Shown in pieces: positions 1 through 64,000 of a stretch of DNA of 64,000 bases. Each line of letters begins with the position of its first letter. Position 1 is the first letter of the stretch. The notes beneath the pieces are model-generated. The model saw nothing but the letters and a program-made list of their open reading frames with translations, ran no database searches and was not told the origin of the DNA. Location: the NCBI RefSeq assembly GCF_003054265.1, contig NZ_QBKT01000004.1, forward strand, positions 124,001 through 188,000. The letters run 5' to 3'. Position numbers and translations under genes: made by a program. The DNA comes from Kordia periserrulae. Lineage in GTDB: Bacteria > Bacteroidota > Bacteroidia > Flavobacteriales > Flavobacteriaceae.

Positions 1-1
1 A

Positions 2-220
2 GCTGGTGGCGCGCAAATGTTTAAAGATGCTGAACCTGGCAATAAAGAAGTCAACATTGAACGTACAGAGCAAGCATTAGACGTAAAACCAGATATCATT
101 GCGGCGGGTTGCCCGTTCTGTAATACCATGATGACGGACGGAATTAAAAACAAAGAAAAAGAAGATAGTATTGTAGTTCAAGATATTGCGGAACTTATTG
201 CAAATGCACAAGATTTATAA
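2..220 (+). CDS. (Fe-S)-binding CCG-domain protein, C-terminal fragment
   Basis: The window opens inside this gene: the frame is open from base 2 and reads AGGAQMFKDAEPG before ending at a TAA. The fragment holds a CPFC pair inside AAGCPFCNTMMTDG, which fits the last CxxC of a CCG domain as found in LutA/GlpC/HdrB-type iron-sulfur proteins. These are cytosolic electron-transfer or oxidase subunits for substrates such as lactate or glycolate. Only about 72 residues are visible, so the exact family member and start are unknown. The next gene starts 1 nt after the stop, suggesting co-transcription. Confidence 0.75.
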   Translation, partial: AGGAQMFKDAEPGNKEVNIERTEQALDVKPDIIAAGCPFCNTMMTDGIKNKEKEDSIVVQDIAELIANAQDL

Positions 221-221
221 A

Positions 222-863
222 ATGAAAAAAATAATAGTATTACTACTTGCGTTGTGCACAACAATAGTTGTCAACGCACAAGATAAAGACTCAAAAGACG
301 CGGTATTAGAAGACATTACCAAAGATGTGTGTGAATGTGTCTCAGACAAGGTAGCAGAAGGAATTCCACGAAAAGAAATTGAAGTTCAGTTAGGCTTATG
401 CCTTATCAATTCGTATGGGAAATATAGAGAACGCATTGAAAAATTCATGGAAATTGCCTTTAGTGATCCAGAATCTATGGAGAAATTTGGGCAGGAAATC
501 GGCATGAAAATGCTCACAGTTTGTCCTGATACCTTTATGGCTTTTGCGAAAGATTTGATTGAAGAAGAAGTCGAAAATTACAATCCTGAAAGCGAAACAA
601 ACTCAAAAGTTTCTACAGTTTCAGGCGAAGTGGTAAAGTTAGACAATGACCAATTCAATGTGTTGTATTTTAAAGGAAACAACAAGCGAACGTATAAGCT
701 TCTTTGGCAAGAATACTTTGAAGGACAAGAATTGTTGCTAGATTTTAAAAGTCTGAAAAACAAAAACATCGAAGTTTCTTTTGAAGATAAAGAAATGTAC
801 GATCCTAAATTGAAAGACTACCGTACGTACAAAGTGTTGCGAAAAATTGAAATTGTAAATTAA
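222..863 (+). CDS. secreted protein of unknown function
   Basis: A 213-aa protein with a signal peptide (MKKIIVLLLALCTTIVVNAQ, likely cut after Ala-Gln). The mature N-terminal half is helical with paired cysteines (CEC and GLC segments); the C-terminal ~90 residues alternate polar and hydrophobic residues, look beta-rich, and begin SGEVVKLDNDQFNVLYFKG. I do not recognise the family. The ATG at 222 was chosen because it begins the signal peptide and lies 1 nt after the upstream stop; an in-frame TTG further upstream would put 12 residues inside the previous gene. Probably periplasmic and co-transcribed with its neighbours. Confidence 0.75.
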   Translation: MKKIIVLLLALCTTIVVNAQDKDSKDAVLEDITKDVCECVSDKVAEGIPRKEIEVQLGLCLINSYGKYRERIEKFMEIAFSDPESMEKFGQEIGMKMLTVCPDTFMAFAKDLIEEEVENYNPESETNSKVSTVSGEVVKLDNDQFNVLYFKGNNKRTYKLLWQEYFEGQELLLDFKSLKNKNIEVSFEDKEMYDPKLKDYRTYKVLRKIEIVN

Positions 864-869
864 GGACAG

Positions 870-1355
870 ATGCTTGTAGAATTTGACAACATTTCAGACG
901 ACGCGCGAATTTGGATTTACCAAGCCAATCGCTCCTTTAGCGATGAAGAATTAGAAGAAATCAACTCGAAACTTTCTAACTTTATCACGCAATGGACAGC
1001 GCATGGAAGCGATTTAGAAGCAGCTTTCGACATCAAATACAAACGTTTTATCATCCTTGCTGTAGACCAATCTAAGCAAATGGCAACAGGTTGTTCTATT
1101 GATGCTTCGGTACATTTTATCCAACAATTAGAAAAAGACTACAATGTCGATTTGATGGACAAAATGAACGTATCGTACAAACAAGGTGAATATGTTGCTT
1201 ACAAAGACTTAAAAGCCTTCCGAAAAATGGCAAAAGACCGTGCAGTCACAGGAAACACCATCGTTTTCAACAACTTGGTTACCACAAAAGCGGAATTTTT
1301 AGAAAACTGGGAAGTGCCTGCCAAAGAAAGTTGGCATGGGCGCTTTTTGAGTTAA
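870..1355 (+). CDS. conserved flavobacterial protein (often labelled ABC transporter ATPase)
   Basis: A 161-aa cytosolic protein starting MLVEFDNISDDARIWIYQAN, with a GGACAG ribosome-binding site just before the ATG. Proteins like this are common in Flavobacteriaceae and are often labelled ABC transporter ATPase, but I see no Walker A, signature or Walker B motif, so that label is not supported here. It is last in the run of genes from the window start and is followed by a strong terminator. Function unknown. Confidence 0.75.
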   Translation: MLVEFDNISDDARIWIYQANRSFSDEELEEINSKLSNFITQWTAHGSDLEAAFDIKYKRFIILAVDQSKQMATGCSIDASVHFIQQLEKDYNVDLMDKMNVSYKQGEYVAYKDLKAFRKMAKDRAVTGNTIVFNNLVTTKAEFLENWEVPAKESWHGRFLS

Positions 1356-1380
1356 TCAAACAATACTATCAAAATAAACT

Positions 1381-1413
1381 AAAAAGACACATTGTTACTG
1401 ATGTGTCTTTTTT
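1381..1413 (+). terminator. intrinsic terminator
   Basis: A 12-bp stem (AAAAAGACACAT / ATGTGTCTTTTT) with an 8-nt loop runs into a T-tract, 25 bp after the stop at 1355. It ends the leftmost gene run; the A-tract on the other side could let it act in both directions. Confidence 0.85.
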
Positions 1414-1485
1414 AGTTTTTTAATTTTTTTACAGAGAAAAAACAATTTCTATTGGAATTAAACTTATTCCAACTCACGTTAAATT

Positions 1486-1697
1486 ATGTGAGTTAGACAT
1501 AAGAAATCGTCAAATTGTTCTTAATTCACTGATAAATAATCCTTTGCCTGTTCGAGCGCAGTCGAGAACACAAGAAACTGTGCGTTTCAATCGAATCTCG
1601 GTAGCTTCGCTCGGTAGCTGCGATAATGCTCAATTTGACACTTTTTATAAGTAATTAGAAGTCAGTTAAGTATGAAAATATTTATACCAACTCACAT
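1486..1697 (+). repeat. MITE-like repeat, family A copy 1
   Basis: About 210 bp bounded by GTGAGTT (1488) and AACTCAC (ending 1695). Inside are a hairpin-forming GTTCGAGCGCAGTCGAGAAC (1550-1569) and an arm pair around GGTAGCTTCGCTCGGTAGCT. Copies lie at 32232-32447 and 59477-59691 in the same orientation. An extra AACTCAC sits just outside at 1471-1477, so the left edge may be composite. No open reading frame of note. With the terminator and the promoter at 1814, this accounts for the 1356-1844 gap. Confidence 0.75.
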
Positions 1698-1813
1698 CAA
1701 ATTATAAAATTATGTTAACGAACTATAGCCAATTTCTTTCTTTTTTGCTGTAACTATGATTTTCAAGTAATTGAACTATGGAAATACCGTAAGTATTTGA
1801 TTTTCATATGTTT

Positions 1814-1821
1814 TATCTTTA
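1814..1821 (+). promoter_or_regulatory. -7 promoter box for the lanthipeptide gene
   Basis: TATCTTTA fits the Bacteroidota -7 consensus TAnnTTTG with one mismatch. It puts the transcription start near 1824, about 20 nt before the ATG at 1845. The nearest TTG (1797) is 14 bp away, closer than usual, so the -33 element is uncertain. Confidence 0.5.
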
Positions 1822-1844
1822 TAATGAATTTAAATTAAAATAGT

Positions 1845-2048
1845 ATGAAAAAGAAAAATTTGAATGCAAAGTTAGCATTGAAGAAAAATTTAGTATCTAA
1901 TTTACAGGCAGAAACTGTAAAAGGAGCTGGAACAAATATCTGTTCTGGAACACAAGATACATGTATCAATTGTCAAGGACCAACCAAAGAATATCCGTGT
2001 CCAACGCCAACACGAGGCGACTGGACTTGTGGTTGCCCTGAGCAATAA
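1845..2048 (+). CDS. class I lanthipeptide-type RiPP precursor (orphan)
   Basis: A 67-aa peptide. Residues 1-29 match the Bacteroidota class I lanthipeptide leader pattern: a KKKNLN start, a lysine/leucine segment (LALKKNLVSNLQ) and a small-residue end (KGAG) suited to leader cleavage. The core (about 30-67) has six cysteines (33, 40, 43, 52, 62, 64) and several Ser/Thr residues, as needed for lanthionine rings or disulfides. No LanB/LanC enzyme, transporter or protease lies nearby, so modification would have to come from elsewhere, or the peptide may be unmodified. It has its own -7 box and its own terminator: a stand-alone gene. The call rests on the leader pattern. Confidence 0.75.
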   Translation: MKKKNLNAKLALKKNLVSNLQAETVKGAGTNICSGTQDTCINCQGPTKEYPCPTPTRGDWTCGCPEQ

Positions 2049-2127
2049 AAAACATATCACTTTATCCAACTTCAATATGTTTATAAGGAAACCTAAAGTA
2101 AGGATTCAATAAATTGGATAAAAGAAG

Positions 2128-2163
2128 AAAGCCTTGTTCTGCAAACGAACAAGGCTTTTTTTA
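2128..2163 (+). terminator. intrinsic terminator after the lanthipeptide gene
   Basis: The stem AAAGCCTTGTTC / GAACAAGGCTTT with a 7-nt loop is followed by a T-run. It lies about 80 bp downstream of the precursor stop; the stretch between is untranslated. Confidence 0.9.
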
Positions 2164-2243
2164 TGAAACAAAATATACAGATAACACAAACACAATAGCA
2201 GCATAAGCGATGCAACTATTGTATGTACTGATTTTTTTGTGAT

Positions 2244-2408
2244 TTAACTAGCAAGCGCAGCGTTGCTAAATTGATAATTTGGGTCTTTGCACATTCGCTG
2301 ATAAATTTCACGATCTACTGTAACAGGAATGTCTAAATGCGGGAGTTTTATTTGAAAACTTTCTCCCTTTTGGGTAAGTAATTGAACTCTTAAAGGTTGT
2401 TTCTCCAT
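2244..2408 (-). CDS. small conserved-looking protein, 54 aa
   Basis: The frame from the ATG at 2408 reads MEKQPLRVQLLTQKGESFQI and ends QFSNAALAS. It is balanced in composition, with basic and acidic residues spaced as in a folded domain, and has no signal peptide or membrane segment. It is the only reasonable coding frame between the lanthipeptide terminator and the next gene. Family not recognised. Support is composition and a plausible start only. Confidence 0.5.
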   Translation of the reverse strand: MEKQPLRVQLLTQKGESFQIKLPHLDIPVTVDREIYQRMCKDPNYQFSNAALAS

Positions 2409-2711
2409 AATCTATTAAATTAAAAAGTTAAACCATCTAAAAACACAATATGAAAGGCAAAATATATACCATTTCTGGAAACTAAAATTAAAAAAACTTT
2501 TGGAAAAATGCAAAAACTATACAGCTGTCAAAATGACACTATCAGTTGATTTTAGTAGGTTTCTAGTATAATTTCAACATAAAAAATGACAGTTTTTCTA
2601 AAAAAAGAAAGCAAATATCAAACGAGAAAATGCTAAAAATAGACTGGCATTTTATTTGTAAAATGAACAATGAAATTCTGAATATTGTTTAACTGTTTAA
2701 ATAGAAATCTC
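2409..2711. other. AT-rich intergenic stretch
   Basis: I see no coding frame, strong hairpin or recognisable repeat. It should carry divergent promoters for the small gene on the left and the secreted protein on the right, but I could not pick a convincing -33/-7 pair. Confidence 0.4.
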
Positions 2712-3134
2712 ATGAAATATCTAACAATGATGTGTGTATTATTGACGTTTCTCTCAGCGAAAACAGTCACTGCACAAGCCAAAGACAAGACAACACAACC
2801 TGATGAACGTGTTGAAGTTCACAAAGAATATGACGAATACGGAAATCTAATTCGTTTTGATTCGGTGTATTCGTATTCAAGTGGAAACCTAAAAGGACAT
2901 TCGTTAAAATTCGATTCTCTCATGAAAAACTTCTTTCCAAAGGAATTCTCCAACATGTTTCCAAACATGCCATTCGAATTTCAATCAGATCCTTTTGGTT
3001 TATTAAAACAGCAATCAACAGACTCTATCTGGAAACAACGTATGCAAGCACATCAACGTTTTATAGAAGAATTCTTAAAACGCTCGCTACCAAAATCAAC
3101 AAAAGAAGCAGAAATCAAACGAGAAAAAGTTTAA
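2712..3134 (+). CDS. small secreted protein of unknown function
   Basis: A 140-aa protein. The N-terminus MKYLTMMCVLLTFLSAKTVTAQ is a signal peptide; the mature part is charged, contains EYDEYGNLIRFDS, and has an amphipathic C-terminal region rich in Lys, Arg and Glu. The ATG at 2712 was preferred over an upstream in-frame TTG because it starts the signal peptide. It stands alone, followed by a family B repeat that may double as its terminator. Family not recognised. Confidence 0.7.
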   Translation: MKYLTMMCVLLTFLSAKTVTAQAKDKTTQPDERVEVHKEYDEYGNLIRFDSVYSYSSGNLKGHSLKFDSLMKNFFPKEFSNMFPNMPFEFQSDPFGLLKQQSTDSIWKQRMQAHQRFIEEFLKRSLPKSTKEAEIKREKV

Positions 3135-3140
3135 TACCAC

Positions 3141-3301
3141 AAAAAGCTGTCTAAAAGGTTTTTGTATTCGTCATTCTGAGCTTGATACTGAAATAAATTC
3201 AGCACGGGCTTCAGAATCTCATCAGATTGACTTTCAACTGTTATGAGAAACCAAATCAAGTTTGATTTGACGGAATATGTACTTTTTAGACAGCTTTTTT
3301 T
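3141..3301 (+). repeat. dispersed inverted-end repeat, family B copy 1
   Basis: The ends are inverted: AAAAAGCTGTCTAAAAGGT at the left and ACTTTTTAGACAGCTTTTTT at the right. The interior contains CGTCATTCTGAGCTTGA, a TCAGAATCTCATCA segment and a CAAATCAAGTTTGATTTGACG segment. A second full copy, inverted, lies at 35504-35640, and core-only pieces lie at 54261 and 55550. The right end has the form of a terminator, so it probably also ends transcription of the upstream gene. Confidence 0.75.
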
Positions 3302-3527
3302 ATAAGTTTTAACTTCGTTTTACGGTGAACTGCTATCGAGTTACGCAAAAACCTTATTGACGCTAACAATCAGTAGTAACCAAAAACCATTTCTAAAAAT
3401 GATGTTAAATTCCGTCTTTGCTTTTTTCTGTGCAATAAAGTCAGTACTTTTAAATCTATAATGCAAAAGACGTTCGCATGGCATCTTTTTTGCCCTGCAA
3501 ACACTATCAATGTTAGTGAAATACCCT

Positions 3528-6440
3528 ATGAATAAATTCAGCATCATCTTTATCATCATACTTTCTCTTTTTATAACTGGCGCGAAACAACCACATTTTG
3601 CCAACAAAGCTGCTTTTGAGGCACAAGAAAAATGGGTTGATAGTTTGTACACCAATATGACGCAAAAAGAGCGCTTTGCACAATTACTCACCATTACAGC
3701 GTATTCGGATAAAGATTTAGCGCATGACAATCGGGTAAAACTGCAAATTATGAAGCAGCATGTTGGTGGAATTCACTTCATGGGCGGAAATCCAACACAT
3801 CAAGTAGAATTGACCAATCAGTTTCAAAAACTTTCAAAAGTTCCATTATTAATTTCTATGGATGCCGAATGGGATTTTGGTAAAAAACTCGATTCCACAC
3901 ACACATTTCCGTACAACCTACTACTCGGCGCTGTTGAAAACGATACCATCATTGAAAACATCGGAAAACACATCGGAAAACACAGCAAACAAATAGGTGT
4001 ACATGCAGTATTTGGGCCGCAATCTGTGGTGCAAACGGAAGATAATCGTGCATTTGTGGGAAATCGTTCGTATGGAGAAAATATAGCGAACGTATCCAAA
4101 AAAGTCACTGCGTTTACCAAAGGAATTCAAAGTACAGGAATTATGGCAATTGCAACAGACTTTCCAAGTTATCCAAATACAGTAACCACTTCAGAAAACC
4201 TGCCCGAATTGACACTTTCTTCGGAAGAATTAGACAGCATTCAGTTTCCTGTGTATAAAGAACTCATCAAACAAAAAATTGGCGGCGTGCAAACGGCTCA
4301 CATTCTAGTGCCAAGTATGACCTCTGTATCGAGTTCACCAGCATCTTTTTCGCATAATATTGTCACCAAAAAACTAAAACACGAATTCGGTTTTCAAGGA
4401 TTGACATTTTCTCCATTGTTAAACGATGAACGTTTGCTGCAAGACAAAGAAATCAGTGAAGTCGCATTAGCGGCTTTCTTAGCGGGAAATGATGTATTAC
4501 TGTTACCAGGAGATGTGCAGCCCGTCATAGCAAAGTTTGAAGAAGCGTACAATGAAGGCTTGATCAAAGAAGCAGACGTTTCTCGTGCCGTAAAAAATAT
4601 ACTGCGTGCCAAATACAAGGCTGGTTTGCATACGCTTGAACCGTTATCGGAAGTGGCTGTTGTAGAAAAACTTGCGAGTGGAAAAGACAAAGCATTGCAT
4701 TACAAAGCGATAAAACATGCAATAACAGCATTGAAAATTGACAATTCCATAGTACCCATTCGAAACTTATCGCAACAAAAAATTGCCTATATCAAAATGG
4801 GCGACGCGAACGAAGCAACTTTTGTAAATACCTTACTAAAATATGCAGCGATTGATGTTATTGAAGAAAAAAATCTCGCAGACCTTACTGAAAAGCTAAA
4901 AAATTACACAACCGTCATTGTCGGATTGCACAAATCGGATGCGAGTCCGAAAGCGGATTATAAGTTTACAGAACGAGAAATCGTTTGGTTGCAAGAAATT
5001 TCGCGAGAAAGCAAGGTGATTTTGGCAGTATTTGCAAGTCCGCACAGTTTATCCAACATAAAAAGCTTTACCAATATTGATACCATTTTAATGTCGTATC
5101 AAAACAGTGAATTTTCGCAAGAAATCACTGCGCAAATCATTTTTGGAGCGGTAAAAGCACAAGGAAAATTACCCGTAGCCATCAAAGACGAATTTCCAAT
5201 CGGAACTGGCGTTGAAACACAAACCTTAGCACGCTTGGGATATGATTTTCCAGAAGCGGTTGGACTCAATTCCAAAAAATTATCCAAAATAGATTCGCTT
5301 GCAGCGTTGGTGGTTTCAGAAGAAATGGCGCCAGGTGTGCAATTACTCATCGCCCGAAAGGGAAAAATCATTTACAATAAAAATTTTGGGTATCACACGT
5401 ACGAAAAGAAACATAAAGTCACAGACCAAGATTTATACGACGTGGCTTCCATGACAAAGATTTTAGCCACATTGCCCTTAGTGATGAAGTTGGAAGAAAA
5501 CAAAAAAATGGCGCTGACGTCCAAATTGGAAGATTTATTGCCAATGTTTAAAGAAACCAACAAAGACACGCTCAAAGTTGTAGAAATACTATCGCATTAC
5601 GCGCGCTTAAAACCTTGGATTCCTTTTTACATCAACACGTTAGACAGTGTTACGAAGAAACCCGACAAAAAGTGGTACCGACGCAAGCAATCGAAGAAAT
5701 TCAATATAAAAGTCGCAGATAAATTATACATGAAAGCGGAATACAAAGATTCCATGATGCAGCGAATTATAGACAGCGACTTATTGGAAAAACATCGCTA
5801 TCGTTACAGCGACTTGCCTTTTTATATTTTAAAAGAATATGTAGAAACGATGTATAATGCTGATTTAAACGCCGTAACGCAGCAATACTTTTACAAATCG
5901 TTAGGGGCGCATCGAACAACGTACAATCCGTTGGAAAAATTTTCAAAAGACGTGATAGTTCCTTCTGAAAAAGACGACTACTATCGAAATCAAGTAGTAC
6001 AAGGGTACGTGCACGACATGGGCGCTGCGATGCAAGGCGGCATCGGCGGACATGCGGGATTGTTTAGCACCGCAAATGATGTGGCAAAAATAATGCAAAT
6101 GTATCTGCAAAATGGCGTGTATGGCGATGTGCAATATTTGGATGCAGCCACCATTGCAAAGTTCAATAATTGTTACTATTGTGATAAAGACAATCGTCGT
6201 GGTGTGGGATTTGACAAACCACAACTAGGAGACGTAGGTCCAACCTGTGGTTGTGTATCCATGAAAAGTTTTGGACATTCTGGCTTTACAGGAACGTACA
6301 CATGGGCAGACCCTGAGGAAGAAATAGTTTATGTATTTTTGTCCAACAGAACCTTTCCGACAATGTCGAACCGAAAACTGATTAAAACCAATATACGAAC
6401 CGAAATTCAAAAGCTTATTTACGAAGCTATTGAAAAATAA
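3528..6440 (+). CDS. GH3-like domain fused to serine beta-lactamase-type hydrolase
   Basis: A 970-aa exported protein (signal peptide MNKFSIIFIIILSLFITGA). Residues ~30-560 have the glycoside hydrolase 3 fold seen in NagZ-type N-acetylglucosaminidases. Residues ~590-970 form a class C beta-lactamase/DD-peptidase-like domain with SMTK (Ser641 to Lys644), YSD in RYRYSDLPF, and HSGFTG. GH3-beta-lactamase fusions are known in Bacteroidota and probably act on peptidoglycan. In this copy the GH3 motifs look broken: the KHFPGHGDT region reads IATDFPSYPNT, and the TDA nucleophile site reads SPL (Pro296). The serine hydrolase motifs look intact. The ATG at 3528 begins the signal peptide; one 18 bp upstream is possible. 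bshA follows 11 nt after the stop. Confidence 0.88.
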   Translation: MNKFSIIFIIILSLFITGAKQPHFANKAAFEAQEKWVDSLYTNMTQKERFAQLLTITAYSDKDLAHDNRVKLQIMKQHVGGIHFMGGNPTHQVELTNQFQKLSKVPLLISMDAEWDFGKKLDSTHTFPYNLLLGAVENDTIIENIGKHIGKHSKQIGVHAVFGPQSVVQTEDNRAFVGNRSYGENIANVSKKVTAFTKGIQSTGIMAIATDFPSYPNTVTTSENLPELTLSSEELDSIQFPVYKELIKQKIGGVQTAHILVPSMTSVSSSPASFSHNIVTKKLKHEFGFQGLTFSPLLNDERLLQDKEISEVALAAFLAGNDVLLLPGDVQPVIAKFEEAYNEGLIKEADVSRAVKNILRAKYKAGLHTLEPLSEVAVVEKLASGKDKALHYKAIKHAITALKIDNSIVPIRNLSQQKIAYIKMGDANEATFVNTLLKYAAIDVIEEKNLADLTEKLKNYTTVIVGLHKSDASPKADYKFTEREIVWLQEISRESKVILAVFASPHSLSNIKSFTNIDTILMSYQNSEFSQEITAQIIFGAVKAQGKLPVAIKDEFPIGTGVETQTLARLGYDFPEAVGLNSKKLSKIDSLAALVVSEEMAPGVQLLIARKGKIIYNKNFGYHTYEKKHKVTDQDLYDVASMTKILATLPLVMKLEENKKMALTSKLEDLLPMFKETNKDTLKVVEILSHYARLKPWIPFYINTLDSVTKKPDKKWYRRKQSKKFNIKVADKLYMKAEYKDSMMQRIIDSDLLEKHRYRYSDLPFYILKEYVETMYNADLNAVTQQYFYKSLGAHRTTYNPLEKFSKDVIVPSEKDDYYRNQVVQGYVHDMGAAMQGGIGGHAGLFSTANDVAKIMQMYLQNGVYGDVQYLDAATIAKFNNCYYCDKDNRRGVGFDKPQLGDVGPTCGCVSMKSFGHSGFTGTYTWADPEEEIVYVFLSNRTFPTMSNRKLIKTNIRTEIQKLIYEAIEK

Positions 6441-6451
6441 ACCAACTAAAT

Positions 6452-7579
6452 TTGAAAATAGCAATAGTATGTTATCCAACCTTTGGCGGAAGTGGCGTTG
6501 TAGCGACAGAGCTCGGAATTGCCTTAGCGAATAGAGGACACGAAATACATTTTATTACCTACAAACAGCCAGTTCGTTTGGCATTGTTGGGTGAAAATAT
6601 CCACTTTCACGAAGTATTTGTACCCGAATATCCGTTGTTTCATTACCAACCGTACGAGCTTGCCTTGTCGAGCAAATTGGTAGATATGGTCAAACTTCAT
6701 AAAATAGACTTATTACACGTACACTACGCAATTCCGCATGCATACGCAGGTTATATGGCGAAAAAGATGTTGGCAGAAGAAGGTATTTCCATTCCGATGG
6801 TGACTACATTGCACGGAACCGATATCACTTTAGTGGGAAGTCATCCATTTTACAAGCCTGCGGTCACGTTTAGCATCAACCAATCGGATGTGGTAACGTC
6901 GGTTTCTGAAAGTTTAAAGCAAGATACGCTGCGTTTGTTTAATATTAAGGGTGACATTGATGTCATTCCAAACTTTATAGATGCTTCTAAATACAATCAT
7001 GATTTTACCGATTGTCAACGAACGATGATGGCAACACAAAATGAAAAAATCATCACACACATTAGCAACTTCCGAAAAGTAAAACGCATAGACGATGTAG
7101 TGAAGATTTTTTATGAAATTCAAAAAGAAATTCCTGCCAAACTCATGATGGTTGGTGAAGGACCGGAAAAAGAACCTGCGGAATTATTGTGTGAAAAACT
7201 TGGTATCGCGAATAAAGTGATTTTCTTTGGAAACAGTAATGAAATCGATAAAATTCTCTGTTTCTCCGATTTATTTTTATTACCGTCAGAAACCGAAAGT
7301 TTTGGATTGGCAGCGTTGGAAGCGATGATTTCGTCTGTTCCAGTAATATCAAGCAATACAGGTGGAATTCCTGAAGTAAATGTGCATGGCGTTTCGGGAT
7401 ATTTAAGCGAAGTAGGCGATGTAGAAGAGATGTCGCAAAACGCGTTAAAAATCTTAAAAGACGAAAAAGAACTCAAAAAATTCAAAGCTGCCGCTAAGAA
7501 AGAAGCGTTGAAATTTGATATCAATAAAATTGTGCCTGTGTATGAGTTTATTTACCAGAAGGCGTTTGAGATAGCGTGA
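6452..7579 (+). CDS. bshA: N-acetyl-alpha-D-glucosaminyl L-malate synthase BshA
   Basis: A 375-aa GT-B glycosyltransferase (GT4 type) that joins UDP-GlcNAc to L-malate, the first step of bacillithiol synthesis. The N-terminus KIAIVCYPTFGGSGVVATEL, the HYAIPHAYAGYMA segment, TTLHGTDITLVG, and the C-terminal donor-site ETESFGLAALEAM are typical of BshA. The start is a TTG, 11 nt after the previous stop; no ATG gives the conserved N-terminus. Probably co-transcribed with the GH3 fusion gene. A likely bacillithiol transferase is at 24838. Confidence 0.93.
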   Translation: MKIAIVCYPTFGGSGVVATELGIALANRGHEIHFITYKQPVRLALLGENIHFHEVFVPEYPLFHYQPYELALSSKLVDMVKLHKIDLLHVHYAIPHAYAGYMAKKMLAEEGISIPMVTTLHGTDITLVGSHPFYKPAVTFSINQSDVVTSVSESLKQDTLRLFNIKGDIDVIPNFIDASKYNHDFTDCQRTMMATQNEKIITHISNFRKVKRIDDVVKIFYEIQKEIPAKLMMVGEGPEKEPAELLCEKLGIANKVIFFGNSNEIDKILCFSDLFLLPSETESFGLAALEAMISSVPVISSNTGGIPEVNVHGVSGYLSEVGDVEEMSQNALKILKDEKELKKFKAAAKKEALKFDINKIVPVYEFIYQKAFEIA

Positions 7580-7588
7580 TTTTAGATT

Positions 7589-7661
7589 CGCTTCGCTGTT
7601 GGAATCTAGACCGCTTCGCTACTAGATTATAGATACGCTTCGCTTTTAGACTCGCTTCGCT
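7589..7661 (+). repeat. interspersed CGCTTCGCT repeats
   Basis: Four exact copies of CGCTTCGCT start at 7589, 7612, 7636 and 7653, separated by TAGA/AATCTAGA-like spacers. They begin right after the bshA stop. The same 9-mer follows ung at 31457 and 31500, and occurs inverted at 63147. The rest of the 7580-7883 gap is AT-rich, with no gene seen. Confidence 0.7.
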
Positions 7662-7883
7662 CGATTCAAGGTTTGTTTGGAAATCACTTCGCTCTTTTTG
7701 TTTGTTTCGTTTCGCTTTTGGAATTTCTTCTATTGCTCGACTTTGTGATTTTTTGTTTTGTGTTTTTTAATGTTACTTGCAAATACGAACCGAATGCTTA
7801 CATTTGAAACATGAGCAATGGAGAAGTACTATGGATTTTGTGAAAAATACATTTTCAAATCTTCAAATTCGCACTTTGTCAAA

Positions 7884-8765
7884 TTAAACTTTCAGCTTCA
7901 ACAACACATTAATACTTCCTGCTAACAATTCTTCTTCCGTGTAGTTTTTGTAATCTTCGTGAAGTGTTAATTCCTTGAATTTCTTGTATTTTTCAGAATC
8001 TTTGTCGCAAGTATCATAATCGAGTGAAACGACTTCGTAACCTGCTTCTTTAAAAATGGTTAGGTAATCTGGCAAACGCAATCGGTTGTGGTAATCGAAC
8101 TTGGTATGCTGTTTTTTCCATTCCGCTTTGCTGTATTTTAAAAAATCGTAGTACGAAAGCGATTTGTCGTCATAAGCACGATGATCACTTGGCGAAATCA
8201 TGTGTAGAATGTATGCAGATTTAGGTAAAATATTTGCGAAACTTTGATGAATTTGCAATAAATCTTCTGGGGAAATGTGTTCTAAGACAAATCGTGAAAA
8301 TACTAAATCAATTTGCTCGTTTAGTTGTGTGTTTTCAGCTGCTAAATTCGTCTTTGGATAGTATGTAACATTGCTCGGAAGCGGATATTTTCCTTTTTCA
8401 GCAGCAATGTCTATTTGATAGTTTTCTTTGTAATACGAATTGAGCTTGGCAATGGTTTTGGCATCGTAATGCTCGTTGATATCATACGTTACCACACGTT
8501 CTACTTCTGCAAAATTTGTAAAAAAGTAGGGGATAATCGGTGCCCAACCTGAACCTAGTTCTAAAACGGTTTTATCTTTTAGACTGATATTTTCTTTTTC
8601 CAAAATCTCCAAGGCTTCTTTAAAAGAACGATTGTTGGTTTTAATCTTAAAATTGACACTGTTTCTATTGAGAAACTTCTGCAATTGGTGATAGATTCCG
8701 TAACCCAGCGAATTCGGTAAAATGTCTAGTGACTTAAATATAAAAGATTTGGCTTTGTGATTCAT
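7884..8765 (-). CDS. class I SAM-dependent methyltransferase
   Basis: A 293-aa cytosolic protein. Motif I is VLELGSGWAPIIPYF (SAM-binding glycine loop) near residue 70; the acidic residue after it sits in VVTYDIN, and DLVFSRFVLEHI fits motif IV and the following helix. Substrate unknown; the polysaccharide genes next door hint at a glycan or lipid acceptor, but that is inference. The ATG at 8765 was chosen over the in-frame TTG at 8795 because that TTG lies inside the -7 box. Confidence 0.8.
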   Translation of the reverse strand: MNHKAKSFIFKSLDILPNSLGYGIYHQLQKFLNRNSVNFKIKTNNRSFKEALEILEKENISLKDKTVLELGSGWAPIIPYFFTNFAEVERVVTYDINEHYDAKTIAKLNSYYKENYQIDIAAEKGKYPLPSNVTYYPKTNLAAENTQLNEQIDLVFSRFVLEHISPEDLLQIHQSFANILPKSAYILHMISPSDHRAYDDKSLSYYDFLKYSKAEWKKQHTKFDYHNRLRLPDYLTIFKEAGYEVVSLDYDTCDKDSEKYKKFKELTLHEDYKNYTEEELLAGSINVLLKLKV

Positions 8766-8792
8766 ACAGTAGGTAATTCGGTTGCAAAATAA

Positions 8793-8800
8793 CAAATTTA
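8793..8800 (-). promoter_or_regulatory. -7 promoter box for the methyltransferase
   Basis: Read on the minus strand the bases are TAAATTTG, an exact match to TAnnTTTG. Transcription would start about 20 nt before the ATG at 8765. Confidence 0.5.
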
Positions 8801-8925
8801 AAATGGAATTTAATCTTCTTGCATCGTCAATTGCTTTAAAATCAATTTTACAAATGACTCTACCACAATTTCATTGGAAATCCACTTTTTTTATGGTACA
8901 TTTCGCCGTTGATAGAACGTAGAGT

Positions 8926-10209
8926 ATGTTTTACAAACTTATTTTTCAATTGGGCGAACGCTTGCGAAATCCTTCGTTGCGACAATGGTTTTCATTTTTA
9001 AAACAATCGGAGTATTGGTCGATTGACGAATTGGAAGCGTATCAATTGCAACAGTTAAAAGAACTCGTTTCCTTCGCGAAAGCACATTCTGAATACTACA
9101 AAGAAACGCTTGCCGATATTGACGTAGCATCGTTTTCTTCTTTGGAAGATATTAAGCAATTGCCATTACTGTCGAAGCAAGATGTATTGCAACACACCGA
9201 AAAAATTCACACCAAACATCACTTTAAAAAAGTATTTACCGCAACAACTTCAGGTTCTTCGGGAGATCCGCTAGTATATCAACGAGAAGAAAGTGCCGAT
9301 TCATTCAACAGAGCGTCTATTTTTAGAGGCTATTCTTGGTACAATGTGCAACCGTGGGAACGCAACGGATATTTTTGGGGATTTGATTTTTCAACAGTAA
9401 AACGATTAAAAGTCAGATTGTTAGATGCACTTCAAAATCGTTTTCGTGTGTTCGATTATAAAGAAAAATCCTTTCAAAAATTTGTCAAAAAACTACAACG
9501 TGCCAAGTATATTCATGGATATTCTTCCATGATTTACCAATCTGCCAAATTGATTACTGAAAAGAAGCTTCCAAAGCCAAAAAATATCAAAATGGTGAAA
9601 GGTACTTCAGAGAAAATTTACGACAGTTACAAAGCTGAAGTCAAAGCAGCCTTTGGCGTGCCAATTATCAGCGAATACGGTGCCGCAGAAACGGGAATTA
9701 TTGCCTTTGAATGTCCGTACGGAAACATGCATATCAACATGGAAGGTGTGATTGTGGAAGAACTGAACAATCAAATTGTGGTGACCAATTTACAAATGAA
9801 AACCTTTCCTGTAATTCGCTATCAATTAGGTGATTATATTGAGTTGGCTTCTAAAAATAAAAAATGTGCTTGTGGTAAATCGCATTACATTTTAGAAGAA
9901 GTTACGGGTAGAATAGGGGAAAACGTATACGGAAAGAAAGAAATTTATCCGAGTTTGTACTTTTATTACATCTTTAAAAACTTAGCCAAAAAACATAACA
10001 TAAAACTTACCTATCAAATTATACAAAAAGAAAAAGGAATTCTTATATTTAACCTTGAAGAAAACTTAACCAACACAAATGAAGAAAAGCTAAGACAAGA
10101 GATTCACGCCTATTTTGCCGACGACATTGACTACACTATTTGCCCAAATGTAACACAGAGCGTCGGTAAGCAAAAAACGAAAAGTTTTATCTCTTATCTT
10201 ACAAAATAG
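8926..10209 (+). CDS. CapK/phenylacetate-CoA ligase-like adenylate-forming enzyme
   Basis: A 427-aa member of the adenylate-forming family. The phosphate loop is TATTSGSSGDPL (~105-116); the adenine-binding strand is ISEYGAAETG; and the C-terminal hinge region is RYQLGDY. Relatives named CapK occur in capsule and exopolysaccharide clusters. The gene ends 2 nt before a polyprenyl glycosylphosphotransferase, so a role in surface polysaccharide decoration is likely. The acid substrate cannot be read from sequence. Confidence 0.85.
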   Translation: MFYKLIFQLGERLRNPSLRQWFSFLKQSEYWSIDELEAYQLQQLKELVSFAKAHSEYYKETLADIDVASFSSLEDIKQLPLLSKQDVLQHTEKIHTKHHFKKVFTATTSGSSGDPLVYQREESADSFNRASIFRGYSWYNVQPWERNGYFWGFDFSTVKRLKVRLLDALQNRFRVFDYKEKSFQKFVKKLQRAKYIHGYSSMIYQSAKLITEKKLPKPKNIKMVKGTSEKIYDSYKAEVKAAFGVPIISEYGAAETGIIAFECPYGNMHINMEGVIVEELNNQIVVTNLQMKTFPVIRYQLGDYIELASKNKKCACGKSHYILEEVTGRIGENVYGKKEIYPSLYFYYIFKNLAKKHNIKLTYQIIQKEKGILIFNLEENLTNTNEEKLRQEIHAYFADDIDYTICPNVTQSVGKQKTKSFISYLTK

Positions 10210-10211
10210 TT

Positions 10212-11609
10212 ATGGCAACAACCTCCAACATGCATTTCGAAATTTCGGAACGTAAGCTGCTTTTACGAATTGTCGATGTATTGTCCTTACTTTTCGGATT
10301 GTACGTAGTGTCAAATGTGTTTGATTTTGACTATTTCAGATTTACAAAAGAGCGTTGGTTGTGGAGCGTAGTGTTGATTGTATATTTTATGCTGTTTTCC
10401 ACGATTTTAGAGTTGTATAATTTACAGAAAGCGAGTCGTTATGATACCACGTTTCAGGGAATTATCCTCACAGTTTCTATTACGGTCTTATGTTATTTAT
10501 TGACGCCCTTTTTTACGCCAGAATTGCCTGAAAATCGTTTGCAAATCCTTTATTTTTTCTTGGCGATTTCTGTGACGATTTTTTTATGGCGATGTGCGTA
10601 TATTTTCTTCATTTCTTCGCCGCGTTTCTATAAAAATATTCTCATTATTGGGAATACGGAAGAAATTAAAATCATGTCCGAAGCAATTGAGCGCAATACG
10701 AATTACTACAAAATTGTCGGTTATATCAATTCTACGCCGAATCAAGGTGTGAAAGATGCTGATTTGGAAGCGATTGAAGAAATTACCAATTTGGATTTGA
10801 ATTCGGTCGTAAAAGAAAAATACGTTTCAGAAATCATCATTGCCAGCAATCCACGCGAAGAATTGAGCAAACCTTTATTTGATAGTCTAATCGGATTGTT
10901 AGAAACAGGATTGCCGATTAAAGAGTACATTCAAGTGTATGAAGAATTGACTTATCGCGTTCCAGTTCAATACATTGGGAAAGATTTTTACAAATATTTT
11001 CCGTTCAGTCGCAGCAATCAAAATAAGTTGTACTTATTCTTTCATCGCTTTTTTGATATTTTATTTTCTGTATTAGGATTAACGGTAAGTTTGATTTTTA
11101 TTCCGTTTATTTTGATTGGAAATATGATTGGAAATCGCGGTCCGTTATTGTACACGCAAGAACGCGTGGGAAAAAATGGCGTACCGTTTAAAATCTACAA
11201 ACTCCGAAGTATGGTGGTAGATGCCGAAAAAGATGGAGCGGTTTGGGCAACAAAAAATGATGCACGAGTGACTAAATTTGGAAAATTTCTACGAAAATCA
11301 CGTCTGGATGAAGTGCCGCAGTTTATCAACGTTCTCAAAGGCGAAATGAGCATGATTGGTCCACGCCCAGAACGTCCTGCATTTGTAAAACAATTGTCGG
11401 AAGATTTAACGTTTTACGAAATTCGTCACGTCGTAAAGCCTGGCGTAACAGGTTGGGCACAAGTCAAAACGGATTATGGCGCATCAGTTGAAGACAGTTT
11501 ACGCAAGCTCCAATATGATTTATACTACATCAAACACCGAAGCTTCTTTTTGGACTTAAACATCATTGTAAAGACGTTGAGTACGGTGTTGTTTTATCGT
11601 GGGCGATAG
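10212..11609 (+). CDS. undecaprenyl-phosphate sugar phosphotransferase (WcaJ-like)
   Basis: A 465-aa membrane enzyme that loads the first sugar-1-phosphate on undecaprenyl phosphate to start exopolysaccharide or capsule units. The N-terminal part has four membrane helices and a nucleotide-binding-like cytosolic region (NILIIGNTEEIKIM). A fifth hydrophobic segment near 280 precedes the catalytic domain, with ERVGKNGVPFKIYKLRSM, SRLDEVPQF and GPRPERP. It starts 2 nt after the CapK-like gene. The specific sugar is unknown. Confidence 0.92.
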   Translation: MATTSNMHFEISERKLLLRIVDVLSLLFGLYVVSNVFDFDYFRFTKERWLWSVVLIVYFMLFSTILELYNLQKASRYDTTFQGIILTVSITVLCYLLTPFFTPELPENRLQILYFFLAISVTIFLWRCAYIFFISSPRFYKNILIIGNTEEIKIMSEAIERNTNYYKIVGYINSTPNQGVKDADLEAIEEITNLDLNSVVKEKYVSEIIIASNPREELSKPLFDSLIGLLETGLPIKEYIQVYEELTYRVPVQYIGKDFYKYFPFSRSNQNKLYLFFHRFFDILFSVLGLTVSLIFIPFILIGNMIGNRGPLLYTQERVGKNGVPFKIYKLRSMVVDAEKDGAVWATKNDARVTKFGKFLRKSRLDEVPQFINVLKGEMSMIGPRPERPAFVKQLSEDLTFYEIRHVVKPGVTGWAQVKTDYGASVEDSLRKLQYDLYYIKHRSFFLDLNIIVKTLSTVLFYRGR

Positions 11610-11743
11610 TTTTTTTCTAATGTATCAATTTGATAATTTGAAAATGTAGCAATGCTTTCTTGGAGTTTATAGGTTATAAGTTTAGGAGTTTACGACAATT
11701 CAAAAATCTAGCATTCAGTATTTAAAATTTTAAGATTCAAAGT

Positions 11744-11783
11744 ACTTCTCGATACATTTTTCCTTCGGAAAAACACTCGAAGT
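11744..11783. repeat. imperfect long hairpin between convergent genes
   Basis: TTTTTCC/GGAAAAA pair around a TTC loop (11757-11773); outer arms ACTTCTCGA and TCGAAGT extend the stem. It lies between the convergent sugar transferase and DUF4105 genes and may serve as a two-way transcription barrier, although the T-tract is inside the stem. Confidence 0.5.
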
Positions 11784-11802
11784 GACGGTTTGCTTTCAAA
11801 CT

Positions 11803-12981
11803 TTACTGCTTCAAAAAATAATACGTCAAATACGAATATCGTATCAAAAGCATTATCAACAACGGAATTGCCGCTAAAGCAAACACTTGAAACTGAAGCA
11901 ACCATAAAAACAATAGAATTACAATCAATCCTATTAAAAAAGCAGTGTATTTCCAGCGGTTTTTGGCTTCTTTTTGTTTGGATCTGAATTTGCGAATGAA
12001 GAGTAAGTTTATTGGGAAAACCCATAACAAATTCCAATTGTTAACCGTCATAGAATGATCGGTAGCAAACCAGAGTAATAATACCATAATACCGCCCAAA
12101 CCTGTAATTAACAGCAACGCTGCGTCTAACCAACGTGTGCGTTTTTTGTGTTTGAAATCGAGAAAGGTGATGATGAGCACGATTAATAATAAAATGGTAC
12201 TTATAAAATAAGGACTAAGCGCAAAAGAACCTGCTTTTTGTGTATTTTTTGGCTCTTTTAGAATGACATTTACTTCTTTGACCAGCGATTCTCCGTTTTG
12301 TAATGTGGCGTTTTCAACGGATTTATAGACGTAATCTGGTAAGAAATCATATTCTTTTGCAGTGGCTTCTCGGTCAATGACTGAACCAAGAGCAATGTCA
12401 ATTCCGAAGCTTGACCATGAGTTTTTGTCTACGTAATCGTAAATTAAATCGCGAAAGGTTTTTTCTGTGGTAATGTGATTGTATGAAAACTCAATTTCAT
12501 CATCGAAATTTTTACGCAAGACTTCTCCAATTTTTGTTGCGCAATTGTTGAAAAAGAAGTCATATTTGTACGAACGATTTTCTTCTTTGTAATTGTTTTC
12601 CAAATAGGCGAGAAGCGTCTGTACTTGATTTGGTGACAGATTCAGCACTTGTTCTTTTACCCAACGTTTTTCGTATTTATACGCGTAGACAAAATTTTTG
12701 AAACTGCTTCTACCGAGTTGATATGGCAGTTTTCCTTGCGCAAATTTGATATAGAAAAAAGGTGTATTAAAATCAAACGTTCCGTAATTATAGACGACAT
12801 CGTAGTTGTACACTGGATCTTTTAATCGAAACGCGTTGTGTCCGAACGTAGAGTACAATTCAGAGCCAGGACCGCACGTAATTACAGAGAAAGTCGCTTC
12901 TGGCGAAAGCTGAATTTGAGAATCGTTCTGCCCAAAGGCAATTCCCAAAAAGAAAAATAGTAGAAATACGAGTTTTTTCAT
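11803..12981 (-). CDS. DUF4105 (Lnb N-terminal-like) membrane protein
   Basis: A 392-aa exported protein. A signal peptide (MKKLVFLLFFFLGIAFGQ) is followed by a periplasmic domain with CGPGSELYSTFGHNAFRL and FFFNNCATKIGEV, whose conserved His and Cys look like a papain/NlpC-type active site. The C-terminal third has about four membrane helices. This is the DUF4105 architecture, common in Bacteroidota and of unknown function. It is followed by the PorV2-like gene in the same direction but has its own -7 box. Confidence 0.85.
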   Translation of the reverse strand: MKKLVFLLFFFLGIAFGQNDSQIQLSPEATFSVITCGPGSELYSTFGHNAFRLKDPVYNYDVVYNYGTFDFNTPFFYIKFAQGKLPYQLGRSSFKNFVYAYKYEKRWVKEQVLNLSPNQVQTLLAYLENNYKEENRSYKYDFFFNNCATKIGEVLRKNFDDEIEFSYNHITTEKTFRDLIYDYVDKNSWSSFGIDIALGSVIDREATAKEYDFLPDYVYKSVENATLQNGESLVKEVNVILKEPKNTQKAGSFALSPYFISTILLLIVLIITFLDFKHKKRTRWLDAALLLITGLGGIMVLLLWFATDHSMTVNNWNLLWVFPINLLFIRKFRSKQKEAKNRWKYTAFLIGLIVILLFLWLLQFQVFALAAIPLLIMLLIRYSYLTYYFLKQ

Positions 12982-12985
12982 CTGC

Positions 12986-12993
12986 TAAAAATA
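12986..12993 (-). promoter_or_regulatory. -7 box 4 nt from the DUF4105 start codon
   Basis: TATTTTTA on the minus strand, then GCAG, then the ATG at 12981. If used, the mRNA would have a leader of only 1-2 nt. No good TTG was found at the usual -33 distance. Confidence 0.45.
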
Positions 12994-13063
12994 TCACTTT
13001 TTATTTGTGACAGAAAATATCGAACTCGTTATCTTTTTGTTAAAATATTTTGATGAGATTCGT

Positions 13064-14122
13064 TTATCGGAACAAACTCCAATCGATTTTTAGTGAGAAT
13101 ACGTTTGAATATACTGCAGCACTTTGGTCGCCGATGTCCGTCAACGCATAATCGATTTGAATTCCTTTGTATTTAAAGCCAATTCCGATATTGGGTTGAA
13201 ACGTCAACGATTCTGAGCCAAAGTTGTTTTCGTTTTGAAAGTTTCCTACACCAGCACGTACAAATACCAAGTCTGTATAGGCAAATTGCAATCCGACAGC
13301 AGGTGTTACACTGGCAAATCCTGTAGAAATGATATCGTTGGTTTCTGCAAAACGCATAATCATATCCACTTCTGCGGTTAATGAATAATCGTAATTAAAT
13401 GTAAAAGTACGCGCGACACCAAGTTGCAGTTTCGGAATCGTAATTTCAGTCGTTTCTGGTAAATCTTGCTCTGGAATTTGATCGCTCACATCATTGAATA
13501 AATCTTCATCAATACTCCACGTATTAAACGTCGTTGTGATATCGCGCGCCATCAAACCGAATTTCCAATCGTTTTTTCTGAATTGCAATCCGAAGTCAAA
13601 TCCAAATCCCCAAGAAGAAGCAAAATCACCAATTACTCGACGAATCACTTTGGCATTCACACCATAATTCAGTCCTTGTACAGGCATTCTACGGGCATAC
13701 GAAAACGTAATTCCGTAATCGGCAGCAGAGAAGAGGCTGATTCGGTTAAAATCTATATTTCCTTGACTGTCAATTAATTGAGTAGTATTTAAAATGTCGT
13801 CGACACCAAAGCGAATTAAGGAAATTCCCCAAGCACTTCGGTCGTCAATTGGCATTGCAAAAGCGGCATAATCATACAAAGCAATATTGGCAAAATAGCT
13901 AGAGTGCATCAATGCCAGTTGCTTGTCTTCAAGTTGCACCAAACCTGCAGGATTCCAATATCCTGAGTTTACATCACCAATGTTTGCCACAACAGCATTT
14001 CCCATTCCAAACGCGCCTGCATCCACGCCAATATTCATAAATTCATTTGAATATTTCACCACAGACTGTCCATTTGCTGAATAGGCAACTATTATTAAGA
14101 GGAATATAAGTAACTTTTTCAA
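13064..14122 (-). CDS. porV2: PorV/PorQ-family type IX secretion protein (PorV2-like)
   Basis: A 352-aa outer-membrane beta-barrel protein. The signal peptide ends ANGQ; the N-terminus of the mature part has the family segment AGAFGMGNAVVANIGDVNSG followed by YWNPAGL, and alternating aromatic beta strands continue to the C-terminal KIDWSLFR. The family includes PorV, the attachment shuttle of the type IX secretion system; the short form lacking porU nearby is usually named PorV2. No porU is in the window, so the exact paralogue is inferred. Confidence 0.85.
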   Translation of the reverse strand: MKKLLIFLLIIVAYSANGQSVVKYSNEFMNIGVDAGAFGMGNAVVANIGDVNSGYWNPAGLVQLEDKQLALMHSSYFANIALYDYAAFAMPIDDRSAWGISLIRFGVDDILNTTQLIDSQGNIDFNRISLFSAADYGITFSYARRMPVQGLNYGVNAKVIRRVIGDFASSWGFGFDFGLQFRKNDWKFGLMARDITTTFNTWSIDEDLFNDVSDQIPEQDLPETTEITIPKLQLGVARTFTFNYDYSLTAEVDMIMRFAETNDIISTGFASVTPAVGLQFAYTDLVFVRAGVGNFQNENNFGSESLTFQPNIGIGFKYKGIQIDYALTDIGDQSAAVYSNVFSLKIDWSLFR

Positions 14123-14263
14123 GAATATAATTTTTTACAAATATGCAATTTTCTACCTAATTAACTCAAAAATTACCTAGTTATTGTGTTGAATTCATCA
14201 ACATTTTTACTTCTAAAGTATGGAGTTTGGAAAGTTTAATTATTTTTACAAAAAATCACGTCC

Positions 14264-15010
14264 ATGAACATCAAAAAACACATTCCAAATTTTATCACGT
14301 TACTGAATTTATTTTGCGGTTGTTTGGCGGTAATTTTTGCAGTGAAGAATCAGTTGGAAATTGCTGCATTTTTTGTGTTTATAGGTATCTTTTTTGATTT
14401 TTTTGACGGATTAGCCGCTCGATTATTAAACGTCCAAAGCGAATTGGGATTGCAATTAGATTCGCTCGCAGATATGGTAACTAGTGGTGTTGTGCCAGGT
14501 ATTGTAATGTATCAATTATTTAATAGAGCATTAAATATTCATGAAGCTGTAAACGACGGACATTCATGGTCAGATACGTGGCATTGGCTTGAAAATGAAG
14601 TACATTTATTGCCACTTTTCGGATTGGTAATCACCTTGGCTTCCGCATATCGTTTGGCAAAGTTTAATATTGACGAAAACCAAACGTCTTCATTTATCGG
14701 ATTGCCAACGCCCGCCAATTCTTTATTGATTTTATCATTTCCGTTGATTTTAGCCTATCAAGGAAATCCAACCATTGACGACATTATTTTAAACAAATGG
14801 TTTTTAATTGTGATGACAATCGTGAGCAGTTATTTGTTAAATGCGAGAATTTCTCTATTTGCCTTAAAATTTAAAGATTGGAGTTTTAAAAACAACGCTG
14901 TCAAATATATTTTTCTTCTTTTGAGTGTTGTATTGCTCGTTTTTCTACAATTTACAGCGATTCCTGTGATTATTATTTTATATGTGTTGATTTCTTTGGT
15001 GAAGAAGTAA
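14264..15010 (+). CDS. pssA: CDP-diacylglycerol-serine O-phosphatidyltransferase
   Basis: A 248-aa inner-membrane enzyme making phosphatidylserine, the precursor of phosphatidylethanolamine. The CDP-alcohol phosphotransferase motif is complete: DG(x)2AR(x)8G(x)3D(x)3D spans residues ~45-70 (DGLAARL, GLQLDSLAD). The N-terminus IPNFITLLNLFCGCLAV and about six to eight hydrophobic segments fit the family. It ends 33 bp before the stop of convergent lptB. Confidence 0.93.
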   Translation: MNIKKHIPNFITLLNLFCGCLAVIFAVKNQLEIAAFFVFIGIFFDFFDGLAARLLNVQSELGLQLDSLADMVTSGVVPGIVMYQLFNRALNIHEAVNDGHSWSDTWHWLENEVHLLPLFGLVITLASAYRLAKFNIDENQTSSFIGLPTPANSLLILSFPLILAYQGNPTIDDIILNKWFLIVMTIVSSYLLNARISLFALKFKDWSFKNNAVKYIFLLLSVVLLVFLQFTAIPVIIILYVLISLVKK

Positions 15011-15043
15011 GGAGTAAAGTGAATTTTTATTTTGTATAATTAT

Positions 15044-15802
15044 TTACTCTTCCATTTTCTTTTCAAAATCCAGTTTCTTTTCGCGTAGTTCGAAGTTTTG
15101 TCCTAAATATACTTTTCTAACCATTTCGTCTTCGGCGAGTTCTTTTGGTTTTCCTGCTTTTAGAATGTTTCCTTCAAACATTAAATAGGTTCTATCGGTA
15201 ATCGCTAAGGTTTCCTGTACGTTATGGTCTGTGATAAGAATTCCGATGTTTTTGTTTTTTAAATGTGCTATGATACGTTGAATGTCTTCCACCGCTACAG
15301 GATCGACTCCCGCAAACGGTTCATCCAACAATACAAATTTTGGATCGGTTGCCAACGCACGTGCAATTTCAGTTCGTCTACGTTCGCCACCCGATAATAA
15401 ATCGCCACGGTTTTTGCGAATATGTCCCAAACCAAATTCTTCAATTAGCGATTCCATTCGGTGCTGTTGTTCTTTTTTTGACAACTTGGTCAATTGTAAC
15501 ACACTTAAAATATTCTCTTCAATACTAAGTTTACGGAATACTGAAGCTTCTTGCGCCAAGTATCCAATACCGTTTTGTGCACGTTTGTACATGGGAAATT
15601 TGGTAATTTCCATGTCGTCCAAAAAGATTTTTCCGCCGTTGGGTTTTATCAAGCCAACAATCATGTAGAATGACGTTGTTTTTCCAGCACCATTTGGACC
15701 AAGCAATCCAACGATTTCTCCTTGATTTACTTCCAAAGAAATTCCTTTTACAACTTTTCGTCCTTTGTAGGACTTCATGATACTGTCAGCTCTTAAAATC
15801 AT
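15044..15802 (-). CDS. lptB: LPS export ABC transporter ATP-binding protein LptB
   Basis: A 252-aa ATPase that drives lipopolysaccharide extraction from the inner membrane with LptFG. Walker [10 protein letters not shown] (~36-44), Q-loop [13 protein letters not shown], signature LSGGERRR, Walker [14 protein letters not shown] and switch His in ITDHNV are all present. The order and length match LptB; the C-terminal [12 protein letters not shown] is typical. No lptF/G is adjacent, as is common. Confidence 0.95.
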
Positions 15803-15886
15803 ATATTTTGGTGCTTATAAAGGGTAAAAATAACAATTCTGCCAAAAGGCTTCTACTTTTTAATAGTTAATTAACTTTACGACTGG

Positions 15887-15943
15887 GTTTTTGGGTGTTA
15901 GGTTTTGGGTGTTGGGTGTTGGGTGTTGGGTGTTGGGTGTTGT
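15887..15943. repeat. heptamer tandem repeat (GGGTGTT)n
   Basis: About six consecutive GGGTGTT units, the first ones with T-rich variants, end 8 bp from the stop of the AhpD-like gene. The tract is a simple repeat likely to change length by slippage. It is outside any reading frame. Confidence 0.85.
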
Positions 15944-15951
15944 CTAAAAGT

Positions 15952-16299
15952 CTAACTTTCTGCTTCTAAGGCTTCCCAAAACTCGTAGGCTCTTCGCAAA
16001 TGTGGAATTACGATGGTTCCGCCAACTAAAGTAGCAATGCTCAACGCTTCCATGACTTGTTCTTTGGAAATTCCTTCCTTGTACGAGGTTTCTAAATGGT
16101 ATTTGATGCAATCATCGCAACGCAATACAGCAGAAGCTACCAAACCAAGTAATTCCTTCGTTTTTACGTCCAAAGTGCCTTCCATATACGCATTGGTGTC
16201 TAGATTGAAAATTCGTTTGATTACTTTATTATTATCGGCTAAAATTTTCTCATTCATTTTAGCTCTATAAGCGTTAAATTCTTCTACTTGATTAGACAT
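15952..16299 (-). CDS. carboxymuconolactone decarboxylase/AhpD-like protein
   Basis: A 115-aa cytosolic helical protein of the CMD/AhpD fold. The redox pair CDDC in RCDDCIKYHLE (~60-70) and the following GISKEQVMEALSIA are typical of AhpD-like peroxidase-linked disulfide proteins. It overlaps tatC by 8 bp, so it is translated from the same mRNA and is the last gene of the kdsD-tatC-cmd operon. Substrate unknown. Confidence 0.88.
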   Translation of the reverse strand: MSNQVEEFNAYRAKMNEKILADNNKVIKRIFNLDTNAYMEGTLDVKTKELLGLVASAVLRCDDCIKYHLETSYKEGISKEQVMEALSIATLVGGTIVIPHLRRAYEFWEALEAES

Positions 16300-17110
16300 T
16301 TTTAAATTTCTTTTTATAATTTTTTTCGACTCTTTTTGAGATTAAAATTCCAAATTCATACAAGATTAATATTGGAATCGCTACCACAATCTGGCTTGCT
16401 ACATCAGGCGGTGTAATGATTGCTGCTAGTATTAAAACGACTACTAGCGCATGTTTTCTATACTTGCGTAAGAATGCAGGTGTGATCAATCCTAATTTTG
16501 ATAGGAAATAAATAATCAGCGGCAGCTCAAACACTAAGGAAACTCCTAATAAGGTGTTGGTTAGCAAACTGATGTGCGATTGTACTGTGATGGTATTTTT
16601 GATAGTGTCCGTCACCGTGAAATTATAGAAAAAATACGATGACATTGGCATGATGACATAATAGCTAAAGAGTAAACCCACTAAAAATAGGAGCGAAGCA
16701 TAAAATATAAACCATCTTGATCTTCCTCGTTCTTTTTTATTCAATCCAGGAGCGATGAATCGCCATGCTTCATACAAAATGTATGGAAATGCTAAGATGA
16801 GTCCCAAAACCAAAGATGTCCAAATTGCCATGGTGAATTGTCCTGTAACGTTTAAATTGACCAATTTATCATCAAACGTTAACGCGCAAAAGTTACTTTC
16901 GATTCCGAAAAGTTGAAACGCGTTGCAGAAAATTTTATACGTGATAAATTCTCCATCCAAATGCACAATTAAAAAATGGTCATAAATAGGAGTGATGAAT
17001 ACAAATATGACACACGCAATGATGAAAATTGCGCTAAAGCTTCGAATTAAATGCCATCTTAGTTCTTCTAAGTGATCTAAGAACGACATTTCGTTTTTAT
17101 TTTTCTTCAT
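16292..17110 (-). CDS. tatC: Sec-independent translocase subunit TatC
   Basis: A 272-aa inner-membrane protein with six membrane helices and the family N-terminus FLDHLEELRWHLIRS. It is the receptor for twin-arginine signal peptides. A glutamate-rich first loop and the FVTPGL-like segment (here FIAPGLNKKERG) are present. Its start codon overlaps the kdsD stop by 1 nt (TAATG), and its end overlaps the AhpD-like gene. tatA is not in the window. Confidence 0.95.
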   Translation of the reverse strand: MKKNKNEMSFLDHLEELRWHLIRSFSAIFIIACVIFVFITPIYDHFLIVHLDGEFITYKIFCNAFQLFGIESNFCALTFDDKLVNLNVTGQFTMAIWTSLVLGLILAFPYILYEAWRFIAPGLNKKERGRSRWFIFYASLLFLVGLLFSYYVIMPMSSYFFYNFTVTDTIKNTITVQSHISLLTNTLLGVSLVFELPLIIYFLSKLGLITPAFLRKYRKHALVVVLILAAIITPPDVASQIVVAIPILILYEFGILISKRVEKNYKKKFKNV

Positions 17111-18078
17111 TAGAGTATTCCTTCTTTTACCAAATCATGCAAATGTACGATTCCTGCATATTTTCCTTCCGATTCTACCAATATTTGTGAAATTTCGTTG
17201 TCTTCCATTACATCCAAGGCTTCTACTGCCATTGCATCGTTATCTATCCGTTTTGGCGTGGTTGACATGATATTTTCAGCTGTTAAATCGCCAATAAAAT
17301 CATTATTAGATAACATGCGTCGAATATCTCCATCCGTAATGATACCAATAATTTCATCTGCATCATTCACAACGGCTGTTGCTCCCAACATTCCTTTGGA
17401 AATTTCAATAATCACATCTTTTACAGAGCTGTTTTTAAAGACTTTTGGTTTTTGATTGATACTTGACAAATCGCTCACACGTAAATACAATTTTTTCCCC
17501 AAAGCGCCACCAGGATGGTATTTGGCAAAATCTTTACTTGAAAATCCTCTCAATTCTAACAAACAAATTGCTAATGCATCACCCAAAACTAATTGTGCTG
17601 TAGTGCTTGTAGTTGGTGCCAAACCGTTCGGACAGGCTTCTTTTTCTACATACGCGTGTAATACAAAATCAGCTTGCACGCCTAAAAACGATTCTTTGTT
17701 AGACGTAATCGCGATTAATTTATTATCACTGTTTTTAATAAGTGGCACTAACACTTTGATTTCAGGTGTGTTACCACTTTTGGAAATACAAATAACTGTG
17801 TCGTGCTCTTGAATAATTCCCAAATCACCATGAATGGCATCGGCAGCATGCATAAAAATAGCAGGTGTTCCGGTAGAATTTAGCGTTGCCACAATTTTTG
17901 TTGCAATATTGGCACTTTTTCCAATTCCAGTGACCACAACGCGCCCGTTAGAGTTATAAATATACGAGACAGCTTCTGCAAACTCATCATCAATTAATGG
18001 AATTAAATTTTTTATCGCATTATATTCTGTTTCAATGGTTTGCTTGGCAACACTAATAATACTATCTTTATATTTCAA
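17110..18078 (-). CDS. kdsD: arabinose-5-phosphate isomerase (KdsD/KpsF)
   Basis: A 322-aa enzyme converting ribulose-5-phosphate to arabinose-5-phosphate for Kdo in LPS. The N-terminal SIS domain has VTGIGKSANIATKI and FMHAADAIHGDLGI; two CBS domains fill the C-terminal half (~205-322), with IITDGDIRR in the first and IVHLHDL in the second. It is the first gene of the kdsD-tatC-cmd operon and diverges from recQ. Confidence 0.93.
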   Translation of the reverse strand: MKYKDSIISVAKQTIETEYNAIKNLIPLIDDEFAEAVSYIYNSNGRVVVTGIGKSANIATKIVATLNSTGTPAIFMHAADAIHGDLGIIQEHDTVICISKSGNTPEIKVLVPLIKNSDNKLIAITSNKESFLGVQADFVLHAYVEKEACPNGLAPTTSTTAQLVLGDALAICLLELRGFSSKDFAKYHPGGALGKKLYLRVSDLSSINQKPKVFKNSSVKDVIIEISKGMLGATAVVNDADEIIGIITDGDIRRMLSNNDFIGDLTAENIMSTTPKRIDNDAMAVEALDVMEDNEISQILVESEGKYAGIVHLHDLVKEGIL

Positions 18079-18096
18079 AATGAATAATTTTTAAAA

Positions 18097-18126
18097 TTGT
18101 CGTTCCTAAAGAAAATAGTATCTTTA
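18097..18126 (+). promoter_or_regulatory. promoter of recQ
   Basis: TTG at 18097 and TATCTTTA at 18119-18126 are separated by 19 bp, matching the Bacteroidota TTG-N(17-23)-TAnnTTTG pattern with one mismatch. The start of transcription would be about 35 nt before the recQ ATG. Confidence 0.6.
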
Positions 18127-18133
18127 GTGAATG

Positions 18134-18141
18134 CAAATGTA
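18134..18141 (-). promoter_or_regulatory. -7 box for the kdsD operon
   Basis: TACATTTG on the minus strand, an exact TAnnTTTG match, about 56 bp before the kdsD ATG. It lies 8 bp from the recQ -7 box, so the two promoters overlap back to back. A -33 TTG is not clear. Confidence 0.5.
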
Positions 18142-18163
18142 TATAAAATAGTAAAACGATAGA

Positions 18164-20362
18164 ATGAGTTTAGTAGAAATTGACTTATACAAGGAACTAA
18201 AGAAGCACTTCGGGTTCGGTCAATTCAAAGGACTACAGGAAGAAGTTATTAAAAGCATCATTAGCAATCAAAATACCTTTGTTATCATGCCTACTGGTGG
18301 CGGTAAATCTTTATGTTACCAATTGCCAGCTTTGATGAAAGAGGGAACTGCGATTGTTGTTTCTCCCCTAATTGCCTTAATGAAGAACCAAGTAGATGCC
18401 TTGCGCGGAATATCTTCTCAAGATGGAATTGCGCATGTGTTGAATTCTTCGCTTACCAAAGCGGAGATACGACAAGTGAAAGAAGACATTACCAATGGAA
18501 TTACAAAATTATTGTATGTAGCTCCAGAATCATTAACCAAAGAAGAAAATGTAGATTTTCTACGAACAGTAGAAATATCATTTATGGCGGTTGATGAAGC
18601 ACATTGTATTTCAGAATGGGGACACGATTTTCGCCCCGAATATAGAAATCTAAAAAGTATTATTAAAAAAATTGGCGACGACATTCCTATTATTGGGTTA
18701 ACAGCTACGGCAACACCCAAAGTGCAAGAAGACATCTTGAAAAACTTAGGAATGACAGACGCAAACACGTTTAAAGCGTCGTTTAACAGACCTAATTTAT
18801 TCTACGAAGTTCGTCCAAAAACAAAAGATGTTGATGTTGATATCATTAAATTCATCAAGCAAAACCAAGGAAAAAGTGGTATTGTGTATTGTTTGAGTAG
18901 AAAACGAGTAGAAGAACTGGCACAAGTACTTCAAGTCAACGGAATCAACGCAGTTCCGTATCACGCAGGTTTAGATCCGAAAACAAGAGCAAAGCATCAA
19001 GATATGTTTTTGATGGAAGATTGTGATGTGGTAGTGGCTACGATTGCGTTTGGTATGGGAATTGACAAACCTGATGTTCGCTTTGTGATTCATCATGATA
19101 TTCCGAAAAGTATTGAAAGTTATTATCAAGAAACAGGAAGAGCAGGTCGTGATGGAGGAGAAGGACATTGTTTGGCTTTTTATTCGTATAAAGACATTGA
19201 AAAGCTTGAAAAGTTTATGGCTGGAAAACCTGTGGCAGAACAGGAAATCGGTCACGCGTTGTTACAAGAAGTTGTAGCGTATGCAGAAACGTCTATTTCG
19301 CGTAGAAAATTTATTTTGCATTATTTTGGAGAAGAATTTCCTGATGATGGAGAAGGAGCCGATATGGACGACAATGTTCGCAATCCGAAGAAAAAAGTAG
19401 AAGCCAAAGACCAAGTTTCGAAATTGTTGCGCATTGTTAACGAAACCAAACAAACGTATAAGGCAAAGAATATTGTTAATATTTTGATTGGAAAAGAAAA
19501 CGCGTTGATTAAGTCGCACAAAACACACTCTCAACCGTTTTTTGGAAGTGGAAAATCGCATGACAATAAATACTGGATGGCGTTGATTCGTCAAACATTA
19601 GTCGCTGGTTTGTTACGCAAAGATATTGAGTCGTACGGCGTGATTAAGCTCACCGATGACGGATTGGCATTTTTAAAATCTCCTGAATCATTCATGATGA
19701 CGGAAGATCATGATTTTGGTGATGCAAATGATGGAAATATTATTACAGCTTCCAAAGGAAGTGATGCTGTTGCGGATAAACAATTGATGAATATGTTGAA
19801 GGATTTGCGCAAAAAAGTGGCGAAAAAATTAGGTGTTCCGCCATTTGTAGTCTTTCAAGATCCTTCTTTGGAAGATATGGCGCTCAAATATCCGATTTCG
19901 ATTCAAGAAATGAAAAATATTCATGGAGTTGGCGATGGAAAGGCAAAAAAATACGGAAAAGACTTTATCGAATTCATCAAAAAATACGTAGACGAAAACG
20001 ACATTACACGTCCTGATGATTTGGTGGTAAAAAGTACAGGAGTCAATTCTGGATTGAAATTATACATAATTCAAAGTGTAGATAGAAAGTTACCATTGGA
20101 TGATATTGCTTCTGCAAAAGGCTTGGAAATGCCTGATTTTATTAAGGAAATGGAGCAAATTGTGTATAGTGGTACAAAATTGAATATCAACTATTGGATA
20201 GACGAAATTTTAGATGAAGATCAACAAGAGGAAATTCACGAATATTTCTTAGAGTCTGAAACGGACAAAATTTCTGAAGCGATGGAAGAGTTTGACGGCG
20301 ATTATGACGATGAAGAATTGCGTTTGTATCGCATCAAATTTATCAGTGAAGTTGCGAATTAA
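18164..20362 (+). CDS. recQ: ATP-dependent DNA helicase RecQ
   Basis: A 732-aa 3'-5' helicase for recombination and replication-fork repair. Motif I MPTGGGKSLCYQLP (~44), the DEAHCISEWGHDFRPEY box (~142), motif IV YCLSRKRVEELA and motif VI QETGRAGRDG are intact. An RQC region and an HRDC domain follow (LRKKVAKKLGVPPFVVFQD onward, ~545). The RQC zinc-binding cysteines seem absent: the site where CRR is usual reads SRRKFILHYFGE (Ser379), and no CxxC follows. Convergent with the response regulator across a shared terminator. Confidence 0.95.
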   Translation: MSLVEIDLYKELKKHFGFGQFKGLQEEVIKSIISNQNTFVIMPTGGGKSLCYQLPALMKEGTAIVVSPLIALMKNQVDALRGISSQDGIAHVLNSSLTKAEIRQVKEDITNGITKLLYVAPESLTKEENVDFLRTVEISFMAVDEAHCISEWGHDFRPEYRNLKSIIKKIGDDIPIIGLTATATPKVQEDILKNLGMTDANTFKASFNRPNLFYEVRPKTKDVDVDIIKFIKQNQGKSGIVYCLSRKRVEELAQVLQVNGINAVPYHAGLDPKTRAKHQDMFLMEDCDVVVATIAFGMGIDKPDVRFVIHHDIPKSIESYYQETGRAGRDGGEGHCLAFYSYKDIEKLEKFMAGKPVAEQEIGHALLQEVVAYAETSISRRKFILHYFGEEFPDDGEGADMDDNVRNPKKKVEAKDQVSKLLRIVNETKQTYKAKNIVNILIGKENALIKSHKTHSQPFFGSGKSHDNKYWMALIRQTLVAGLLRKDIESYGVIKLTDDGLAFLKSPESFMMTEDHDFGDANDGNIITASKGSDAVADKQLMNMLKDLRKKVAKKLGVPPFVVFQDPSLEDMALKYPISIQEMKNIHGVGDGKAKKYGKDFIEFIKKYVDENDITRPDDLVVKSTGVNSGLKLYIIQSVDRKLPLDDIASAKGLEMPDFIKEMEQIVYSGTKLNINYWIDEILDEDQQEEIHEYFLESETDKISEAMEEFDGDYDDEELRLYRIKFISEVAN

Positions 20363-20384
20363 GTAGTACCTATTCAACTTATAT

Positions 20385-20419
20385 AAAAAGCTGTTTTAAA
20401 AGATTTAAAACAGCTTTTT
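20385..20419. terminator. bidirectional terminator between recQ and the response regulator
   Basis: A perfect 16-bp stem, AAAAAGCTGTTTTAAA / TTTAAAACAGCTTTTT, with a 3-nt centre and T-tracts both ways. It ends both convergent genes. Confidence 0.9.
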
Positions 20420-20434
20420 ATATGCAATAAATTT

Positions 20435-21106
20435 CTATAAAAATCCTGTATTTCTAGCTTGTTCTAGCAAGGATTCGTCTCCTTTTTTCTCCACGTCAAA
20501 TACTTCTTTTAAGTGACGTTTGCGCTTTTCTATCGCGGCTAACGATAGCGGAATGTACTCTGTTAAGTTTTTCGTTTTGATTCCTTTAGATAGGTGGAAA
20601 AGGATGTTTCTATCAATATCATCTAACACCACTTCATTAATAATTCGCGTACGTAACAATTTTGTTACTGTATGACTGTAATACGGAGGATCGGTCAGTA
20701 CGACTTGAAAAGCACGCATCAACTCGTCGGAAGTCACGTCACTTTTCACTAAAAAGCCATCAGGATTGATGTTTTTAAGAATATTATGAATTCTAAAATT
20801 GTTATTAAACATGGTTAGAATCACCACTTTTGTATCAGGCAATAATTCTTTTACTTTAATACCTAAATCTTCCCCAGAAATAATTTTCCCGTCACTTGAA
20901 GGTGGTAGTTTAATATCTAAAAAAATCACATCATACGGAGTGCCCGTGGAAGCATTTTTAATTTTCGCATACGCGCCATCACAACTGTCAGAAGTATCAA
21001 TACGCAATGTCATTTCATCGGAATTAATACCCAAAAGAGCATTTTTATATCCTTCAATAATCATTGGGTGATCATCTACAATAAGTACTTTAATATCTTT
21101 GTTCAT
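20435..21106 (-). CDS. NarL-type response regulator
   Basis: A 223-aa two-component regulator. The receiver domain has VLIVDDHP (acidic pocket D11-D12), phospho-acceptor Asp64 in VIFLDIKLPP, and Lys in FLVKSDV. The C-terminal ~65 residues (LDDIDRNILFHLSKGIKTKN then a second helix) resemble a LuxR-type helix-turn-helix but are diverged. It follows the histidine kinase gene by 20 bp on the same strand and is its obvious partner. Confidence 0.9.
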   Translation of the reverse strand: MNKDIKVLIVDDHPMIIEGYKNALLGINSDEMTLRIDTSDSCDGAYAKIKNASTGTPYDVIFLDIKLPPSSDGKIISGEDLGIKVKELLPDTKVVILTMFNNNFRIHNILKNINPDGFLVKSDVTSDELMRAFQVVLTDPPYYSHTVTKLLRTRIINEVVLDDIDRNILFHLSKGIKTKNLTEYIPLSLAAIEKRKRHLKEVFDVEKKGDESLLEQARNTGFL

Positions 21107-21126
21107 TTGGTAAGGTTAAGTTCGTT

Positions 21127-23148
21127 TTATGTCATTGGAACGTCAACACTAATAGAAGTTCCTTTACCTGGAATAGAATTTATAGTAAATTGTCCATGAA
21201 GTAAAGCGACTCTCGATTTCATGTTTTTCAATCCGATACCGCTACTGCGTTTATCTTGATCAAAGCCAACACCATCATCTTTGATTGTAAGTATAATTCG
21301 ATTGTCATTCTTCTTAAAATCTAGTATTACGTTTTCTGCTTGCGCATATTTATTTATATTTTGGATAGATTCCTGAATAATACGATAAATATTAATCTTT
21401 ATGTGCCCTGGAATGTCTGTCCAAACAATTCTGTCGTCGTCTTCAATTTGATATTTAAAGTTAGTTATTTTCGACTGTTCTTCCAAAAGATTTGTAATCA
21501 TTGTACTATAACTCGTCGATTTATCGAAATTATCCAAGCCAAGTTCGTGTGAAATATTTCGTACTTCTTCCTCAATGCTTTGCAATTCATTGATATACTG
21601 TTGGCGGATTTTTTTGGAATCGTCATCATTTTTTGCATTCAAACTTCCCAAGCTCAAGCGCGTACCAAACAATCTTCCTAAAATTCCGTCGTGTAATTCT
21701 AATGAAATTCGTTCTTTTTCACGTTTTCTACCTTCTTCAATCTTATCTTGTTGGTCAATCATCAGGTTATAAATCTCTTCATTGGCACGCTGTTGTTGCT
21801 GTTCCATTTCGAGTTCTTTATTGCGTGTTCGCTGTTGCGTGATGATGTAAATTAAAAATGCAAAAAAGATGATTATTGTAGAAATTGCTACAATCCAATT
21901 AATTTGATCGCTTAATTTTTTATTCTTAGTAATATATTGATCTGTTTCAAATTTAATTCTTGTAAATTTATCTCGCGTGGAGCGCTCTACTTTAGTTAAA
22001 CTATCAGTCAATCTAATATAAGATCTTAAATGTTCTGATGCATTTTTAGGTTCAATTTCAGATAATAATTTATACAAATCCAGAAGATGGTCGTTTGACT
22101 CAACTTTCTTTGCTAAATTTCTTCCTTCAATCGCATATTGATAACTCTTCAACGTATCATTTAATTTCCAATAATATTCAGATAAGTGAAGTTTGTTAAT
22201 AACAATTCCTGCAGGAGTGTCCAAGCTATCTCTTATATGTAATGCTTTGTAGAACAAATCAGGCAAGTCCTTAAAGTCATTTAATTTAAACTTTGAATAT
22301 GCTAAATTATCAATAAGCGTTGCATACAATCGTATGTTTTTTATAGGCAAACTATCATTTTTAAGAGCTTCATTATAAATATTTATAGCCTCTTCATGGT
22401 TATTTAAGTTTTGATAAACAATACCTATATTATTTAAAGAAATTGCTTTTTTAATATCATTGTTATGATCTTCTATTTCTGATAAAATCCCTAAAGCGTC
22501 ATGATGATATTTAATAGCTTTTCCGTACTCTTCAAGATTATTGAAAACAATACCAAGATTATTATAGCAATTGTATAGATTTTTGTAATCATTTAAAGGC
22601 TCAAAAATTTTAATGGCATTAGTTGTTGTAATTTCACTTCCGGTATAATCTTTTACATCTTTTTCAATTCTTGCCATTCTCAGAAGCAATCGCCCAGCAA
22701 TACTACTTTTACCAATTTTTTTATGAAGTTTTTGAGAAATATCATAAGATATATAAGCACTATCTACCTGTTGATGCCTTTTGTAAAAAGCTCCTAAATC
22801 CCAATAGTGATTTGCTAAAGTAGCGGTATCTTTAAGATCTTCAGAAAGCTTGATGCCAATCTTATTTATTTTTTTGAAGTTGAAGGAATCTCTGAGGCTA
22901 AAAAAAGAAGTTGACAACTTATAAATTGCTTCATTGTGTAGGGAATCATTGGTTATATAATCACTTTCAGCAAAGGCTTTCAGTAATAATTCCTTTTTAC
23001 CTTCTTTTATCTTTTCAGATGAATCAATTAAAGATACAACATACTCAAATTTTTCAACAGATTGTTCTTGTCCATTTGAAATATGGCAAAGAAAGAGAAG
23101 AAATAGTATGATACTATATTTTTTTTTTGCAAGATTGAAATTGTACAT
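21127..23148 (-). CDS. TPR-containing sensor histidine kinase (HisKA_3 type)
   Basis: A 673-aa kinase. A signal peptide/first hydrophobic segment (KYSIILFLLFLCHISNGQ) precedes a periplasmic TPR array (~100-400), then a membrane helix (INWIVAISTIIIFFAFLIY, ~410-440), a coiled coil rich in Gln and Glu, the dimerisation His486 in ERISLELHDGILGRLFG, and a C-terminal ATPase with GVGFD and GIGLKNMKSR. This NarX/DesK-like class is usual in flavobacteria; the TPR part probably senses a protein or peptide. It precedes its response regulator in an operon. Confidence 0.93.
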   Translation of the reverse strand: MYNFNLAKKKYSIILFLLFLCHISNGQEQSVEKFEYVVSLIDSSEKIKEGKKELLLKAFAESDYITNDSLHNEAIYKLSTSFFSLRDSFNFKKINKIGIKLSEDLKDTATLANHYWDLGAFYKRHQQVDSAYISYDISQKLHKKIGKSSIAGRLLLRMARIEKDVKDYTGSEITTTNAIKIFEPLNDYKNLYNCYNNLGIVFNNLEEYGKAIKYHHDALGILSEIEDHNNDIKKAISLNNIGIVYQNLNNHEEAINIYNEALKNDSLPIKNIRLYATLIDNLAYSKFKLNDFKDLPDLFYKALHIRDSLDTPAGIVINKLHLSEYYWKLNDTLKSYQYAIEGRNLAKKVESNDHLLDLYKLLSEIEPKNASEHLRSYIRLTDSLTKVERSTRDKFTRIKFETDQYITKNKKLSDQINWIVAISTIIIFFAFLIYIITQQRTRNKELEMEQQQQRANEEIYNLMIDQQDKIEEGRKREKERISLELHDGILGRLFGTRLSLGSLNAKNDDDSKKIRQQYINELQSIEEEVRNISHELGLDNFDKSTSYSTMITNLLEEQSKITNFKYQIEDDDRIVWTDIPGHIKINIYRIIQESIQNINKYAQAENVILDFKKNDNRIILTIKDDGVGFDQDKRSSGIGLKNMKSRVALLHGQFTINSIPGKGTSISVDVPMT

Positions 23149-23152
23149 GTAA

Positions 23153-23160
23153 CAAAATTA
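23153..23160 (-). promoter_or_regulatory. -7 box 4 nt from the histidine kinase start codon
   Basis: TAATTTTG on the minus strand, an exact TAnnTTTG match, followed by TTAC and the ATG at 23148. It implies a nearly leaderless mRNA. Confidence 0.5.
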
Positions 23161-23173
23161 TCTGATTTTTTTG

Positions 23174-23210
23174 TAAAAAAAAACCCTAATCATTATAAAG
23201 ATTAAGGTTT
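23174..23210 (-). terminator. terminator of the small lipoprotein gene
   Basis: On the minus strand AAACCTTAATC pairs with GATTAGGGTTT (one mismatch), followed by a run of nine T. It separates the lipoprotein gene from the histidine kinase gene. Confidence 0.8.
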
Positions 23211-23233
23211 TATATTTTTTAGGGGTAAACTTT

Positions 23234-23404
23234 TTATCCTTCACTGCTTCCTCCATCATCTTTTACTTCTTCTTCGTTCCCCGTTCCTGTTACATCTTCA
23301 AACACATTATCGTCACCTGCGTCTGTTGTACTGTTTGGCTCACAGGCTATAAATCCTAAATTTACTACTACTAATAATGCGAATAATCCGAATACTTTTT
23401 TCAT
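23234..23404 (-). CDS. small acidic lipoprotein, 56 aa
   Basis: The frame reads MKKVFGLFALLVVVNLGFIA and then Cys21, a lipoprotein signal peptide with a GFIAC lipobox. The mature part (about 36 residues) is acidic and disordered, with Asp, Glu, Gly, Ser and Thr, ending GGSSEG. It sits upstream of the kinase on the same strand, has its own terminator, and could act with the kinase, but that is only proximity. Family not recognised. Confidence 0.7.
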   Translation of the reverse strand: MKKVFGLFALLVVVNLGFIACEPNSTTDAGDDNVFEDVTGTGNEEEVKDDGGSSEG

Positions 23405-23851
23405 CTCTTTTAATTTTAATTAAGTTACTAGTTCTATTTGGTTATCATTTTTTCCTAAAATTAGTTTCGGTTCTTTTATGAATAAATTTTAAGCGAATAC
23501 CGTAATATTTTTCTTGTTTAAAATTTATTAATAAAAAAAAAACTGATTATAATGCAAGTTCGTTTTGGAAATTCTTACAAAATTCTAATCGAAACTCTAA
23601 TTCAATCATTTTTTTACTTTTTTTAGAACCTAAAATCAAGATAAACAGCTGATTATCAATAGTTTAAATTAAACAGTTTTCTAACTTGATTTCGAAAATC
23701 AAGTTAGCATCTTATTTTTTTTATGCGATATGGTTTTTCAGTAAAAGAAATACGGGAAAACAATACGATTTGAGAGATGAATATTTAAGCTTGTGCTTTT
23801 TCTAATTGTTTTAGGATGCGTATCTTCGCAATGTTAATTAAAAATATACAA
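23405..23851. other. AT-rich intergenic region
   Basis: I see no credible gene here. TATCTTCG at 23821-23828 resembles a -7 box and would start transcription near 23831, about 20 nt before the chosen start of the peptidyl-prolyl isomerase gene. The rest is AT-rich, with poly-A and poly-T runs. Confidence 0.4.
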
Positions 23852-24784
23852 ATGGAAGACGGATTATACGCAAAATTTTATACAAGTAAGGGAGAAATTC
23901 TAGTAAGCTTAACGTATCAAAAAACACCCGGAACAGTAGGGAACTTCGTAGCGCTAGCCGAAGGAAATTTAGAAAACAAAGCCAAACCTCAAGGAAAACC
24001 GTATTATGATGGACTCAAATTTCATAGAGTAATTCCTGATTTTATGATTCAAGGTGGTTGCCCTTTAGGAACTGGAACTGGAAGTCCTGGATATAACTTT
24101 GATGACGAAATTCACCCAGAGTTAAAACACGATGCACCAGGAGTACTTTCTATGGCAAATGCTGGACCAGGCACTAACGGAAGTCAATTCTTTATCACAC
24201 ACGTACCAACTCCTTGGTTAGATGGAAAACACACGGTTTTTGGACATGTGGCTGCAGGACAAGAAGTAGTTGATGCAATTGCACAAGGTGATAAAATTGA
24301 AAAATTAGAAATTATTCGTGAAGGAGCAGATGCTGAAAACTTTAATGCCGTAGAAGCATTTAGAGTATTTAACGGAGCGAAAGCAGAAAGAGAGAAAGCA
24401 GCCAAAGAAAAAGCTGAAAAAGAATTAGAAGAAATTGCAACAGGTTTTGATAAAACGGAAAGTGGTTTGCGCTATAAAATCATTCAAGAAGGAAACGGAC
24501 CAAAAGCAGAAGCTGGAAAAACAGTTTTTGTACATTATAAAGGTATGTTTCCTGATGGTGGCGTTTTTGATTCTTCCTATAAAAGAAATGAACCAATCGA
24601 TTTTCCATTAGGACAAGGAAATGTAATTCCAGGTTGGGATGAAGGAATCGCTTTATTGAAAGTAGGCGATAAGGCACGATTCGTAATTCCACCACATTTA
24701 GGCTATGGAGCAAGAGGCGCTGGCGGCGTGATTCCACCAAACGCAACGCTTATGTTCGATGTAGAATTGATGGATATCAAATAA
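23852..24784 (+). CDS. cyclophilin-FKBP fusion peptidyl-prolyl isomerase
   Basis: A 310-aa protein with two prolyl-isomerase folds. Residues ~1-165 are cyclophilin-type ([40 protein letters not shown]). A charged helix (~180-205) links to a C-terminal FKBP domain (~220-310) with [28 protein letters not shown] and [20 protein letters not shown]. No signal peptide with this start. Two earlier in-frame ATGs exist (23816, 23831); they overlap or abut the candidate -7 box, so 23852 was chosen. Confidence 0.92.
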
Positions 24785-24792
24785 AATGATAC

Positions 24793-24824
24793 AAACGCTC
24801 TGAAAATTTCAGAGCGTTTTTTTT
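24793..24824 (+). terminator. intrinsic terminator
   Basis: AAACGCTCTGAAA / TTTCAGAGCGTTT is a 13-bp stem with a T-run after it, 9 bp past the isomerase stop. It lies just upstream of the bacillithiol transferase start. Confidence 0.9.
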
Positions 24825-24837
24825 ATACCTATATATA

Positions 24838-25374
24838 ATGGACATAGAACAGCTAAAATATCCTATCGGGAAACCACAAATTCCAAAAGCTATTTCGCAA
24901 CAACATATTTCAGATTGGATTTCTACGTTAGAAGCATTTCCGAAACGATTACATAATCTTGTTGAAAATCTTTCAGAAGAACAATTAAATACTAAGTATC
25001 GTCCCGACGGTTGGACAATCCGACAAGTGATTCATCATGTTGCAGACAGTCATCACAATAGTTATACGCGTTTCAAATGGGCTTTAACAGAGCATCAACC
25101 TGTTATCAAAGCATATTATGAAGATCGCTGGGCAGAATTGTTTGATAGCAAAACTGCTCCAATTCAACTCTCGTTAGATACTTTAAAAGCATTGCATGCA
25201 AAATGGGTGTATTTCTTGAAAGGACTTTCTAGTGAAGAGTTAGAAAAAGTGTTTATTCATCCAGAAGGAAATGAAAAAGTATCACTCAAAGAAAATATCG
25301 GAATCTACGCGTGGCATTGCAATCATCATTATGCGCATATAGAACAACTCATAATTCGAAAAGGCTGGTTATAA
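24838..25374 (+). CDS. bstA: YfiT-like bacillithiol transferase (DinB superfamily)
   Basis: A 178-aa metal-dependent four-helix protein of the DinB/YfiT superfamily. The helix-1 to loop pattern RPDGWTIRQVIHHVADSHHN (~60-79) and the C-terminal IYAWHCNHHYAHIEQL supply the three metal-binding histidines. Known YfiT/BstA proteins transfer bacillithiol to electrophiles. bshA at 6452 supports bacillithiol in this organism. The exact substrate is unknown. Confidence 0.85.
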   Translation: MDIEQLKYPIGKPQIPKAISQQHISDWISTLEAFPKRLHNLVENLSEEQLNTKYRPDGWTIRQVIHHVADSHHNSYTRFKWALTEHQPVIKAYYEDRWAELFDSKTAPIQLSLDTLKALHAKWVYFLKGLSSEELEKVFIHPEGNEKVSLKENIGIYAWHCNHHYAHIEQLIIRKGWL

Positions 25375-25416
25375 GTTAACGTGATTTCTATGATAAAACG
25401 AATCTTTTTTATTTTA

Positions 25417-25437
25417 GATTTACGATTTACGATTTAC
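25417..25437. repeat. GATTTAC tandem repeat (x3)
   Basis: Three perfect copies of the heptamer GATTTAC followed by a diverged GATTTTC, in the 71-bp gap between convergent genes. Simple repeat, potentially variable. Confidence 0.8.
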
Positions 25438-25445
25438 GATTTTCC

Positions 25446-26006
25446 TTAAACCTTAAACCACTTAATATTACAACCAATACTCGGTTTTTGATGCGCAGGA
25501 AGTTGTTCTCCATTTAATAAAGCATCTAGCGCGTTTCGCATGTCGCTTCCTGTTACGGGAATTCCGTTATTTGGTCTTGAATCGTCTAATTGTCCGCGAT
25601 AAATTAATTTTAAATCTCCATCAAAAATATAAAAATCGGGCGTACATGCTGCGTCATACGCTTTGGCTATTTCTTGCGTTTTGTCATATAAATAAGGAAA
25701 CGTAAATCCTTCTTTTTTTGCGTTTTCTTTCATTAAATGTGGCGCATCCGCGGGATAATTTTCCACATCATTGCTAGAAATTGCCACAAAACCAATGCCT
25801 TTCGACTGATAATCCTTTGCCAATTCTACCATTCCTTGATTCACATGCTTTACAAACGGACAATGATTGCAAATAAACATAATAACGGTGCCGTTTTCTC
25901 CTTTTAATTCATGTAAAGAAAGGATGTTAGCTGAAACAGTGTCTTGTAAAGAAAAATCGGGAGCTTTTGTGCCAAGCGAAAGCATGTTGGATGGAGTAAG
26001 TGCCAT
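25446..26006 (-). CDS. thioredoxin-like redoxin (AhpC/TSA type)
   Basis: A 186-aa protein with a thioredoxin fold and a CNHC pair in FICNHCPFVKHVNQGM (~45-60). GTKAPDFSLQDT at the N-terminus and CTPDFYIFDGDLKLIYRGQL in the second half are typical of the small flavobacterial thioredoxin family. No signal peptide, so cytosolic. It could be a peroxiredoxin-like or disulfide reductase; the partner is unknown. Divergent from csaA. Confidence 0.88.
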   Translation of the reverse strand: MALTPSNMLSLGTKAPDFSLQDTVSANILSLHELKGENGTVIMFICNHCPFVKHVNQGMVELAKDYQSKGIGFVAISSNDVENYPADAPHLMKENAKKEGFTFPYLYDKTQEIAKAYDAACTPDFYIFDGDLKLIYRGQLDDSRPNNGIPVTGSDMRNALDALLNGEQLPAHQKPSIGCNIKWFKV

Positions 26007-26051
26007 TTGATTTATTGTTTTTTAAAGCATAAATTTACTCAAAAAAATACA

Positions 26052-26387
26052 ATGGGAGATTTAACTTGGAGTGAATTTGAAAAAGTAGACATGCGCATCG
26101 GGACGATTATTGAAGCCAATAATTTTCCAAAAGCCAGAAAACCAGCGTATCAACTCACCATTGACTTTGGCGAGGAAATCGGAATTCGAAAATCATCTGC
26201 GCAAATCACGAAACGTTATACAAAAGAAGAACTCATTGGCAAACAGATCATGGCAGTTGTCAATTTTCCTAAAAAACAAATCGCAAATTTTTTCTCCGAA
26301 TGTTTGGTTATGGGCGCAGTGGATGGCGATGATGTCATTTTAATGGAACCTTCTACCAAAATCCCAAACGGTTTAAAGATTTCGTGA
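26052..26387 (+). CDS. csaA: tRNA-binding/chaperone-like protein CsaA
   Basis: A 111-aa OB-fold protein. The N-terminus WSEFEKVDMRIGTIIEANNF and KARKPAYQLTIDFGEEIGI match CsaA, a dimeric tRNA-binding protein with chaperone activity. Its end (PNGLKIS) is typical too. The ATG at 26052 gives the standard length; the longer frame to 26007 has a poor extension. Its stop directly abuts the stop of the convergent WG-repeat gene. Confidence 0.92.
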   Translation: MGDLTWSEFEKVDMRIGTIIEANNFPKARKPAYQLTIDFGEEIGIRKSSAQITKRYTKEELIGKQIMAVVNFPKKQIANFFSECLVMGAVDGDDVILMEPSTKIPNGLKIS

Positions 26388-28340
26388 TTAATCATAATAC
26401 GGATCCATGATGCCGCTTGGCGTATATTCTCCTTTATACCAAAATTGTGCAGGATTGACACTTCCGTCAAATTCTTCACTGTATACTATTTTATCTTCTC
26501 TATCGTTGTGATTGGTTTTATACAAGAGTTTTATACGTAATTTCGTTGGAATGGCACCTTCATATTTCGGAATGGTGAATTCCCAAAATGATTTTTTGGC
26601 CAAAAATAAACTGTGATAACTATTGCCGCACCAGCTATTAGGAGTATATTCAATATCTTTCCACAAACCATTTTCATCTTTTGCTTGTACATTCATATAC
26701 AAACGACTGTCTTGTGCATCAAAGAAAATAGAATCTTTCGTTGCATTGTACACATAAACCTTATGTCCTTTATATTCTTTATAATACGGAACGATAGCTT
26801 CCGTATCAATAGAAATTCCAAATGCATTCTCTGGGAATTGTTGCTTTTTTTCTATTTTTTGAAATGAATTATCAGAACCTCCCCAACCTCCTAAACCGTT
26901 TAATTCGTCAACTGAAGGCGAAGATGCATAAAAATAACCACGGTTCATGGCTAAAATATTGAATGGCTTTAATACATCTGAGTTGGATTCTTTTTCTTGC
27001 CAAACAACTTCTCCTTGTTGATTCAAATACATCATGACATCGTTCTGTTGTACATGAATTAAGTCGTCGTATACTGTATCTAGATTTATCCCAGAAAACT
27101 TTGCAGGAACAATCACGTTAGTTTTTAAATTACAAAACCCATAACGATAGCTGTTTTCATCTTCAATTCGATACACTAAATATTTACCAACTTGTTGAAA
27201 ACTGTCGTATTCTTCAGTAAGGTTAGTTAGTGGCACGGTATATTCACCATTTCTATCGATCATTCCCCAAGCATCATCAAGCGCAACATAAACTTCGTTA
27301 GTATTGAAGAAGTTTTCAGGTTTTTCATCATAAAAGTTAGGTGCAAATTCGTCAAACGTATTAGTACCAACATAATTTCCTTTCGTATCTATCAGTCGAA
27401 AATTTTTGGTAGTTCTATTTTTAACGAAAGCGCGCTCTTTACTGTAGCTAGACATTTCTGCCCATGAAGTATCTTTTTTGATAATAGTTCCTTTGGTGTC
27501 GATAATTCCTTTGTATGAATTGTTTTTTCTTTCTTGCCAATCGCTAATGCTATCAGGATTTTTCTTAAAAAAATCAACCACACCTATATTTTCAGAGAAA
27601 TATTCTTCATCATACTCAAATTTCCATGGCTGATTCTTAATTTTTAAAACAACATTTCCAGAGGTATCAATAAAACCATCAAAGTCATTCGCGTCGTCTT
27701 CGTCATCTGTAGAAAACTCTACAAAAGCGAATCCATTTATGAAATAATTAATTCTGTCAAATTTATCAAGAGGAACTACAATGTTACCGTTTGTGTCAAT
27801 AACTCCATAACTTCTTCGTCCTTTTTCCACAATAGCAATTTCTTCTTTATCAAAGAAAATAATAGAATTGTAGATTGGCTCTAAAATGATATTTCCTTGA
27901 CGATTAATGAGTCCTTTTTTACCATCTTTTCCCGTTACTACAGAAAAACCTTTTTCTGAAAACAAATTGATTTGTTGAAAATCGTGATTAAAAAGTACTT
28001 CACCTTTGGTATTGATAAAATAAGGTTTTCCATCGCGATACATTCTCGCAATACCATTAAAAAAGCGCGAACCAGTATCATACGTTGCAGGAATAACCAT
28101 TTCTCCTTTGGTGTTTATAAATCCGAATCTTCCGTTTTTTGCAACAAGTGCCAAACCGTTTATGAAATAACCTGCCTGCGTGAATTGAGGTTGTATGACT
28201 ACCTTTCCGTCACCATCCATATATCCCCAAACGTTATTGTCAATTATTCTGTATAAAGATTGTTGGAGTTTTTCTTGTGAGATTGCTTTTGAGAAAAGGC
28301 CAATGCTTAGCGTAAAAAGAATGATGAAAAAATACTTCAT
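26388..28340 (-). CDS. secreted WG-repeat protein
   Basis: A 650-aa exported protein (signal peptide MKYFFIILFTLSIGLFSKAISQ). About ten WG-type beta repeats cover residues ~30-430, e.g. WGYMDGDGKVVIQPQF, FGFINTKGEMVIP, YGVIDTNGNIVVP and WGMIDRNGEYTVP. The remaining ~200 residues are a beta-rich domain without a recognised family. WG proteins are frequent in Bacteroidota; their role is unclear. Convergent with csaA with no gap. A -7-like TAAATTTA at 28358 lies 17 bp before the ATG. Confidence 0.88.
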   Translation of the reverse strand: MKYFFIILFTLSIGLFSKAISQEKLQQSLYRIIDNNVWGYMDGDGKVVIQPQFTQAGYFINGLALVAKNGRFGFINTKGEMVIPATYDTGSRFFNGIARMYRDGKPYFINTKGEVLFNHDFQQINLFSEKGFSVVTGKDGKKGLINRQGNIILEPIYNSIIFFDKEEIAIVEKGRRSYGVIDTNGNIVVPLDKFDRINYFINGFAFVEFSTDDEDDANDFDGFIDTSGNVVLKIKNQPWKFEYDEEYFSENIGVVDFFKKNPDSISDWQERKNNSYKGIIDTKGTIIKKDTSWAEMSSYSKERAFVKNRTTKNFRLIDTKGNYVGTNTFDEFAPNFYDEKPENFFNTNEVYVALDDAWGMIDRNGEYTVPLTNLTEEYDSFQQVGKYLVYRIEDENSYRYGFCNLKTNVIVPAKFSGINLDTVYDDLIHVQQNDVMMYLNQQGEVVWQEKESNSDVLKPFNILAMNRGYFYASSPSVDELNGLGGWGGSDNSFQKIEKKQQFPENAFGISIDTEAIVPYYKEYKGHKVYVYNATKDSIFFDAQDSRLYMNVQAKDENGLWKDIEYTPNSWCGNSYHSLFLAKKSFWEFTIPKYEGAIPTKLRIKLLYKTNHNDREDKIVYSEEFDGSVNPAQFWYKGEYTPSGIMDPYYD

Positions 28341-28470
28341 AGTTAGCTGTTTTGAGATAAATTTACCTAATGGAATAACGCTAAAAAAGAGCTAGTTAGT
28401 ATGAAGGGCAACTGAATGCGTGAATGATAATTTTGAATTAGTTAAAAGAAAAATATTTTAACCAGCAACT

Positions 28471-30642
28471 CTACTTAGCCGCTTCCACCAATTCCAGCTG
28501 GTCTACTGAAATGGTAGTTGTAAATAGTCCGTAGTTGACCACAGCTTTCCCTTTTTCAATACTGTCAATAGTTCCGACTGCTTTTCCATCGGGCATGCGA
28601 ACGCGATCACCTATTTTTAAAATTGGTCTTGGCTTTTCTGCTTCTTTTTTAGCTGCTTTTTTCTTCTCTATTTTCTTTTCTTCACGAATCACCGCTACTT
28701 TTTGAATGACTTCTTTTTTAGCCGCTTGTTGTTTGGCTTTTTGTGCTTTTTTCTCTTTCGCAGATTGCTTTTTACGCTTGGAGTTTTCTGTTTCTACAAT
28801 ACGTAAAAACTCTGAAATCAACGGACGTTTCTTTTTGTTTTCAAAATAGCGCTCTGCAATTTCGTTGATTTTATTTCCCAAATAAATCATACGTTTATCA
28901 TGATCGTACAATTGCTGGTAACTTTCCAACTTGGACTTCATTTTCGTATTCAACGTGTCCAATCGTTGATTTTCTTCACGTGCTTTAATTTCTTCTTCTT
29001 TTAGTAATTTTGAAGTTTTCTCCATCTCGCTGCGTTCCTTTTGAAGTTTGGCAATGGTAGCATCAAAACGTACTTTTCCGCGTTCAATCTTCTTTTTCGC
29101 TTTGTTGATTAAACTGTACGGAATACCATTTTTCTGCGCAACTTCAAAGGTAAACGAGCTTCCTGCTTGTCCGAGCGCCAATCTGTAAACAGGTTGCAGC
29201 GTTTTGCTGTCAAACATCATATTGGCATTGGTTGCATGCGGCAATTCATTTGCCAATAATTTCAAATTGGAGTAATGCGTCGTAATGATTCCGAAAGCTT
29301 CACGTTCGTAAAAGACTTCCAAAAACGTTTCCGCCAAAGCGCCACCCAATTCCGGATCACTTCCTGTACCAAATTCGTCAATTAAAAACAGCGTTTTGTT
29401 ATTACACTTTTTCAAGAAGTAATTCATCTGTTTTAAACGATAACTATATGTACTTAAATGATTTTCAATAGATTGCCCGTCACCAATATCTGTCAAAATT
29501 CGCTCAAACAAACACATTTTACTACGTTCATGCACCGGAACTAACATACCACTTTGCAACATGAGCTGCAACAAACCAATGGTTTTTAGCGTGATACTTT
29601 TTCCGCCAGCATTTGGTCCAGAAATCACAATAATTCTATTGCCTTGACGCAACTCAATAGTTTGCGGATAGGTAGTTTCGTTTCGCTCCTTGTTCGTCAA
29701 ATAGAGTAGTGGATGGTACGCATCTTTCAAGAATAACTCACGTTTCTCGGAAATTTCAGGTAGAATAGCGTTCATAGAAGCTGCATATTTTGCTTTGGAG
29801 TAACTTACATCCAAATCGCTCAAAAAGTCTTGATAATCACGTAAAAGCGGCGCAAACGGTCGTGTAAAATCTGTCAATTCCTTTAAAATGCGCGTAACTT
29901 CTTCTTTTTCTTCATATTCTAAATTGGAAAGCTCTCGTGAATATTGCAGCGTGATTTCGGGTTCAATATACACAATGCTACCTGTTTTAGAATTTCCCAT
30001 GATCGCGCCTTTTACTTTGCGTCGATGCATAGCTTTTACAGCCAACACTCTGCGATTATCAACTACTGTTTCACGAATTTCATCCAAATAATCTGCTTGA
30101 TGATATCTGCTCAAGGCAGAAGAAAAACTCTGATTTATTTTCCCACGAATGCTTAAAATTCCACGTCGAATGCGTGCCAATTCAGGCGAAGCTGTATCTT
30201 TTACTTCTCCAAAACGATTGATAACATTATCAATTTCGGTAATTAATACTTTGGTAAACTCAATCTGTTCGGAGCGTTTGTGTAAAGTGGGATAGTATTC
30301 TAGAAATTTCTTAAAAAACTTAATTAAAACATTAACTGTGTTAGAAATCGCAGAAATTTTACGAAATCCCTGAATTTCCAAGAAACTGTTTTCAATCGCT
30401 AACATTTTAATTTCCAACGAAATACCATCAAAACCATGATTCGGAATGACGTTTTCATTTTCAAAAGATGCTAAGTATTCATTCACATACGACAAATGCG
30501 TCAACAATATATCCTTATCCTGAAAAGGCTTGGTATTGCTGATTTTCTGTTTTCCGTACGCCGTTACGGCATGTTCTGAAACTTGTTGTAAAACCGTTTC
30601 AAACTCTAAATCATCTAATGTTTTGGAATGTATTTTAATCAT
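28471..30642 (-). CDS. mutS2: MutS2-type ATPase lacking an Smr domain
   Basis: A 723-aa MutS-family ATPase. Core motifs: Walker A ISGPNAGGKSITLKTIG (~330) and Walker B LFLIDEFGTGSDPELGGAL (~400), with a coiled coil and a Lys-rich linker (~620-665) before a small KOW-like beta domain (KIGDRVRMPDGKAVGTI). Full-length MutS2 from other phyla ends in an Smr nuclease domain; here the protein stops at VDQLELVEAAK, so no Smr is seen. MutS2 acts on recombination intermediates or collided ribosomes; which one applies here is unknown. Confidence 0.92.
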   Translation of the reverse strand: MIKIHSKTLDDLEFETVLQQVSEHAVTAYGKQKISNTKPFQDKDILLTHLSYVNEYLASFENENVIPNHGFDGISLEIKMLAIENSFLEIQGFRKISAISNTVNVLIKFFKKFLEYYPTLHKRSEQIEFTKVLITEIDNVINRFGEVKDTASPELARIRRGILSIRGKINQSFSSALSRYHQADYLDEIRETVVDNRRVLAVKAMHRRKVKGAIMGNSKTGSIVYIEPEITLQYSRELSNLEYEEKEEVTRILKELTDFTRPFAPLLRDYQDFLSDLDVSYSKAKYAASMNAILPEISEKRELFLKDAYHPLLYLTNKERNETTYPQTIELRQGNRIIVISGPNAGGKSITLKTIGLLQLMLQSGMLVPVHERSKMCLFERILTDIGDGQSIENHLSTYSYRLKQMNYFLKKCNNKTLFLIDEFGTGSDPELGGALAETFLEVFYEREAFGIITTHYSNLKLLANELPHATNANMMFDSKTLQPVYRLALGQAGSSFTFEVAQKNGIPYSLINKAKKKIERGKVRFDATIAKLQKERSEMEKTSKLLKEEEIKAREENQRLDTLNTKMKSKLESYQQLYDHDKRMIYLGNKINEIAERYFENKKKRPLISEFLRIVETENSKRKKQSAKEKKAQKAKQQAAKKEVIQKVAVIREEKKIEKKKAAKKEAEKPRPILKIGDRVRMPDGKAVGTIDSIEKGKAVVNYGLFTTTISVDQLELVEAAK

Positions 30643-30696
30643 TGTACATTTGGACAGCTAAGCGTCTCAATTAAGGTCTGTTTTTAAAGACGATTG

Positions 30697-30704
30697 CAAA
30701 GGTA
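30697..30704 (-). promoter_or_regulatory. -7 box of mutS2
   Basis: TACCTTTG on the minus strand, an exact TAnnTTTG match, about 55 bp before the ATG. No clear -33 TTG. The divergent ung promoter must share this 138-bp gap. Confidence 0.5.
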
Positions 30705-30780
30705 CTTATTTATATGTGGAATTTGAAATATATAAATTGTTGATTTTTGAGATGATTACAACGATGACAAAAGAAAAACT

Positions 30781-31446
30781 ATGAATGTAAAGATTGAAGA
30801 AAGCTGGAAATTTCACTTACAAGACGAATTTGAACAACCCTATTTTCAACAATTGATAAATTTTGTAAAAGAGGAATATACCAATCACCAATGTTTCCCA
30901 AAAGGCAAAGATATTTTTGCTGCATTTGATCATTGTCCGTTTCATCGCTTAAAAGTGGTGATTATTGGACAAGATCCGTATCATGGTGTGGGACAAGCCA
31001 ATGGTTTATGTTTTTCAGTAAATGACGGTGTTCCGCATCCGCCATCGCTCATAAATATTTTTAAAGAAATCAAACGTGATATTGGAGTTGATACGCCAAC
31101 CAGTGGAAATTTAGAGCGTTGGGCAAAACAAGGTGTGTTATTACTCAATGCTACGTTGACCGTTCGAGCGCATCAAGCGGGAAGTCACCAGGGAAAAGGC
31201 TGGGAAACGTTTACCGATGCTGTGATTAAAGTGATTTCTGAGAAAAAAGAGAATGTTGTTTTTCTCCTTTGGGGCGGATATGCAAAGAAAAAAGGAGCAA
31301 AGGTGGACAAAAGCAAGCATTATGTGTTAACTTCTGGACATCCATCGCCATTGAGTGCCAATCGCGGATATTGGTTTGATAACAAACATTTTAGTCGTTG
31401 TAATGATTATTTGGTTAGCAAGCGTATTGAAGGAATTCGGTGGTAG
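30781..31446 (+). CDS. ung: uracil-DNA glycosylase
   Basis: A 221-aa base-excision repair enzyme that removes uracil from DNA. The water-activating motif GQDPYHG places catalytic Asp at 65, and HPSPLSANRGYW near 195 is the DNA-binding loop with its catalytic His. LLNATLTV and WGGYAKKKG are also conserved in family 1. Length and motifs are complete. It diverges from mutS2. Confidence 0.97.
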   Translation: MNVKIEESWKFHLQDEFEQPYFQQLINFVKEEYTNHQCFPKGKDIFAAFDHCPFHRLKVVIIGQDPYHGVGQANGLCFSVNDGVPHPPSLINIFKEIKRDIGVDTPTSGNLERWAKQGVLLLNATLTVRAHQAGSHQGKGWETFTDAVIKVISEKKENVVFLLWGGYAKKKGAKVDKSKHYVLTSGHPSPLSANRGYWFDNKHFSRCNDYLVSKRIEGIRW

Positions 31447-31456
31447 TTTTTTTACT

Positions 31457-31508
31457 CGCTTCGCTCATAGATGCGCTGTCGCTGTTGGATTATTAGAATC
31501 GCTTCGCT
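31457..31508 (+). repeat. CGCTTCGCT repeats after ung
   Basis: Two copies of CGCTTCGCT (31457, 31500) with a diverged copy between, beginning 10 bp after the ung stop. Same 9-mer as after bshA at 7589. Confidence 0.65.
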
Positions 31509-31558
31509 CTTAGATTTTTAATGTGCTTTAGCGTCTTCCTTGATTTATTATTGCTGTC

Positions 31559-31578
31559 ATTCCTGCGAAGGCAGGAAT
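31559..31578. repeat. short palindromic repeat (ATTCCTGCGAAGGCAGGAAT)
   Basis: The 20 bp form an 8-bp stem with a GAAG loop. The motif GTCATTCCTGCGAAGGCAGG is a well-known dispersed palindrome in many bacterial genomes. Only one copy is in this window. Confidence 0.6.
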
Positions 31579-31651
31579 CCATGAAGCTTCAAAAGGATTT
31601 ATAATCGAATCATTCAATTTTTCAGTCATTTAATCATTTAATTCAAAGCAT

Positions 31652-31684
31652 AAAAAAAGGTCGCAACAAAAAGTTACAACCTTA
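31652..31684 (-). terminator. terminator of the small lipoprotein gene
   Basis: On the minus strand AAGGTTG and GTTGCGACCTT form an imperfect stem followed by a T-run. It lies 25 bp past the stop of the 54-aa lipoprotein gene. Confidence 0.7.
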
Positions 31685-31708
31685 TTATTTATAATTGGAT
31701 AGTTTTTA

Positions 31709-31873
31709 CTAGTATACTTCTACGCAGTTTGCTTCTTCAGCAGTAGCTGTCATAATGTAGTTTTCCTTTGCGTCGTCAGTATCAGCGAAGTTTACACCTT
31801 TTCCCATGCAGTTCGATCCACATGATGCTAATAATAATCCTGCTGCTGCGATTGCTAATAATGATTTTTTCAT
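31709..31873 (-). CDS. small lipoprotein, 54 aa
   Basis: The frame reads MKKSLLAIAAAGLLLASCGS: a lipoprotein signal peptide with an LASC lipobox (Cys18). The mature ~37 residues are small and acidic, with two further cysteines (Cys22, Cys50), ending EEANCVEVY. It stands alone with its own terminator. Family not recognised; it resembles the short lipoprotein at 23234 in layout only. Confidence 0.7.
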   Translation of the reverse strand: MKKSLLAIAAAGLLLASCGSNCMGKGVNFADTDDAKENYIMTATAEEANCVEVY

Positions 31874-32182
31874 AATGATTGTAGTAATTGTAATGTTAAT
31901 AATCTGATAAATTTTGGTTTAATTGGTAGAAAGTAACATTTTGCCCTTTTTACTTTCTGATACAAATGTACCATCGCAAAGTTGAAATGAAACATTTTAT
32001 CGATTACCCGTTTAAATTTTCGTTAAATTACATAAAATCGTCTTTTAACGTCAATTCACAGGGTGAAATACACCGTTCATCGACACAAAACCCCTTTTGA
32101 AAAAGGGGAAATTTCCTCTGCGTAAACAGGTGTTTTTACGGGTGTGGAACGGATTAAAGTCTTTGTTTTTTTGAAAGTGAAG
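31874..32182. other. intergenic region with one hairpin
   Basis: The only structure is CCCCTTTTGAAAAAGGGG (32091-32108), an 8-bp stem. No coding frame and no clear promoter. Upstream of the lipoprotein gene the sequence is AT-rich. Confidence 0.4.
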
Positions 32183-32212
32183 TAAAAAAAGAGCGACTCT
32201 TTCGGTCGCTCA
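32183..32212 (-). terminator. terminator of the SUI1-to-SBP operon
   Basis: The stem GAGCGAC / GTCGCTC is followed by a seven-T run on the minus strand. It is now ~230 bp beyond the last stop codon because repeat A2 lies in between; without that insertion it would begin about 7 bp after the reconstructed stop. Confidence 0.85.
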
Positions 32213-32231
32213 GTACTGTTATAGTACTTTA

Positions 32232-32447
32232 ATGTGAGTTCGACTTAAGAAATCACTATGTAATTCACAATTCACTAAGAAATAACTAATTGTCAGTTCA
32301 GGAGCGCAGTCGAGAACAACTAAGAATTGACAATTTCAAAGGAATCTCATGAGCTATGCTCGGTATCTACGATAATGCTCGATTTGACATTGAGTGTAAT
32401 ATATTGATAATCAGATATATAATAAAATAGTTATATCGAACTCACGT
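32232..32447 (+). repeat. MITE-like repeat, family A copy 2, with flanking 7-bp direct repeat
   Basis: A 216-bp element with near-perfect terminal inverted repeats (ATGTGAGTTCGA / TCGAACTCACGT, 11 of 12 pairing), the internal GAGCGCAGTCGAGAAC hairpin motif and a GATAATGCTCGATTTGACATT segment shared with the other copies. TACTTTA occurs on both sides (32225-32231, 32448-32454), like a target-site duplication. It overlaps the stop codon of the downstream minus-strand gene. No open frame inside. Confidence 0.8.
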
Positions 32448-33296
32448 TACTTTATGTGTCAAGTCTTTATATTTCCATTTTTGAGGAATGATATCCAAAC
32501 TTAACAGTTTGTCTTGTACTTTAGTAATCGTTTTTTCGTCTATGATTTCTTGACTCCATTCGGTTAACGACAACCATTTTTGTACATCTTCCAATTGCTG
32601 TTCGTAGCGTGAGGCAATCATTTCGTCGATGTTTGGAATATCTTTAAATTTCGCTGTCATTTCGTTGATGATGCTTAAAATGGTCTTTACCGTTTCTTCA
32701 TCTTTTTCTAACAATTCTGTTCGTACTGCGATGACAAAACACGGCCAAGGAGTAGGGCAGTCCGCAACACGTTTGAAAATTCCTTGATCAACCAATGGTT
32801 TTGTGGTGAAATGTTCCCACATAAAATAATCGCCTTTTCCTTTATTCAAACCATCAATCGCGCCTTCTAAATTATTGATGACTTCAAACTCTAAATCGTC
32901 CGTGTCCCAACCATTATTTTCGGCGTTTACATACGCCATTAGGTGCGAACCAGAGCCAAAACGACTAATAGCAGCTTTAGTTCCTTTTAAATCGTCAATC
33001 GTATTGTAGGGTGCGTCTGCAGCAACGTGAATTCCCCAAATTAAAGGCGATTCCACAAAAGTTTGTACAATTTTAGACGGATTTCCAGCAATGATATCTT
33101 TAATAATTCCTTCCGTAAGAATCACAGCAATGTCAATCTTTTCATTCCGAAGCGCTTTACACATAGCGCCTGTTCCTTCTGGATAATCTTTCCAGCGCAA
33201 GCTAATACCTTCTTTTTCGTACGCACGTTCTTTTAAGGTTAAATACCACGCGAGATTGAAATGTTCTGGAACTCCTCCTATGTTAATTTTTTTCAT
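32442..33296 (-). CDS. cytosolic substrate-binding-like protein
   Basis: A 284-aa protein with the two-lobe fold of ABC-type substrate-binding proteins (NMT1/THI5-like: GGVPEHFNLAWYLTLKERAY, KIDIAVILTEGIIKDIIAGN, GTKAAISRFGSGSHLMAYV). No signal peptide or lipobox, so it should be cytosolic, unlike transport proteins. No ABC permease or ATPase is nearby. It is the last gene of an operon with a nucleoside phosphorylase 9 bp upstream. The last codon and stop come from repeat A2. A role in binding a nucleoside-derived ligand is only inference. Confidence 0.75.
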   Translation of the reverse strand: MKKINIGGVPEHFNLAWYLTLKERAYEKEGISLRWKDYPEGTGAMCKALRNEKIDIAVILTEGIIKDIIAGNPSKIVQTFVESPLIWGIHVAADAPYNTIDDLKGTKAAISRFGSGSHLMAYVNAENNGWDTDDLEFEVINNLEGAIDGLNKGKGDYFMWEHFTTKPLVDQGIFKRVADCPTPWPCFVIAVRTELLEKDEETVKTILSIINEMTAKFKDIPNIDEMIASRYEQQLEDVQKWLSLTEWSQEIIDEKTITKVQDKLLSLDIIPQKWKYKDLTHKVT

Positions 33297-33305
33297 GTAG
33301 TTTTC

Positions 33306-34175
33306 TTATACTAATTTGTCTAAAGTGTATTGTATCAGTTGGTCTACGGTTTGTTTGGGTTGTTGACTAAATTCTCCCAAAGGTCTGTTGGCAATAATCG
33401 CATTCATGGAAAGTGCGCGATGTCCTAATAGATTTGCCAAACCGTAAATTCCCGCAGTTTCCATTTCGAGATTTGTTATTTTTTTTCCATTGTGATGGAA
33501 GGTCGCTAGTTTTTCATTCAGTTGTTCATCTTGTACTTGCAATCGAACTTTACGACTTTGCGGACCGTAAAAGCCAACATTTGTACCTGTAATTCCTAAA
33601 GTCGTCTGCGCTGAGGATAATTTGTCTATCAATTCCATATTTCCTTTCACAACATACGGTTCTGATTTTCTGGGAGACCAATTGGTTTGCTGTACGAATG
33701 CTTCTGTAAATTCGGTTTGCAATACATGTTCACAGTCGTAAAAATGCAATAGACTGTCAAATCCGATTGCATATTCGCTAATGACAAAGCTGTCTACAGG
33801 AATATTTTCTTGAATTGAACCCGAAGTTCCGATGCGGACAATATCCAAGCTTGTCAACTCTTTTTTTACCGTTCGCGAAGCAAAATCAATATTCACAAGC
33901 GCATCGAGTTCATTAAACACAATGTCAATATTATCTGTTCCGATTCCCGTAGAAAGCACTGTTATACGCTTTCCGCGAAGTGTTCCTGTGTGCGTCACAA
34001 ACTCGCGTTTCGCTTTTTTAAGTTCAACGGTATCAAAATACTTGCTTACCGAATCTACACGATCAGGATCGCCAACTGTAATGATAATGGGCGCAATGTC
34101 TTCAGGAAGTAAATTAAGGTGATAAATACTTCCATCAGGATTTATAATGAGTTCTGACTCAGCTATTCTATTCAT
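33306..34175 (-). CDS. nucleoside phosphorylase (uridine phosphorylase-like)
   Basis: A 289-aa enzyme of the PNP/UDP phosphorylase family. VGDPDRVDSVSKYFD carries the phosphate-binding GD motif, VLSTGIGTDNIDIVFNEL is the second phosphate/substrate region, VRIGTSGSIQE the ribose site, and NLEMETAGIYGLANLLGH the base/ribose binding helix with its Glu. Substrate (uridine or purine nucleosides) is not certain. It overlaps the upstream DUF1835 gene by 8 bp. Confidence 0.9.
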   Translation of the reverse strand: MNRIAESELIINPDGSIYHLNLLPEDIAPIIITVGDPDRVDSVSKYFDTVELKKAKREFVTHTGTLRGKRITVLSTGIGTDNIDIVFNELDALVNIDFASRTVKKELTSLDIVRIGTSGSIQENIPVDSFVISEYAIGFDSLLHFYDCEHVLQTEFTEAFVQQTNWSPRKSEPYVVKGNMELIDKLSSAQTTLGITGTNVGFYGPQSRKVRLQVQDEQLNEKLATFHHNGKKITNLEMETAGIYGLANLLGHRALSMNAIIANRPLGEFSQQPKQTVDQLIQYTLDKLV

Positions 34176-35097
34176 GTTTTGTTACTATTTGTTCTGATGG
34201 ATGATAGCAGAATTTGTATTTTTCACAATTGCCAAAAATAGTTTCATCCAATACTTCTTCATAAAAGTTTTGCATTTCATCTACCGCTAAAAAACCTTCT
34301 CTGTTTAAGTCTAAACGCTCATTTTTGGTTTCGTAAAAGCGAGATAATTTGTCAATAATATGCGTTATTTGTAAATCGCCAAATCCGTAATATCCTTGAT
34401 ATTGGAGAATGTATCCTGTGAGTTGACGCGTATTTTTTATTTCTTCTTGACGAATGATTTTTAAAATGTGAGTTTCCAGCACATTCAATCCGCTTGCGAT
34501 GTTTGGAAAACGCTTTAAATGTGCATTGATACAATTGGTTAAATATGGAAATGAAGAACGTGTAGTGACGTAGTTTTTAAAATCAATATGATTGTCAGAG
34601 CAGTATAGTTTCCATAACGTATCAGCCAGTGCAATATCAGCTTCTGTTAACAGTATTTTATTTTTATAATGCGTTAGAAGCTGTTCGTCCGAAAGTTCAC
34701 CCAAACCTTTTAGTTGTGTTTCATTTTCAACCCAACCACTACACACCAAATAGATTTTACTTGAAATTTTAAGTTGTTTGATGTGACTGAGTGCTGCCAA
34801 CATATTAATGTGACAAAACAAATCGTATTCAAACCATAAAACGATAGTAGAGTATTTGGAAAAATTTGTGGTGAGTAACGGAATTAAAAACGATTCATCG
34901 TATGTTAGTTCTGTATCTATGAATTGCTTTAAATACTCCATTCGTGCCTCTTTAAAAGCATCCGTTTTTAAATCATATACCGTTTTACCTTCACACAACA
35001 TTTCGCGCCACACCAATTGGTCGTCTGCAACACCAATTTTTGTGAGTCTTGGTGTTAAGCTATCACCATTAACTATATGGAGTGTTTTGTGTAGCAT
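34168..35097 (-). CDS. DUF1835 domain protein
   Basis: A 309-aa cytosolic protein. The N-terminal part, HIVNGDSLTPRLTKIGVADD, is the DUF1835 signature, and the C-terminal region is helical. Related proteins are common in Bacteroidota and Firmicutes; function unknown. Its ATG directly follows the stop of the SUI1-like gene (no gap), and its end overlaps the phosphorylase start by 8 bp: a tight operon. Confidence 0.87.
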   Translation of the reverse strand: MLHKTLHIVNGDSLTPRLTKIGVADDQLVWREMLCEGKTVYDLKTDAFKEARMEYLKQFIDTELTYDESFLIPLLTTNFSKYSTIVLWFEYDLFCHINMLAALSHIKQLKISSKIYLVCSGWVENETQLKGLGELSDEQLLTHYKNKILLTEADIALADTLWKLYCSDNHIDFKNYVTTRSSFPYLTNCINAHLKRFPNIASGLNVLETHILKIIRQEEIKNTRQLTGYILQYQGYYGFGDLQITHIIDKLSRFYETKNERLDLNREGFLAVDEMQNFYEEVLDETIFGNCEKYKFCYHPSEQIVTKHE

Positions 35098-35448
35098 TTA
35101 TCCACCAACTCGTTTTACATTGTAATTTTCTTTTTCAAGAATTTCGATGACTTTATCTCTAAAATTCCCTTGAATGATGATTTCGCCATCTTTGACGCTT
35201 CCGCCAACACCGCATTTTACTTTCAAGAGTTTTCCTAAATCTTTTAAATCGTCTTCTGTTCCAACAAAACCTTTGATTACGGTTACTACTTTTCCACCGC
35301 GACCTTTGTTGCTAAAATGTGCTTCCAAGTATTGTTCGTCCGGCGATAATGTTTCTTCAGTTGTTCCTTCTTCTAATTCAAAATCATCATTTGTAGAAAA
35401 GACAAATCCGCCTAAATCCTCCAAACTGTTCATTTTTTTCTTTCCCAT
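35098..35448 (-). CDS. SUI1/eIF1-like translation factor (YciH family)
   Basis: A 116-aa protein. The conserved half (~50-116) has the SUI1 fold: GRGGKVVTVIKGFVGTEDDL, KDLGKLLKVKCGVGGSVKDG and EIIIQGNFRDKVIEIL. Bacterial relatives (YciH) resemble eIF1 and can bind the ribosome. The N-terminal 40 residues are acidic and probably flexible. First gene of the four-gene operon. Confidence 0.92.
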   Translation of the reverse strand: MGKKKMNSLEDLGGFVFSTNDDFELEEGTTEETLSPDEQYLEAHFSNKGRGGKVVTVIKGFVGTEDDLKDLGKLLKVKCGVGGSVKDGEIIIQGNFRDKVIEILEKENYNVKRVGG

Positions 35449-35503
35449 GAATGTTATATTAACGAGTGAATATATGAAAAATCATGTTCTTTTCATGAAA
35501 AAA

Positions 35504-35640
35504 TAAGAAATTGTCTAAGAAGTACCGATTTCGTCAAACCGAACTTGATTCGGTTTCGCATAACAGTTGGAAATCCATGTGATGAGATTCTGAGTCAAGC
35601 TCAGAATGACGCTGGGTTATACTTTTTAGACAATTTCTTA
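35504..35640 (-). repeat. dispersed inverted-end repeat, family B copy 2
   Basis: Inverted copy of the 3141 element: its ends TAAGAAATTGTCTAA(GA/AA)GTA pair over ~20 bp, and the minus strand contains CGTCATTCTGAGCTTGA and CAGAATCTCATCA in the same order. It lies between the dioxygenase gene and the start of the SUI1 operon. The TAGACAATTTCTTA end could work as a terminator for the minus-strand dioxygenase gene. Confidence 0.75.
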
Positions 35641-35672
35641 CTTGTGAAAATTTATCTAATTTTAAAATAAAC

Positions 35673-36623
35673 TTACTTCTTAATCAATCCCAATTCAATC
35701 AAACGCTGATTTAAAAACTCGCCCGCAGTAATGTCTTCGTATTGTTTCGGATTGTTTTCGTCGATACAGTTTTCCAAGCAATCCAACGGCATTTCACTGA
35801 TTGGGTGCATAAAGAATGGAATAGAGTAGCGGGATGTTCCCCACAATTCTCTTGGCGGATTCACCACGCGGTGAATTGTAGATTTTAGCTTGTTATTACT
35901 GTGGCGCGACAACATATCGCCTACATTAATGACCAATTCGTCTGGCTCAGCAATTGCATCCAGCCATTCGCCATCATGACGTTGTACTTGCAATCCTTTT
36001 CCGTGTGCGCCCATTAACAACGTAATTAAGTTGATATCGCCATGCGCTGCAGCACGAACCGCATCTTTTGGTTCACTCGTAATTGGTGGATAGTGAATTG
36101 GACGTAAAATACTGTTTCCATTTTTGATATAATCGTCAAAATAGAATTCATCCAAGCCTAAATACAATGCTAAAGCACGTAATACATACTTTCCAGTTTT
36201 TTCGAGCATTTTATAGGTTTCTTTCCCAACTTCATTAAAGTTTGGCAACTCTTCAACCGTAACGTTATCAGGATATTCTTCTTCTAATTTCGGATTGTCT
36301 TCTACATACTGACCAAAATGCCAAAACTCTTTCAAATCACCGACTTTTCTACCTTTGGCACTTTCTTTTCCAAACGAAACGTAACCGCGCTGTCCACCAA
36401 TACCTTCAATTTCGTACTTGCTCTTCGTTTCTAAAGGCAAGGCAAAAAACTGTTTGATTTCCTCATAAAGATTATCGACCAACGCATTGCTTAAAAAATG
36501 CCCTTTTAATGCTACAAAGCCAATATCTTCGTATGCTTTTCCTATTTCGTCAATAAATTTTTGCTTGCGTTTCGGATCGTCTGATAGGAAATCGGCTAAA
36601 TCTACACTTGGAATATTTTTCAT
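35673..36623 (-). CDS. isopenicillin N synthase-like 2OG-Fe(II) dioxygenase
   Basis: A 316-aa non-haem iron oxygenase. The N-terminal domain IPSVDLADFL and EIGKAYEDIGFVALKGH is the plant/bacterial DIOX_N type; the catalytic double-stranded helix has HGD (iron ligands His, Asp), a distal His in STIHRVVNPP, and RYSIPFF (2-oxoglutarate Arg). Substrate unknown. The ATG at 36623 was chosen over an upstream in-frame TTG (36632). Confidence 0.9.
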   Translation of the reverse strand: MKNIPSVDLADFLSDDPKRKQKFIDEIGKAYEDIGFVALKGHFLSNALVDNLYEEIKQFFALPLETKSKYEIEGIGGQRGYVSFGKESAKGRKVGDLKEFWHFGQYVEDNPKLEEEYPDNVTVEELPNFNEVGKETYKMLEKTGKYVLRALALYLGLDEFYFDDYIKNGNSILRPIHYPPITSEPKDAVRAAAHGDINLITLLMGAHGKGLQVQRHDGEWLDAIAEPDELVINVGDMLSRHSNNKLKSTIHRVVNPPRELWGTSRYSIPFFMHPISEMPLDCLENCIDENNPKQYEDITAGEFLNQRLIELGLIKK

Positions 36624-36729
36624 GTAATTCAAATTTTATTTTACTGAAACTTAAAATTTCAAACGATTTCGAAGTTCGTCTGAAAACTGAATTGTTAATA
36701 ACTTTATCAGCCTAAAAGGCTTACGAATA

Positions 36730-36737
36730 CAAATGTA
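36730..36737 (-). promoter_or_regulatory. -7 box for the dioxygenase gene
   Basis: TACATTTG on the minus strand, an exact TAnnTTTG match, giving a leader of about 100 nt. A -33 TTG is not obvious. Confidence 0.45.
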
Positions 36738-36857
36738 GCTAAAAATATACGGTTGAAAAAAGAGAGTTATTAACAATTGTAAAAATTCTCTCATTGCGCT
36801 TTGAGGAACCGTTTTTTTTAATGATTTTTGAATTTCGCAATTAAAGAAATACAATTC

Positions 36858-38855
36858 ATGCCAACGACACTAAAACCAATGGTTTACGATAAAAGAAATT
36901 TGACTAACGAAACGTTGCTCAATCTATATAAAAAGATGCTGAAACCGAGAATGATAGAGGAGAAGATGCTCATTCTGCTTCGTCAAGGAAAAATCTCAAA
37001 ATGGTTTGGCGGCATTGGGCAAGAAGCAATCGCAGTTGGCGTAACTTCTGCATTGACAAAAGACGAATATGTGTTGCCAATGCATCGAAATTTGGGAGTT
37101 TTTACAACGCGTGAAATTCCACTATATCGTTTGTTTTCGCAGTGGCAAGGAAAGGCGAATGGTTTTACCAAAGGACGCGACCGTAGTTTTCATTTTGGTA
37201 CGCAAGAGTTTAAAATTGTGGGAATGATTTCACATTTAGGACCACAATTAGGTGTGGCAAGTGGAATTGCTCTGGCAAATAAGTTAAAAGACAACAAACA
37301 AGCCTGTGCCGTATTTACAGGCGAAGGCGGTACAAGTGAAGGTGATTTTCACGAAGCGTTAAACGTAGCTTCTGTGTGGAGTTTGCCTGTGTTGTTTTGC
37401 ATTGAAAATAACGGTTACGGATTGTCCACACCAACTTCAGAGCAATATAATTGTGAGCATTTGGCAGATAGAGGCAAAGGCTACGGAATGGAATCGCACA
37501 TCATTGATGGAAATAATATTTTGGAAGTCTATTCGAAAGTTTCTGAATTGGCAGATAGCATTCGCGAAAATCCGAGACCAATTTTATTGGAGTTTAAAAC
37601 CTTTCGCATGCGCGGACATGAAGAAGCGAGCGGTACAAAATATGTTCCAGACGAATTGATGAATGCGTGGTCTGCGAAAGATCCGATAGATAATTATCGT
37701 AATTTTTTACTATTAGAAGGTGTGCTTACGCAAGAAATTGAAGAAGCGTATCAACAAGAAATTTCAGCCGAAATCAACGAAAACTTGCAAAAAGCGTTTG
37801 ACGAAGAAAAGATTACTTCTGCTAAAAGTAATGAATTAAATGATGTATATAAAAGTTCAGTATACGAAGAAGTTACGTCAAATTCAAACACAGATAATAT
37901 ACGCTTTGTAGATGCCATTTCGCAAGGTTTGCAACAATCGATGGAGCGACATGATGATTTGGTCATTATGGGACAAGATGTGGCGGAATATGGTGGTGTT
38001 TTTAAAATCACGAATGATTTTATCAATCAGTTTGGAAAAGAGCGTGTGCGCAATACGCCAATCTGTGAATCTGCCATCGTTTCTGCGGCATATGGACTTT
38101 CCGTAAACGGTATGAAAGCCGTGATGGAAATGCAGTTTGCCGATTTTGTATCTAGTGGATTCAACCCGATTGTAAACTTATTGGCAAAGTCACACTATCG
38201 CTGGAATCAGCATGCCGATGTTGTGGTGCGAATGCCTTGTGGTGCAGGTGTTGGCGCAGGACCTTTTCATTCACAAACCAACGAAGCGTGGTTTACCAAA
38301 ACACCAGGTTTAAAAGTGGTGTATCCAGCATTTCCGTACGATGCTAAAGGTTTGTTGGCGACAGCGATTAACGATCCGAATCCTGTATTGTTTTTTGAAC
38401 ATAAAGCCTTGTATAGAAGCGTGTATCAAGACGTTCCGACGGATTATTACACACTTCCGTTAGGAAAAGCATCGTTGTTAAAAGAAGGGAATGATATTAC
38501 GATTATCTCTTTCGGTTCAGCGGTACATTGGGCATTGGAAACTTTAGAAAAAAACACAGATATTGCTGCCGATTTGATTGACTTACGTACATTACAACCG
38601 TTAGATACAGAAGCAATTTATGCATCCGTCAAGAAAACAGGAAAAGCCATTATTCTACAAGAAGATTCGCTATTTGGAAGTATTTCTAGCGATATTTCGG
38701 CAATGATTATGGAAAACTGTTTTGAGTATTTAGATGCGCCTGTAAAGCGTGTGGCGAGTTTGGAAACACCAATTCCATTCGATCAAGGCTTGGAGCAACA
38801 ATATTTACCAAAAAACGATTTTGAAGCAGCATTGTTAGAGTTGTTAGCGTATTAG
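36858..38855 (+). CDS. fused 2-oxoacid dehydrogenase E1 alpha-beta subunit
   Basis: A 665-aa thiamine-diphosphate enzyme. Residues ~1-330 are E1 alpha: the ThDP motif AVFTGEGGTSEGDFHEALN then NNGYGLS. Residues ~345-665 are E1 beta: MGQDVAEYGGVFKIT, EMQFADF and GAGPFHSQTNEAWF. Fused E1s serve the branched-chain 2-oxoacid dehydrogenase complex in Bacteroidota. E2/E3 are not adjacent. The ATG at 36858 was chosen; 36879 is a possible later start. Confidence 0.92.
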   Translation: MPTTLKPMVYDKRNLTNETLLNLYKKMLKPRMIEEKMLILLRQGKISKWFGGIGQEAIAVGVTSALTKDEYVLPMHRNLGVFTTREIPLYRLFSQWQGKANGFTKGRDRSFHFGTQEFKIVGMISHLGPQLGVASGIALANKLKDNKQACAVFTGEGGTSEGDFHEALNVASVWSLPVLFCIENNGYGLSTPTSEQYNCEHLADRGKGYGMESHIIDGNNILEVYSKVSELADSIRENPRPILLEFKTFRMRGHEEASGTKYVPDELMNAWSAKDPIDNYRNFLLLEGVLTQEIEEAYQQEISAEINENLQKAFDEEKITSAKSNELNDVYKSSVYEEVTSNSNTDNIRFVDAISQGLQQSMERHDDLVIMGQDVAEYGGVFKITNDFINQFGKERVRNTPICESAIVSAAYGLSVNGMKAVMEMQFADFVSSGFNPIVNLLAKSHYRWNQHADVVVRMPCGAGVGAGPFHSQTNEAWFTKTPGLKVVYPAFPYDAKGLLATAINDPNPVLFFEHKALYRSVYQDVPTDYYTLPLGKASLLKEGNDITIISFGSAVHWALETLEKNTDIAADLIDLRTLQPLDTEAIYASVKKTGKAIILQEDSLFGSISSDISAMIMENCFEYLDAPVKRVASLETPIPFDQGLEQQYLPKNDFEAALLELLAY

Positions 38856-38900
38856 ATTTCTTAGAAGTTTAGACTCCTTAGAATCTTTAGATGTGTTAGA
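38852..38900 (+). repeat. TTAGANNNN tandem 9-mer repeat
   Basis: TTAGA recurs at 38852, 38861, 38869, 38878, 38887 and 38896, a period of 8-9 bp. The first unit holds the E1 stop codon TAG. It lies between E1 and the membrane LytTR regulator gene. Confidence 0.7.
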
Positions 38901-38961
38901 CGTACAAACCTGAATCTGGCGTGTTTAATGATTATCATTTGTTTGCTATGGTCAGCATTTT

Positions 38962-38969
38962 TATTTTTG
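38962..38969 (+). promoter_or_regulatory. -7 box 4 nt from the LytTR start codon
   Basis: TATTTTTG, an exact TAnnTTTG match, then TGAC and the ATG at 38974. TTG at 38943 is 16 bp upstream and may be the -33 element. Implies a leader of 1-2 nt. Confidence 0.55.
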
Positions 38970-38973
38970 TGAC

Positions 38974-39714
38974 ATGAAACAACTCAATCCATCCATAAAA
39001 TTGCACTTGCTTATTGGTGCCCTTACTAGTGTTTGGATATTTCTATTTGCGTTTTTTATTCGTCCGTATGAGCATGGCAGCATGGACTTTACCATTTGGA
39101 TAACCGTAAGTATAGGGTTTAGTGTACTGGCATTTGTGTGTTATGCGATAGTAAGTTTCATTCAAAAAATAATATATCAACAACTTTCCAAATGGAGTTT
39201 TCTGCTAGAAGTTGGTATGTTGCTATTGTTTTTTGTGTTATACACTGTGGCCACCTATACTTTTTACCGAAGTTCCTTAGTGAAAGGATTTTATGATTTT
39301 ACGACGTTTTTACGAGAAATCATCTTGACTTCGATGCTGATTTTAACGCCAATTTTAATTCTTTTCAGAACGTATGCCATCAAATTAATTCCTTCACGAG
39401 AAGAAACAATTACGATTAAAGGTGAAAACAAACTAGACATTCTCAAAATAAAACCTTCCGATTTAATCTGCATTTCCAATTCACAAAACTATGTGGAGAT
39501 TTTCTATTTAGACCAAAACGAATTGCAATCAAAATTGATTCGTACGTCCCTAAAAAAGTTACAAGCGGATTTTGATTTTTTGCTACAAATTCATCGTTCA
39601 CATTTGATAAATCCGTCACATTTTAAATCGTGGAAAGATGCTTCTACCATTTTGTTGACACAAATGGAGCTTCCTGTTTCCAAAAACTACAAAGAACAGG
39701 TATTAGCGCTGTAA
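38974..39714 (+). CDS. membrane-bound LytTR regulator 1
   Basis: A 246-aa protein. Four hydrophobic helices (~10-130, e.g. LHLLIGALTSVWIFLFAFFI) precede a LytTR DNA-binding domain (~150-246): KIKPSDLICISNSQNYVEIF, LIRTSLKKL, and FLLQIHRSHLINPSHF. Such one-protein membrane regulators act on nearby operons. A 20-21-bp direct-repeat array starts 6 bp after its stop, and the downstream gene encodes a membrane serine hydrolase. Paralogue at 43164. Confidence 0.92.
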   Translation: MKQLNPSIKLHLLIGALTSVWIFLFAFFIRPYEHGSMDFTIWITVSIGFSVLAFVCYAIVSFIQKIIYQQLSKWSFLLEVGMLLLFFVLYTVATYTFYRSSLVKGFYDFTTFLREIILTSMLILTPILILFRTYAIKLIPSREETITIKGENKLDILKIKPSDLICISNSQNYVEIFYLDQNELQSKLIRTSLKKLQADFDFLLQIHRSHLINPSHFKSWKDASTILLTQMELPVSKNYKEQVLAL

Positions 39715-39720
39715 TTTTTA

Positions 39721-39789
39721 TACCTAAAACAGCTTATTTCATACCTAAACTGTACGTTTTCAACCTAAATAACACACTTTATACCTTTC
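39721..39789 (+). promoter_or_regulatory. candidate LytTR operator: direct-repeat array with 20-21-bp period
   Basis: TACCTAAA at 39721 and 39742, AACCTAAA at 39762, TACCTTTC at 39782: four half-sites on one face of the helix, spaced 21, 20 and 20 bp. LytTR proteins bind pairs of ~9-bp direct repeats with about this spacing, so this is a likely binding site for the neighbouring regulator controlling the serine hydrolase gene. Inference from pattern; binding is not shown. Confidence 0.55.
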
Positions 39790-39863
39790 CCTAATTCACC
39801 TATTTTTCACGACTCATTTTGATGGTATTTTTGACGCATCAATCAAAATAAAATATCAAAAAA

Positions 39864-41957
39864 ATGAAAAAAATAGCTTGGCTCATCATCATCTATTTGT
39901 GTATGTACATCGGAATTTTTCGTCCACTAAAATATTTTCTAGCCGACGGTCCAATCGATTTACTCACAAGCAAACCCGATAAAGTACTCAACAGTGTCAT
40001 TTATATGACGGCATTTTACATTCACATCACTTTTGGCGGAATTGCACTGCTCATTGGTTGGATACAATTCATCAAAAAGTTTCGCGACAAATTCCGAAAA
40101 GCACACAGAATCATTGGAAAAATATATGTGCTTTCGGTTTTAATTAGCGCGCCCGTAGGCTTTTACATTGGACTTTTTGCAAGTGGCGGCATTGTACCAC
40201 AAATAGGATTCACGTTTGGTGCGTTTATTTGGTTTGTGTTTACGTATTTGGCGTATAAAGCCATTCGTAACGGAAATATTGCAAAACACCGCGAATACAT
40301 GATTTACAGCTATGTTGGGAGTTTTGCCGCCGTAATGTTGCGCTTTATTTTATATCCACTCATCGAAATTACGGGCGATTTTGCATTTGCTTACAGCATT
40401 TCAGTATGGGGAAGTTGGTTGCCCAATTTCGGATTTGCCTATTTGTGGGTTCATAAGCGAGAATTGTTAATTTCTATCTACAAAAAATACAAGCTAAAAC
40501 AAGTGTTGATTGGGCTTTTTATCCTTTCGGGAAGTGTCTTTTTAGTTTCACATACCAGCCCGCAAACGTGGTTGTATAAAAGTGCTTCGTTTGAAGGTGA
40601 AGCATTTCCGAAAAATACTTCCTTGACGAACTCCATCTTTACGAAAGAAAAAATTCAAGAAATCAGCAACTATCTCAAAGAAGAAGCCGAAACCACAAGT
40701 ATGCTGGTGTTGGAAAATGGAAAAGTAGTGTTTGAATATGGTGATGTGTCAGAAATTAGCAATGTCAGTACGGTTCGTAAAGGTATCGTTTCACTATTGT
40801 ATGGAAAATATGTAGAAAATGGCTTAATTGAGCTTAATCAAACGCTTGAAACACTCGGAATTGATGAAGAAGATGGATTGCTTTCATCTGAAAAGGAAGC
40901 GACTATTCAAGATGTATTGACGGCGCGCTCAGGTATTTTTCATGAAGCTGTACACGATGAACGTGCTATTTTTGAAAAACAAGAAAGAGGAACTAAGCCA
41001 CCTGGAACGTACTTTTTGCCAAATCAGTGGGATTATAATGTGGCAGCACATATTCTGGAAGAAAAAACAGGAAGAACCATTTTTACAGAATTTCAGGAGC
41101 AACTAGCAGTTCCACTAGGTTTTCAAGATTGGAATTATCACAATCAAGATAAAACGATTCAAAAAAGTAAATCGCGTTATGCGGCGTATAATTTTCATTT
41201 ATCAACTCGCGATATGGCGAAAATTGGACAATTGATGCTGCAAGAAGGAAACTGGAACGGAAAACAACTCATTTCCAAAGACTGGATTCAGAAAATCACG
41301 ACCACTTTTACGCCAAAAGACACGGTAAATGCACGTTTTGATAGAGATGTGTCAAGTCCGTTGCAACAGTCATACGGCCATTTTTGGTGGATTTTTGACC
41401 GCTTTTACGACAATCCAGATTTTGAAGGTGCTTATACAGCACAGGGAGAATTTGGGCAATACATCACCGTCATTCCAAAGCGAAATATGGTAGTAGCCCA
41501 CAAAACAACCGTTGATATTTACACATTATTACATTTTTCAGACAGAACTGCCACACCAACATGGCGTTATTGGTGGATTCTGCGAAAATTGTTGTTACAC
41601 CGAAAACCAATCGCGTCGTTGGAAACTGAGAAATCAACCGCAGAAATCATCGAATTCATCAGAGAAAACTATACAAAAGACTCCGATTACGGAATTTCCG
41701 AGCGATTAATCAACGAGTACGGTTTGTCGTTAGCAGAAAAAGGGAGACATGAAGAAGCTATTTTGATGTATCAATTAAATCTGGAAATCTATCCCAAAGG
41801 CTATTATACACATCGTATTTATGATTATTATGCGGAAAGTCTGCGAAAACTGGGTAGAGAAGCAGAAGCATTGCCATTACTGGAAAAGTCTTTGGAATAC
41901 AATCCTTGGAATACAGCATTGGAAAAGGAACTCAAGCTATTAAAAAAGTCATCTTAG
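39864..41957 (+). CDS. DUF2306 membrane domain fused to beta-lactamase-type hydrolase and TPR
   Basis: A 697-aa protein. Residues ~1-230 have seven or so membrane helices in DUF2306 pattern (HITFGGIALLIGWIQF, HRIIGKIYV, HREYMIYSYVG). Residues ~260-560 form a class C beta-lactamase-like domain: STVRKG (Thr303 to Lys306, where Ser is usual), WDYNVA (~385) and GEFGQY as the third motif. C-terminal TPR pairs follow (YGLSLAEKGRHEEAILMYQL, LREKLGREAEALPLLEKSL-like). Probably a peptidoglycan- or peptide-acting enzyme facing the periplasm, controlled by LytTR 1. The Ser-to-Thr change may affect activity. Confidence 0.88.
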   Translation: MKKIAWLIIIYLCMYIGIFRPLKYFLADGPIDLLTSKPDKVLNSVIYMTAFYIHITFGGIALLIGWIQFIKKFRDKFRKAHRIIGKIYVLSVLISAPVGFYIGLFASGGIVPQIGFTFGAFIWFVFTYLAYKAIRNGNIAKHREYMIYSYVGSFAAVMLRFILYPLIEITGDFAFAYSISVWGSWLPNFGFAYLWVHKRELLISIYKKYKLKQVLIGLFILSGSVFLVSHTSPQTWLYKSASFEGEAFPKNTSLTNSIFTKEKIQEISNYLKEEAETTSMLVLENGKVVFEYGDVSEISNVSTVRKGIVSLLYGKYVENGLIELNQTLETLGIDEEDGLLSSEKEATIQDVLTARSGIFHEAVHDERAIFEKQERGTKPPGTYFLPNQWDYNVAAHILEEKTGRTIFTEFQEQLAVPLGFQDWNYHNQDKTIQKSKSRYAAYNFHLSTRDMAKIGQLMLQEGNWNGKQLISKDWIQKITTTFTPKDTVNARFDRDVSSPLQQSYGHFWWIFDRFYDNPDFEGAYTAQGEFGQYITVIPKRNMVVAHKTTVDIYTLLHFSDRTATPTWRYWWILRKLLLHRKPIASLETEKSTAEIIEFIRENYTKDSDYGISERLINEYGLSLAEKGRHEEAILMYQLNLEIYPKGYYTHRIYDYYAESLRKLGREAEALPLLEKSLEYNPWNTALEKELKLLKKSS

Positions 41958-43153
41958 CGTTTTTTCATTCCAAACAAAATTCGCGTGAGAGCAAACGGAT
42001 AAATGAAAAATCTGTAGATAATTATAATAACGGGAAATGTCGTCATAAGTAATATTAGAACTTTTACACCAATTGGCATTTCCCATTGCACAATATAATA
42101 CGCAAATACCACAATGACAGTTTGATGCAGGATGTAAAACGGGTAAATGGCTTCGTTCAGTTTTTTGACAAGCGTACTTTCTTTGTTGAACCAAATTTGT
42201 CCGTAGCCTAAAAGTGTAATGACAAAACTCCAGCCGACCAAACAACACACTAAATACCAAAGCATCCAGCCTTGATTTTTAGTTAAATACGGCGCAATCC
42301 ATTCACCGGGAACATAATAATATGTGTAAAAAACGACGGAACTGATGATAAACAACAGGAAATTTAGCTTCCGATACTGATTCAAATGTTTCCAAGTCAT
42401 ATCTGCGGAAGCGAACAACATTCCCAATACAAAAAAGAAACTATAGAAAAAGGTAGATGACAAGTTAAACAGGTCTTTATCATTACTCAGATAGTAGCTT
42501 TTGAGCCACAAAAACCCTACACTCAATGGAATGACCAAGGCGAACAATCCGAAGCGTTTGGCGGTAAAATGCTTAAAAAGGTTTAAAAATTTAGCGGATT
42601 TGGTAGATTTTAGAAATAAAATCAGCGGAATGGCGATTATTGACATCCAAAATAAATTTTCAATAAACCACAAATGATTGACTTCAAAATCAGCATTTGT
42701 GTAGATTTCCCAGTAGGAAGTATACTGCGCGCGATTTTCAAAGAAGGTTTGCGGTGGCACAATGATGAAAATTCCAAAAAATAGCGGCAATAAAAGTCGC
42801 ACAGAACGCTCTTTCAGAAAGTCAATCCACGTACGTTTTGAAAAAGCAAAAATGGTTCCTGTTCCTGAAATGAGAAATAATAATGGCAATCGAAATTGCT
42901 CAAAAAACACCATAATATCATCTAATAATTTGCTTGAATCTGTATTCATGATGTGAAAATCATCTCCGTTAAACGGCATACAAATATGATGTGCATAAAC
43001 AGCTAAAATGGCGATAACGCGAAGCCAATCTAAATCGTATCTGCGAGTTTTTGTGTGCAAAATTGTTCGTTTTTTGATAGCACAAACGTATAAAGATTTA
43101 TAACGAAATCCTTGTAAAAGTGACTGTTTACATGGTTTTGTGATGAAATACAT
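41954..43153 (-). CDS. acyltransferase family 3 membrane protein
   Basis: A 399-aa protein with about ten membrane helices and the N-terminal motif RRYDLDWLRVIAILAVYAHH of the acyltransferase-3 family, which acetylates or succinylates sugars of surface glycans. The catalytic His is in that motif. Its stop overlaps the serine hydrolase stop by 4 bp (convergent). The ATG at 43153 lies 10 nt from the LytTR 2 stop, so it is co-transcribed. The first ~35 residues are atypical, so a TTG at 43060 may be the true start. Confidence 0.85.
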   Translation of the reverse strand: MYFITKPCKQSLLQGFRYKSLYVCAIKKRTILHTKTRRYDLDWLRVIAILAVYAHHICMPFNGDDFHIMNTDSSKLLDDIMVFFEQFRLPLLFLISGTGTIFAFSKRTWIDFLKERSVRLLLPLFFGIFIIVPPQTFFENRAQYTSYWEIYTNADFEVNHLWFIENLFWMSIIAIPLILFLKSTKSAKFLNLFKHFTAKRFGLFALVIPLSVGFLWLKSYYLSNDKDLFNLSSTFFYSFFFVLGMLFASADMTWKHLNQYRKLNFLLFIISSVVFYTYYYVPGEWIAPYLTKNQGWMLWYLVCCLVGWSFVITLLGYGQIWFNKESTLVKKLNEAIYPFYILHQTVIVVFAYYIVQWEMPIGVKVLILLMTTFPVIIIIYRFFIYPFALTRILFGMKKR

Positions 43154-43163
43154 TCAAAAGTAT

Positions 43164-44033
43164 TCAGCTTTGTGTAGTAGCAGAAAAATAGGAATTGAAA
43201 TCGCTTAACTTTGAACGCGATACAGGAACTTTTTCAGCATACTTTTGAAGCGTTAACTGATAACCTTGTGCATTTCCTTTGCACTCAATTATTTTGTCCA
43301 AATTCACCAAATAGGAGCGATGTGTTTTGTAAATATTTGAAAAGTCTTGCAACTGATTCTCCAAATCTTTTAATGTAATACGAAGTAGTTTTTTGGTGAC
43401 TTTATCGTGCTGTTCGAGGAAGATTTCGGTATAATTACCTTCTACTTTGGCGAATAAAAAATCTTGTATGTAAAATTGAAAATCGCTTCCTGAAATATGA
43501 CAAATTTGCGGTTCTGTAGTTATAGGGTTAGCTTTTGAAAAAGAGAGCCTTTCTAGGCTTTTGCTGTGTTTTTGAATCAATCGCTGGACGTTTAACGGTA
43601 AAATTATCAGTAATAACAACACGCCAACCATAAACGAATTTCGAATTTCTTCATACAAATAACGAAACGACCAATTGTTTGGATTGTCATAAATAATATC
43701 GCGTACCAAAAAACTTCCAATTCCAATCAAAAGCAGCGCAATACTCAAATGCAGCATTTCTTTGCCAATCGTCCAGCGAGAATCGTCTTTGATGGTAAAA
43801 TTTACGATTGTAAAATACAAAAAGACAATCGGGATTGGTAACGTTGCATGCAAAACTAAAATCCAAACGTACGCTATTTTATGTTCTGTCGTGTTGACTT
43901 CAAACGGTTCAAACGCATACGAAAACACAAAAGCTAATAGTGAAATTACGCCTAAAATGACGAGTAATTGTCGCTTGTTTCCGTAAATGTACGGATACGG
44001 TTCACGAAGATATGTAATGAGTGAATTGCCCAA
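43164..44033 (-). CDS. membrane-bound LytTR regulator 2
   Basis: A 289-aa protein with four to five N-terminal membrane helices (VILGVISLLAFVFSYAFEPF, VWILVLHATLPIPIVFLYF) and a C-terminal LytTR domain (~195-285): FAKVEGNYTEIFLEQ, LLRITLKDLENQL and IYKTHRSYLVNLDKI. It has the same layout as LytTR 1 at 38974 and lies beside an acyltransferase gene. The start is a TTG at 44033 with a TACATTTG -7 box about 20 bp upstream; no suitable ATG is present. Likely controls its operon. Confidence 0.9.
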   Translation of the reverse strand: MGNSLITYLREPYPYIYGNKRQLLVILGVISLLAFVFSYAFEPFEVNTTEHKIAYVWILVLHATLPIPIVFLYFTIVNFTIKDDSRWTIGKEMLHLSIALLLIGIGSFLVRDIIYDNPNNWSFRYLYEEIRNSFMVGVLLLLIILPLNVQRLIQKHSKSLERLSFSKANPITTEPQICHISGSDFQFYIQDFLFAKVEGNYTEIFLEQHDKVTKKLLRITLKDLENQLQDFSNIYKTHRSYLVNLDKIIECKGNAQGYQLTLQKYAEKVPVSRSKLSDFNSYFSATTQS

Positions 44034-44051
44034 AAATCAGTGTTTGAAACG

Positions 44052-44059
44052 CAAATGTA
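44052..44059 (-). promoter_or_regulatory. -7 box of the LytTR 2 operon
   Basis: TACATTTG on the minus strand, an exact TAnnTTTG match, giving a leader of about 12 nt to the TTG start. Confidence 0.45.
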
Positions 44060-44083
44060 AGTTTAAGAAGTTTTATATGAGAA

Positions 44084-44785
44084 TCATTTCTTCAAAAAAG
44101 CTCGAATCTGCGAACCAATTTCCTGTATCGTTAGCAATACCGCTTCGTTTTTGATACGATTGGCAGCTTCTGCTTCGTTGACTTCGTTTTCCTGACGTTT
44201 TGATTGGAATTCTTTGGTCACAATCGTAGAAAATGGAATCAAACCTGTACGAACGTCTAAAATGATCAATTGTGTCGTTGCAAACGCTTTAATGTCTGAC
44301 TTTGCAAATAGTTTATAACGCGCGTACAAATCGCTATTAATGCTATAAATCACCACGATATCCGATTGCGTTCGGACGGCAGCTTCGCGAATGCTGGTAA
44401 ATGTCGGATTGTTAGAAATTAGTAAATCTGGAATTTGTGAAACCGTAGTCACACGATTGGATTCTTTGAAGTTTTTTGTGAATAAATCCAAATACGCTTG
44501 TTGTGATTTTAAATACTGTTCATTGTTTCCGTAGTAATAACGTTGGTTTTGCGTGCTTTCTAACTTTACCAATGAAACGCGTAAATTCTGCGGTAAGGTG
44601 TACGTTCCGTCTAAGATTTTTTGAATGTTTTCTTCTGAAATCGTTGCCGATTGATCATTGAATAACGATTTTGTAATCGGCGGATCGGGTTTGTATGCTG
44701 TTTGTGTAGGATATCCTGTTCCTGTAGTTTTAATTCCGCACGAAGAAAGTGCCAAAAACAAAAGTAAATACAAGGTGTTTTTCAT
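44084..44785 (-). CDS. lipoprotein of unknown function
   Basis: A 233-aa lipoprotein: signal peptide MKNTLYLLLFLALSS then Cys16. The mature protein has an alpha/beta pattern (SDIVVIYSINSDLYARYKLF, TQLIILDVRTGLIPFSTIV) reminiscent of outer-membrane or periplasmic lipoproteins that bind peptides, but no family is certain. It is 46 bp downstream of the M23-LysM gene and may be in its operon. Confidence 0.75.
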   Translation of the reverse strand: MKNTLYLLLFLALSSCGIKTTGTGYPTQTAYKPDPPITKSLFNDQSATISEENIQKILDGTYTLPQNLRVSLVKLESTQNQRYYYGNNEQYLKSQQAYLDLFTKNFKESNRVTTVSQIPDLLISNNPTFTSIREAAVRTQSDIVVIYSINSDLYARYKLFAKSDIKAFATTQLIILDVRTGLIPFSTIVTKEFQSKRQENEVNEAEAANRIKNEAVLLTIQEIGSQIRAFLKK

Positions 44786-44831
44786 ACGTCGATATTAATG
44801 TAATTATTAAAATAAAGCAAGAAAACGAATT

Positions 44832-45767
44832 TTATTGTTTAACAATCAATTTTTGTCCAATTCGCAAGGTAGATGTTTTACGAATCGCATTGTCTTTACA
44901 CAAAGACGCAATCGAAATATTGTACTTTTTGGAAATTCTAGAAAGTGTATCGCCGCGACGCACAGTATAAATCTTCGTTTCGTTGGCTTTACTTGCAATT
45001 GCTTCTGCTTCTGTAGTACACAATTCAATTTTGGATTTACGTTTCGAATTGTGTCTGTATGCGGTTGTCCAGCGACGTGTCACCCAAATTTCATTATTGC
45101 GAACTTTGTTTTCTTCGTTTGAAAAATCGAACACATATTCTGGGTGAATCGGAATTCCTTGAAACAATACTTCCAAATGTAAATGACTTCCGCGCGCATT
45201 TCCTGTGGTGCCGCCTTTTCCAATAATTTGTCCTTTTTTTACTGTATCATTGACTTTTACTAATTGTTTAGATAAATGTGCGTATACGGTTTCTAAGCCA
45301 TTAAAATGGCGCACAACCACCGTTTTACCGTGTCCGGAATGGTAATTTACATAGCGAACTACGCCGTCAAACATGGTCATGACAGCATCACCTGTGATTA
45401 AATCAATGTCGATTCCGTTGTGCGGTCTGCGATTTCGCCAGCCGTAACGAGAAGTAATGACTTTTTTTCTCGGAATTGGCGATGCATACGTAGCATCTTC
45501 AAAAGTAAGCTGCAATGGATACTCTTTTTGAATCTTTTTATACGGATTAAAGACTTTCGTGTTCCAGTTTTCTGCAATCCAGTCTTTTTTGGGAGTTTTT
45601 CCTTCTTGTAATGCTTGCAATGCCAAAGAAATTGCAGGAAACACCGTGTTGATTTCAATTGTTGTACTTGCTATTGTATCAATTTCAACTGCAAGACTAT
45701 CTTTTGTTTGCCCGTTCATGCTAGCAAAAATGGCGCATGCGCAAACGAGTAGATATACTTTTTTCAT
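44832..45767 (-). CDS. M23 peptidase with LysM domain
   Basis: A 311-aa exported protein. A signal peptide (KKVYLLVCACAIFASMNGQ) precedes an M23 endopeptidase domain (~105-215): RYGWRNRRPHNGIDIDLITG, YAHLSKQ and HLHLEVLFQG, with intact HxxxD and HxH metal ligands. A C-terminal LysM domain (~265-311, YTVRRGDTLSRISKKYNI) binds peptidoglycan. It cleaves cross-links or stem peptides. Neighbour of the M56-M23 fusion on the same strand. Confidence 0.93.
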   Translation of the reverse strand: MKKVYLLVCACAIFASMNGQTKDSLAVEIDTIASTTIEINTVFPAISLALQALQEGKTPKKDWIAENWNTKVFNPYKKIQKEYPLQLTFEDATYASPIPRKKVITSRYGWRNRRPHNGIDIDLITGDAVMTMFDGVVRYVNYHSGHGKTVVVRHFNGLETVYAHLSKQLVKVNDTVKKGQIIGKGGTTGNARGSHLHLEVLFQGIPIHPEYVFDFSNEENKVRNNEIWVTRRWTTAYRHNSKRKSKIELCTTEAEAIASKANETKIYTVRRGDTLSRISKKYNISIASLCKDNAIRKTSTLRIGQKLIVKQ

Positions 45768-45858
45768 TATATATTCTATTTCTAAATCAATATAAATTTT
45801 TAGAGAACTGCCACTATAACGCTCTTTTTAAAAAATAATTGTAGTAGCTGTAAAAGCT

Positions 45859-47181
45859 TTATTCTGTGATGTATTTCAGTGGATTTAAACGCATTCCGTT
45901 TTGACGCACTTCGTAGTGTAAATGCGGCGCGGTGGACAATCCGGAATTGCCAACATAACCAATAATGTCGCCTTTTTTCACTGTTTGTCCAGCTGTGATG
46001 TTGAAACCTTGCAAATGCGCGTACAAAGTTTCAAAACCATCGGAATGCGATATGATGATTAAATTTCCCCAATTGCCTTCGTCTTTCGCTTTAATAACCG
46101 TTCCATCAGCCGTAGCAACGATTGGAGTTCCCAAAGAAGCTTTGATGTCAATGCCACCATGTGGTATTTTATCCTTCAATTTAGGATGTTTCCGAACGGC
46201 ACCAAATTCTGAAGAAATATGGTCAACCGTTTTATTTTTTACAGGAAATAAGGAAGGAACTCCACTTTCGTTGATAGCAACTGGTATCAATTCGTTTAAA
46301 ATGGTACTTTTTCCTGAATTTTTAAAAGCCATAAATGTCAACGCGATTACAGGAAGTAGTAATACATACGCGAGCTTTGAGTGATTTTTTGAAGGTGATT
46401 TTGTCATCATGTCTATTCGTTTTTTGAGTGTTGATTGTGAAAAATAATTATAGGCTGGATTGACTTTTGTAGGTTGTAAACTTGTCAAAAGCAGGGTTAA
46501 ATACGATGATTTCTTAATGTTTTCCTTCGTTAAAACAGCAGCGTCAGCCTGAAATTCATGAATGGATTTGAGCGATTTCCTATAAAAGTAGGCGAGTGGA
46601 TTGAACCATTGAAATGCAATAAACAATTCTGTCAAAATCATATCTATCGAATGTAACTTTGAAATATGTGCTTTTTCGTGCGTGAGAATGCACTTTTCAA
46701 TCGTAGCAACAGTAGTTTTTGGAACAAAAACCCAATGAAAATAGGAGAACACTTCAGAAACGTTTGTAGCATATACTTTTGTATCATGAAGCATGATTTG
46801 TGTGGCTTTGCTTTGTAAACGAATTAAGCAAAAAATTGTTCGAGTAAATCGTATCAAAAAGCTTACGAACAACACTAAATACATTGAAAACATCCAAAAA
46901 CCAATGGCTACAGTTTGATGATTTGTAGTTTCTACAGAAGTTAACGTAAAGCTTTCAGTGAACTCGGTAACTTCTTTTAATATTGGAAGTTCTATTGGTA
47001 TTTGAAGTGTAGAAAACAAAGTGTCGCTCAATGGTAATAACAACGACAACGGAATCATGCTGACTAGAAAAATTCTATTAAACGCGTGAAAGGTAAATCG
47101 GCTAAAGATGCATTTAAAAAGCAAATAAAAACCGCTAAATACCAAACTTACTTGGAACAGATATATCAAAAAGCTATTCAT
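45859..47181 (-). CDS. M56 sensor protease fused to an M23 peptidase
   Basis: A 440-aa membrane protein with a BlaR1/MecR1-type module: hydrophobic helices at ~5-25, 36-55 and 95-115, zinc motif HEKAH (168-172) and a Glu (E209) in HEFQADAAV as third ligand, then a fourth helix (~271-286). Residues ~320-440 are a periplasmic M23 domain with HGGIDIKASLGTPI and HLHYEVRQNG. In BlaR1 the C-terminal sensor is a penicillin-binding domain; here a peptidase takes that place, suggesting sensing or trimming of cell wall. It overlaps the BlaI-family gene by 8 bp. Confidence 0.92.
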   Translation of the reverse strand: MNSFLIYLFQVSLVFSGFYLLFKCIFSRFTFHAFNRIFLVSMIPLSLLLPLSDTLFSTLQIPIELPILKEVTEFTESFTLTSVETTNHQTVAIGFWMFSMYLVLFVSFLIRFTRTIFCLIRLQSKATQIMLHDTKVYATNVSEVFSYFHWVFVPKTTVATIEKCILTHEKAHISKLHSIDMILTELFIAFQWFNPLAYFYRKSLKSIHEFQADAAVLTKENIKKSSYLTLLLTSLQPTKVNPAYNYFSQSTLKKRIDMMTKSPSKNHSKLAYVLLLPVIALTFMAFKNSGKSTILNELIPVAINESGVPSLFPVKNKTVDHISSEFGAVRKHPKLKDKIPHGGIDIKASLGTPIVATADGTVIKAKDEGNWGNLIIISHSDGFETLYAHLQGFNITAGQTVKKGDIIGYVGNSGLSTAPHLHYEVRQNGMRLNPLKYITE

Positions 47182-47557
47182 CGTTTTCTTTCAAGGTTTT
47201 AATTTTTTCTTCCAAAATAGCTTTCATTTGCTCCATTTCGGTCAGATTGAGCGTATCACTTTCCGCAAAAAAAGAAGCAAACGAACTGGTAGAACCGTTA
47301 AAAAAGTTTCCAATTACATTTTTAAAATGCTGTGAAAAATATTGCTGCTTAGAAATCGCAGGGGAATATCTGCGAACCTTTCCAAAGGTTTCAAACTGTA
47401 AAAACTTTTTACGCACCAATACTCGTACTACGGTAGAGATTGTGGTGTATGCAGGTTTTGGCTCTGGAAATTGCTCAACAATGTCTTTTAAAAAAGCTTT
47501 GTCTAACTTCCAAACGTATTGCATGACTTGCTCTTCGGCTTTTGTTAACTCGTTCAT
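47174..47557 (-). CDS. BlaI/MecI-family transcriptional repressor
   Basis: A 127-aa winged-helix repressor: LTKAEEQVMQYVWKLDKAFL, YTTISTVVRVLVRKKFLQFE and a C-terminal dimerisation helix. It represses operons until an M56 protease cleaves it. The M56-M23 gene follows with an 8-bp overlap, so the pair is a classic sensor module. An imperfect palindrome in its promoter region (47585-47608) is a candidate operator. Confidence 0.93.
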   Translation of the reverse strand: MNELTKAEEQVMQYVWKLDKAFLKDIVEQFPEPKPAYTTISTVVRVLVRKKFLQFETFGKVRRYSPAISKQQYFSQHFKNVIGNFFNGSTSSFASFFAESDTLNLTEMEQMKAILEEKIKTLKENDE

Positions 47558-47561
47558 GCAG

Positions 47562-47569
47562 CAAATATA
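47562..47569 (-). promoter_or_regulatory. -7 box 4 nt from the BlaI-family start codon
   Basis: TATATTTG on the minus strand, an exact TAnnTTTG match, then CTGC and the ATG at 47557. It implies a nearly leaderless mRNA. Confidence 0.55.
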
Positions 47570-47584
47570 GTAGAATATTTTAAC

Positions 47585-47608
47585 TTATGACTATAAAAAT
47601 AGTCGTAA
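47585..47608 (-). promoter_or_regulatory. candidate BlaI operator
   Basis: TTATGACTAT and ATAGTCGTAA form a 10-bp inverted repeat (one mismatch) with a 4-nt spacer. A further TGTAGTCGTAAAA half-site lies at 47619-47631. It sits upstream of the -7 box, which fits repression of the BlaI-M56 operon. The site might also reach the divergent 86-aa gene. Confidence 0.5.
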
Positions 47609-47714
47609 AACTAAATTTGTAGTCGTAAAATTTAAAAATACCTAGGTATGAGGATGTTATGCTTTTTGAAAAGTAGATACTTTAGCATCATTACTAATAT
47701 AAAAAATCAGAATT

Positions 47715-47975
47715 ATGGCAGAATTAAATTTTGAAACCGTAAACGCTCAGATTGAATCTTTAGATTTGGATCAATTAGAAAAAAATATAGCTTCGAGAGC
47801 AAAAGTACAAGTACAAGCAAATGTAGCTGGAGTTGCTGCGATTCCTGCATATATATGTGAGGCTTGGAGCAAAATTGGAGGAATTATCAAATTGATTGCA
47901 AAATTTCCTTTTTTACCACCAAAATGGCGTAAAGCATTGGAATTACTCATCAAAACGATGGATAGTCTTTGTTAA
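47715..47975 (+). CDS. 86-aa peptide with acidic N-terminus and cationic amphipathic C-terminus
   Basis: Residues 1-30 (AELNFETVNAQIESLDLDQL onward) are an acidic helix; 31-45 are small and hydrophobic; 46-82 carry WSKIGGIIKLIAKFPFLPPK and WRKALELLIKTM, rich in Lys and aromatic residues. Cys48 and the C-terminal Cys86 are the only cysteines. The form resembles a leader plus core, as in some antimicrobial peptides, but no family is recognised and no signal peptide is seen. It diverges from blaI and is convergent with the M50/TPR gene. Possibly a membrane-active or signalling peptide. Confidence 0.6.
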   Translation: MAELNFETVNAQIESLDLDQLEKNIASRAKVQVQANVAGVAAIPAYICEAWSKIGGIIKLIAKFPFLPPKWRKALELLIKTMDSLC

Positions 47976-47993
47976 ATGTAACTTTAATATTTT

Positions 47994-48028
47994 ATAGTTC
48001 GTGTCTAATTATTTCAGATACGAACTAT
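47994..48028. terminator. hairpin between the 86-aa peptide and the M50/TPR gene
   Basis: ATAGTTCGTGTCT / AGATACGAACTAT pair over ~12 bp (one mismatch). The right arm overlaps the TAG stop of the M50/TPR gene. The T-run is weak, so it may be a transcription barrier rather than a strong terminator. Confidence 0.5.
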
Positions 48029-49203
48029 TTCTGTAAAAACTTTTCTACCTCACTGATATAATTGTTTAAAAACTTTGTAGAAGCATCCAGTTCCTTCGCT
48101 TTTTGATACAATTCCAGCGCTTTCTCGTATTCTTTTTTATAAAAATAGTATAATCCTAAGTTGCGATACGCATAACTATTTTGATCGTCCAATTGCAATG
48201 ATTGTTGAATATCTTGCAATCCAGCTTCCAATTGTCCGAGTTTCAACTTAGAAAACCCACGATTGTTCCAAGCAAAAGCAAATTTAGCATCAATTGCAAT
48301 TACTTTGTCTAAATCAGCAATAGCTTTTTCGTGTTCGTGTAACAATCCGTAATTATATCCGCGATTATTCAAAGCTAGACTATTCTTGGAATCTATTTGT
48401 AAAGCTTCTGTGTAAAGATGAATTGCTTGCTCGTATTCATCAAAGAAACCGAGAATAATTCCCGCATTGATAAAATCGTCCGTAGTAAAAGTATCTTTAT
48501 ATTTTTCAGTAAATATCTCTTGTAGCTGCTTGGCTTTTTCTCGTTTATTGTTTTGAATATGTGCGTAAATCGCCAAGCGGTAAAACATGCCTGCATTGTG
48601 TTTTGCTTGTGGTATGGCTTCTTCAAAAATAGCCGCTGCTTTTCCAAATTCCGATTGCTCCATGTAATGCGAACCTTTTTGAAATTTTTGATACGACTTT
48701 CGAAACTGAAACAGCATCCACAATTGCATGCCATCATTATTGGTAAAAGTACCGTCGTGTAACGCTATGGAATCTCTTTTTGGAGCCATATTGTTGATAA
48801 AATCCAGCAAACACGAAAACACCAAAGCGAAAATGACCAACTTCGTAACGTCACCGAATTGATTATAATAAAGGACTAAAATACCCATCGTGGCGACAAT
48901 CAACGAGAGTAGTGGACCGCAAATAGTCACTAAAAAACTCGTTCGGACAGAAATATCTTTTTCATGCATCACGCATAAACCGCCTTTCCAATAAAACAAA
49001 TTGAACTTAAAAAAACATTCCAAGCGTCCGAATTGAAACTGCAACGATTTCTCAGGATTTCCCAACGAGCCCATATACACCGTGACTTTTTCATTCGTCA
49101 ACAACAACGCTGGAATCGCATGTCCCAACTCATGAATCACGGTTGTTAACAAACGAAATGTCAACAAAGCAAGCATGAATATGATGGCGACTTCTATGGG
49201 CAT
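48025..49203 (-). CDS. M50-like zinc membrane protease with TPR tail
   Basis: A 392-aa protein. HELGH at 24-28 in VIHELGHAIP is the zinc motif of site-2-type (M50) proteases; further membrane helices lie near 85-110 and 120-145, with a late acidic residue in LLDFINNMAPKRDS. Residues ~175-390 are TPR repeats (e.g. EYEQAIHLYTEALQIDSKNS, HEKAIADLDKVIAIDAKF). The M50 fold with a TPR extension suggests regulated intramembrane proteolysis. A -7-like TACATTTA lies ~25 bp upstream of the start. Confidence 0.87.
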   Translation of the reverse strand: MPIEVAIIFMLALLTFRLLTTVIHELGHAIPALLLTNEKVTVYMGSLGNPEKSLQFQFGRLECFFKFNLFYWKGGLCVMHEKDISVRTSFLVTICGPLLSLIVATMGILVLYYNQFGDVTKLVIFALVFSCLLDFINNMAPKRDSIALHDGTFTNNDGMQLWMLFQFRKSYQKFQKGSHYMEQSEFGKAAAIFEEAIPQAKHNAGMFYRLAIYAHIQNNKREKAKQLQEIFTEKYKDTFTTDDFINAGIILGFFDEYEQAIHLYTEALQIDSKNSLALNNRGYNYGLLHEHEKAIADLDKVIAIDAKFAFAWNNRGFSKLKLGQLEAGLQDIQQSLQLDDQNSYAYRNLGLYYFYKKEYEKALELYQKAKELDASTKFLNNYISEVEKFLQK

Positions 49204-49273
49204 ATTAGGAATATTATTTTTGAGTTGTAAATGTAACTAAATATTCAAAAATAATTGACAAGCATAATTTTAT

Positions 49274-49304
49274 TTGTTAAATCGTATACGATATATTATA
49301 TTTA
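49274..49304 (+). promoter_or_regulatory. GntR promoter with a GTATAC palindromic operator
   Basis: TTG at 49274 and TATATTTA (49297-49304) are spaced 20 bp. Between them, ATCGTATACGAT (49281-49292) is a perfect 12-bp palindrome with the GTATAC core typical of FCD-type GntR operators. It ends 4 nt before the -7 box, and the ATG begins 4 nt after it. Autorepression is likely. Confidence 0.65.
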
Positions 49305-49308
49305 CGTC

Positions 49309-49923
49309 ATGATTGAAAAAATTAGTTATCGAGATCAGGTGCGGAATATTTTGCTAGCACGCATGAAATCTGGCGAAATGCAAGCTGGAGATAAGATTTC
49401 ACTTGCACAATTGTCGCGTGAGTTAAACGTGAGCGTAACGCCAATTCGGGAAGCATTGACGCAATTACAACAAGCTAACATCATCGAATCCATTCCAAAT
49501 CGCGGATTTGTGTTGCCAACGCTGAAACATGAAGAAGTAAAAAATTTATACGAATTGGTGGCGTGTTTGGAAGGTTTGGCAGTAGAAAATTCGACGTATT
49601 CGCCTGAAATCATACAAAAATTAAAAGTACAACAAGCTATTTTTCAACAAACTACAACCGCAATCGAGCGTATCAATGCCGATATGTTGTTTCATGAAGT
49701 GCTTACCTCTGCATACGAAAATCCAATAAGTGCGCAGATTTTGAGCGATTTAAAGATTCGGATTTTCTTCTATGAAAAAGGATTTATGGATGAAAACGGT
49801 TTCTACAAAGAATCTGAACATCATCATGATACAATGATTGTGCTTTTAGAAAAGAACGAAACACAAGAAGCAGCCCAAATTTTACGCGACAACTGGATGC
49901 AAATTTTAAACTATACTTCATGA
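49309..49923 (+). CDS. GntR-family regulator (FCD type)
   Basis: A 204-aa regulator. The winged helix (~8-70) includes ISLAQLSRELNVSVTPIREA and LQQANIIESIPNRGFVL; the C-terminal helical effector domain is of the FCD type with His in DMLFHEVLTSAYENP and SEHHHDTMIVLLEKNE. The start at 49309 is the first ATG after the promoter. It overlaps the next gene by 4 bp, so it likely controls the PD40-YwqK-YwqK genes downstream. Ligand unknown. Confidence 0.92.
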   Translation: MIEKISYRDQVRNILLARMKSGEMQAGDKISLAQLSRELNVSVTPIREALTQLQQANIIESIPNRGFVLPTLKHEEVKNLYELVACLEGLAVENSTYSPEIIQKLKVQQAIFQQTTTAIERINADMLFHEVLTSAYENPISAQILSDLKIRIFFYEKGFMDENGFYKESEHHHDTMIVLLEKNETQEAAQILRDNWMQILNYTS

Positions 49924-50867
49924 AGCATATTGCGAAACTTTTTGTTGGAATCACTTTCGTGGGAATGATTTCTTGCTCCAATTCACCCAAAGTGCGCTAT
50001 GTTTCAGAAACGATTTCAGCCCCTGCTATTTTTGCAGAAGGTATCATTTCAACAGCACACAACGAATTCAATCTCGATTTTACACCTGACGGAAAAACAA
50101 TCTATTTTACGCGTAGAGTAGAAGGCAAACCGCAAAAAATATTCGTATCACACTTCAAAGAAAATTATTGGACAACGCCTACGGTGGCAGACTTTTCATT
50201 GAGCAGAGATGAAATGCCAGCAATTACACCTGATGGAAAACACGTGTATTTTGCCTCAACCAGACCAATTCCAAATCGTGAAAGTGAGGGTGATTTTGAT
50301 ATGAATATTTGGGTGACGAATCTCGAAAAAGATTCATGGAAAACTACCAAACCACTAGATTCCATCATCAATAAAGTACAAATAGATGGCGAAAAATGGC
50401 CTTCTTCCAACGAAAGTTCATTGTATACACAAGATGGAAAAACCTTCTACTTTTCAACAATGATGCGGAATACGGATGCTATCGGAATATATACAACAAC
50501 ACTTGAAAAGCAACAATTTACAACGCCAAAGCGAATTACAGGCTTATTTGATAAAGATTCGTATTGGACATCTTCGCCAACATTGTCACCCGACGGTAAT
50601 TATTTGCTTTTTAACGCGTATGATGTGGAAGGTGGTTTTGGCGGAGAAGATATCTATGTCAGTCAAAAAACAGCAAACGGTTGGTCGAAAGCTTTGAATT
50701 TAGGAGGGTTGATTAACTCAAAAAACGAAGATGCATTTCCGAAATTTTCACGTGATGGACAGTATTTTTTCTTTGTAAGCAACCGAAAATACAAAGAAAA
50801 AGAAGACATCTGGAACATTTATAGTATAGAATCCAACTACTTACAACTTAAATCATTATTCAATTAA
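49920..50867 (+). CDS. PD40/TolB-like beta-propeller lipoprotein
   Basis: A 315-aa lipoprotein: signal MKHIAKLFVGITFVGMIS then Cys19. Repeated propeller strands fit WD40-like PD40/TolB blades: LDFTPDGKTIYFTRR, AITPDGKHVYFASTR, PTLSPDGNYLLFNAYD, FPKFSRDGQYFFFVSNRK. Likely a periplasmic or surface-exposed ligand- or protein-binding propeller. Overlaps the GntR gene by 4 bp and is followed 15 bp later by a YwqK-type gene. Confidence 0.9.
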   Translation: MKHIAKLFVGITFVGMISCSNSPKVRYVSETISAPAIFAEGIISTAHNEFNLDFTPDGKTIYFTRRVEGKPQKIFVSHFKENYWTTPTVADFSLSRDEMPAITPDGKHVYFASTRPIPNRESEGDFDMNIWVTNLEKDSWKTTKPLDSIINKVQIDGEKWPSSNESSLYTQDGKTFYFSTMMRNTDAIGIYTTTLEKQQFTTPKRITGLFDKDSYWTSSPTLSPDGNYLLFNAYDVEGGFGGEDIYVSQKTANGWSKALNLGGLINSKNEDAFPKFSRDGQYFFFVSNRKYKEKEDIWNIYSIESNYLQLKSLFN

Positions 50868-50882
50868 AAAAACAACAGTCAC

Positions 50883-51407
50883 ATGCGAATCATTTTAACC
50901 ATCATCATCTGTATTACCGCATTTACCCTAACAAATGCACAACAGCATATTTCATCTAAAGAAATTACTAAAAAGAAGGAAAACGGTATTGAGAAAATCT
51001 ATTACAACAATCAATTGTATTCTGGCGCGGTGACTGACAGCTACGAAAATGGCAAACCTAAATCGTGGATTTCTGTTGACAAAGGTATTATTGACGGACT
51101 TTGGCAAGAATGGTACGAAAACGGACAATTGCGTTTTAACGCGTATTGGAAAGCTGGAAAAGGTCATGGATTGTGGCAATATTTCCATGAAAATGGTGTG
51201 TTGCGACAAGAGGAATTCTACGATTTAGATCGCGCTACAGGAATTTTTAGAGAGTTTTACAACAATGGACAAGTCGCACAAAAATCAAGTTGGTTGCTTG
51301 GAAAAAAACACGGAATTTGGCAATATTACGATAGCGCAGGTATCTTAGAAAAAACAGAAACCTATCAACATAACGAGTTGATTTCAACAAAAGAAAACAA
51401 AAAATAA
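50883..51407 (+). CDS. secreted YwqK/MORN-type repeat protein 1
   Basis: A 174-aa exported protein (signal peptide ending TNAQ). MORN-like repeats include YENGKPKSWISVDKGIIDGL, WYENGQLRFNAYWKAGKGHG, FHENGVLRQEEFYD and YNNGQVAQKSSWLLGKKHG. The family is often labelled toxin-antitoxin YwqK antitoxin; with a signal peptide and no toxin gene nearby, that label is doubtful. Probably a surface or periplasmic repeat protein. Operon member. Confidence 0.88.
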   Translation: MRIILTIIICITAFTLTNAQQHISSKEITKKKENGIEKIYYNNQLYSGAVTDSYENGKPKSWISVDKGIIDGLWQEWYENGQLRFNAYWKAGKGHGLWQYFHENGVLRQEEFYDLDRATGIFREFYNNGQVAQKSSWLLGKKHGIWQYYDSAGILEKTETYQHNELISTKENKK

Positions 51408-51414
51408 AAACGCT

Positions 51415-51852
51415 ATGAAACATTTCTTTACAATTACTTTATGCTTTTCCATGACATTCGGATTTGCCCAAATAGACACCTTACAACAAAAAATGCTTCC
51501 CATGAGTGCTACAATCGAAAAACCATACAAAGTAGGAAGCGTATACTTTAAAAAAGGCACAAAAACACCGTATACAGGCGTTTTGTACGGTAAATTTGAT
51601 AATGGAAAGTATCTCACCTTGCAAGAATATAAAAACGGAATCGGTAATGGTACTTACATTAATTATTACGAAAATGGCAATCCGAAAGAAGTCGGAACGT
51701 ATGTAGACAATAGAGTAGAAGGTCCTGTAAAACTCTACCATTCCAACGGAAAACTTAAAGCTTCAGGCACATTTAAACACTGGAAACGCCGAACAGGTCT
51801 TTGGACCTTTTATGATGAAAATGGTGAATTCATCAAAACCATTTCATACTAA
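51415..51852 (+). CDS. secreted YwqK/MORN-type repeat protein 2
   Basis: A 145-aa exported protein (MKHFFTITLCFSMTFGFAQ). Its MORN-like repeats are GVLYGKFDNGKYLTLQEYKN, YYENGNPKEVGTYVDNRVEG and YHSNGKLKASGTFKHWKRRT. A shorter relative of the preceding gene, 7 bp downstream of it, so the pair looks like a tandem duplication that has diverged. Function unknown. Confidence 0.88.
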   Translation: MKHFFTITLCFSMTFGFAQIDTLQQKMLPMSATIEKPYKVGSVYFKKGTKTPYTGVLYGKFDNGKYLTLQEYKNGIGNGTYINYYENGNPKEVGTYVDNRVEGPVKLYHSNGKLKASGTFKHWKRRTGLWTFYDENGEFIKTISY

Positions 51853-51972
51853 AACAGTACATTTGTATGCTATTTTCAACGCTTTGGTTCTTCTAACGAC
51901 CTATTTTTAATCCAATCCATACAATTGTTAACCTGATTGGTTGAATGATTTAGAACTTTGTTTATTGTTTCG

Positions 51973-51980
51973 TATTTTTG
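51973..51980 (+). promoter_or_regulatory. -7 box of the ene-reductase operon
   Basis: TATTTTTG, an exact TAnnTTTG match, about 30 nt before the ATG at 52010. No clear -33 at standard spacing. Confidence 0.55.
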
Positions 51981-52009
51981 ATTAAACAAAAAATTAAACT
52001 ATATAAAAC

Positions 52010-53119
52010 ATGAACAATCAACCACTATTATCATCATATACTTTACAGGGTTTACAACTCAACAACCGCGTTATTATGGCGCCGATGACACGTAGTAGAG
52101 CGGACAATGAAGGAAATGTTCCTACCAACGATTTACACGGTTTGTATTACGAGCAAAGAGCTTCTGCGGGATTAATCATCACAGAAGGTTCACAAGTTTC
52201 CAAAGAAGCTGTCGGCTATATCAATACGCCAGGAATTTACGCTACAGAGCAAGTAGCAGGTTGGAAAAAAGTAACAGAACGCGTGCATGCGCGAGACGGA
52301 AAGATTTTTATTCAATTGTGGCATGTGGGACGAATTTCGCATCCCGATTTTCACAATGGAAACTTACCATTAGCGCCATCTGCCATCAATCCGGAAACAA
52401 AATCGTACACTCCAGAAGGCAATAAAGACACGGTAACGCCCAAAGCAATGACACAAGAAGATATCGACAGAACTATTCAGGATTTTGTCAAAGCAGGAAT
52501 GAACGCCATGAAAGCTGGATTTGACGGCGTGGAAATACATTCGTCTAACGGATACTTATTTCATCAGTTTTTTACCAAATGTTCCAATACGCGTACAGAT
52601 AAGTATGGCGGAAGTATTGAAAACAGAGCTCGATTTTTCTTTGAAACCTTAGACGCGCTTAAAAAAGTAATGCCTGAAGAAAAAATAGGTGTTCGCTTTA
52701 ATCCTTCGTTACATGGTCTGTTTGGAATTACGATTGATGAGGAAACCATTCCAACTTTTGAATACATCGTTAAAAAACTCAACGATTACAATTTGGCATA
52801 CGTACACTTATCAGAGCCTTTTACAGATGTATCTGAAGTAGAACACGCTGTAACTAATATTGCAAAGCATTTTCGCCCATTATACAATGGAACATTGATG
52901 ATTAACACCAATTTTGATCAAGAATCTGGAAATAACGTCATTGAAAACGGTGATGCAGATTTAGTCGCTTTCGGAAAACCGTTTATTTCCAATCCCGATT
53001 TGGTAGAACGTTTTCGACATGGTGTTGCCTTGGCGGATTGGGATAAAGATACATTTTACACCACTGGAAAAGAAGGATATACAGATTATCCAAAAGCAAC
53101 TACAAAAATTAACTTATAA
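52010..53119 (+). CDS. nemA: Old Yellow Enzyme-type alkene reductase
   Basis: A 369-aa FMN enzyme that reduces activated C=C bonds (N-ethylmaleimide or enals) with NAD(P)H. VIMAPMTRSRADNEG, QLWHVGRISHPDF and the substrate/FMN His-Asn pair in IHSSNGYLFHQFF (~180-192) are typical, along with YGGSIENRARFFFE. Complete length. It precedes an NAD(P)-dependent alcohol dehydrogenase by 13 bp; together they could detoxify or reduce enals. Confidence 0.93.
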   Translation: MNNQPLLSSYTLQGLQLNNRVIMAPMTRSRADNEGNVPTNDLHGLYYEQRASAGLIITEGSQVSKEAVGYINTPGIYATEQVAGWKKVTERVHARDGKIFIQLWHVGRISHPDFHNGNLPLAPSAINPETKSYTPEGNKDTVTPKAMTQEDIDRTIQDFVKAGMNAMKAGFDGVEIHSSNGYLFHQFFTKCSNTRTDKYGGSIENRARFFFETLDALKKVMPEEKIGVRFNPSLHGLFGITIDEETIPTFEYIVKKLNDYNLAYVHLSEPFTDVSEVEHAVTNIAKHFRPLYNGTLMINTNFDQESGNNVIENGDADLVAFGKPFISNPDLVERFRHGVALADWDKDTFYTTGKEGYTDYPKATTKINL

Positions 53120-53132
53120 AAAAACAAACAAA

Positions 53133-54185
53133 ATGACAACAATAAAAGCATACGGAACAAAATCGGCAGAAGCTGATTTGAAAGAATTAGAAATAGAAAG
53201 AAGAAATATTTTAGAAAATGATGTCAAAATAGACATTTTATATTGTGGCGTTTGCCATAGTGATATTCATGCCGCACGAAACGATTGGGGAAACTCAACC
53301 TATCCATTAGTACCTGGACATGAAATCATAGGAAAAGTAGTGGAAGTTGGTAGCAGCGTTTCCAAATTCAAAGAAGGTGACTTGGTCGGCGTTGGCTGTA
53401 TGGTCGATTCTTGCCAAAAATGTAGTGCCTGTGAAGACGATTTGGAGCAATTTTGCGAAGAAGGCATGGTAGGAACGTATAATGGAAAAAATGTCCATAC
53501 CGGAAAACAAACTTTCGGAGGCTATTCTACAAGTATTGTCGTAAAAGAAGATTTCGTATTAAGCGTTCCTGAAAATCTAGACACCAAAGGTGTTGCGCCA
53601 TTATTATGTGCGGGAATCACCACGTTTTCTCCACTAAATCACTGGAATGTAAAAAAAGGTGACAAAGTAGGCGTGATTGGACTTGGCGGATTGGGACACA
53701 TGGGAATCAAATTTGCACATGCTATGGGCGCAGAAACCATCATGATTACGACATCGCCTGAAAAAGCAGATGATGCCAAACGATTAGGTGCTGATGGCGT
53801 TTTGATTTCCAAAAATGAAGATGAAATGGCAAAACACAAAGGAACTTTTGACTTCTTACTAAACACCGTTCCTGTAAAACATGATATCAATCCGTATTTG
53901 AATCTTTTAAAACGAGATTCCACAATGGTCATGGTTGGCGCTATTGAACCTTTAGAAGAAATGCATGGAGGAAATCTAATCATGGGACGAAAAAGAGTTG
54001 CTGGTTCGCTGATTGGCGGCATTAAAGAAACCCAAGAAATGCTAGATTTCTGTGGAGAACACAATATTGTGTCTGACATTGAAATGATAGACATGCAAGA
54101 TATTAACGTTGCTTTTGATCGTGTGACAAATAATGATGTAAAATATCGTTTTGTAATTGACATGGAAAGTTTAAAAAAAGCCTAG
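53133..54185 (+). CDS. zinc NAD(P)-dependent alcohol dehydrogenase (CAD/YahK type)
   Basis: A 350-aa MDR enzyme. Catalytic zinc ligands: Cys in CGVCHSDIH (~40) and His in PGHEIIG (~63); structural zinc in CQKCSACEDDLEQFC. The nucleotide fold is GLGGLGHMGIKFAHAMGAE (~182). Cinnamyl-alcohol-dehydrogenase-like members reduce aldehydes with NADPH. The ATG at 53133 was chosen because the earlier in-frame stretch overlaps the preceding gene. Partner of the ene-reductase; followed by a strong terminator. Confidence 0.93.
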   Translation: MTTIKAYGTKSAEADLKELEIERRNILENDVKIDILYCGVCHSDIHAARNDWGNSTYPLVPGHEIIGKVVEVGSSVSKFKEGDLVGVGCMVDSCQKCSACEDDLEQFCEEGMVGTYNGKNVHTGKQTFGGYSTSIVVKEDFVLSVPENLDTKGVAPLLCAGITTFSPLNHWNVKKGDKVGVIGLGGLGHMGIKFAHAMGAETIMITTSPEKADDAKRLGADGVLISKNEDEMAKHKGTFDFLLNTVPVKHDINPYLNLLKRDSTMVMVGAIEPLEEMHGGNLIMGRKRVAGSLIGGIKETQEMLDFCGEHNIVSDIEMIDMQDINVAFDRVTNNDVKYRFVIDMESLKKA

Positions 54186-54207
54186 ATACTGAATATTTAG
54201 AAACCAT

Positions 54208-54247
54208 AAAAAACGCATAACCTTTTTTAAAGGTTATGCGTTTTTTG
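54208..54247 (+). terminator. terminator of the ene-reductase/dehydrogenase operon
   Basis: A near-perfect stem, AAAAAACGCATAACCTTT / AAAGGTTATGCGTTTTTT, with a T-tract. It starts 23 bp after the stop. Confidence 0.92.
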
Positions 54248-54260
54248 TTGTTTGTTTTTT

Positions 54261-54330
54261 GACGGTTCGAAGCGTCATTTTGAACTTGATTTAAAACCTT
54301 ATTAGAGAGAGCTTCAATAGTGACTTTATG
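54261..54330 (+). repeat. family B repeat remnant
   Basis: Contains CGTCATTTTGAACTTGATTT (54273-54292), the core seen in the 3141 and 35504 elements, without the long inverted ends. Another remnant, inverted, lies at 55550-55641, so the transglutaminase gene sits between two such pieces. Confidence 0.55.
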
Positions 54331-54399
54331 TGATATTAATTCAAAGTTAAGATGATTAGAGTAATGTTACGGACTAAAAAAGCATAATAATTTTTTAAA

Positions 54400-54430
54400 T
54401 TGTTAGTTTTTTTAATTGAAAATAAATTTA
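54400..54430 (+). promoter_or_regulatory. promoter of the transglutaminase gene
   Basis: TTG at 54400 and TAAATTTA at 54423-54430 are spaced 20 bp. The start of transcription would be about 26 nt before the ATG. Confidence 0.55.
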
Positions 54431-54458
54431 GAAATTAACAAAAAACTTGGAAACACTC

Positions 54459-55523
54459 ATGAAATACATATTCCATTTTGCGCTACTATTGTGGATATTC
54501 CAAATTGATATGTCGCATAATAGCAGCACTTTTTCTTCAAAAATAGTTGATGCATCTATTGTAAATCATAAACCCATAAATTCTTTTGAAGCAGTTGATT
54601 CACATGCAAAAAATTGCCCAAGCAATGTAGAAAAAGATATTGTCAGTTTAGCAGAGTATTTAGGGGAAATTTGTACAAATGATTTAGAAAAAGCAAGAGC
54701 TATTTATGTTTGGTTAGCCTACAATATTGATTATGATGATTATGCGTATAACTCAGGAAATTATAAAGATTACGATGCGAAATCCGTATTGAAAAACCGA
54801 GTTGCAGTGTGTGAAGGATTTAGTAATTTGTACTTAGCTTTAGGTAAAGCTATGAATTTAGAAATCAAGAAAGTTTCTGGTTATGCTAAAGGATATGGCT
54901 ACAGTTTGAATTTTAAATTTAGAGATTCCAACCATGCATGGAATTTGATTAAGATTAACGACGAATGGAGATTTTTTGATGCTACTTGGGCAGCAGGAGA
55001 TGGTATTACCGTTGGTGGGAGATTGAAGAGTAAGAAAAAGTTTGATGAGTTCTGGTTTAATCTTGATGCGTACACTAGTATTTTTACACATTTGCCAGAA
55101 GATAAAAACCTTGTCACGGTCAATCCAAAAATGGATTTAAAAACTTTTATGAAGTTTCCGAATGTTGGAAAAGGGTATTTTTTGTTGGGATTTGATAGTT
55201 ATAAAACATATAAAAAAATTCACCAAACCAAACATGTAAAGTTTCCTAAATGTAGTACTCTTGATATTCCTGCTAAAATGATTTCCGCTCCAAAGTACAA
55301 AACCCTAAAAGCTCAAAAAAGTATTGATTTTAAATTTGAAATTCCAGAAGCTGATCAAATGACGATTATCGATAGTAAAAACAACTGGACTTATTTTAAA
55401 AGAGAAAACGGCGTCTTTACACTATCTTACACTCCAAAAAACCTCGGAGAACTACATATTAGCGTAAAGCAAACAAAACATGAGAAATCGTATACTCTAT
55501 TGATGACTTATCAAGTAAGATGA
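54459..55523 (+). CDS. exported transglutaminase-like protein
   Basis: A 354-aa protein with an N-terminal hydrophobic segment (MKYIFHFALLLWIFQIDMSH) that is probably a signal peptide. The transglutaminase/protease core has Cys in VAVCEGFSNLYLALGKAMNL (~115), His in SNHAWNLIKI (~155) and Asp in FFDATWAAG (~172), the catalytic triad. C-terminal ~130 residues are beta-rich. Such proteins may act on peptide bonds or wall cross-links; the substrate is unknown. The ATG at 54459 was chosen over an in-frame TTG at 54447. Confidence 0.88.
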   Translation: MKYIFHFALLLWIFQIDMSHNSSTFSSKIVDASIVNHKPINSFEAVDSHAKNCPSNVEKDIVSLAEYLGEICTNDLEKARAIYVWLAYNIDYDDYAYNSGNYKDYDAKSVLKNRVAVCEGFSNLYLALGKAMNLEIKKVSGYAKGYGYSLNFKFRDSNHAWNLIKINDEWRFFDATWAAGDGITVGGRLKSKKKFDEFWFNLDAYTSIFTHLPEDKNLVTVNPKMDLKTFMKFPNVGKGYFLLGFDSYKTYKKIHQTKHVKFPKCSTLDIPAKMISAPKYKTLKAQKSIDFKFEIPEADQMTIIDSKNNWTYFKRENGVFTLSYTPKNLGELHISVKQTKHEKSYTLLMTYQVR

Positions 55524-55549
55524 TAAAAATAAGGAATATAACATTAGTT

Positions 55550-55641
55550 CGTCATGTAAAACTTGATTTGACATCTCATACAAATACTATTGAAGCTCAC
55601 GGTGATGAGATTTTGAATCAAGTTCAAAATGACGTCTAAAA
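55550..55641 (-). repeat. family B repeat remnant, inverted
   Basis: On the minus strand it reads TTAGACGTCATTTTGAACTTG then CAAAATCTCATCACCGTGAG, matching the 3141 interior. The opposite end is CAAATCAAGTTTTACATGACG. The long inverted ends are missing. Confidence 0.55.
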
Positions 55642-55657
55642 TCATCAAATAAAAACA

Positions 55658-55694
55658 ATAGAAAACGCGTAATCAAAAGTTACGCGTTTTCTAT
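55658..55694. terminator. intrinsic terminator after the transglutaminase gene
   Basis: A 15-bp perfect stem, ATAGAAAACGCGTAA / TTACGCGTTTTCTAT, with a 7-nt loop. It ends the plus-strand gene and probably the convergent 96-aa gene. Confidence 0.85.
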
Positions 55695-55731
55695 TTCTAA
55701 TGCCTATTCCCTAATACCTACTACCTAAAAA

Positions 55732-56022
55732 TCACGATACCGTTTCAATATGATTGGTATTGCGCTCCAAATCAGCATTTTCATCGCTTCCTTGACTGTA
55801 CAATTGATTTTCTTCATCTTTGATAGAAGTGGTTTGTTTTCCGTTTGGCAAATCTCTTCCAGGAACATCTAAATCTTTCCCTGTAAAATCTACTGCTTTT
55901 TCACGATTTCGCAACATTCGGTCATCGCCACCGTCAGTTCTTGTGTTTTCGGTACGTTCACGTAATGCTTGAGCATCGTCTTTAGTAATATTAGAATTGT
56001 AATTGTTGTCTTTATTTTTCAT
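55732..56022 (-). CDS. small hydrophilic disordered-looking protein
   Basis: A 96-aa protein with no hydrophobic core: many Asn, Asp, Arg, Glu and Gly residues, e.g. LRERTENTRTDGGDDRMLRN and GKDLDVPGRDLPNG. Such proteins appear in several Flavobacteriaceae and may be stress-related, but no named family is recognised. An ATG at 56022 was chosen; two earlier in-frame starts (to 56082) are possible. It stands alone. Confidence 0.6.
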   Translation of the reverse strand: MKNKDNNYNSNITKDDAQALRERTENTRTDGGDDRMLRNREKAVDFTGKDLDVPGRDLPNGKQTTSIKDEENQLYSQGSDENADLERNTNHIETVS

Positions 56023-56344
56023 AATCTTTCTTTTTTTGTTCATTCTAAATATACTATCCTCTATAGAATTAGCTTGACACAAACGAAAGAATCATTGATG
56101 CAAATACATTTACTCGATAATCGAGATTAAAAATGCTCCGACGCTTGTGTGTCAAAATGTTTTAATAGTTTCTACTAGATGCTTCGTAGGCTTGCCCTGA
56201 AGTAGTTGACTATTATATTAACAAATTCAGTATGATGCGCTAGGTGATTCTATGTAATTTTTAAAACACGGTAAAAAATATTAGGATAACTACAGAGTAA
56301 CTACTAGTTTTAGAATAAATAATACAAGTAATCACCAAACTATT

Positions 56345-58531
56345 ATGACTACAATTCCTCAGTTTTTGGCAAGTCAACATTACCTCTTGCCGCGCTATTT
56401 TCCAGAAATAACTATTGCTCAACCTCAAATTTTGCAGAACAATGGCGATCAAATCAAAGTGACCGCTACAGTGATGCCTTTCCAAAATGGGCAATCCGCA
56501 TTTTATTGGATATCTGAGTTAAAAATCTTTTTGAGTTTTGTTGGATTGCAGTTGCAATCAGGAAAATTTGGCATCACATTTACCTATACCAAATCACAAA
56601 ATACACTCACAATTGCTTATGGAATTCAAAATTTCAGTATTCACATTGATGGCGTGAATGCAGACATAGATACGCCAACACTTGATATCACGTTGAATCT
56701 TCAGTCAGCAGATACCATTATAGATTTCTTGGGATACGTGAACATCTCTGCGTTTGATTCAAAAACGTATCCTGTATTGCTTAATTTTCAAGTAGATTTT
56801 ACCAACAAAAGTCTCAGTTCTTTTGCGGGAAGTCTTTCACATACATTTTCAAAACCCAAAGAATTACTTTCGCTTCCGCCAGAATTGAAAGGCTTGACTT
56901 TAAATGCAGAAAGCTTAGGGATTGAAGCAGGAATGATTGTTGAACCGCCAATCGCTTTATTAGGGATTAGTGCGAGCGGAACAGTAAAAACAGCAAAGGA
57001 AACGCTACACGTTGATGATTTTGCTATTATTTGCACACCCGATGCTGACTTTGCACCATTGTATATATCATTTTCATTTGGAGAAATTACACTCGCAGAA
57101 GCATTACAGTTTGCAAATCCTTCAGCAATGAAAGTAGAAGCGTTAGCCAATATTCCAGTTGTTTTAAAAGAACCTGAGTTTACATGGTGTGAAAAATCAG
57201 TGCCGTTAATTAATGGTACTACTGCTTCTCCTGGTATTTCATTTCAAGGAATGGCAGACATATTTGGATTTCAAGTATACGCTTCTTTTAAACAAAACAA
57301 TGGACAATTTCAATCATGTTTATTACAGTTTGATGGTCCGCTTACGTTTTCGCTTCACGGAAAAAATATTCTTGCGCTAGCAGGGGAAGGAAAAGCGATT
57401 TTAGGAAATCCTGAAGTTAAGAATTGGGAAGTACCATTAAATTCTGAAGATGCTTATAAAATTAAGCATAGCCAACCAAAAACTATTTGCAAAAGCGGTG
57501 GAGCTGTAATCAATGTAGATACCAATGATCATGAAATTTTTGGAAGTGCACAGGTTACGTTCTTGAATATGGAAATGGGCATTGTAGATTTGAATGTAAA
57601 CGAGCATGAAATATCGTTTGATACTCGAACTCAAATTTCCCATTTTATACATCAAAGCATACAATTTTCTCTTTATGATAATCAAGTATATGTTGCGTAT
57701 ACTTCTCACGTAGATGTGAAAATTCCATTACTTGAAAACATGGGCATATATAATTTCAATAATGATATCGCTGTAGCAAGTACCATCACTCATTCTAATT
57801 TTATGGCAGAAATACAATTTGAATTGATGGGGACTACTCACAATATTTATTCCATTGATATTAGCCATTGTAGCTCAATAGAAGAAATACAGGAAGTGAT
57901 TAACAATCAACTCATTGAAAAACTTCCCGCGATACTCATGGAGTATTTAATGGCGAATCCATTACAGCTCATCAAATTATTCCAAACGGGACACATTTTA
58001 ATAGAGAAAATAGAGCAAGCCGCTACATTTTTAACGTCGATGCTGCAAAAATTAGGCATTCCCATTCCTGATATGACACCTTATATTAGTGAAATAGGGA
58101 AAATGTATCACATTTCCGCGCAACAACTTACGGAAGCTATCAAATCATTATATGGTGAAAGTGAAGTCGTGATTAAGGAAACAGGGAAAATGCTGCTTAA
58201 AGTTCCATATTTGCCTTCTAAGGAAGTAGCTGCAGCATTAAAGACAACATTTAACGCTGGGCAAGAATTAGTTACTGAAATTTTTTATGGTGTTGGTATA
58301 GGAGCGAAAGAAACCGCTGAAATATTAGAAAACATATATGGTATGAGCGCAGAAGGTATTGCCGATTTGATGAAACAAGTAGGGTATACTGCCGATGCCA
58401 TTGGAGAAGCTTTTGAAGAAGTAGGAGGTAAACTTGTTAAAGTTGGTGAAGAAATCATAAATCATGTTTTTCACTTCTTACCGTGGAGTCCGTTTGACTT
58501 TGATGCGGAAAAAAAGGAAAACTCAAATTAA
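56345..58531 (+). CDS. large protein of unknown function with C-terminal helical repeats
   Basis: A 728-aa protein with no signal peptide or membrane helix. Residues ~1-480 look beta-rich with many short strand pairs. From ~505 the sequence is helical, and ~570-705 carry a loosely repeated ~30-residue unit with pattern A-x-x-L/I...Y/F...A, e.g. ISAQQLTEAIKSLYGES, LPSKEVAAALKTTFNAG, GAKETAEILENIYGMSAE and TADAIGEAFEEVGG. The C-terminus is charged. I do not recognise it. It is monocistronic and ends at a perfect 17-bp terminator stem. Confidence 0.75.
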   Translation: MTTIPQFLASQHYLLPRYFPEITIAQPQILQNNGDQIKVTATVMPFQNGQSAFYWISELKIFLSFVGLQLQSGKFGITFTYTKSQNTLTIAYGIQNFSIHIDGVNADIDTPTLDITLNLQSADTIIDFLGYVNISAFDSKTYPVLLNFQVDFTNKSLSSFAGSLSHTFSKPKELLSLPPELKGLTLNAESLGIEAGMIVEPPIALLGISASGTVKTAKETLHVDDFAIICTPDADFAPLYISFSFGEITLAEALQFANPSAMKVEALANIPVVLKEPEFTWCEKSVPLINGTTASPGISFQGMADIFGFQVYASFKQNNGQFQSCLLQFDGPLTFSLHGKNILALAGEGKAILGNPEVKNWEVPLNSEDAYKIKHSQPKTICKSGGAVINVDTNDHEIFGSAQVTFLNMEMGIVDLNVNEHEISFDTRTQISHFIHQSIQFSLYDNQVYVAYTSHVDVKIPLLENMGIYNFNNDIAVASTITHSNFMAEIQFELMGTTHNIYSIDISHCSSIEEIQEVINNQLIEKLPAILMEYLMANPLQLIKLFQTGHILIEKIEQAATFLTSMLQKLGIPIPDMTPYISEIGKMYHISAQQLTEAIKSLYGESEVVIKETGKMLLKVPYLPSKEVAAALKTTFNAGQELVTEIFYGVGIGAKETAEILENIYGMSAEGIADLMKQVGYTADAIGEAFEEVGGKLVKVGEEIINHVFHFLPWSPFDFDAEKKENSN

Positions 58532-58542
58532 GATACAAACGT

Positions 58543-58594
58543 AAAACTGTCTAAAAAGGAAAATTTCGTCTTTATAGCCTTTTTAGACAGTTTT
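58543..58594. terminator. bidirectional terminator
   Basis: A perfect 17-bp stem, AAAACTGTCTAAAAAGG / CCTTTTTAGACAGTTTT. It ends the plus-strand gene and the minus-strand lipoprotein. Its GTCTAAAAA core matches the ends of family B repeats. Confidence 0.88.
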
Positions 58595-58604
58595 AATAGT
58601 TGTT

Positions 58605-59417
58605 TTATTGAACACAATCTCCATCAACAATATTTTGAAATGTCGGATTGAATTGATTATCAAACACATTATAAATGGTCAAGTCTAAATTGCTTTGTAA
58701 GGAAGTTTGCAATGCGCAATAATCGCTCAACGAATCATTTCCAAAGATAAAAACGGTGTTCTCTACAGAAGTCAAGCCTTCTAATGCCGTTAGCGAGGTC
58801 AAATTGTCGTTGTTGATGATTTGCAATCGTATGATTTCGGTAAGATTTCCCAAACCTTCAAGCGAAGCCAAACCTGTATTTTTAATGGTAACTTCATGAA
58901 TCACTTGCGGATTGATATTGCTTAATGCTTCAATAGAAGTCAACGCAGGATTGTCAATCAACACAATGGCACCTCCAGAAAAGAAAGTTTGCCCTGTAAG
59001 AATCGGATTTGCGTCAATTCTGTTCAAACTTGTCAATCCGTCTAAAGAGGTAAGGTTTTGATTGTCTCTAATAATCAAACCAGACGTGACGCGTAAGTTG
59101 GACAATCCGTCGAGAGATGTTAAAAATGGATTACTTTGTATTTCTATCTGTCGTCCAACACTTGTGATGGTACTTAATGGAGTTAAATCAACAATATCTG
59201 ATGGAACAGGTGTATTGGTTCCTGTAAAAAAGTCACCAATTACTAAAGTTCCGCTAATGACATTATAGCCTTGCGTACCAATAGCATCCACATCGGCTTG
59301 CGTTTTTAAGACTAAATTCCCGTTAAATACAATTGCGGGAGGTGTTTCAATGGTATCATCAGCCGAACAGCCAATTATACATGAAGCAATTAGAAATAGG
59401 AAGATAATTTTTTTCAT
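58605..59417 (-). CDS. leucine-rich-repeat lipoprotein
   Basis: A 270-aa lipoprotein: signal MKKIIFLFLIASCIIG then Cys17. Leucine-rich receptor-L-like repeats cover ~60-235: VDLTPLSTITSVGRQIEIQS, LTSLDGLSNLRVTSGLIIRD, LTSIEALSNINPQ and LTSLTALEGLTSVENTVFI. The pattern LxSLxxLxxL fits a receptor L domain-type surface protein. Probably outer-surface and ligand-binding; target unknown. Confidence 0.88.
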   Translation of the reverse strand: MKKIIFLFLIASCIIGCSADDTIETPPAIVFNGNLVLKTQADVDAIGTQGYNVISGTLVIGDFFTGTNTPVPSDIVDLTPLSTITSVGRQIEIQSNPFLTSLDGLSNLRVTSGLIIRDNQNLTSLDGLTSLNRIDANPILTGQTFFSGGAIVLIDNPALTSIEALSNINPQVIHEVTIKNTGLASLEGLGNLTEIIRLQIINNDNLTSLTALEGLTSVENTVFIFGNDSLSDYCALQTSLQSNLDLTIYNVFDNQFNPTFQNIVDGDCVQ

Positions 59418-59476
59418 AACTATACATTTTTAACTAGATGTAAAAAAATACAAAAGGTTGCGTTTTATAACTTTCA

Positions 59477-59691
59477 AAGTGAGTTAGATATAAGAAATTC
59501 CTGTTTTTCACTTAATTTACTAATAAATAAACACTTGTCAGTTCGAGCGCAGTCGAGAACGTTAAGAAAAACTAAAGTTTCAATCGAATCTCTGTAGCTT
59601 CGCTCGGTAGCTACGATAATGCTCGATTTGACATTTGGCATAAATCGCTCATAGAGAAACGTATCTTAAAATTATTACATTGAACTCACGT
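59477..59691 (+). repeat. MITE-like repeat, family A copy 3
   Basis: About 215 bp from GTGAGTTAGATATAAGAAAT (59479) to TGAACTCACGT (ending 59691), with TTCGAGCGCAGTCGAGAAC and GTAGCTTCGCTCGGTAGCTAC inside. Same orientation as copies at 1486 and 32232. Flanking direct repeats are not convincing here (ACTTTC versus TACTTAG), which may mean an older insertion. With AT-rich flanks it fills the 59418-59870 gap. Confidence 0.75.
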
Positions 59692-59870
59692 TACTTAGTT
59701 TCTTGAAAATACAAAATCTTACAAAACAGACAAAATTTAACAGTTTAGCCGTAAAAATAATACAAAAAAGCAAATGAGTTCAAGGAAATAGCATTCGAGC
59801 AAAGCAGATTCTTTTTGTGAGGTTATATTGAAATAAATTCAATTATTAACTAAAAAACAGAGAAAAAACT

Positions 59871-60176
59871 ATGGAAATTATATTCGAATACGACGGCGTA
59901 ACCGCAAGTGAATCTTTAGAAACATTCGCAAGAGAAAAATTAAACAAACTAGGAGACAAATATCAAATGATTATTCGTGCCGATGTGTTTTTAAAAACTG
60001 AAAATACGACATCAACCGACACAGGAATGATTTGCAATATTCGTTTGAGTCTTCCTGGACCACGTTTGTTTGCGGAATCGAGCAATGATTCGTTTAGAGA
60101 ATCGATTGTAGAATCGATTAGCGAGTTGGAACGTCAGTTGCGCAAACGTAAGGAAATGATGAAAACGCACGCATAG
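59871..60176 (+). CDS. HPF/RaiA-type ribosome-associated factor
   Basis: A 101-aa protein with the short HPF/RaiA fold: EIIFEYDGVTASESLETFAR, EKLNKLGDKYQMIIRADVFL, ICNIRLSLPGPRLFAESSND and a C-terminal helix rich in Lys, Arg and Glu. These bind the 30S subunit during stress and hibernation. The classical nucleus-of-ribosome contact residues cannot be checked here. Only 54 bp before a reductase gene, so possibly co-transcribed. Confidence 0.88.
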   Translation: MEIIFEYDGVTASESLETFAREKLNKLGDKYQMIIRADVFLKTENTTSTDTGMICNIRLSLPGPRLFAESSNDSFRESIVESISELERQLRKRKEMMKTHA

Positions 60177-60230
60177 AATATAATTGTATACACTAAATAA
60201 TTAATCACAAATAAAAAAAGAAAAGATAGC

Positions 60231-60896
60231 ATGAAGAAGCATAAAGAAAATGTATTGGTTGCCGGAGCTACTGGTGCCACTGGAAGAAAAGTAATTAACT
60301 TATTAAAAGAATCACAATATTTTAATCCTGTTGCGATGATTCGAAAAGAATCACAAAAAGCACAGTTTGAAATGGACAATATTGAAACGGTTTTGGGCGA
60401 TTTGGAAGAAGATGTATCACACGTCACTAAAAATATTGACAAAGTAGTGTTTGCCGCTGGATCGAATGGTAAAAAAGTAGATACTGTCGATAGAGAAGGA
60501 GCAAAACGCTTGATGGATGCTTCTAAGAAAGAACGTGTGCAAAAATTTGTCATGTTAAGCTCTATGGGCGCAGACAAACCTGAATTGGCGGGCGAATTGC
60601 GAGAATATATGGAAGCCAAAGCCAACGCCGATGATTATCTACGTATCAGTACGTTAGATTATGCCATTGTACGTCCAGGTGCGTTGACAGATAAAGCAGG
60701 GATTGGAAAAATTCAATTGGGCGATAGCTTAGATAAATCTGGTTCTATAAGTAGAGATGATGTTGCACAAACCTTAGTGCGTTCGTTACACGACAATGCA
60801 GCTCACAACAGAACTTTCGAAATCTTAACTGGAGAAACCTTAATTGGAAAAGCCATGGACAAAGTCGCAAAACGCGATGAATACGTGATTTCATAA
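60231..60896 (+). CDS. NAD(P)H-binding SDR-like oxidoreductase
   Basis: A 221-aa atypical short-chain dehydrogenase of the NmrA/YwnB type. The nucleotide loop is VLVAGATGATGRKVINLL (residues ~8-25), then VVFAAGSNGKKVDTVDREGA and a YMEAKANADDYL region, DYAIVRPGALTDKAG. Substrate unknown; such proteins may sense NADPH or act on small electrophiles. Followed by a 17-bp terminator. Confidence 0.9.
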   Translation: MKKHKENVLVAGATGATGRKVINLLKESQYFNPVAMIRKESQKAQFEMDNIETVLGDLEEDVSHVTKNIDKVVFAAGSNGKKVDTVDREGAKRLMDASKKERVQKFVMLSSMGADKPELAGELREYMEAKANADDYLRISTLDYAIVRPGALTDKAGIGKIQLGDSLDKSGSISRDDVAQTLVRSLHDNAAHNRTFEILTGETLIGKAMDKVAKRDEYVIS

Positions 60897-60913
60897 CTTA
60901 ATAATCATATTGA

Positions 60914-60957
60914 AAAAGAAAAGCCTGATAGCAAATTTGTTATCAGGCTTTTCTTTT
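60914..60957 (+). terminator. intrinsic terminator
   Basis: A 17-bp stem, AAAAGAAAAGCCTGATA / TATCAGGCTTTTCTTTT, 17 bp after the reductase stop. Confidence 0.92.
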
Positions 60958-61052
60958 GGAGCGTATTAAAGAGTATCATAGCTACATCCAAAAGAAGAAC
61001 ATTTAAAAAATTAAACCCTAAAAAAAATAGGCGAGAAGTGACGCGAAGGTTG

Positions 61053-61060
61053 TATTTTTG
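61053..61060 (+). promoter_or_regulatory. -7 box of the EamA gene
   Basis: TATTTTTG, an exact TAnnTTTG match, about 18 nt before the ATG at 61079. It supports the ATG over an in-frame TTG at 61058, which lies inside the box. Confidence 0.6.
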
Positions 61061-61078
61061 CGCTTTACTTTTTTGCAC

Positions 61079-61969
61079 ATGAAGCCAATCTCGTCTAGAG
61101 TCCTCATTATTCTTGCGTTTATCGCGATTTACATTATTTGGGGAAGTACGTATTTGATGAACAAAATTGCGGTTACAGAGTTGCCGGCGTTCTTTTTAGC
61201 ATCCTTTCGTTTTTTATGTGCCAGCGTATTATTGTTTGGAATTGCTGCCCTTTCGGGGAAAAAACTCACCATTACCAAACGTCAACTTCGAAACTCCATT
61301 TTTGTCGCTTTTCTATTTATGGTGTCAGGAAACGGATTGTTTGTGTGGGCATTAAAGTTCTTAGATAGCGGATTTGCCGCTTTATTAGCGTCTACACAAC
61401 CACTTTTTGTATTGCTATTGATGCGATTAATTGATAAAAAACGCATGCGTCAAAAGTCCATCATTGGAATCGTTTTCGGAATTGTGGGTATGTATCTCTT
61501 GGTAAGTCAACGCGAATTGGTTACGGATGAAGACACCTTGCTAGGAATCTTCATCATATTCTCTTGTGTGATAGGCTGGAGTTACGCCAGCGTGTTTGTA
61601 TCCAAAGCCGATTTGCCTAAAAATCATCTCATCAGTACAGGCTATCAAATGGGTATTGCCTGTTGTATGTTGGCAATTATAAGTCTGCTAATAGGCGAGG
61701 AGTGGACATCTCCATTGGCGTGGAGCACCGATGTACAATGGTCAATGGCATTGCTGATTATTTTTGGAAGTTTGGTAGCATTTACCGCATTCAATTATCT
61801 CTTAAAACAAGTTTCTACCGAAAAAGTTGCGACGGCTTCCTATGTAAATCCCGTTGTAGCCTTATTTTTAGGTTGGTGGATTTTAGACGAAACACTCACC
61901 ACACAATCGCTCATTGCTGCGGGAATCTTATTGATTGGCGTGTATTTTATTACCTCGCGGAAGCGGTAA
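61079..61969 (+). CDS. EamA-family (DMT) transporter
   Basis: A 296-aa membrane protein with ten hydrophobic helices in two EamA repeats: IAIYIIWGSTYLMNKIAVTE starts the first, and GWSYASVFVSKADLPKN the second. GSTYLMNKIA and ASTQPLFVLLLMRL are family patterns. Probably a metabolite exporter (amino acids, nucleosides or similar). The last segment TASYVNPVVALFLGWWILDE is characteristic. Confidence 0.93.
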   Translation: MKPISSRVLIILAFIAIYIIWGSTYLMNKIAVTELPAFFLASFRFLCASVLLFGIAALSGKKLTITKRQLRNSIFVAFLFMVSGNGLFVWALKFLDSGFAALLASTQPLFVLLLMRLIDKKRMRQKSIIGIVFGIVGMYLLVSQRELVTDEDTLLGIFIIFSCVIGWSYASVFVSKADLPKNHLISTGYQMGIACCMLAIISLLIGEEWTSPLAWSTDVQWSMALLIIFGSLVAFTAFNYLLKQVSTEKVATASYVNPVVALFLGWWILDETLTTQSLIAAGILLIGVYFITSRKR

Positions 61970-62035
61970 GTCAATTTTAAAAAAGGTTTGAAATATTTTC
62001 TGTATTTTGTGAGTGTATTCAACAACAACTACACC

Positions 62036-62965
62036 ATGCAAAATGAAGATTTATATCACGTTTTAGATTTAATATACAACCGTTTTGATGCTTTTCAAGT
62101 ACTTTGGAGCATCTATACCACCGTAGTTATTGGACTTATTGCAGCCATGATTTCATTTCCAAAACATGTGTCTTCATCATTGGCGCGTGTTATTGTTATT
62201 ATCGGATTTGCTGTTTTTGCGTATGCAAATTATGGCGCATTGCATGATGTAAACGAAGAACGACGAATTCTTTACAAAGAAGCAGATGCAATTGCGACTG
62301 AACTTCAACAAAAAACAGGTGAAAAACGTAACTTATATGCACTTGTGCAAATTGACCAAGGGCAAAAAGGGCAGAAACTAGAGAAAGTACAGCGTAAAAA
62401 TAAGTTACTACTATTTCACACAGTTTTAGACGGTTTGATGATTCTTCTCATTTGGTTTGTTCCGAAAACACTTGTGGCGTTGCGACCGTTTAAATCGATT
62501 TCAGAAACTCGAATTTACATCAAAGGTTCTAAATTGCCCGATCCAAAAATCAGTTGGAATCAACTCAGTAAAATTTGGATTTTAGAAGAAGAAGTCAACG
62601 TAAACATCAACTCAAAACAGGCTTCAAAAGTTGTTGGCGTAAAAATCCCCAAAGGATTTAAGTTTGATTTGTCAACAATTCCTAGATTTTTGTGGGGACT
62701 TGTCGCGCCATTTGAGCTTTCCATCATTGCGCCTTTGGTACATGATTTTCTATATGTCAACAAAGGAAAATTAAAAATCAACAATCAAAAAATGCTAAGT
62801 CTTGCCAATGATTCTGAGGAAGGCGAAATCATTCATATCAGCAGGCACGAGGCAGATTCTATCTTTTTAGAACACATGAAATTAGAAGGCGTCGGATTCT
62901 TAAAACGTTGGATTGCATACTTTGGCGTTCGTTTAATTGGTGGAATATTTTGGAAGGAGAGCTAA
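62036..62965 (+). CDS. membrane DUF1353 protein
   Basis: A 309-aa protein. Three hydrophobic helices (~20-40, 50-70, 125-145) come first; a C-terminal DUF1353 domain (~200-300) has PKGFKFDLSTIPRFLWGLVA, PLVHDFLY and RHEADSIFLEHMKLEG. DUF1353 is found in phages and bacteria; the His and Asp residues suggest a hydrolase. The ATG at 62036 was chosen; the earlier in-frame stretch is not conserved-looking. Function unknown. Confidence 0.85.
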   Translation: MQNEDLYHVLDLIYNRFDAFQVLWSIYTTVVIGLIAAMISFPKHVSSSLARVIVIIGFAVFAYANYGALHDVNEERRILYKEADAIATELQQKTGEKRNLYALVQIDQGQKGQKLEKVQRKNKLLLFHTVLDGLMILLIWFVPKTLVALRPFKSISETRIYIKGSKLPDPKISWNQLSKIWILEEEVNVNINSKQASKVVGVKIPKGFKFDLSTIPRFLWGLVAPFELSIIAPLVHDFLYVNKGKLKINNQKMLSLANDSEEGEIIHISRHEADSIFLEHMKLEGVGFLKRWIAYFGVRLIGGIFWKES

Positions 62966-63624
62966 GTTGAACGAAGCATTGTTTTCTAACAACTTTCTCA
63001 TAAAACGGAATTCATACATTCAACAAATAAAATCAAAATAAAGTATAACCTTGTACAATCCTTACTTTCGGTTGATTAATCTTTCTTTTCGGTTACATAA
63101 AGAATCTTTTGCTCAAAACAATCCTAAAATTCGGTTCAACAATAGAAGCGAAGCGGTTCATTCATCAATTTTTAGAGTTGTTTATTATTTCCCTTCGGTT
63201 GCACAAGCCCTTAATTTCTATAAAACATCCAAAACAAAGATTACACAACCTCAAAGAACCTATCATCAACCGCTTTTATGGGGTTCTGTTAGGGGTAACA
63301 ATCTTAATATGACCGTTTTTGTTTTGTGTTTAATCGCTCTGAGATATTGATGAAGCGTTATTTGTGCTCAAATTTTAAAAAAAAGTTATTACTAGAAAGT
63401 TTCTTCACGAAAGGTAATAGAATAATTTTTACACAAGTGACGCCTGCACTGAGCTTGCCGAAGTGTAGGAGGGAAGTGGAATAGTCGTTGAATAGGATAA
63501 GTATTACTTAATTTTTTAGTTTATGAAGTTTTTTATAAAATATTACTTGTTAAAAATTAGTATATTTAGTTATTATTTTAATAATTTCAAATTTTCAATT
63601 ATATCACTATTTCTAAATAAAAAT
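62966..63624. other. non-coding region with short repeats
   Basis: No credible gene. CGCTTCGCT occurs inverted at 63147, and several TTCGGTT-like motifs lie at 63066-63195. CACTGAGCTTGCCGAAGTG (63447-63465) is a short imperfect palindrome of a kind repeated in many genomes. The two frames of 67-100 aa begin with TTG and cross these repeats, so I did not accept them. Confidence 0.5.
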
Positions 63625-63828
63625 ATGAATAAATACGAATTAAAAATTGTATCGGTTATTGATAATTCATCAATTGTTTTATTACAATCGTTTCTTTATG
63701 CTAACAATGAAAGTACAGCAAATATTATGGCAGATAATATTTTTAACAGTTATCTAGATAATAGCAATTGTACAGAATATTATGAAGGTATTATAGTTCA
63801 AAAACAATTAAATATAATTGAAAACTAG
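63625..63828 (+). CDS. small protein of unknown function, 67 aa
   Basis: Starts MNKYELKIVSVIDNSSIVLL and continues with QSFLYANNESTANIMADNIF. The alternating pattern suggests a small alpha/beta domain. No signal peptide from this start. The region is unusually AT-rich. It lies 12 bp upstream of another gene of unknown function on the same strand, so the two may form an operon. Family not recognised. Confidence 0.6.
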   Translation: MNKYELKIVSVIDNSSIVLLQSFLYANNESTANIMADNIFNSYLDNSNCTEYYEGIIVQKQLNIIEN

Positions 63829-63840
63829 ACTATAAAATGA

Positions 63841-64000
63841 ATGAAGAAAAAAGAGATTGAACCTGTAGAGCTTATTAAAATTGAACAATTATTTCAAGAT
63901 AAAGATTGGGAAATTGAACCAGATTTAGATATTAGGACATCATTATATCAAAAATTTGTTGATAGGTACGAAAGGATTAAAAAGACTGACAGAACATTGT
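63841..64000 (+). CDS. unknown protein, N-terminal fragment cut by the window edge
   Basis: The frame MKKKEIEPVELIKIEQLFQD continues open to the end (about 53 residues: ...DIRTSLYQKFVDRYERIKKT...). It is Lys- and Glu-rich and helical. It follows the 67-aa gene by 12 bp. What it encodes cannot be decided from this fragment. Confidence 0.6.
   Translation, partial: MKKKEIEPVELIKIEQLFQDKDWEIEPDLDIRTSLYQKFVDRYERIKKTDRTL

Follow-up and report, generated by a model that had tools for sequence, protein, structure and literature searches.

We report that a repeat, here called A2, at the 3' end of a substrate-binding-protein-like gene of Kordia periserrulae is with high probability (roughly 0.94) an IS982-family MITE that was presumably mobilised in trans into the target TACTTTA, and that its insertion at the gene end was nearly neutral. 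With this locus, a filled site of a bacterial mini-transposon can be set cleanly against its empty counterpart, and an orphan repeat family is linked to IS982; the locus also illustrates how insertion on a stop codon can leave the protein unharmed.

The window, i.e. the whole stretch of 64,000 nucleotides analysed, corresponds to C4:124001-188000 of the genome (G000; 4.73 Mb, 38 contigs), and its features are listed in Table 1. Direct reading of the sequence confirmed the element described at 32232-32447 in the first-pass annotation, with terminal repeats (ATGTGAGTTCGA and, as reverse complement, ACGTGAGTTCGA) that are identical at 11 of 12 positions, and with TACTTTA on both sides. One terminus reads AC and the other AT. 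With a length of 216 bp, terminal repeats and no internal ORF of at least 60 aa, A2 has the make-up of a MITE. The minus-strand ORF at 32442-33296 ends with the codons CAT AAA GTA ACG TGA, and both its Thr codon and its stop lie inside the terminal repeat, as had been proposed. Likewise, the terminator, placed about 230 bp behind the present stop, was found there as a terminator-like stem (32191-32211) at 230 bp; in the rebuilt site this distance is about 7 bp.

Table 1. Features of the window that are discussed in the text
Feature	Position	Strand	Basis
MITE copy A2, IS982-type ends	32232..32447	-	216 bp, from sequence and copy comparison
Left terminal inverted repeat ATGTGAGTTCGA	32232..32243	+	sequence
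Right terminal inverted repeat ACGTGAGTTCGA (minus-strand letters)	32436..32447	-	sequence
Target-site duplication copy 1, TACTTTA	32225..32231	.	sequence, flank test
Target-site duplication copy 2, TACTTTA	32448..32454	.	sequence, flank test
Internal palindromic motif GTTC(AG)GAGCGCAGTCGAGAAC, variants in other copies	32296..32317	.	copy comparison
Element-closed gene, substrate-binding-protein-like (Pfam PBP2_Ca3427_like, NMT1), 284 aa	32442..33296	-	ORF, domain matches
Thr codon ACG (32445-32447) and stop TGA (32442-32444), element-supplied	32442..32447	-	sequence
Intrinsic-terminator-like site, stem and T run	32191..32211	-	terminator scan, L031 comparison
Sibling copy, diverged (locus L029)	1486..1697	+	copy comparison
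Sibling copy, diverged (locus L022), without clear duplication	59477..59691	+	copy comparison

Among named loci, the closest orthologues of the gene come from Kordia (eight loci, 87-96% identity); of the 80 loci kept, the remaining 72 reach at most 74%. The element is absent from the orthologous position in all eight, and the possibility that the repeat is ancestral there, which the first-pass annotation had named as a refutation, was tested and failed. The encoded C-terminus is Leu-stop in seven of the eight loci (His-Lys-Met-stop in the eighth, L037). The proposed change from Leu to Thr was right. In L031, the nearest empty site, the gene ends with ATA CAT AAA GTA CTG TAA, followed by 8 bases and then the terminator stem GAGCGACC, and the target (TAAAGTA in gene orientation) is present once. 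The end predicted for the site before insertion, ACA CAT AAA GTA CTA TAA, agrees with L031 in kind (single target, Leu-stop, terminator close by) but not in its exact letters and spacing: the Leu codon differs silently, one upstream residue is Ile instead of Thr, and the spacer in front of the terminator differs in sequence and has 8 bases instead of 7. Together with the copy-specific duplications described below, the empty loci of the relatives support a real insertion.

Other copies were compared with the relative G010 by using joined flanks as queries, for nine copies at or near gene ends: eight of the ten stop-codon copies of the present genome (L001 and L015 omitted) and L021, located 6 bp past a stop codon. 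Loci were recovered in G010 for seven of the nine queries (the L005 match being short) and none for L009 and L020. Four of them are clean continuous empty sites (L006, L011, L016, L021), and three (L005, L017, L023) continue with other sequence after the end of the gene. As a separate observation on the A2 locus, a noncoding block behind the gene (31900-32160; GGGGAAATTTCCCC and flanks) is single-copy in the genome and, judged by eye, is well conserved at the same place in seven of the eight Kordia loci.

A search of 99 genomes detected the element in 9: the present genome and 8 of 10 further genomes of the genus. None of the remaining genera, out of 74 covered, contained it. Flanks were analysed for 29 copies, comprising 24 of the 30 initial loci and five extra copies (L121, L125, L132, L134, L135), with the ends of L015, L017 and L029 placed by hand. 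This set excludes L010 (altered right end), L024, L026, L027 (overlaps L006), L028 and L030 as well as the 16 initial matches without a locus, apart from four represented by L134 and L135. Weaker candidates were left out too, for example L124, which has 3 mismatches in its terminal repeats and an exact 8-bp repeat. With flexible end positions, 22 of the 29 copies have a direct repeat that is exact over 6 bp or more, and in 15 it extends over 7 bp or more; 2000 re-pairings of the left and right flanks yielded on average 1.9 and 0.9 such copies and never more than 7 and 6, respectively. The 22 exact duplications are 6 bp (seven copies), 7 bp (eleven), 8 bp (two) or 9 bp (two) long, and 21 of them start with T and end with A; the other seven copies have no exact duplication of at least 6 bp. 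The duplications are specific to the copy (e.g. TAATTAA, TATTTTA, TACAAA and TAATATA), and TACTTTA as a part of the element, a second refutation that had been suggested, was rejected since other copies carry different sequences. In the relative G009, 28 of 34 elements (pairs picked by hand, unpaired matches omitted) have an exact repeat of at least 6 bp, compared with 4.4 on 1000 re-pairings (maximum 10).

G009 also carries five insertion sequences (IS) that share the same 1013-bp sequence throughout, with ends ACCTGAGTTCGA and direct repeats of 5-6 bp. Their 297-aa transposase matches NCBIfam transpos_IS982 (6.6e-83) and Pfam DDE_Tnp_1_3 (1.8e-71) and, used as query against 11 genomes of the genus, gave matches in four. 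In G004 a decayed IS982 copy is bounded on both sides by ACGTGAGTTCGA (with 0 and 1 mismatch), and in G002 a single end of an IS982 copy carries it, the other side continuing in a longer ORF. In this G002 locus (L160:268-2307, minus strand) the transposase frame runs on into a 679-aa ORF, the second half of which, judged by eye, resembles a plasmid-type replication protein.

Copy orientation was scored on 8+8 bases inside the terminal repeats, with G004 as left and G002 as right reference. In 24 of the 29 copies, A2 included, 12-15 of the 16 subterminal bases match in one orientation and 7-10 in the other, these scores being biased high because the better of two orientations was taken. The five copies below 12 of 16 are L021, L025, L125, L029 and L121; the first three are of an ACCTGAG type, and L021 has the ACCTGAGTTCGATTAAT start of the G009-type IS. 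AC termini are present at 49 of the 58 ends here and, in G009, at 55 of 58 MITE ends and 10 of 10 IS ends. According to PMC7335449, IS982 members are about 1 kb long, have AC conserved at their termini and are flanked by direct repeats that vary in length (7 bp for IS1187); AC ends and variable repeats are shared by the A2 family. Autonomous IS982 relatives of about 1 kb occur in the same genus, Kordia, whereas A2 has no transposase gene. Judged from its sequence, the A2 family is an IS982-type MITE, matched at both ends to IS982 copies. In the present genome no IS982 transposase match was obtained at E values up to 1e-10; a resident source is therefore lacking, unless the 38-contig assembly has missed a copy. 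In the stretches examined, no inward-facing pair of terminal repeats at IS distance (at most 2 mismatches), of the kind expected for an autonomous copy, was found.

These data suggest the following course of events. An IS982 transposase, probably supplied in an ancestor, would have acted in trans and inserted the non-autonomous element into the A/T-rich target TACTTTA, which overlaps the last codons of the gene and was duplicated (7 bp). The first bases of the element, ACG TGA, then ended the reading frame, replacing Leu-stop by Thr-stop in a protein that stays at 284 aa, and the native terminator was pushed 223 bp downstream. The insertion may have persisted because it was nearly neutral at the 3' end of the gene.

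Other MITE copies coincide with contig ends. One copy, with parts at L030 (end of C3) and L024 (C10:1-204), is seemingly interrupted at CTGCGCTC by a different repeat, which terminates both contigs. Three further contig ends (L126, the end of C16; L028, C13:1-173; and C4:1-108) break off inside the 3' end of a transposase gene of the IS110 type, and the junctions on C13 and C16 lie, by eye, inside MITE copies at the palindrome arm TTGTCA-N-TTCGA. A full-length relative (L236:1507-2526, minus strand; DEDD_Tnp_IS110 1.2e-24) has a similar junction. It is as if an IS110 element targeted the internal palindrome of the MITE. The PF02371 search of the present genome gave 0 matches, which is expected if the IS110 copies are cut at contig ends.

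Two other explanations of the A2 locus were weighed. The direct repeats could be due to chance in A/T-rich DNA, A2 having arrived by recombination with another copy; the flanks are A/T-rich, and as 0.9 of 29 copies show an exact repeat of 7 bp or more by re-pairing alone, a single copy would be weak evidence. However, the family-wide re-pairing control and the single-target empty site of the relatives contradict this explanation, which we regard as having hardly any probability. The insertion could instead have been kept because its structured RNA provides the gene with a working 3' UTR or terminator module. A2 is indeed palindromic, and when 26 copies are aligned in a single orientation the terminal stem and the internal stems GAGC/GCTC and GAGA/TCTC are kept in nearly all copies. 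Nevertheless, the predicted A2 RNA fold beats shuffled sequences only modestly (z -1.96; 9 of 200 shuffles fold as well), the covariation term of the 26-copy alignment is near zero (-0.21, with a double change in 4 of 29 pairs), and the scan found no terminator-like site within the element. One promoter-like match (11/12, plus strand, 32384-32411) belongs to a scan total of 7, with 5.1 expected; Rfam gave nothing at the gathering threshold in the window, and two matches near the terminator scored far below it. There is no good evidence for a selected RNA role of the element, and retention as such a module is very unlikely. Near-neutral insertion of an IS982-type MITE is the reading that we prefer.

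The position of A2 at a stop codon was compared with that of the other copies. Empty sites were rebuilt, and the same, simple ORF calling in 400 kb per genome served as null; a weighted null uses the target motif learned from 39 copies that are not at stops. In the present genome a single copy of the 29 is situated deep inside an ORF, where the null gives 75% (60% with motif weighting). Among the 28 others, the target centre is within -12..0 of a gene end in 10 of 28 (null 7.4%, p 2e-5; weighted 8.5%, p 6e-5), within -12..25 of a gene end in 17 of 28 (null 18.5%) and within -12..25 of a start in 1 of 28 (null 19%). G009, from a second species, shows a similar but weaker bias: 1 of 29 MITEs is deep inside an ORF, and of the remaining 28, six are on a stop (null 5.7%, p 0.004; weighted 7.8%, p 0.019) and nine lie at most 25 bp from a gene end (null 14.6%, p 0.015; weighted 22.8%, p 0.17). 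All 16 stop-codon insertions (10 here, 6 in G009) preserve the length of the protein, in part by construction, since the gene-side duplication keeps the bases of the gene and the earlier state is rebuilt; the residue change is confined to A2. With the element taken from its AC, 8 of the 16 present stops contain element bases: the TGA lies wholly in A2, and in seven the last A of TAA is from the element. Only three of the 16 stops have changed relative to the rebuilt state (TAA to TGA in A2, TAG to TAA in L020 and L145), and in the other five of the eight the last A is attributable to either element or target. TAAC is present at 97 of 126 junctions (39 of 58 here, 52 of 58 for G009 MITEs and 6 of 10 for G009 IS), as IS982 ends are AC and the targets mostly end with TA. 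The first frame counted from the AC end meets a stop within one codon for all 58 ends of the present genome, but within six codons for only 32 of the 58 G009 MITE ends.

These numbers bear on whether the Kordia IS982 machinery prefers gene ends or stops as such, the AC end completing TAA harmlessly, instead of the copies being what selection has left in A/T-rich DNA. A preference would fit the stop excess here, which persists under motif weighting, the excess in G009 under the same weighting, the abundance of TAAC junctions with element bases in half of the 16 stops, and the spike of stops inside the 3' zone of the present genome (10 of 23 compared with 21%, p 0.012). On the other hand, the corresponding spike in G009 is not significant (6 of 20 compared with 21%, p 0.24), nor is the weighted excess within 25 bp of gene ends there, and of the five intact G009 IS none is on a stop and two are deep in ORFs. 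Moreover, the ORF calls are simple and length preservation is partly guaranteed by the rebuilding of sites. The few copies deep in ORFs, one per genome where 60% is expected, and the few near starts indicate that selection is the main force. We conclude that purifying selection and an A/T-rich target explain most of the gene-end bias, that a real preference for stops is possible, and that a machinery directed at gene ends as such is unlikely. It is likewise doubtful that an AC end and a target ending with TA form a self-completing TAA and that Kordia elements have exploited this junction to colonise stop codons; if true, the terminus would repair the codon split by the transposon, and gene ends would be safe and frequent landing sites. 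The TA/AC junction could account, in a simple way that lends itself to testing, for the tolerance of some transposons at gene ends.

IS982-derived MITEs are already known, and the Kordia family is new as far as our searches go; among titles and the beginnings of abstracts, none on mobile elements of the bacterium Kordia was found. Like Kordia, Cardinium belongs to the Bacteroidota. An IS982-derived MITE, MITECca01, has been described in Cardinium (PMC9769881) and, by that description, resembles A2 in having about 240 bp, no transposase gene, IS982-type terminal repeats (those of ISCca4), conserved bases inside one end and many, mostly intergenic, copies. It differs from A2 in its host and in having an intact parental IS in the same genome, and the terms "target site", "duplication", "direct repeat" and "stop codon" are absent from the main text of that report (PMC9769881). 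REP/RAYT and other small palindromic repeats, as outlined in PMC2229807, share with A2 a short palindromic motif, which in A2 is internal, whereas A2 has true terminal repeats and target duplications; a REP/RAYT origin was rejected, as the Y1 transposase PF01797 had 0 matches in the present genome (the control was positive in 5 of 14 genomes). For the targeting of stop codons or terminators, the nearest case in the literature searched is MITEAba12 of Acinetobacter which, in the portions of PMC6382973 that deal with it, is thought to be mobilised by an IS (co-resident there) and favours A/T-rich targets. It has ISAba12-type ends, a length of 111-114 bp and 9-bp duplications, unlike A2. As with A2, one MITEAba12 copy is fused to the 3' part of a gene and supplies its stop codon, but that fusion shortens the protein by 398 aa (PMC6382973), whereas A2 leaves the length of its protein unchanged.
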